This document shows positions 1-19,043 of a stretch of 19,043 nucleotides of DNA, one piece after another; position 1 is the stretch's first letter, and every line of letters begins with the position of its first letter. Under the pieces are notes generated by a model. The model had not been told where the DNA came from. It searched no databases and saw only the letters and a program-made list of their open reading frames with translations. The DNA is from Candidatus Omnitrophota bacterium (GTDB lineage Bacteria > Omnitrophota > Gorgyraeia > Gygaellales > Profunditerraquicolaceae), in assembly GCA_018818365.1 (NCBI GenBank), contig JAHISH010000031.1:1-19043 (forward strand), in the 5' to 3' direction. Position numbers and translations under genes: made by a program.

Positions 1-417
1 CATCAACACCTTTTCCTTATCAATACCTTTTGTCTTCAACGCTTGAGTCACTACCGACTCATTATCCTCTAATAGCGCGAGGAGAATATGCTCCGCAGAA
101 AGATATTCGTCCTTAAAATTGTGTGCTTCTTTGGCGGCACGACGCAATAAAGTATTAGTACGTTCGGAAAAGTGGTTTTGCGCGGAACTGCCGCTTACCG
201 AAGGAAGATCCTTGAGAAATTCCTCAACCCGCTTAATCACCGTAAAACTGGGAAATCCCAATTTATCAAAGACTTCTATTAGCATACTATCCTCTTGGCG
301 AAGAAGCGCAAAGATAATATGCTCCGGCTCTAGGCGCTGATGTCCTAATTCACCCGCAACATCTACTGCCCGCTGTAATGCCTCTTGAAGCTTTGTCGTA
401 AATCTATCCATTCTCAT
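1..417 (-). CDS. clpB: ClpB-type disaggregase, N-terminal part (runs off the window)
   Basis: The 139 codons present encode the Clp-N domain: MRMDRFTTKLQEAL at the start, then the two repeats characteristic of this domain, centred on LEPEHIIFALL (about residues 29-39) and LSAEHILLALLED (about 107-119). The opening resembles ClpB more than ClpC or ClpA, and hspR next door also fits ClpB, the ATP-driven chaperone that resolves aggregates with DnaK. The AAA+ modules lie beyond position 1, so the ClpB/ClpC choice is inferred. I chose the ATG at 417 because AGGAG lies 6 bases upstream; a second in-frame ATG at 411 would be spaced 12. It follows hspR by 80 bases. A CIRCE-like element lies in that gap, which suggests HrcA control. 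Confidence 0.88.
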   Translation of the reverse strand, partial: MRMDRFTTKLQEALQRAVDVAGELGHQRLEPEHIIFALLRQEDSMLIEVFDKLGFPSFTVIKRVEEFLKDLPSVSGSSAQNHFSERTNTLLRRAAKEAHNFKDEYLSAEHILLALLEDNESVVTQALKTKGIDKEKVLM

Positions 418-453
418 CAACAACTCCTAGTTTAATCCTCCCCGGCAGCCAGA

Positions 454-480
454 TTAGCAGTCCCGCCATGAGAGTGCCAA
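454..480 (-). promoter_or_regulatory. CIRCE-like HrcA operator upstream of clpB
   Basis: On the minus strand this reads TTGGCACTC-N9-GACTGCTAA. The CIRCE consensus bound by the heat-shock repressor HrcA is TTAGCACTC-N9-GAGTGCTAA, so 16 of 18 arm positions match and the 9-base spacer is exact. It lies between hspR and clpB, 37 bases before the clpB start. A possible -35 (TTGGCA) sits within its left arm and a poor -10 (TAATCT) 18 bases later, so the site could block a local clpB promoter or act in the leader of an hspR-clpB transcript. HrcA itself is not in the window. Confidence 0.75.
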
Positions 481-497
481 GTTTCATGTAAAAAAAT

Positions 498-761
498 TTA
501 CTCCTCTATCTCCTTAGCGATAATTATTTTTATTCCATGAATATTCACTTGTTTATCCTCCATAAGATAATGCACATATTCAAGGCGCTTAACATCTTTC
601 AAAGAATAAAGGCGGTTTTTCCTACCTATTCTTTTCGGACAGACAACGCCGGCTTTATCAAGCTGCCTTAAAGTCCAAACCGGAAGATCCACTAACTTCG
701 CAACCACGCTTATCACATATACCGGTTCATCGGGACTAATGTAAATATCAAACTGCGGCAT
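498..761 (-). CDS. hspR: HspR-like MerR-family heat-shock repressor
   Basis: This 87-residue protein has a MerR-type winged helix. YVISVVAKLVDLPVWTLRQL (about residues 15-34) forms the helix-turn-helix, GVVCPKRIGRKNRLYS the wing, and LKDVKRLEYVHYLMEDKQVNIHGIKIII the downstream helices. The phrase KQVNIHGIKII corresponds to the G-V-N-x-x-G-(V/I) signature of HspR, which represses dnaK/clpB-type genes with DnaK as co-repressor. HspR proteins usually have a longer C-terminal tail; this one stops soon after the wHTH dimer region. The start is supported by AAGGAGG 7 bases before the ATG. It lies directly upstream of clpB, a common arrangement for HspR, and has its own sigma70-like promoter. Little doubt about the family; the exact targets are inferred. 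Confidence 0.88.
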   Translation of the reverse strand: MPQFDIYISPDEPVYVISVVAKLVDLPVWTLRQLDKAGVVCPKRIGRKNRLYSLKDVKRLEYVHYLMEDKQVNIHGIKIIIAKEIEE

Positions 762-784
762 CTCTAATCCTCCTTAACCTCATT

Positions 785-809
785 TAAAATGTAACATAAT
801 ATCATTTTA
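785..809. repeat. Inverted repeat in the hspR promoter, possible operator
   Basis: A perfect 7-base inverted repeat, TAAAATG at 785-791 and CATTTTA at 803-809 on the plus strand, is separated by 11 bases. It covers the -10 element and most of the -35/-10 spacer of the hspR promoter, so a protein bound there would block it. It does not match the HAIR consensus (CTTGAGT-N7-ACTCAAG) known for HspR. The region is A+T-rich, so the repeat may be chance. Confidence 0.35.
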
Positions 810-816
810 CTGTCAA
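788..816 (-). promoter_or_regulatory. Sigma70-type promoter for hspR-clpB
   Basis: On the minus strand a perfect -35 TTGACA (811-816) is followed after 17 bases by TACATT (788-793). TGT precedes the -10, giving an extended TGn element. It lies 27 bases before the hspR start, downstream of the hflX stop. No terminator separates it from hflX, so read-through is possible. Confidence 0.7.
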
Positions 817-844
817 GCATTATTTATTAATTTTATTAGATATT

Positions 845-2104
845 CTAATAGATTTCAGCTATCTCTTTGTTATTAATTAACTTATGAGATATTATTTTAG
901 GCAGACTTACTCTTATTTTTATACCTTCTGCGGAATACTCTATATCATGAACCTTCCCTTGGCGGTAAAAAAGATCCACCAGATCCATGCGTGAGTGCGA
1001 AAGCAATACATACAAAGTAGCCATTCTATCCTGAAAATTATTCTCGACCCTTTTAAGCAATAAATCAATATTCTCTCTTGTCTTGGCAGAGACCAGTATC
1101 GCATTATCAAAATCATTAATGTAGTAATCAAGACCCGCTCTCTCTTCTATAAGGTCTATCTTATTCAAAACAGTCACTATCGGTTTTTGATCAACCTTCA
1201 ATTCTTTAAGCACAGAAAATACCGCCTTTGCATGCTCGTGGGCTAATGGATTACTTATATCGATCACATGCAGCAGTAAATCCGCCTCTACGACCTCCTC
1301 CAATGTCGCCTTAAACGCCTCAATTAAGTGATGCGGAAGATTATTAAGAAAACCTACCGTATCAGAGATAATGACCTGTTCGCCATTAGCCAAGTCGATA
1401 TTCCTCGATAAAGGATCAAGCGTAGTAAACAGACTGTCGGCGACTATCTGATATGCGCCGGTAAGCGTATTCAACAATGTGGATTTACCCGCATTAGTAT
1501 AGCCTACCAAGGCTATCGAGGGGATTGCGTTCTCTTTACGTCTTTTTCGCAAAACCTTCCTATGCACCGAAAGATGCGCAAGCTCATCCTTTAGGGTATC
1601 TATCCGCTTCCGGATCTTTCTGCGATCGACCTCCAGTTTCTGCTCGCCGGGACCCCGCGTTCCAATACCTCCCCCTAGACGAGAAAGGATGACTCCTTTA
1701 CCAATAAGCCTTGGAAGTAAATACTGTAACTGCGCCAACTCTACCTGCATCTTGCCTTCCGGAGTCTTGGCATGCCGGGCAAAGATATCTAAGATCAGCT
1801 GAGTGCGATCAATGGTCTTCTTGCCGATCACCTCTTCTGCATTACGCTGCTGCGTACCGGAAAGGTCGTGGCTGAATATAACAGTATCAACTTCCAACTC
1901 CTGACTAAGGTCGGCAATCTCCTCAATCTTGCCGCGGCCGATAAAGAAATTAGGTGTTGGTTTATGTCGTATACAGGTAATCGTATCCACCGCTTCTGTG
2001 CCACTTGATACCACCAGCTCCTCTAGTTCGAAGGCAATATCTTCAAGCGGCCATCTCTTCTTATCCGATTCTAATTGTATTACCACCAATAGCGCGCGTT
2101 CCAT
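845..2104 (-). CDS. hflX: HflX GTPase
   Basis: This 419-residue protein is a full-length HflX, a translational GTPase that binds the 50S subunit and splits stalled or heat-stressed ribosomes. The N-terminal HflX domain covers about residues 1-190 and includes the glycine-rich SRLGGGIGTRGPGE segment (141-154). The G domain follows: G1 GYTNAGKST (201-209), G2 region FTTLDP (226-231), G3 DTVGF (248-252), G4 NKID (314-317) and G5 SAK (339-341). The C-terminal piece (about 360-419) is typical in length. The ATG lies 7 bases after the miaA stop, with GAGG 4 bases upstream, so it is co-transcribed with miaA. A miaA-hflX order is familiar from other bacteria (miaA-hfq-hflX); no hfq is present here. 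Confidence 0.96.
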   Translation of the reverse strand: MERALLVVIQLESDKKRWPLEDIAFELEELVVSSGTEAVDTITCIRHKPTPNFFIGRGKIEEIADLSQELEVDTVIFSHDLSGTQQRNAEEVIGKKTIDRTQLILDIFARHAKTPEGKMQVELAQLQYLLPRLIGKGVILSRLGGGIGTRGPGEQKLEVDRRKIRKRIDTLKDELAHLSVHRKVLRKRRKENAIPSIALVGYTNAGKSTLLNTLTGAYQIVADSLFTTLDPLSRNIDLANGEQVIISDTVGFLNNLPHHLIEAFKATLEEVVEADLLLHVIDISNPLAHEHAKAVFSVLKELKVDQKPIVTVLNKIDLIEERAGLDYYINDFDNAILVSAKTRENIDLLLKRVENNFQDRMATLYVLLSHSRMDLVDLFYRQGKVHDIEYSAEGIKIRVSLPKIISHKLINNKEIAEIY

Positions 2105-2111
2105 TATTCCT

Positions 2112-3053
2112 CTATTCCTGAAGCATCCTGACTATTCTTCTTGCAACCATAGACGGCGTCTCTTTTTCCCGGATTTCTACCCACTTAATTCTTTTATCCT
2201 TGCGGAACCAGGTCAATTGACGCTTCGCATAGCGGCGTGTATTTCTTTTAATCAACTCCCTGGCGCTTTCCAGATCGCATTTACCCTCAAAGTAACTCTG
2301 TAGCTCGCGTATCCCGATCGCATAGGACGCGGTCTTACTTAACGATAAATTCTTAAGCCGCTGTATTTCAGCAACCAACCCCTGCCGAAACATAGTATCC
2401 ACCCGTGTATTAATACGTGCGTATAGCCTCTGACGCGGCATGGTCAGACAGAAAACTCTGGGAGTATAGGCATCAGAGAGTCCTTTTCTTCTGCGCTGTA
2501 AGTCAGAAATAGTTCTTCCTGTGCTCTCATACACTTCCAACGCACGTATAATGCGCTTGGTGTCGCGGGAGTGTATCTTGGCTGCTGTCTGAGAGTCAAC
2601 TTCCTTTAAACGCGCGTAGAGTACAATTCCCTTTGAGTCTTCTGCCTGACGGTATAAATCCTTACGGATTGCAGGATTAATGGGTTTTAGATGAAATATG
2701 CCATCCAGAAGGACAGAAAGGTATAATCCGGTTCCTCCCACAAAAAGCGGGACCTTCTTTCTCTTGATGATTTCTTCAACTTTTCTTACCGCGGTTCTCC
2801 GATAGCGGGAAACATCATATTCCTTATCAGGAGGAATCACATCAATAAGATGATGTGGGATTATTTTCCTCTTTGCCGGAGGGATTTTAGAAGTAATGAT
2901 CTCCATACCTTTATATACCTGCATAGAATCACAGGAGATAATCTCCGCATCAAGACGCTTGGCCAAACGCAATGCCACTTCAGACTTGCCTACTGCGGTC
3001 GGTCCGACAACAAATACAATTAGAGGCTTCTTCCGCGTGGTGCGACTGAGCAT
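2112..3053 (-). CDS. miaA: tRNA dimethylallyltransferase MiaA
   Basis: MiaA transfers a dimethylallyl group from DMAPP to N6 of A37 in tRNAs reading UNN codons, giving i6A, the substrate of MiaB encoded just upstream. Counting from the ATG at 3053 the protein has 313 residues: P-loop GPTAVGKS (17-24), DSMQVY (42-47), GGTGLYL (106-112), the central RIIRALEVYESTG segment, and QLTWFRKD near 279-286, all standard family motifs. A GTG at 3062, immediately after the stop of the SPOR gene, would add three residues. Neither start has a clear Shine-Dalgarno sequence, so translation is probably coupled to the preceding gene. The stop is 7 bases before hflX. Confidence 0.95.
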   Translation of the reverse strand: MLSRTTRKKPLIVFVVGPTAVGKSEVALRLAKRLDAEIISCDSMQVYKGMEIITSKIPPAKRKIIPHHLIDVIPPDKEYDVSRYRRTAVRKVEEIIKRKKVPLFVGGTGLYLSVLLDGIFHLKPINPAIRKDLYRQAEDSKGIVLYARLKEVDSQTAAKIHSRDTKRIIRALEVYESTGRTISDLQRRRKGLSDAYTPRVFCLTMPRQRLYARINTRVDTMFRQGLVAEIQRLKNLSLSKTASYAIGIRELQSYFEGKCDLESARELIKRNTRRYAKRQLTWFRKDKRIKWVEIREKETPSMVARRIVRMLQE

Positions 3054-3062
3054 TTCGTTCAC

Positions 3063-3842
3063 TTAAGGATAAATTCTGGTAGGATAACCTTCTTGGGCAA
3101 GCTTCCTTTCGAAAGTTACCGCTTCTGGGCGTGTCTGAAACTTACCTATTCTTACTTGATGAAAAGGCCTTCCGCCCTTTGTCGTTACCTCTATATAGGC
3201 GAGATAATTATCTTTTTTCAACTTACGTAAAAGGTTTTGCGCGTTCTTCTCGTTTGAGAATGAACCGACCTGTACTGAATAACACAGGGTGACGCCGGAT
3301 TCAGAAAGCACGCATATCTCCTCTTCTCCTTTTGACTCCAGGTTAAGGGGGAATTCATTTTTAAGAAGCGCCAGATATTCCTGCGCCTGTAGCGTATTGC
3401 CTTCCTTAAACGCTATCTGGCTTAAACGGTAATAGGCTTGCGCACCGCAGTTTTCTTTTGCCGCTCCTAAAAGGAGCTCTTGATAATACTTCTTTGCAGA
3501 AAACATATTACCCTGCAAGAAATACGTATCGGCTAAGCCTAGCGTGGCGACATCCCTTAGACGGCTCCCTTTAAATTCATTCAATATGATCTCAAATATG
3601 TCAGACGCCCGAAGATAGTCGCGATCTTTTAGATAACTTAGACCCAAAAGGTAATACAAATCGTCGGAAGAAGCAGAACTTGGATCTTCTGCCAAAAGCC
3701 GCTCTCCCTCCCGAATCGCCTGTGTATACTCTCCCGCCAGAAAATATTTCTTCAAGCGTTCCTGGTTTGACGCAAAACAGTTATCATGCGCGCTAATACC
3801 CCACCACACCCCCACGCATAAAATTAAGAAATATCTCATCAT
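3063..3842 (-). CDS. Exported TPR-like and SPOR-domain protein
   Basis: This 259-residue protein starts with a signal peptide (basic MMRY, hydrophobic FLILCVGVWWGISA, likely cleavage near residue 25). A helical region of about four TPR-like repeats follows (about residues 27-165, with motifs such as YYLLGLSYLKDRDYLRASDIF and AYYRLSQIAFKEGNTLQAQEYL). It ends in a SPOR domain (about 187-259: YSVQVGSFSNEKNAQNLLRKL, then HQVRIGKFQTRPEA). SPOR domains bind denuded septal peptidoglycan, so a periplasmic or envelope role in division or wall remodelling is likely. The gene overlaps the end of miaB by ATGA and abuts miaA, so it is translated with the tRNA-modification genes. No enzymatic motif is visible, and I cannot assign a named orthologue. 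Confidence 0.85.
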   Translation of the reverse strand: MMRYFLILCVGVWWGISAHDNCFASNQERLKKYFLAGEYTQAIREGERLLAEDPSSASSDDLYYLLGLSYLKDRDYLRASDIFEIILNEFKGSRLRDVATLGLADTYFLQGNMFSAKKYYQELLLGAAKENCGAQAYYRLSQIAFKEGNTLQAQEYLALLKNEFPLNLESKGEEEICVLSESGVTLCYSVQVGSFSNEKNAQNLLRKLKKDNYLAYIEVTTKGGRPFHQVRIGKFQTRPEAVTFERKLAQEGYPTRIYP

Positions 3843-5044
3843 CCCTTTACTTTTCCTTTAGAAATAGTTTTTTGTAATTTTAACATCTGGGCATGTCTTC
3901 GTTCTTTTTCTTTGCGTTCCACGGTATCTTCCATTGTAGAAGCGCTAGTATAAGGACGTGGGGAATACTTAAAAATGAATGCCGCATCAAAAACCACTTC
4001 CTTCACCAAATTGTAGGTATCCTGAAAATCCTCTAACGTTTCTGTGGGGAACCCTATGATTATATCAGTAGTCAATACCCCGTTTTTTACCATTGTACGG
4101 TAATTGCGGCTTAAGTCCAGATAAAACTCTCTCTCATAACCGCGGTTCATCAGTTTAAGAATCCTGTTCGAACCAGATTGAATAGGAAGATGAAGATACT
4201 TTTTAAGTTTCTCCAAGCTGCCCATGACCTTAAAGAGCTCCCGGGAAGTATCTTTAGGATGGGAAGTAATAAAACTAAATTCCTTTAACCCGGATATCTC
4301 ATTGACTTTTATCAATAGATCCGTAAAGCGTACCGGTGATTGCGCATCTTCAGCCGATTGAGAATACGCATTCACATTCTGCCCCAGCAGTGTTATCTTG
4401 GTAATCCCTCTTTCCATCGCTTCCTCTATTTCCTTAATAATCGCTTTGGACTCGCGGTTACGCAACGCCCCCCGCGCATAAGGGACCACACAATAAGAAC
4501 AGAAGTTAGAACACCCTTCTGATATTACTACATACGCATGGACTTTTTCCTGATAGAAACCGGTATGGTAGATTACATCGGGTCGTGTCTTCCCTTCTGT
4601 CTCCCAAATCTTGGTTTTAAATAAGGGACTGTCCCCGCAAGGGGACTCACCCTTATGGGGGCCTGACAAAAACTTCTCTATAATAGAAGGAATCTTATGG
4701 ATATCCGAAGGCCCCACCACAAAATCGACCTGTGGCGCGCGCTCAAAGATCTTTTCTTTATGACTCTGCGCCATACAACCAATTATACCTAGTATTTTAT
4801 TCATAGGGACTGTCCCCGAAGGGGACTGTCCCTTACGTTTAAATCTCCCCACTTCGCTCCAGACCTTCTCCTCCGCGTGCTGACGCACCGAACAGGTATT
4901 AAGGATAACAATATCCGCCTGCGCAGGCTCATCAGTGATATGGAAACCTGCTTGCGTAAGCACGCCGCAGACAACCTCAGAATCCCTGACATTCATCTGA
5001 CAGCCGAAGGTGCGGATGAAAACTTTTTTCTTATCTTCTTTCAT
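3839..5044 (-). CDS. miaB: tRNA 2-methylthio-N6-isopentenyladenosine synthase MiaB, without TRAM domain
   Basis: This radical-SAM methylthiotransferase converts i6A37 to ms2i6A37 in tRNA. The N-terminal UPF0004 domain has the auxiliary-cluster cysteines C15 (TFGCQMN), C51 (NTCSVR) and C90 (GCMAQ). The radical-SAM domain has C178, C182 and C185 (CSNFCSYC), followed by GQNVNAY and HLPIQSGSNRIL. The protein has 401 residues and ends just after the SAM domain at KLQKTISKGKVKG, so the C-terminal TRAM tRNA-binding domain usual in MiaB is missing. Two copies of a palindromic repeat are inserted in frame (near residues 71-80 and 130-141). A TAA codon four codons upstream makes this the first ATG; no clear Shine-Dalgarno is present. 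The stop overlaps the next gene by ATGA. MiaB is preferred over MtaB because of the adjacent miaA. Confidence 0.93.
   Translation of the reverse strand: MKEDKKKVFIRTFGCQMNVRDSEVVCGVLTQAGFHITDEPAQADIVILNTCSVRQHAEEKVWSEVGRFKRKGQSPSGTVPMNKILGIIGCMAQSHKEKIFERAPQVDFVVGPSDIHKIPSIIEKFLSGPHKGESPCGDSPLFKTKIWETEGKTRPDVIYHTGFYQEKVHAYVVISEGCSNFCSYCVVPYARGALRNRESKAIIKEIEEAMERGITKITLLGQNVNAYSQSAEDAQSPVRFTDLLIKVNEISGLKEFSFITSHPKDTSRELFKVMGSLEKLKKYLHLPIQSGSNRILKLMNRGYEREFYLDLSRNYRTMVKNGVLTTDIIIGFPTETLEDFQDTYNLVKEVVFDAAFIFKYSPRPYTSASTMEDTVERKEKERRHAQMLKLQKTISKGKVKG
4624..4655. repeat. REP-like palindromic repeat inside miaB, copy 2
   Basis: The minus strand contains AAGGGTGAGTCCCCTT, then GCGGGGACAGTCCCTT. 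It is a near-copy of the repeat at 4805-4834 and is built from GGGGAC/GTCCCC arms that can pair as a hairpin. It encodes about KGESPCGDSP in MiaB, in a variable loop between the GC(90) motif and the radical-SAM cysteines. One extra base in the loop relative to the other copy shifts which codons the second half uses, yet the miaB frame stays open. Confidence 0.7.
4805..4834. repeat. REP-like palindromic repeat inside miaB, copy 1
   Basis: The minus strand contains AAGGGACAGTCCCC, TTC, then GGGGACAGTCCCT. It has two GGGGAC-A-GTCCCC-type palindromes back to back, and the central GTCCCC/GGGGAC arms can form a tight hairpin. It encodes KGQSPSGTVP (residues 71-80), which appears as an insertion when compared by eye with the E. 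coli MiaB sequence between the second and third cluster cysteines. It matches the copy at 4624-4655 over nearly its whole length. Confidence 0.7.
4994..5008 (-). repeat. Core repeat, copy A, in intact miaB
   Basis: TTCGGCTGTCAGATG encodes FGCQM of intact MiaB. The identical 15 bases recur at 6617-6631, and a 13/15 match is at 7947-7961. All are on the minus strand and all sit in the same reading phase after an ATG and a short MiaB-like N-terminus. They could be junctions left by repeated insertion into miaB. Confidence 0.6.
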
Positions 5045-5139
5045 ATCAGCGAGTTACGACTTTTAAACCAAGTGTCTAAAACTGCATAACCGAACGTTAT
5101 GAATACTAAAAAACCCTTTATTTGGCCGAATTTCGCCAT
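5041..5139 (-). CDS. Possible 32-residue single-span membrane peptide coupled to miaB
   Basis: This open frame starts with ATG at 5139 and ends with a TGA that overlaps the miaB start codon (ATGA), the usual layout for translational coupling. The peptide starts MAKFGQIKG, has a hydrophobic centre FLVFITFGYAVLDTWF and ends KSRNSLI, so it could be a one-helix membrane peptide. The fragment VFITFGYAVLD also vaguely resembles MiaB VFIRTFGCQMN, so it could instead be a badly decayed miaB 5' end. No good Shine-Dalgarno sequence is present upstream. It may be chance; I do not recognise a family. Confidence 0.25.
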   Translation of the reverse strand: MAKFGQIKGFLVFITFGYAVLDTWFKSRNSLI

Positions 5140-5205
5140 TTCAAGAGGTTCTCGATGTCTGAAACTGTACAAAGGACTTTTTCAGCAGACTGCTAATTAT
5201 TGCCT

Positions 5206-5682
5206 TTAATTATCAAAATTCAAATCCACATTTTTATCTTCTAGGAATGGAAACAATTCTTTGTCTTCTTTCTGTGCGTGCTGCAACACCGCCCCTAACA
5301 TTTCTTTCGACGTCTCGATAAATTTATTTTTCATCTCATTATTAAGAGAAAATCCGTATTTCATAATTATGTCTGCGATAATGTCAAACCTGCTAATAAT
5401 AAAGATATGCTGTTGTTGAAGTTCCCTAACCACTTGTTTAATCTCCAAATCTCCAATAGCTAATGCTATAGGAAACACTTCGTGCTCTTCCCATTCAAAG
5501 TGCTTAAGAACAGAATCCTTAAAAAAATCAATCACTTTTCTGATGTTAGAATATGCCTCCTCATCATTTAAATATTGTAATGATTTTTTGAGCATCCACA
5601 TTTGCTCTGAAACTTCTTTGTGCTCCTCCCTTACTTTATCAAAAGCACTATCCTTTTTCTGTTCCTCTTTTCTCTCTTGCAT
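5206..5682 (-). CDS. Hemerythrin-like HHE-domain protein
   Basis: This 158-residue all-helical protein carries the ligand set of a non-heme di-iron hemerythrin-like domain: H21, H61-x3-E65, H92 and H135-x3-E139. Such proteins bind O2, NO or iron and act in oxygen sensing, storage or nitrosative-stress repair; the role here cannot be fixed. There is no signal peptide, so it is cytoplasmic. The ATG has a strong AAGGAGG 4 bases upstream. It follows an unrecognised Cys-motif gene by 75 bases with no clear terminator or promoter between, so they probably form a two-gene unit. This pair looks more A+T-rich by eye than the neighbouring housekeeping genes and lies between two copies of the miaB 5' end, suggesting acquired cargo. 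Confidence 0.85.
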   Translation of the reverse strand: MQERKEEQKKDSAFDKVREEHKEVSEQMWMLKKSLQYLNDEEAYSNIRKVIDFFKDSVLKHFEWEEHEVFPIALAIGDLEIKQVVRELQQQHIFIISRFDIIADIIMKYGFSLNNEMKNKFIETSKEMLGAVLQHAQKEDKELFPFLEDKNVDLNFDN

Positions 5683-5757
5683 GCCGCCTCCTTTTTGAGA
5701 ATATTCCTATCATATCAAAAACAGACCGTTCCGATTGTGCCGATTCTACCATAGAAA

Positions 5758-6483
5758 TTAATAATGGTGCATATAAGATTGCTCAAAGTTCTCAAATGTC
5801 TTCTTAAGAGTATCTTCTATATCCATGGTCAGGAATTCTGAAACTACCTGAGTATTTACAAAAGCGTTCATAAAAACATCGTTCTTGCATACGAGATTCA
5901 TACGCTTTACTTGATTCTCGCTTGAGATTGTTAATTCTTCCTTGAATTGCGCGATAGTTCTATCTAACTCTTCCTTGTTTCCTTTATGGTACCAATACAT
6001 GTTTATGTATACTTTAGCAGCAACCTCACGCCCATCCATTAAGGGTATGGCGCCATAATAATATTTCCAATATCTACGTAGTATCAAGTTATAACGCAAT
6101 AGGCTCAAGATAGAGACATACTGCAGGGCTTTCTGCATGGTGGTCTGTTTAACATGAACCATGCCGTCTTGACTACTTTTGTATACAGCTGTTACTTCAT
6201 CGAATGAAAGATATTTATCTATCTTGTCTAAAAAAGGCAATACTGGTCGAATAGCGTCACAAATATCCTCTTTATTTTTGCGGGGGCAAAATGGGCATTT
6301 TTGAAAATCGATTGCCTTTTTCATCGCTGGGGTAATTCTTGAAGGATCTTGCCAAAATGCGTCACTGGAGTTTTCGATATTCTTTTTCGTAAGCTCAATC
6401 CTGGTTGAATCGGAAAAAAGCAAATAAAGACCTTCATCAACAAAGCTATCTAATATAATATTTTCTACTTTAGCATCACCCAT
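5758..6483 (-). CDS. Unrecognised 241-residue protein with CPFCPRKNKEDIC motif
   Basis: I do not recognise this family. The frame is well supported: ATG with GAGGAGG 4 bases upstream and a promoter about 85 bases upstream. The N-terminal third (LYLLFSDSTRIELT, then FWQDPSRITPAMKKAIDFQKCPFCP) looks like a compact domain with C63, C66 and C75, a possible metal or redox site. The centre (about residues 112-165) is rich in aromatic and hydrophobic helices (YVSILSLLRYNLILRRYWKYYYG), but no clear membrane span or signal peptide is present. The last third is charged and helical. It is followed by the hemerythrin-like gene, perhaps in one operon, so a role with oxygen, NO or metal is possible but unproven. 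Both genes are bracketed by miaB 5'-end copies. Confidence 0.75.
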   Translation of the reverse strand: MGDAKVENIILDSFVDEGLYLLFSDSTRIELTKKNIENSSDAFWQDPSRITPAMKKAIDFQKCPFCPRKNKEDICDAIRPVLPFLDKIDKYLSFDEVTAVYKSSQDGMVHVKQTTMQKALQYVSILSLLRYNLILRRYWKYYYGAIPLMDGREVAAKVYINMYWYHKGNKEELDRTIAQFKEELTISSENQVKRMNLVCKNDVFMNAFVNTQVVSEFLTMDIEDTLKKTFENFEQSYMHHY

Positions 6484-6567
6484 CTAGCCTCCTCTGGTTT
6501 TCCACTTACGTTCGGTTCACTTTTTGCTGATTATCCTAACTCTTTATCCCACGTGCAGTTAATTCTT

Positions 6568-6595
6568 ATCATACCACTCTCTTAAGGAGTGTAAA
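6568..6595 (-). promoter_or_regulatory. Promoter for the unrecognised gene and hemerythrin pair
   Basis: On the minus strand TTTACA (6590-6595) is followed after 16 bases by TATGAT (6568-6573), with TGG before it giving an extended -10. It overlaps the tail of the miaB remnant frame and lies about 85 bases before the next gene start. The spacer holds a palindrome, and TTACACTC occurs twice, 13 bases apart (6587-6594 and 6600-6607), so control by a DNA-binding protein is plausible. Confidence 0.6.
6575..6591. repeat. Palindrome within promoter spacer
   Basis: CACTC (6575-6579) and GAGTG (6587-6591) flank a central CTTAAG palindrome. The whole lies between the -10 and -35 of the promoter at 6568-6595, the usual place for a repressor site. 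No cognate regulator was identified. Confidence 0.4.
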
Positions 6596-6616
6596 ATCCG
6601 AGTGTAACAATTTGTC

Positions 6617-6631
6617 CATCTGACAGCCGAA
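6617..6631 (-). repeat. Core repeat, copy B
   Basis: TTCGGCTGTCAGATG is identical to copy A at 4994-5008 in miaB. It ends the MiaB-like part of the remnant at 6569-6655; sequence after it (GACAAATTG) is unlike miaB. Confidence 0.6.
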
Positions 6632-6669
6632 TGTTTTAATATAGACTTTAGGCATAATTTGTTGAAATA

Positions 6670-7791
6670 TTATTTTTCTACCTGCGGCCAGATTAGATCA
6701 TAATGCACGCTGCGGCCCTTGCCGGGCAACTGGCGTAGGATTTTTTTATCCAGCATATCCGAAATTTCGCGAAATGCCGTGGCGCGGCTGGTCTTTGTGA
6801 TACTCACATATTTACGCGTCGTCAGCCCACCGGTAAAATTCCCCTGTCCGGCTTCTAGCATGCGGTTAATAACCTTTTTTTGCCGTTCATTAAGCTCGTC
6901 CTGGGCATGCTGGTTCCAGAAATCAACTTTCATAAATATGCCCGCAATGATATCGCGCGAATCCTCTATAGATGCCGTAACGCACTTAATAAACCACAAA
7001 AACCATTCTGTCACATCAAGACGGCATCTCTGCACATTCTCAAGGATCGTATAGTATTCGTTGCGTGAACGCACGATTTCTGAGGAGACACTATAAAATC
7101 TCACCTTAAGTTTCTCATCCTGAGCCAATGCCATATCCGTCAAGGCCCTCGCCAACCGTCCATTCCCGTCTTCATAAGGGTGAATTGTCAGAAACCGTAA
7201 ATGGACCACGGCCGCGCGCAAGATGCCATCCATGCTACCCTGTGATGAATTCCACCATTCCAAGAAAAGCCGCATCTCCTTATCGAGACGATTCTTTGGT
7301 AATGCCTCAAAATGCACCTTTTCTTTGCCGATGGGACCAGATACTATCTGCATAGGCTCATCGCCTCGCAACTGGCCTGCCGTGATTTTCCTTAAACCAG
7401 AATGTCCTGAAGGGAATAATCCCGCCTGCCAGCCATTAAGCCGTTTTAATGTCAAAGGCTTATCATGAAAACGAACCGCATCTAATAAAACATCCACCAG
7501 GCCGTCAATATTGCGGTCATGCAAGCCGACACCCTTGGGCAAACCAAGCCTAATAGCAACTGAAGAGCGGACTGCGTCACGGTTAAGTTTCTGCCCCTCG
7601 ATCTCCGCGGTCCGTACGGCTTCTTCAACTAAAATAGCACTTTGAGCTTCTGTCTCAAGCTTAATATCAAGAGATGAGATGCGACCCAATAACTTCCCCT
7701 GCAAAACCCGTAACTCGCTCAAGGGCTTAAGCAAAGCATCAAAATCATATTTGAAATCAAACCAGTTTTCGCGTTCCCAAACGTATTTCAT
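6670..7791 (-). CDS. Class II Fic-domain protein (DUF4172-type) with C-terminal winged helix
   Basis: Fic proteins usually transfer AMP from ATP to Ser, Thr or Tyr of target proteins. This one has 373 residues. An N-terminal DUF4172-like region opens with WERENWFDFKYD. An inhibitory helix carries TAEIEG (61-66), which fits the (S/T)xxxE(G/N) rule with the inhibitory Glu, making it class II. The Fic core has the intact catalytic motif HPYEDGNGR (204-212), and a winged helix-turn-helix sits near residues 300-370. The ATG has AGGAG 6 bases upstream. It is preceded by an extended -10 promoter and a 13-base perfect palindrome, and the C-terminal DNA-binding fold hints at autoregulation. No partner toxin or antitoxin gene is adjacent. 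It lies between two miaB 5'-end remnants, so it is probably acquired cargo. Confidence 0.92.
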   Translation of the reverse strand: MKYVWERENWFDFKYDFDALLKPLSELRVLQGKLLGRISSLDIKLETEAQSAILVEEAVRTAEIEGQKLNRDAVRSSVAIRLGLPKGVGLHDRNIDGLVDVLLDAVRFHDKPLTLKRLNGWQAGLFPSGHSGLRKITAGQLRGDEPMQIVSGPIGKEKVHFEALPKNRLDKEMRLFLEWWNSSQGSMDGILRAAVVHLRFLTIHPYEDGNGRLARALTDMALAQDEKLKVRFYSVSSEIVRSRNEYYTILENVQRCRLDVTEWFLWFIKCVTASIEDSRDIIAGIFMKVDFWNQHAQDELNERQKKVINRMLEAGQGNFTGGLTTRKYVSITKTSRATAFREISDMLDKKILRQLPGKGRSVHYDLIWPQVEK

Positions 7792-7801
7792 TGGATTCTC
7801 C

Positions 7802-7830
7802 TGAAGCGATTATCCCAGATAATCGCTTCA
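7802..7830. repeat. 13-base perfect inverted repeat before fic, plus a third half site
   Basis: TGAAGCGATTATC (7802-7814) and GATAATCGCTTCA (7818-7830) are perfect inverted repeats with a 3-base spacer. A further half site, TAATCGCTTCA (7854-7864), lies in the promoter spacer, 34 bases from the matching arm. The palindrome ends exactly where the fic Shine-Dalgarno AGGAG begins, so it could be a DNA operator, an mRNA hairpin hiding the ribosome site, or both. The third DNA half site favours an operator. Confidence 0.7.
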
Positions 7831-7842
7831 ATTCATGATATA

Positions 7843-7871
7843 ATTATACCATCTAATCGCTTCAAATGCAA
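7843..7871 (-). promoter_or_regulatory. Extended -10 promoter of fic
   Basis: On the minus strand a consensus TATAAT (7843-7848) is preceded by TGG, an extended -10. The -35 at 17 bases (TTGCAT, 7866-7871) is weak, as often with extended -10 promoters. The repeat half site TAATCGCTTCA overlaps the spacer, and the 13-base palindrome lies downstream in the leader, so the promoter is likely repressible. Confidence 0.7.
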
Positions 7872-7934
7872 ATATAAACAATTCTACGTTAATCCGTTCC
7901 TTCCAACACCTCCGCCAAACTCTCCAGAATCCGT

Positions 7935-7988
7935 CTATAAGGTGTCCATCGGCCAGCCGAAGGTCCTTATAAAAACTTTCCTGCTCAT
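7935..7988 (-). pseudogene. miaB 5'-end remnant, copy C
   Basis: Nine bases after the antiporter stop, an ATG at 7988 opens a 17-codon frame, MSRKVFIRTFGWPMDTL, then TAG. It matches MiaB KKVFIRTFGCQM closely, but the cluster cysteine and glutamine are replaced by W and P (TGTCAG became TGGCCG), so it looks more decayed than copy B. The core at 7947-7961 matches 13 of 15 bases of the other copies. I read it as an old displaced miaB start that once followed the antiporter gene directly. Confidence 0.65.
7947..7961 (-). repeat. Core repeat, copy C
   Basis: TTCGGCTGGCCGATG matches 13 of 15 bases of the core found in miaB and in copy B. GGACA follows it, as after copy B but not in miaB. Confidence 0.5.
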
Positions 7989-8011
7989 GTTATTCTGTTA
8001 TTTTGTTATTT
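7988..8011. repeat. Three tandem 8-base units at the antiporter gene end
   Basis: TGTTATTC, TGTTATTT and TGTTATTT follow one another on the plus strand. They span the last codons and stop of the antiporter gene and reach the ATG of miaB remnant C. Replication slippage is a likely origin. Confidence 0.6.
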
Positions 8012-9725
8012 TTCTTACGATATGTTTAGAGGCAAATATATCTTGTAGTAACGGCCAGATATCGTGCGAATCCTCAGCGGTAAGAATAGCGTTCCTAATC
8101 TGGACATCGCCCATAGCCTTTGCAATACACCTCAAGATCTTGACTTGCGTATCATAGTCTTCTTCAGGGGTCAATATTAAGAAGACCAGGCGGGTTAATT
8201 TTCCATCAGGCGAATTCCAATCTATCCCATCAAGCGACCTGCCAAAAAGAACTAAAGGTCTTTTGATCACCGGAAGCCGGGCATGCGGCACCGCAATGCC
8301 TTCTTCTATGGCGGTCCCCATCTCATTTTCGCGTTTTTTGACTGCCTCGTAAATACTCTCCTGCTCCAGCACATCTTCTTGAACTGCCGCAAGCGCACAA
8401 AGCTCCTGAATAGCCATATCTCTCTGATTATGCTTAAGATGCCCAATGATGCTTCTCCCAGAGAAATACTCTAAAATACTTACCTGCGTACGTTTTCTTA
8501 TCGAATAATCGAACCACGGGCCCAGAATAACAGAAGATACCACTGCCCCAAACACAATAGCGACAAAGACTGGTTCGGTAATGAGATTATACTCTAACGC
8601 AAGCAAACCAACCACAATCTCCATCGCCCCGCCCGGGGTATGCGCAATCGCAATCGATAGACGGTTTGACTTTGGAAGTTTAGTAAGATTGACCCCCCAC
8701 CACGCGCCAAGGAACCTTCCAGAAATACCGATCACACTTATTAACAAAACAAGAAAAATATCGAAACTACGCAAGAAATCAACCTTCAGGCCGATATTCA
8801 CAAAGAACAAAGGCACGAATATCGCATAGACCATCTGCGAGATGACCTGCCGTACGTTTTCGGAAAGCGCGCGTGAACCTCCCGCCATGATGCCGGCAAT
8901 AAAAAAACCAAAAAGCGCATGTATCCCTATCTTCTGTGTTACCGCGCCGCAGAATGCTCCCAATAAACAGATAAATGTAAGCGGCACTCCCGGTTGAGGA
9001 AGCTGCGCAGCCTTTATTCCCGAAATTATTTTATCTGCGAATCTCCTGCCTATCGTAAGACAAAATACGGTAAACGCGATAGTTGCACCCGTAATAGTAA
9101 ATATCTTGACAAAATCTAAACCGGCCTGCGTAAAGACCCCAAGCACCAGAGTAAAAATAATCCAGCCGATAATATCATTCACCGATAGAGCGGACATAAT
9201 CAGGAAGCCTAAATCGGTCTTAGAAAGTTTCAGGTCATGCAAGACACGTGCCGCAATCGGCATCGCGCTTATAGTCATCACCGTTGCCATAAATATTGAG
9301 AAAATGATCCTTTGTTGCGGATTGGCCAAATAGCGGTCCGGCAGAAGAAAACAGGGGATAAACGCGATCGACATCGGGATGATAATGTCCGCTAATGCGA
9401 TCTTGAGCGCATCTCCTCTTTGCCGCCATGCGGAGGCAAAATCGATCTCAAGTCCCGTCTCCAGCAAGAGGAATAAAACCCCTATCCATGCAACCGTCTC
9501 AAGCATATTCTGTTGGATTACATTATTGGGAAATATGGCTTGATGCCAAAAAGGCAGAAACCTCCCCAGAATAGTAGGTCCCAAGAGTATTCCGACTAAA
9601 ATCTCTGCAGTAAGCGGCGGCTGTTTCCATTTGCGGAACAATTCTCCTAATCCGCGTGCAAAGCCTAAAAGAATCACTATCTGGATAAGAAAAATAAAAA
9701 TATTTTGTTCATTAAGATAGTTCAT
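7998..9725 (-). CDS. Cation/proton antiporter fused to a PTS EIIA-like domain
   Basis: This 575-residue membrane protein has about 12 hydrophobic segments in residues 8-405, typical of the Na_H_Exchanger (CPA) fold. Signature stretches are PLTAEILVGILLGPTILG (37-54), GVLFLLLETGLEID (82-95) and PIAARVLHDLKLSKTDLG (156-173). The transport-site pair is N183-D184 (SVNDIIGW). The C-terminal part (about 430-570) resembles a type-2 PTS EIIA domain with GIAVPHARL and a candidate phospho-acceptor H481. The fusion suggests antiport controlled by PTS phosphorylation or by a small ligand, which is inference. The ion (Na+ or K+) cannot be read from sequence. The ATG at 9725 has no strong Shine-Dalgarno. 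A transcription terminator upstream separates it from the membrane-protein gene. Confidence 0.9.
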   Translation of the reverse strand: MNYLNEQNIFIFLIQIVILLGFARGLGELFRKWKQPPLTAEILVGILLGPTILGRFLPFWHQAIFPNNVIQQNMLETVAWIGVLFLLLETGLEIDFASAWRQRGDALKIALADIIIPMSIAFIPCFLLPDRYLANPQQRIIFSIFMATVMTISAMPIAARVLHDLKLSKTDLGFLIMSALSVNDIIGWIIFTLVLGVFTQAGLDFVKIFTITGATIAFTVFCLTIGRRFADKIISGIKAAQLPQPGVPLTFICLLGAFCGAVTQKIGIHALFGFFIAGIMAGGSRALSENVRQVISQMVYAIFVPLFFVNIGLKVDFLRSFDIFLVLLISVIGISGRFLGAWWGVNLTKLPKSNRLSIAIAHTPGGAMEIVVGLLALEYNLITEPVFVAIVFGAVVSSVILGPWFDYSIRKRTQVSILEYFSGRSIIGHLKHNQRDMAIQELCALAAVQEDVLEQESIYEAVKKRENEMGTAIEEGIAVPHARLPVIKRPLVLFGRSLDGIDWNSPDGKLTRLVFLILTPEEDYDTQVKILRCIAKAMGDVQIRNAILTAEDSHDIWPLLQDIFASKHIVRKITK

Positions 9726-9764
9726 AGTGTGTGGTTATCCAAGCAACTAATCATAAAACCCACG

Positions 9765-9785
9765 GATTGTGTAAACACGACAATC
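9765..9785. repeat. Small inverted repeat before the antiporter gene
   Basis: GATTGT (9765-9770) and ACAATC (9780-9785) flank GTAAACACG. It lies 40 bases before the antiporter start and could be an operator. No convincing promoter was found nearby: TTTACA and TATGAT occur but only 14 bases apart. Confidence 0.3.
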
Positions 9786-9815
9786 GTATAAAGGAATGCA
9801 GCGGTTCCTCTTCAT

Positions 9816-9858
9816 GAAAAAACGAGCCCGCGCTTTTACCACTAGAAGCGCGGGCTCG
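9816..9858 (-). terminator. Intrinsic terminator after the TM-helix gene
   Basis: CGAGCCCGCGCTT and AAGCGCGGGCTCG form a perfect 13-base stem (9846-9858 and 9823-9835) around a 10-base loop. A T-run of six follows on the minus strand (9817-9822). It lies 24 bases after the stop at 9883 and should end that transcript before the antiporter gene. Confidence 0.95.
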
Positions 9859-9882
9859 CAATCAAGCGTTCCAACGATCAAA

Positions 9883-10554
9883 CTACTTCTTTTTTAATTT
9901 CTCAATGAACTCGTTGACTAATTTTCCTGCGATATCCTTGCATCCAAGGCCAAACGCAAGTGCTAACCCAAGCCCCACAGATCCGAAGACGATACCGATG
10001 GTTAATTCGGTAATACGTATACCAATCCTAAGCTGTTCCAAGGCGATAAAAATCGCGAATATAATAATCGCCACCTCAACTGCTTTGCTTAAGACCTGCC
10101 CCTGTGAAAGCCCCGCGTTACTTGCTGCTGCCTGCACGATATTCTTCATGAATGTACCCACAAAAAGACCGGCGATCATGATAAATACCGCGGAAACCAC
10201 ATTAGGAACAAAAAGTATAATCCGATTCAATAAATCTGCCGCCATAGTCAGTCCTACGGCATTTATTGCAAGCATTGCGGTCATCAAGATACCGAACCAA
10301 TACGCAATTACCCCTAAAACCTCGGAGAGCGTTAATCCTATTCCGCCCTTCTTTAGCACATTCTCCAACCCAAAACGTTCTGAAAGTCCATCAAGCGGCT
10401 TGGTCAACTTGCCGATAATGGTCCGTACGAACCGGGAGACCATCCAACCAAGAAATAGGATAATAAGCGCAACCAAAAACTTCAACCCCAGCAACGCAAA
10501 TTGTCCCAAAAGAACTCTCGCGGGTTCAAGTAACACGAGCAATTGATTACTCAT
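9883..10554 (-). CDS. Conserved-TM-helix (mechanosensitive-channel-like) membrane protein
   Basis: This protein of 223 residues has five or so hydrophobic segments. Pairs of the conserved TM helix (PF05552-like) are visible: LKFLVALIILFLGWMVSRFV with a charged follow-on, FVPNVVSAVFIMIAGLFVGTFM, and a C-terminal GSVGLGLALAFGLGCKDIAGKLVNEF resembling the pore-lining TM3 of MscS. The MscS beta domain is absent, so it is a small inner-membrane relative and channel activity is unproven. An earlier GTG at 10560 touches the ribosome site, so I chose the ATG at 10554, which has AAGGAGGTG five bases away. It has its own promoter (10624-10652) and terminator (9816-9858), so it is a single-gene unit. 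Confidence 0.85.
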   Translation of the reverse strand: MSNQLLVLLEPARVLLGQFALLGLKFLVALIILFLGWMVSRFVRTIIGKLTKPLDGLSERFGLENVLKKGGIGLTLSEVLGVIAYWFGILMTAMLAINAVGLTMAADLLNRIILFVPNVVSAVFIMIAGLFVGTFMKNIVQAAASNAGLSQGQVLSKAVEVAIIIFAIFIALEQLRIGIRITELTIGIVFGSVGLGLALAFGLGCKDIAGKLVNEFIEKLKKK

Positions 10555-10557
10555 CTC

Positions 10558-10566
10558 CACCTCCTT
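10558..10566 (-). promoter_or_regulatory. Strong ribosome binding site deciding the start at 10554
   Basis: AAGGAGGTG on the minus strand matches the full anti-Shine-Dalgarno sequence. It overlaps the possible GTG start at 10560, which excludes that codon, and is well spaced from ATG at 10554. Confidence 0.8.
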
Positions 10567-10623
10567 AAGTTAACTCTCACCCTCCATGGATGAGGATCTT
10601 TCTATATAAGTACATTTTCTATA

Positions 10624-10652
10624 TCTATAACACATCTAAAGAGTTATGTCAA
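10624..10652 (-). promoter_or_regulatory. Promoter of the TM-helix gene
   Basis: A perfect TTGACA (10647-10652) and TATAGA (10624-10629) are separated by 17 bases, with TGT giving an extended -10. It begins 11 bases after the stop of the MBL-fold gene, and the leader to the start codon is about 65 bases. Confidence 0.75.
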
Positions 10653-10663
10653 GTTTTTTTTAA

Positions 10664-11467
10664 TTAAAACTGGATAGACATTCCGTCGTACGCTGCCTGT
10701 ATATCTACTCCTAAACGCGCAGAGAGCATTCTCGCCTGTAGAGTTGGTTTTGCTTTCACCATCGTCATACCAAAGTGAGTAAGGATTGTTTTCTGAGGGC
10801 GCAGTGCGCTGAGTGTCTTTTCCACATCATGCATACTAAAATGGTCGATATCCTCCCGCGGCTGTAAAAATACCACTGCCATAATAAGTACATCGACAGA
10901 GTAAAACGAAGTAAGTTCTTCGAAGTAACGGGTATCAGTCAACAAGCCGACTGTTTTTCCTCCCATAGAAAACTTCAGGCCGTACGTTTCGACGGGATGA
11001 ATATGCTTCATGGAAGTAGAAAATCCCCACTCTCCTATACGGTAATCCTGCAGGGACTTCAACACCGTGATCTTTTGAGGGAAACCTATTACATGCCCAG
11101 AAATAACCGAATGCCCATCCAGCGCATCTCCGGGACAAAAAACCACCCCTCTCTTTTTGAATCCTCCCTCGGTCATTGCTTCAATCATTACATTGATATC
11201 GTTAGCATGGTCAAGATGCTTATGGGTAAGGATAATACCGTCAAGGGTAGTCGGATCCAGCTTTGGACGTGCAGCGGCACAACGAACAATACTGCCCGGA
11301 CCGGGGTCGATCAATACATTGGTGCCGCGATACGAAATCCAAATGCCCCCTGAGGCACGCAGCTGCTTAATCACCACAAACCGGGCTCCCGCGGTCCCGA
11401 GGAATTTAATGAAGCTTCTCTGACAAGAGGCAGAATCCTTCCCTTCTTTCTTTACTCTTGGAGCCAT
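10664..11467 (-). CDS. Metallo-beta-lactamase-fold hydrolase (PhnP/RNase Z-like group)
   Basis: This 267-residue protein has the MBL-fold metal site: THKHLDH with H82, H84, D86 and H87, a later histidine pair HIH (155-157), D178 in LLTDTR and H231 in LTHFG. The opening FLGTAGARF and the phrase GGIWISYRGTNVLIDPGPGS are typical of the PhnP/Lactamase_B_2 branch, whose members cleave phosphodiesters or RNA ends. The substrate cannot be named. It begins 16 bases before the end of the NYN-domain gene, in another frame, so the two are coupled; both could act on nucleic acids. The ATG has only a weak Shine-Dalgarno. It is the last gene of the long housekeeping run. Confidence 0.9.
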   Translation of the reverse strand: MAPRVKKEGKDSASCQRSFIKFLGTAGARFVVIKQLRASGGIWISYRGTNVLIDPGPGSIVRCAAARPKLDPTTLDGIILTHKHLDHANDINVMIEAMTEGGFKKRGVVFCPGDALDGHSVISGHVIGFPQKITVLKSLQDYRIGEWGFSTSMKHIHPVETYGLKFSMGGKTVGLLTDTRYFEELTSFYSVDVLIMAVVFLQPREDIDHFSMHDVEKTLSALRPQKTILTHFGMTMVKAKPTLQARMLSARLGVDIQAAYDGMSIQF

Positions 11468-11931
11468 AATTTCTTGAGTTCTTTTGTGATGGAACAGACC
11501 TGCGCATAGGTGAGCTCCGGCTTACTCTCATCCCTTGTCCGCTGCCTATGACTCTTCTTTTTCTCTCCCATAAAATCCTCTATGCCAAGCGTACAGGCAC
11601 CTAAGAGTCTTGCCTGCATCTGAACCTGCTTATCATCGGAAACAACGATAAGCGTGCGCCGCTGCGAAGTACTCTCGACCATTCTATGGATATACTCATC
11701 AGCGGTTTCTTCCCCTGAGAAAATGATACCGATACCCGAACATGCCTGAGAGGATTCTTCAGGAGCGAACCCATCAAAGACAATAACAACTTTATTCTTA
11801 GCGCTTCCGGTCAGATTCCTTAAACGGATGAATGCGGCAAGTAAACGGGGAGTCCTTATCTTATGGGCGTGGGGGGCACACAGAGGATGCCTGATGAGGT
11901 TGTATGCGTCGATGATGTACTGTAAAGACAT
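11452..11931 (-). CDS. NYN/PIN-like putative ribonuclease (YacP type)
   Basis: Counting from ATG at 11931 the protein has 159 residues. It shows the acidic pattern of NYN/PIN nucleases: IIDAYNLI (D8, N11), IVFDG (D53), TADEYI (D78, E79) and VVSDDKQVQ (D99, D100). Proteins of the YacP-like group are thought to cleave or bind RNA with a metal ion, and the catalytic residues look intact here. A longer TTG start at 11955 is possible, but GGGAGGG sits 7 bases before the ATG and decides the start. The gene begins 71 bases before the end of the flippase-like gene, in another frame, and its end overlaps the MBL gene by 16 bases. Confidence 0.85.
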   Translation of the reverse strand: MSLQYIIDAYNLIRHPLCAPHAHKIRTPRLLAAFIRLRNLTGSAKNKVVIVFDGFAPEESSQACSGIGIIFSGEETADEYIHRMVESTSQRRTLIVVSDDKQVQMQARLLGACTLGIEDFMGEKKKSHRQRTRDESKPELTYAQVCSITKELKKLWLQE

Positions 11932-12856
11932 AAATAAGCCCTCCCACCGCTCCAAAGAAGAAGATAAAAAAGAAATTTAACAAAGACATCGCAAACGCCA
12001 GGTCCTTGGCCATGCCGATCTTAGCGAAGAAATAGATAGTCGTCGCGTCACGCAAACCTAACCCCCCCAACGAAATAGGCAAGAGCGCAATCGCAGTAAT
12101 TATTGGAAGGAAGATAAAGAAATAAAGTATTGATACTTTGAATCCCAGGGCCAAAGCCACCACATAGTATACTAACGGCGTAATTACCTGGATCAGGATG
12201 GAAATGATAATATTCATTACTATCACCTTTCGGTGATTCCTAAAATAATAGATCTCCTCGTGGAGATTAGTAATAAGTTCCCGTATTCTCCCGGCATTGG
12301 GCGATTTAAGCAGGTTATTAATCTTTGAGTACAAATAATTATTGTAAAGCACCATCAAAAAAAAGATAAGCGTCGCGCAAAGAGCAATCAAAGCCGCCAA
12401 GACGCTTCTGTCTTCGATAAACCTCCAGCCAAAAATAAGAGCTCCGCATACGACGATTACCATACCGACATACCCACTCAACCGGTCAAGCAAGACCGTT
12501 GCAATAATCTCTTTTGGTTTTTTGGTGTAGGCCGCCAGATCCATGGTACGCATTAAATCACCGCCGATCGTGGAAGGCAGAAAAAGATTGAAAAATATCC
12601 CTCCCGCGAAAGAACTCAGAACGCGGGATAAACGCAACGTAACCTTCACTGCCTTCAACAACATCTCCCAACGCACAAGACAAAACACATAGTTCAGGGA
12701 GTAGATACCGAACGCAAGAAGTAATAACGGTTTATTCGCATTCCTCATTGATTCAAGCAATGAAGGAATATTCACCTGCCTGGATAGAAAATATAGCAAA
12801 ACACAACTTATCCCTATCCTCGACAAGACAGAAAATATCTTCTTAAATCTCTTCAT
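11861..12856 (-). CDS. Flippase-like integral membrane protein (LPG synthase TM / UPF0104 family)
   Basis: This 331-residue protein has about eight hydrophobic segments and the family's conserved loops: FFNLFLPSTIGGDLMR (about 88-103), VLLDRLSGYVGM (about 121-132) and LLPISLGGLGLRDA (about 256-269). Relatives include the membrane half of MprF and other lipid or glycolipid flippase-like proteins; the lipid handled here is unknown. It starts 6 bases after purC with a weak ribosome site. The last 23 residues (from about YVFTVHHRRIQ to PPRP) are read through the start of the next gene, and the tail after the last membrane span is probably non-essential. Confidence 0.88.
   Translation of the reverse strand: MKRFKKIFSVLSRIGISCVLLYFLSRQVNIPSLLESMRNANKPLLLLAFGIYSLNYVFCLVRWEMLLKAVKVTLRLSRVLSSFAGGIFFNLFLPSTIGGDLMRTMDLAAYTKKPKEIIATVLLDRLSGYVGMVIVVCGALIFGWRFIEDRSVLAALIALCATLIFFLMVLYNNYLYSKINNLLKSPNAGRIRELITNLHEEIYYFRNHRKVIVMNIIISILIQVITPLVYYVVALALGFKVSILYFFIFLPIITAIALLPISLGGLGLRDATTIYFFAKIGMAKDLAFAMSLLNFFFIFFFGAVGGLIYVFTVHHRRIQPHQASSVCPPRP
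11939..11945 (-). promoter_or_regulatory. Ribosome binding site deciding the NYN gene start
   Basis: GGGAGGG on the minus strand, 7 bases before the ATG at 11931. It lies inside the flippase coding sequence and rules against the in-frame TTG at 11955. Confidence 0.7.
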
Positions 12857-12862
12857 CGTATC

Positions 12863-13753
12863 TTAAGAAAAATCCCTTCCCGTAATTTTCCGGTACGCCT
12901 CCAAATACTTTTGCGTGGTCTTCGCAATGATATCTTCGGGAAGCACGGGACCTGGCGGAGTCTTATCCCAATCCAATGTCTCCAGATAATCCCGTACAAA
13001 TTGCTTATCGAAGCTTGATTGTCCTTTCCCCGGCGCATATTCTTCCCTGGGCCAGAACCGCGAAGAATCAGGGGTAAGCGCCTCATCGATGAGAATGATG
13101 TGGTCATCAAGAAGCCCGAATTCGAATTTAGTATCGGCAATGATCACTCCCTGCGTAAAGGCGTAATCGCTGGCCTTCTTATAGAGTGCAATACTAAGAC
13201 GCGCCAAGGAATCGGCGGTATTCTTACCGATTAAGTTCTCGACGTACTTCTGATCCACATTCATATCATGCCCCACGTCAGCCTTCGTAGAAGGGGTAAA
13301 AATAGGCTCAGGAAGCTTATCAGATTCCTTCAATCCCTCCGGGAGCGTGACCCCGCAGACCGACTGTTTCTCTTTATATTCTTTCCAACCCGATCCTGAT
13401 AGATACCCTCGCACCACACACTCTACCGGTAAAGGCTTAGTTTTTTTAACCAACATAGCGCGTCCGGAAAGTTCATCTTTATATTTTTCCAATGCGTTCG
13501 GAAATGAGGTAATATCCGTAGAGATCAGATGATGCGGGACAATATCCTTGATAAAATCGAACCAATAACAGGACAGACCAGTCAAAACCTTACCCTTGAA
13601 AGGAATGCCATTAGGCAGCACCACATCAAAACAGGAAATCCGGTCCGTGGAGACAATCAAAAGCGTATCCCCTAAATCGTAGACATCCCTTACTTTCCCA
13701 CGTCTAAAGAGCTTTAGCTCCTTGAAATCCGTCTTTACTATTACTCTCTCCAT
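12863..13753 (-). CDS. purC: SAICAR synthase PurC (ADE1-like length)
   Basis: PurC joins CAIR and aspartate using ATP in purine synthesis. Counting from ATG at 13753 the protein has 296 residues, with RGKVRDVYDLGD (18-29), SGSGWKEY (119-126), DTKFEFG (207-213) and DEALTPDSSRFW (223-234). The length is that of the longer, yeast-ADE1-like PurC, not the roughly 240-residue E. coli form. A GTG at 13762 would add three residues; neither start has a clear ribosome site. It follows the pckG stop closely and precedes the flippase-like gene by 6 bases. No other pur gene is here, so it sits apart from a purine operon. Confidence 0.96.
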   Translation of the reverse strand: MERVIVKTDFKELKLFRRGKVRDVYDLGDTLLIVSTDRISCFDVVLPNGIPFKGKVLTGLSCYWFDFIKDIVPHHLISTDITSFPNALEKYKDELSGRAMLVKKTKPLPVECVVRGYLSGSGWKEYKEKQSVCGVTLPEGLKESDKLPEPIFTPSTKADVGHDMNVDQKYVENLIGKNTADSLARLSIALYKKASDYAFTQGVIIADTKFEFGLLDDHIILIDEALTPDSSRFWPREEYAPGKGQSSFDKQFVRDYLETLDWDKTPPGPVLPEDIIAKTTQKYLEAYRKITGRDFS

Positions 13754-13768
13754 ACTATGCACCGTATC

Positions 13769-15553
13769 TTATTTTAAGCGTGAGGCAAGCGCCTCATACT
13801 CTTCCCATAATTCTTTGGGTAAATCTTTTTTGAATTGCTGAAAGAACTTTTTGACCCCCTTTAACTCCTCGATCCAATCCTGGTTATTCACTTCGCATAA
13901 TTTCTCCAACGCTCCCTCTGACATCTCCAATCCTTTCTTATCGATATCTGCGGGATGCGGAACATACCCTATAGGAGTCTTGACCGCATAGACCTTACTG
14001 TTGCAGCGATCAAGTATCCATTCCAAGACCCTAAGGTTATCGCAATAACCGGGCCACAAGAATTTCCCTTCCGCATCAGTCCTAAACCAATTTACATGGA
14101 ATATTTTCGGAACCTTGGCCATACGTGTGCCCATCGCGAACCAATGACGGAAATAATCCGCCATATTGTACCCGCAGAAAGGAAGCATTGCCATCGGATC
14201 ACGCCTGACCTCGCCGAGTTTTCCGACCTGCGCGGCAGTACGCTCGGAAGCCATCGTCGCCCCTACAAAAACCCCATGTTGCCAATTAAAGGCTTCATAG
14301 ACAAGAGGCGCCAGGTGTTGACGGCGGGCTCCAAAAATAATCGCTGAAATAGGTACCCCATGCGGTTGGTCTATTCGATACGAAACGCTAGGGCAATTAC
14401 TAATCGGTGTAGTAAACCTGCTGTTTGGATGAGCCCCCGCAATAGCCTTGCCTTCACTATTCAATTGGCCGGGTTTCCAGGGTCTGCCCTGCCAATCAAT
14501 GCCCTCACGGGGAACTTCCCCATCAGATCCCTCCCACCATACTGTCCCATCAGTCTTAAGTACCACATTAGTAAAAATAGTATTCTTCTTCACCGTCTCA
14601 ACCATAGTGGGATTCGTATGAGAGTTGGTTCCCGGAGCAACTCCGAAGAAACCTGTTTCAGGATTAACCGCCCATAATTGCCCATCTGAATCAACACGCA
14701 TCCACGCAATATCATCACCCACGGTCCAGATACGGTACCCTTTTCTTTTTAGCCCCTCCGGAGGCAGCAACATCGCCAGGTTTGTTTTTCCGCATGCGCT
14801 GGGGAATGCCCCCGCAATATATTCAATGTGCCCATTAGGCGATTCTATACCCATCACCAACATATGCTCGGCAAACCACTTCTCCTTTTTGGCGATAAAA
14901 CTAGCGATACGCAGAGAAAGACATTTCTTACCTAAAAGCACATTACCGCCGTAGCCAGACCCTACGCTCCAGATAGTATTATTTTCGGGAAAATGTAAGA
15001 TTAAACGTTTCTTAATATCCAACTCTGCCTTAGAATGCAGACAGTGGGTAAAATCTCCCCCCTTATCTAATTGACGTAAGACTGCTTCCCCTGCGCGCGT
15101 CATAATCAACATATTCAAAACCACATAACGCGAATCAGTAAGTTCTACGCCGATCTTGCTGAATTCAGAGCCAATCGGCCCCATAGAAAAAGGAATCACA
15201 TACATGGTCCTGCCGCGCATCGCCCCTTTAAAGATCGCGCGGGCCTTACGGTACGCAGCCGCCGGAGACATCCAATTATTATTCGGCCCGGCATCTTTCT
15301 TCTTGCGTGTGCAAATAAAGGTGAGATGTTCGGTACGCGCCACATCATCGATTGCGGTACGGTGCAAGAAACAGCCGGGGAGTCTTTCCTGATTAAGCTG
15401 TATCAATTCTCCCGATTCTAGCGCTTCTTTTTCTAATTGCTCTTTTTGAGATGCGGAACCGTCTATCCAGACGATATCATCCGGCTGGCACAGGCGCGCG
15501 CACTTCTGAACCCAATCTTTTAACTTCTTATTATGAGTAGGCGACTTCGCCAT
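13769..15553 (-). CDS. pckG: GTP-dependent phosphoenolpyruvate carboxykinase
   Basis: PckG interconverts oxaloacetate plus GTP with PEP, CO2 and GDP, linking the citric-acid-cycle pool to gluconeogenesis. The 594-residue length fits the GTP family. The P-loop is PSACGKTN (251-258), with C254 as the reactive cysteine of GTP-type enzymes. VGDDIAWM (278-285) supplies metal ligands, and NPETGFFGVAPGTN (297-310) and RIWTVGD are also conserved. The start has AAGGAGG 7 bases upstream, lying within the end of trxB, and the ATG directly follows the trxB stop codon. Full length, no disruption seen. Confidence 0.97.
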   Translation of the reverse strand: MAKSPTHNKKLKDWVQKCARLCQPDDIVWIDGSASQKEQLEKEALESGELIQLNQERLPGCFLHRTAIDDVARTEHLTFICTRKKKDAGPNNNWMSPAAAYRKARAIFKGAMRGRTMYVIPFSMGPIGSEFSKIGVELTDSRYVVLNMLIMTRAGEAVLRQLDKGGDFTHCLHSKAELDIKKRLILHFPENNTIWSVGSGYGGNVLLGKKCLSLRIASFIAKKEKWFAEHMLVMGIESPNGHIEYIAGAFPSACGKTNLAMLLPPEGLKRKGYRIWTVGDDIAWMRVDSDGQLWAVNPETGFFGVAPGTNSHTNPTMVETVKKNTIFTNVVLKTDGTVWWEGSDGEVPREGIDWQGRPWKPGQLNSEGKAIAGAHPNSRFTTPISNCPSVSYRIDQPHGVPISAIIFGARRQHLAPLVYEAFNWQHGVFVGATMASERTAAQVGKLGEVRRDPMAMLPFCGYNMADYFRHWFAMGTRMAKVPKIFHVNWFRTDAEGKFLWPGYCDNLRVLEWILDRCNSKVYAVKTPIGYVPHPADIDKKGLEMSEGALEKLCEVNNQDWIEELKGVKKFFQQFKKDLPKELWEEYEALASRLK

Positions 15554-16465
15554 TTAGATTCCTCCTTGGGTGATATATTTATACGCGGAATCCGCGGCAA
15601 TGGCTCCATCAGCACAGGCGGTCACTACCTGATAGAGGGATTTTTTGCGGCAGTCTCCGCAGGCAAATATGCCTTCGCGTGTCGTCGACATATCTTCCTG
15701 AGTGATAATAAACCCTTTCTCATCAAGGGAAATTGTATCTTTGAGAAAATCCGTCTCCGGTTCATACCCAATATAGATGAATACGCCGTCACAGGCAATA
15801 CTTTTCTCGTTACCGCTGGTAACATCTTTAAGAATTACGGACTCCACTTTTTGCGTTCCCTGGATCTGTAGAAGGACTGCACCCAGGATAAAATCAATTC
15901 TTTCATTCTTTTGGAGCCGCTCCTGCATGATCGGGGTAGCGCGTAATTCTTTACGGCGGTGAAGAATAGTCACCTTCCTGGCAAAACGGGACAAATATAA
16001 TGCCTCTTCTGCAACGGCATTGCCCCCGCCTACGACCACGACATGTTTTTCTTTATAGAACGGCGCATCGCAGGTGGCACAATAAGAAACACCCCTTCCG
16101 GTTAGCTTTTCTTCACCGGGAACATTAAGTTTTCTCGGACGCGCCCCGCAGGCCAGAATAATGCTACCGGCTTGATACTCCGAGGAAGAAGTCTTTATTT
16201 TCTTATCTACGCAATTAATCTGAATAACCTCATCGGCTTCTATCGCCACATCTAACTCTTTGACCTGCTTCTCCATCTGCCCGATGAGCTCATGAGTAGA
16301 AACTCCCCCTGCAAAACCTGGATAGTTCTCGATTCTTTCACTCATCAGAATCCGCCCGCCGACCGCCATTTTCTCTATCAAGAGTGTCTTTAGGCGCGCG
16401 CGCGCGCAATATAATGCGGCAGTAAGCCCTGCAGGGCCTGCACCGACTATGATTACTTCATACAT
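15554..16465 (-). CDS. trxB: Thioredoxin reductase
   Basis: This 303-residue flavoenzyme reduces thioredoxin. It has the FAD motif GAGPAG (8-13), the redox pair in CATC (C129, C132), the NADP-binding GGGNAV (146-151), HRRKELRA (169-176), which indicates NADPH preference, and FACGDC (about 267-272) near the flavin. The ATG overlaps the end of lipA by 8 bases, with AGGAGG 6 bases upstream. Its own end carries the ribosome site for pckG. It may help maintain reduced Fe-S and lipoyl enzymes, but the neighbour relationship is only positional. Confidence 0.96.
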   Translation of the reverse strand: MYEVIIVGAGPAGLTAALYCARARLKTLLIEKMAVGGRILMSERIENYPGFAGGVSTHELIGQMEKQVKELDVAIEADEVIQINCVDKKIKTSSSEYQAGSIILACGARPRKLNVPGEEKLTGRGVSYCATCDAPFYKEKHVVVVGGGNAVAEEALYLSRFARKVTILHRRKELRATPIMQERLQKNERIDFILGAVLLQIQGTQKVESVILKDVTSGNEKSIACDGVFIYIGYEPETDFLKDTISLDEKGFIITQEDMSTTREGIFACGDCRKKSLYQVVTACADGAIAADSAYKYITQGGI

Positions 16466-17330
16466 GAAGGGCCTCCTGATAGATATCTTCGGCGTAATAA
16501 GAACTCCTCACTTTCGGGCCGCAGAATACCCGAGTAAATCCCAGCTGTCTTCCTATCTCTTGATACCGCGCAAATTGTGCGGGAGAGACAAATTCCTGAA
16601 CCGGATAATGCCGCGATGAAGCGGCCAGATACTGTCCGACGGTGCAGATATCACAATGATGTGCGCGTAAATCACGCATGGCCTCAATAACTTCACCTTC
16701 GGTTTCCCCTAATCCCACCATAAGAGAGGACTTAACCTTCGTCTGCGGCGCACAATCCTTAATAGTCCGTATAACCTTCAGTGACCGCGCATAGTCTGAT
16801 TGCGGACGCAATATCTTACTCAGTCGCTGTACCGTTTCTATATTATGCCCCATACAATCAGGAGCTGCTTTGAGAATAGATTTGATACTCAACACGTTAC
16901 CTTCTAAATCGGGGACCAATACCTCGATTTTGATCTCTTGGTCAGCCGCACGAAGCAATTCTATTGTGCGCGCAAAAATCCGCGCGCCACCGTCTTCCAA
17001 ATCATCGCGCGTAACGGATGTTAAGACTACGTACTTCAATCCCAACGCGTGCACACAATCACGTATGCGAAACGGCTCATCTTCATCTACCGATAAGACC
17101 GACGCATTATTTTTTTCTACCGCGCAAAAAACACAACTCCTGGTACAGATGTTCCCTAACAAAAGAAAGGTCATACTCTTCTTACTAAAACAATGCGTGA
17201 TGTTAGGGCAGTGTGCTTCTTGACAAACTGTATGGACCGCAAATTTCGATACAAACGCAGAGGTCTCACAAAACGACGAGACAGGCAACTCTTGTTGTAA
17301 CCAAGAGGGAAGCCTCTTTAAAGAACTCAT
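16458..17330 (-). CDS. lipA: Lipoyl synthase
   Basis: LipA inserts two sulfur atoms into protein-bound octanoyl groups. Both Fe-S sites are complete: C36, C41 and C47 ([15 protein letters not shown]), which hold the sacrificial auxiliary cluster, and the radical-SAM triad C62, C66 and C69 (CTRSCVFC). The C-terminal RSSYYAE matches the conserved RSSY signature that provides the serine ligand. At 290 residues it is normal length. The ATG overlaps the stop of the Cys-rich gene by ATGA, without its own ribosome site, so the two are coupled. No lipB or lplA is visible. Confidence 0.96.
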
Positions 17331-17524
17331 CGATGCGAACTGATAAACTTTTGTATTGACCGGTCATACGTCTTCTCTGTTTCTTCAGAGAAGAAACAAC
17401 CGGGTATCTGGCCTGCCTTCCGGTGGTAGGTAACACACTCACAACAAAGGCCTTTGCGGCTGCACGGGTCGTAACTACAGGTGCAACTGGCAAGATTTCT
17501 GTTCTGGTTGACACATTGCTTCAT
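17327..17524 (-). CDS. Cys-rich DUF6485-like small protein
   Basis: This 65-residue protein has a dense cysteine pattern: [21 protein letters not shown] (about 14-34), then PGCFF, and an [12 protein letters not shown] tail. I recognise this pattern as the DUF6485 family, small proteins of unknown function whose cysteines may bind zinc or an Fe-S cluster. It overlaps the end of def by 50 bases in another frame and has GAGG with 7-base spacing before the ATG, so the start is supported. Its stop overlaps the lipA start (ATGA), so it is made together with lipoyl synthase; a metal-related partner role is speculative. Confidence 0.8.
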
Positions 17525-18023
17525 GAGAAGACCTCTTTTTTAATCCTTTGAGTTTCTTACTGACCTGTAAACGTTCCATAAACGAAGCATAATCTATGAT
17601 CATCTTCCCCCGGAGGTGATCGATTTCGTGTTGAAAGACGCACGCCAAAAGACTTTCAACATCAACGGTCAAGGGATTACCGAATTCATCTTGCCCCTTT
17701 ACCCGAACTCTTCTGGCGCGGTTGACTTTAATGCAGATGCCCGGAACGCTTAAACACCCTTCTTCCAGTGCTTGCCTACCCTCTTTTTTTACAATGCGTG
17801 GGTTAATCATCTTGAAAAGCCCTGAGCCGACATCGACCACAATCATCGATTCGCTTAATCCCACCTGAGGCGCCGCTAAACCAATCCCGGAATGTTCATA
17901 CATAATACGGGCCATCTGGCTTAAGGTCTCCCGGTGTGACGCAGTCACCTCAGCTATACGTTTTGCACGTTTTCGAAGGCAGGAATCTCCAAAAACTCTA
18001 ATTCTTAATTCTGTTTTGTGCAT
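17475..18023 (-). CDS. def: Peptide deformylase
   Basis: Def removes the N-formyl group from new proteins. All three motifs are present: [10 protein letters not shown] (about 46-55), EGCLSVPG (about 88-95, metal-ligand Cys) and QHEIDH (about 131-136, two His ligands and catalytic Glu). From ATG at 18023 it has 182 residues; a TTG one codon earlier is less likely. The start overlaps panD by 26 bases. The last 17 residues (HEAMCQPEQ onward) run across the start of the Cys-rich gene and are not part of the family core, as if the original stop had been lost. Confidence 0.95.
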
Positions 18024-18348
18024 CAACCGCCACCACCTTTGCGTTTATATTCTTCGCCTGCTCATTCTCCAACATCACATATGAGATAATAATAACCTCA
18101 TCCCCGGGACATGACCCGCGCGCTGCCGGTCCGTTCAGACAAATGCCCCCCGCCCCGGCCGTACCTTTAATCGCATACGTCTCAAGACGGTTTCCGGTAT
18201 TTAGATTAAGCACTTCTACTTTCTCGCCTTCAAGAATATCCGCCGCGCGCATAAGTTGTTCATCGATCGTAATGCTACCTTCATAATAAAGATTAGCCTC
18301 GGTCACACGGGCACGATGAATCTTTGATTTCAACATGGTCCTCAACAT
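17998..18348 (-). CDS. panD: Aspartate 1-decarboxylase, proenzyme
   Basis: PanD makes beta-alanine for pantothenate. The 116-residue protein starts MLRTMLKSKIHRARVTEANL, exactly the family N-terminus. The self-cleavage site is G24-S25 (YEGSITID), where serine becomes the pyruvoyl group, with K9, R54 and Y58 (NRLETY) in the active site. A longer open frame to 18453 encodes non-family sequence and overlaps the DJ-1 gene, so I chose the ATG at 18348 (GGA five bases upstream). The end overlaps def by 26 bases. Confidence 0.95.
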   Translation of the reverse strand: MLRTMLKSKIHRARVTEANLYYEGSITIDEQLMRAADILEGEKVEVLNLNTGNRLETYAIKGTAGAGGICLNGPAARGSCPGDEVIIISYVMLENEQAKNINAKVVAVDAQNRIKN

Positions 18349-18380
18349 TTTTTCCAACCATCCCTTCTTTAGTAATACCC

Positions 18381-18992
18381 CTACTTCTCTAAAGCCCTGG
18401 CAATGGCTTCTCCAAATCCTTGTGCTGCCGCCGGTCCCGACGCAGTAATACAATTCCCGTCTACTTCCACCTCAGCGCCACTATAGGTAGCCCCGTGCAG
18501 TACCAACTCTTCTTTTTCAGAAGGATAGACCGTCGCACGTATATCTTTAAGGACACCGGCTCTTGCTAAGGTAACCGGAGCAATACAGATAGCGGCAACT
18601 ACTCGGTTTTCTCGCATCGCAGTCTGGGCAATCGTATGTGCAAGATGATCATCCCAATATTGATCTGCGCCAGAACCTCCCACAAAGATAACCGCATCGA
18701 AATCGGTTAACGTAATATCCTTCACCAATAACTCCGGCGTTGCCTGTGCCCCCAACATTCCCCGCACGGGATTCAAAGTAGTTGACGCAATCTTTACCGT
18801 AATACCCTTTTCCTCTAGGGCTGCTTTTGTCTGGAAAAGTTCTTCGTCGCGAAAATTCTCTTCTGCAATAATCATTACTGCGTGTTTCATCGCACAGACT
18901 CCTTCCTGCGCCACCATACAGGCAAAAAACACTCCGCACCCCGCCGCCAAAAGTATACGCAAGAAATTAGTATACTTTTTTGCCATAGGCAT
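18381..18992 (-). CDS. DJ-1/PfpI-family protein with N-terminal signal peptide
   Basis: From ATG at 18992 the protein has 203 residues. The first 34 look like a Sec signal (AKKYTNFLR, then ILLAAGCGVFFACMVA, cleavage possible after GVCA). The rest is a full DJ-1/YajL-type domain: MKHAVMIIAEENFRDEEL, FVGGSGA, and the nucleophile elbow AAICIAPVTLA with C136. Family members act as glyoxalase-, deglycase- or chaperone-like proteins and most are cytoplasmic. An internal ATG at 18890 coincides with the usual DJ-1 start and has AAGGAG 8 bases upstream, so a second cytoplasmic product is possible. GAGG lies 4 bases before the outer ATG; another ATG is at 18986. It precedes panD. Confidence 0.85.
   Translation of the reverse strand: MPMAKKYTNFLRILLAAGCGVFFACMVAQEGVCAMKHAVMIIAEENFRDEELFQTKAALEEKGITVKIASTTLNPVRGMLGAQATPELLVKDITLTDFDAVIFVGGSGADQYWDDHLAHTIAQTAMRENRVVAAICIAPVTLARAGVLKDIRATVYPSEKEELVLHGATYSGAEVEVDGNCITASGPAAAQGFGEAIARALEK
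18899..18904 (-). promoter_or_regulatory. Internal ribosome binding site in the DJ-1/PfpI gene
   Basis: AAGGAG on the minus strand, 8 bases before an in-frame ATG at 18890. Initiation here would give the protein without its signal peptide, starting MKHAVMIIA as usual in the family. Confidence 0.45.
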
Positions 18993-18998
18993 TTAGCC

Positions 18999-19043
18999 TC
19001 ACCTTAAACGATCGGTCTGACGCGCAATCATCAACTCTTCATC
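18999..19043 (-). CDS. C-terminal tip of an unidentified gene (runs off the window)
   Basis: Fourteen codons, DEELMIARQTDRLR, then TGA, are open in only this frame. The stop lies 6 bases before the DJ-1 gene start and overlaps that gene's ribosome site (AAGGTGAGG), as expected for an operon neighbour. Too short to identify. Confidence 0.4.
   Translation of the reverse strand, partial: DEELMIARQTDRLR

Follow-up and report, generated by a model that had tools for sequence, protein, structure and literature searches.

The miaB locus

The window analysed here, a 19,043-nucleotide contig of an Omnitrophota assembly that is 80.9% complete, carries an intact miaB gene preceded by accessory genes and by two short frames that begin as miaB does (Table 1). 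A preliminary description had noted three miaB 5' ends at this locus, and all three are present with the starts and spacings it gave: copy B starts (6655) 14 bases past the fic stop (6670) and copy C (7988) 9 bases past the antiporter stop (7998). The 15-base core that it found identical in miaB and copy B is confirmed as well, with the exact 15-mer TTCGGCTGTCAGATG occurring in the window's own assembly solely at 4994-5008 and 6617-6631 (a reversed-pattern control gave 0).

The truncated ends bound two cassettes, and both the DUF6901 and hemerythrin ORFs of cassette 2 are co-directional with miaB. In the window's intact miaB, the first eight codons belong to the last cassette, of which they form the right end. 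By analogy with the genome pair G055/G075 described below, the crossover dinucleotide TG would lie at 5001-5002. The window's antiporter is likewise extra when compared with relatives having an empty site. No left junction for it was found in the window. In G166 and in G082 a homologue of the antiporter comes directly after a cassette junction, and in G198 one lies inside a cassette, but a junction is absent at 9 of the 12 homologue loci read with their flanks.

Table 1. Features of the miaB locus in the window (all on the minus strand)
Feature	Position	Strand	Detail or evidence
Intact miaB	3839..5044	-	Pfam UPF0004 + Radical_SAM
Core in intact miaB	4994-5008	-	TTCGGCTGTCAGATG
Cassette 2 (1623 bp), made up of a recombinase tail, the genes for DUF6901 and hemerythrin, and a new miaB 5' end	5001..6623	-	nhmmer bounding junctions
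Cargo: hemerythrin-domain protein	5206..5682	-	PF01814, 2.5e-13
Cargo: DUF6901 protein	5758..6483	-	PF21842, 2.5e-9
LSR C-terminal tail, type I, left end of cassette 2	6559..6621	-	RWTNCYTRILHSLREWYDKN stop
Promoter-like TTTACA-16-TATGAT within type I tail	6568..6595	-	consensus match only
Junction B: truncated miaB 5' end, ATG through core TTCGGCTGTCAGATG	6617..6655	-	
Cassette 1 (1330 bp), made up of a recombinase tail, fic and a miaB-like 5' end	6624..7953	-	bounding junctions
Cargo: Fic-domain protein, DUF4172 + Fic	6670..7791	-	PADLOC SoFic 3.2e-43
LSR C-terminal tail, type II, left end of cassette 1	7889..7951	-	RWTPYRRILESLAEVLEGTD stop
Junction C: truncated miaB 5' end, core TTCGGCTGGCCGATG at 7947-7961	7947..7988	-	
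Na/H exchanger + PTS EIIA antiporter, between msc and miaB	7998..9725	-	
msc-type membrane gene, miaB's upstream neighbour in empty-site relatives	9883..10560	-	G235, G125

Truncated miaB starts in Omnitrophota

Short frames of this kind occur above chance, which the preliminary description had left as a point to be checked. Run against 948 kb of fetched loci, a 48-base junction profile gave 132 matches at E<0.1 (a count that takes in intact starts, seeds and overlapping loci) and 0 in reversed sequence, and a profile built from intact miaB starts alone still found 22 non-intact sites at E<1e-3, again with 0 in reversed sequence. The GG and TG are invariant across 87 aligned junctions, partly by construction, as seeds were chosen with the G-C/W motif. 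The pattern GGCCGATG occurs at 29 sites in 27 of 384 genomes of the phylum (control, 2 sites); 5 of the 29 have no tail of the kind described below and look chance-like, and L086 (Ns) and L089 (off-pattern) are doubtful. Given this recurrence of GGCCGATG at truncated junctions, copy C need not be a decayed core.

The same architecture is found throughout the phylum Omnitrophota, with up to 4 cassettes in tandem, and other cargo bounded by the same core is present in many genomes, a point that the preliminary description had proposed to check. Since the genomes are mostly drafts and many contigs stop at the miaB site, some of the junctions could be products of misassembly, a doubt that does not extend to the closed G075 genome. 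Two kinds of copy are a misfit to a simple scheme of insertion: type B junctions with inverted copies, and the copies in G085 and G172, which run past the core as miaB.

A recombinase gene end behind the junctions

Past the core, most truncated ends go on to encode, in the frame shifted by one base relative to miaB, a conserved C-terminal tail; this stretch is the 3' end of a gene for a large serine recombinase (LSR). The end of miaB similarity right after the core, correctly noted in the preliminary description, thereby gains a cause: the conserved 3' end of the LSR gene begins there. The LSR is continuous with the tail in three cases, namely phage contig L248 of IMG/VR (581 aa), G165 and G075. 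Tails near-identical to the type I tail of the window are found in G145 and G301, with L248 in the same group, and the main tails have a common RW..Y.. pattern. Differences between tails fall by codon position as 49/52/85, highest at the third (18 pairs, p=0.0016), in tails that were preselected by a motif in that frame and with L248 in none of the pairs. An AlphaFold2 model of the tail places a helix at 560-580 with a pLDDT of about 30-46, too low to support a structural claim.

These observations bear on whether the short frames might instead encode leader peptides with a function for miaB or the cargo, unrelated to insertion. The frames do start with ATG and precede genes, but the frame conserved past the core is the other one, and in the three contiguous cases it is the LSR C-terminus, which makes leader peptides scarcely credible. 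It is also very improbable that homologous recombination or tandem duplication produced the truncated starts with no site-specific recombinase involved. The miaB starts of different strains could act as short homology, and the G085 and G172 copies may be of such origin; against this, of the 22 non-intact sites that the profile from intact starts detected, 13 are followed by the tail and 9 lack it, compared with a tail at 1 of 148 random GGNTG sites, an LSR is linked to the site, and a clean empty/filled pair exists.

Large serine recombinases at miaB

A recombinase linked to miaB-bounded cargo, which the preliminary description had suggested seeking, was found in relatives. Among the 44 best named LSR loci (Omnitrophota, Elusimicrobia and Margulisbacteria), a full-length LSR lies directly before miaB in 42; the remaining two are one before an MtaB-like gene and one fragment. 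None of 36 more distant LSR loci adjoins miaB. In a search of 285 genomes, the 31 strongest matches comprise 26 that stop at miaB, 3 that continue into a junction tail, 1 that stops at an MtaB-like gene and 1 (G065) that is ambiguous. As LSRs are 96% identical across genomes whose adjoining MiaB proteins are only 41-43% identical, the element has been transferred to the same site.

The G130 LSR has the Resolvase catalytic domain, Recombinase domain and zinc ribbon (PF00239, PF07508, PF13408), the three domains that, with a length of about 500-600 aa, mark the LSR class, and the best solved relatives are the TP901-1 integrase and SPbeta YokA. The features expected of LSR att sites are also found: a short attL/attR core, a non-palindromic overlap dinucleotide (TG) and a fixed orientation. 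The pairing of the G130 LSR with a type I tail is probably wrong, as G075 joins a 97% identical LSR to an RCLPYRHSM tail.

LSRs at miaB range down to about 40% identity and some are 40-45% alike, which together with the several tail groups means that different enzymes may share the site. Could several unrelated mobile elements have used one convenient site, with the arrays a mixed hotspot and not one system? The diversity of LSRs and tails, the type B junctions with inverted copies and the presence of a Y1 transposase-like gene within one cassette of G237 point that way, and the searches used one LSR family as query, so that others could have been missed. We nevertheless consider a mixed hotspot unlikely, since the LSRs at miaB align to one query across most of their length and the main tails have their RW..Y.. 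pattern in common.

Empty and filled sites

In G235 and G125, an msc-type gene lies 196 bp and 362 bp before miaB, respectively, with no gene between, so that both have an empty site, the lack of which in relatives the preliminary description had named as counter-evidence. An antiporter or fic gene directly before intact miaB, which that description had suggested looking for, was not seen in any other genome. In the same-genus pair G055 and Ca. Velamenicoccus archaeovorus (G075), one site is empty and one filled: an 18.8-kb LSR element lies exactly at the TG of miaB codon 9 (GGT-TG / TG-TCA), and the flanking sequence to either side shows about 80% identity. The pair rules out a crossover left of codon 6. 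The long palindromes seen at some miaB starts were rejected as integron-like att hairpins, as the KVFIKTFG codons are near-palindromic by themselves and the G055/G075 crossover lies outside the palindrome centre.

With the crossover at the TG of codon 9, codons 1-8 are replaced. Serial insertion at the miaB 5' end, each event bringing a replacement 5' end, as the preliminary description had it, is supported by the pair and the empty sites, and also by the linked recombinase and the other cargo with the same core. Its placing of insertions in codons 9-17 gives way to the TG of codon 9, and the short frames are not peptides: each joins the right end of one insertion to the left end of the next.

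Cassettes and their cargo

In 23 chosen cassettes, cargo is co-directional for 45 of 48 ORFs, and 12 of the 23 are 0.76-1.7 kb long. The distance from the tail stop to the start of the first co-directional ORF is -22 to 128 nt (21 of 22 cassettes); in 20 of 22, a gap of 10-193 nt separates the end of the last ORF from the K codon that follows. One cassette end with methyltransferase cargo (about 400 bp, 74-91% identity) is common to six genomes: in G232 and G094 it leads into intact miaB, whereas in G127, G337, G079 and G311 four different tails follow it. Cargo is also common to different families. Defence-type genes at the locus include HamA/HamB, AbiE, SIR2 and Fic. The G237 cassette with the Y1 transposase-like gene and the G130 island, which has cargo genes behind left tails as well, are further observations on content.

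A promoter scan of the window stretch gave 10 sites compared with 8.0 +/- 2.7 in shuffles, with no enrichment. An RNA element in the conserved leader behind type I tails was considered and rejected: the 5 Rfam matches in the window, L034, L036 and L060 (best E 0.56) all fell well short of the gathering scores, and RNAalifold on 13 such leaders found no pairs.

A search of the window's own assembly (80.9% complete) gave no LSR match at E<=1e-20, and the cassettes there may therefore be fixed. This is in keeping with the small cassettes being remnants of larger LSR islands that lost the recombinase by internal deletion and were then fixed, as are the cargo genes behind left tails in the G130 island and a stretch in G259, just upstream of the first junction, that by eye resembles a serine recombinase start. 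No excised small cassette was seen. On the other side, the cassettes are compact with tight ORF spacing, one cassette stands beside different partners, and cargo is common to several families. We therefore regard the remnant origin as doubtful, while giving it appreciable weight.

Proposed mechanism and significance

Here, we propose that the locus results from LSR-mediated, site-specific insertion of islands and of LSR-less cassettes, each restoring the miaB start, a reading that we hold to be highly probable. The site, the junction structure, the LSR association, one empty/filled pair and the exchange of partners at the core can be read from the sequences themselves. The 5' end of miaB would be attB for a family of LSRs, and the element circle would have its attP within the 3' part of the coding sequence for the integrase that it carries. 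To the left of the crossover, the bases would encode the C-terminus of the LSR and, in a frame shifted by one base, working miaB codons 1-8; to the right, they would encode the last approximately 20 LSR residues (the RW.. tail). Recombination at the TG in GGNTG (codons 8-9), presumably catalysed by the LSR, would leave the former miaB 5' end joined to the tail on the left, while on the right miaB would receive a new upstream region, a start and its first eight codons, and so probably still be expressed. As the miaB site is regenerated, more islands and small LSR-less cassettes could insert in tandem, the latter probably moved by an LSR acting in trans. Tandem units would all point one way, and the window would be two cassettes plus the added antiporter.

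A bolder reading, which we put forward tentatively as a possibility, is that this is a serine-integrase counterpart of the integron, a chromosomal platform for cassettes in Omnitrophota, in which an LSR acting in trans captures, stacks and reshuffles single accessory and anti-phage genes at the miaB start. The integrase C-terminal tail, swapped at each insertion, could then switch the direction of the reaction: it would be present in the circle or with a cassette behind it and lost with miaB behind it. This tail swap is a testable idea on direction control in serine integrases.

Small cassettes of one or two genes and larger islands with an integrase appear to enter the miaB start in succession, which would let accessory and defence genes accumulate with the housekeeping gene miaB left intact. 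If our proposal is true, integron-like cassette arrays can be built by an LSR with a housekeeping gene start as the moving boundary, and it would account for a variable locus with defence-type genes in a large, hardly cultured bacterial group. In practical terms, miaB offers a boundary for locating cargo in Omnitrophota, and the loci are a source of serine integrases together with their natural att sites.

Comparison with known systems

As described in part of PMC3146451, the ssrA islands of Dehalococcoides use the serine recombinase DsiB, lie in tandem at one single-copy gene, are bounded by a repeat of ssrA and include 15 units without an integration module, proposed to move with their neighbours. 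The miaB arrays resemble them in having a serine recombinase, tandem units at one gene, bounding repeats and recombinase-less units. They differ in that the ssrA islands, as there described, are whole islands with a CcrB homologue and a small partner recombinase, whereas insertion at miaB replaces the 5' end of a protein-coding gene, with units as small as one gene. The defining insertion at ssrA with a six-gene integration module is not what is found here: the site is miaB, and no such module was noticed in two LSR loci read gene by gene.

SCC elements insert at the rlmH 3' end and exist in tandem and recombinase-less forms. Their serine recombinases (CcrA/CcrB) move cassettes at one essential gene, according to passages of PMC3146451. 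The miaB system works alike, with tandem cassettes at one site and some of these without a recombinase, but SCC has paired recombinases and is not known to replace a gene start. Judged by its site, miaB, the system is not SCC, which is defined by a ccrA/ccrB pair and rlmH insertion.

The integrase of dusA islands is of the tyrosine type, another family than the LSR at miaB. These islands insert into the 5' end of a tRNA-modification gene, and integration may restore the gene according to a section heading of PMC4482086, a paper in which "tandem" does not occur as a word. The likeness to dusA islands drawn in the preliminary description consequently holds for the logic and fails for the enzyme, the locus having miaB and an LSR in place of dusA and its own integrase family.

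Burkholderia phage JC1 integrates by a serine recombinase in the 5' end of rimO, a gene of the same enzyme family as miaB, via an 18-bp overlap (passages of PMC9144972). In JC1 the integrase gene has attP 41 bp upstream of it, whereas the attP of the miaB elements would lie inside the integrase 3' end, and JC1 is described as one prophage, with no cassettes mentioned in those passages. In mycobacteriophage BPs, attP is inside a phage gene and integration shortens the C-terminus of the product (abstract of PMC4557955); there it is the repressor gene that is cut, while in the miaB elements it would be the integrase gene itself. Among the matches listed, titles and abstract openings of the open-licence literature contained no LSR or cassettes at miaB.

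Integrons are arrays of small co-directional cassettes exchanged at a short core, and their integrase IntI is a tyrosine recombinase that uses attC hairpins. The miaB arrays have a serine recombinase at the site in place of IntI and attI, and cassette ends made of a miaB 5' end and an LSR tail in place of an attC hairpin. They are thus built on an LSR and a gene start, and it is in their compactness that they are integron-like.

Recurrent junctions at the start of miaB

Junctions in which a miaB 5' end is fused to a tail recur across the phylum Omnitrophota, to which the window belongs. They have a fixed breakpoint, are linked to a large serine recombinase (LSR) whose C-terminus constitutes the tail, and come with one pair of empty and filled sites and with exchange of partners. 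We propose that the LSR performs the insertion reaction, that cassettes (intervals between consecutive junctions) lacking an LSR would have moved in trans or along with their neighbours, as one account likewise proposes for ssrA islands (PMC3146451), and that miaB expression would persist after insertion.

The preliminary description placed three miaB starts on the minus strand of the window, the intact gene and the truncated copies B and C upstream of it, and their positions agree with the sequence. The exact core (a short miaB 5' stretch with GGNTG at codons 8-9) occurs at 2 sites in the whole assembly, both inside the window (control, 0), and copy C, as described there, differs from it at 2 bases. 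That assembly totals 1.63 Mb in 295 contigs, the window being one of them. A miaB-start pattern applied to 285 phylum genomes gave, among the matches listed, paired nearby starts on one strand in G172, G259, G222, G145, G085 and G130, with 0 listed for the reversed control. Genome G341 has 4 successive truncated starts ahead of intact miaB, spaced by about 1 kb, and the copies of G222 lie 111 bases apart, without a tail of the usual form. The second starts of G172 and G085 (loci L033, L037) may be of a different kind: their similarity extends beyond the core as miaB, unlike that of the LSR junctions.

Because the fetched loci (948 kb) were chosen for having such sites and partly overlap, profile counts in them test chance, not prevalence: a 48-base junction profile gave 118 matches at E<1e-3, rising to 132 at E<0.1, and an intact-starts-only profile 74 at E<1e-3 (22 non-intact), with 0 in reversed sequence throughout. 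Prevalence is drawn solely from the GGCC junction form, present in 27/384 phylum genomes at 29 sites (5 without a tail, 2 doubtful; reversed control, 2 sites), and from the type I tail pattern, present in 9/108 family genomes, at least two of them (G104, G251) chance-like. Palindromes of about 36 bp, perfect or near-perfect, are centred around the miaB-start codons KVFIKTFG in L040, L041, L043, L060 and L068; L041 and L068, from different classes, have most bases upstream of the palindromic start in common.

Among the matches listed, the upstream contig end is no more than 400 bp from the core in 12/72 on the plus strand (13 including one truncated copy), and the downstream end is that close in 0/78 on the minus strand (Fisher p=9e-5; counted by hand, a few matches not being miaB). 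Such a pattern would be expected from strain variation at the site, and it also calls for caution over draft contigs.

The tail

Behind the truncated starts, copy B and G145 are 82% identical over 139 bases. Most truncated junctions encode, one base off the miaB frame, a peptide of about 17-22 residues followed by a stop; a few are broken or longer than usual. Tail differences at codon positions 1/2/3 number 49/52/85 (18 independent pairs, preselected by a loose motif in that same frame; chi-square p=0.0016), a skew which speaks for selection on the tail as protein. At non-intact sites found without truncated seeds, the tail is present in 13/22 and absent in 9/22; it occurs at 1/148 random GGNTG sites of reversed sequence. 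Among 13 aligned leaders behind type I tails no RNA structure was found; a motif in that alignment is kept from the phage contig described below to the cassettes.

The recombinase at miaB

In G130, a 561-aa LSR with Resolvase, Recombinase and zinc ribbon domains terminates within the miaB start, in the tail frame; its closest solved relatives are the TP901-1 and SPbeta (YokA) integrases. LSR protein matches at E<=1e-20 occur in 123/285 genomes. A recombinase adjoining miaB in relatives, a possibility raised by the preliminary description, is indeed found: the strongest matches (E<1e-110) number 31 in 29 genomes, at 42-100% identity, and 26 of them terminate at miaB, at offsets of -16 to +263 nt. 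Another three read on into a junction tail instead (G165, the second copy in G075 and the one on contig 6 of G055), and that of G065 has no clear assignment to miaB, tail or MtaB-like gene. Such an MtaB-like gene (FLTLGCKVNQYET) replaces miaB at the LSR 3' end in L199 and L153 (G247, 1 of the 31), which suggests that site specificity is able to shift to a paralogue.

Among the matches listed from 80 named GTDB loci, miaB stands at the LSR 3' end in 42 of the best 44 (40-100% identity), including Elusimicrobia and Margulisbacteria/WOR-1/Saganbacteria, the other two being the one with the MtaB-like gene (L199) and a fragment (L211). It does so in 0 of the remaining 36, where the motif could miss one, as it missed L178 and L179, found otherwise and counted in the 42. 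Identity among G130, G075 and G045 is 96% for the LSR and 41-43% for the MiaB protein beside it. The genome that the window comes from gave no LSR match at E<=1e-20, and the window may thus be a resting array.

Where miaB comes next, the LSR stops at once, because miaB ATGAAY reads as TGA in the LSR frame, and 17/18 aligned LSRs finish there in R or K. Where no miaB follows, the LSR can continue into the tail: in G165 (the 18th), in LSR A of G075, and on an IMG/VR contig (581 aa, C-terminus SDARWRQCYIPILQLLGDVHMKA). Hence attP most likely lies within the LSR gene, and an insertion behind an LSR alters its final residues. We hypothesise that this tail swap is a direction switch, an idea which AlphaFold modelling of the tail neither supported nor refuted.

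The IMG/VR contig is a phage, 8 of its proteins having been compared with PHROGs: the matches were to a terminase small subunit, an internal virion protein, a replication protein, an endolysin (weak) and, for both the LSR and a tyrosine-type protein of 192 aa, to integrases, and 2/8 had no match. No exact terminal repeat of at least 15 bases was found in it, so that it may be a fragment, an opened circle or an element integrated in tandem.

Empty and filled sites

Two genomes of one genus (g57), G055 and G075 (Ca. Velamenicoccus archaeovorus), provide the empty and the filled site. In G055, LSR A leads into miaB as ..AGAACCATCGGT-TG-TCAAATGAACGTC. In G075 the left flank, 80% identical to G055 over 2.3 kb, reads ..AGAACCATCGGT-TG-GCCGTTGTCTACC; an 18.8 kb insert with LSR B follows, then ..TTCGGA-TG-TCAGATGAACGTC and miaB, 79% identical to G055 over 1.8 kb. 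No flank loss was found at this site. The overlap dinucleotide is TG, since the variable base before it goes with the left half and the following bases with the right. The C-terminus of LSR A reads ..EPSVVK in G055 versus ..EPSVGRCLPYRHSMADLAEALIGAD in G075. GG and TG are invariant across 40 truncated and 47 intact aligned junctions, partly by construction because the seeds had the G-C/W motif.

The msc gene and miaB share 11 loci, with gaps of 196 bp (G235) and 362 bp (G125), of 0.84-18 kb in 8 others and of 4.8 kb in the window. Given the short gaps, the simplest reading is that the antiporter, fic, DUF6901 and hemerythrin genes of the window were added; a left junction for the antiporter was looked for within the window and not found.

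Cassettes, cargo and shuffling

The arrays read gave 23 cassettes, LSR-bearing intervals excluded, of 0.76-5.7 kb, 12 being under 1.7 kb. Cargo runs in the miaB direction in 45/48 ORFs of at least 70 aa (14870/15174 residues). From tail stop to first co-directional ORF there are -22 to 128 nt in 21/22 intervals (657 in G123), and from last such ORF to next junction 10-193 nt in 20/22 (563 in G169, 461 in G079).

Pfam scans covered 32 of the 43 cargo proteins that run with miaB and reach 90 aa; 27 matched, including Fic, hemerythrin, ExoD, methyltransferase, glyoxalase, TauE, chloride channel, carbamoyltransferase, AbiEi/AbiEii, SIR2-like, NACHT, CHAT, HamA and helicase, and 5 did not. PADLOC matched 8 of 10 chosen proteins (HamB at E=0, AbiEi, AbiEii, SoFic, PDC-S21, SIR2, two weaker) and not the other 2. 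Defence-type genes are therefore present, on these chosen proteins. One L149 interval pairs HamA, recognised by Pfam, with HamB, recognised by PADLOC, a combination found in Hachiman, and also carries a PDC-S21/DUF4917 gene. In an L156 cassette, an IS200-like Y1 transposase-domain protein adjoins an AbiEi/nucleotidyltransferase pair. By eye, DsrE-like, Fur-like and ferritin-like cargo occurs in both G198 (L371) and the G130 island (L038), families apart.

Cargo bounded by the same core in relatives, which the preliminary description proposed to look for, is exemplified by a methyltransferase gene carried in a G341 cassette. Present in 25/108 family genomes, it ends within about 45 nt of a junction or miaB start in 8/15 loci (the L358 junction scoring E=0.12) and is bounded on both sides in 4/15. 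The same stretch of about 400 bp on the left side of the junction is followed by miaB in two genomes (G232, G094) and by a different tail in each of four others (G127, G337, G311 and, from another family, G079); G247 supplies a fifth partner, with a 77% match to the G337 flank. Antiporter homologues occur in 24/285 genomes at E<=1e-80 (own genome counted). In G166, and in G082 from another class, the homologue is the first gene of a cassette, and in G198 it shares a cassette with the methyltransferase; 9/12 loci read with flanks have no nearby junction, so the gene is often elsewhere.

A second junction type (L190, L044, L128) has tails such as PWVVFYKSLKPFLFSVFQFE on the strand opposite miaB, and its left flank of 150-170 bp is 95-100% identical to the same locus's miaB-start flank, an inverted copy of the element right end; related tails (LMLRLYNILYLFFKIQ) occur in L151 and L034.

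Features of the miaB junction system
Feature	Source	Coordinates	Sequence
Tail, copy B (type I)	window		RWTNCYTRILHSLREWYDKN
Tail, copy C (type II)	window		RWTPYRRILESLAEVLEGTD
Tail	G341		RWFRCYKPILQFLGQLYNCN
Tail, further example			RWVQYYTTIITYLSEIW
Motif behind type I tail	window	6500-6560	CCGAACGTAAGTGGAAA-like
Hachiman-type interval between two junctions	L149	3274-8613	
Cassette with Y1 transposase-domain protein	L156	5470-8291	
Tyrosine-type integrase, phage contig	L248	15103-15681	

Relation to known systems

Tandem serine-recombinase islands are known from SCC. They are also described at ssrA (PMC3146451). For phage JC1, LSR insertion is described at the 5' end of rimO, a MiaB-family gene (PMC9144972), and the 5' end of dusA is known to take up islands too (PMC4482086). 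In the open-licence literature on miaB, LSR att sites and Omnitrophota mobile elements we found no report of this combination. As far as this literature shows, what is new is the combination itself: one-gene cassettes, miaB as boundary, attP within the integrase gene, and partner exchange.
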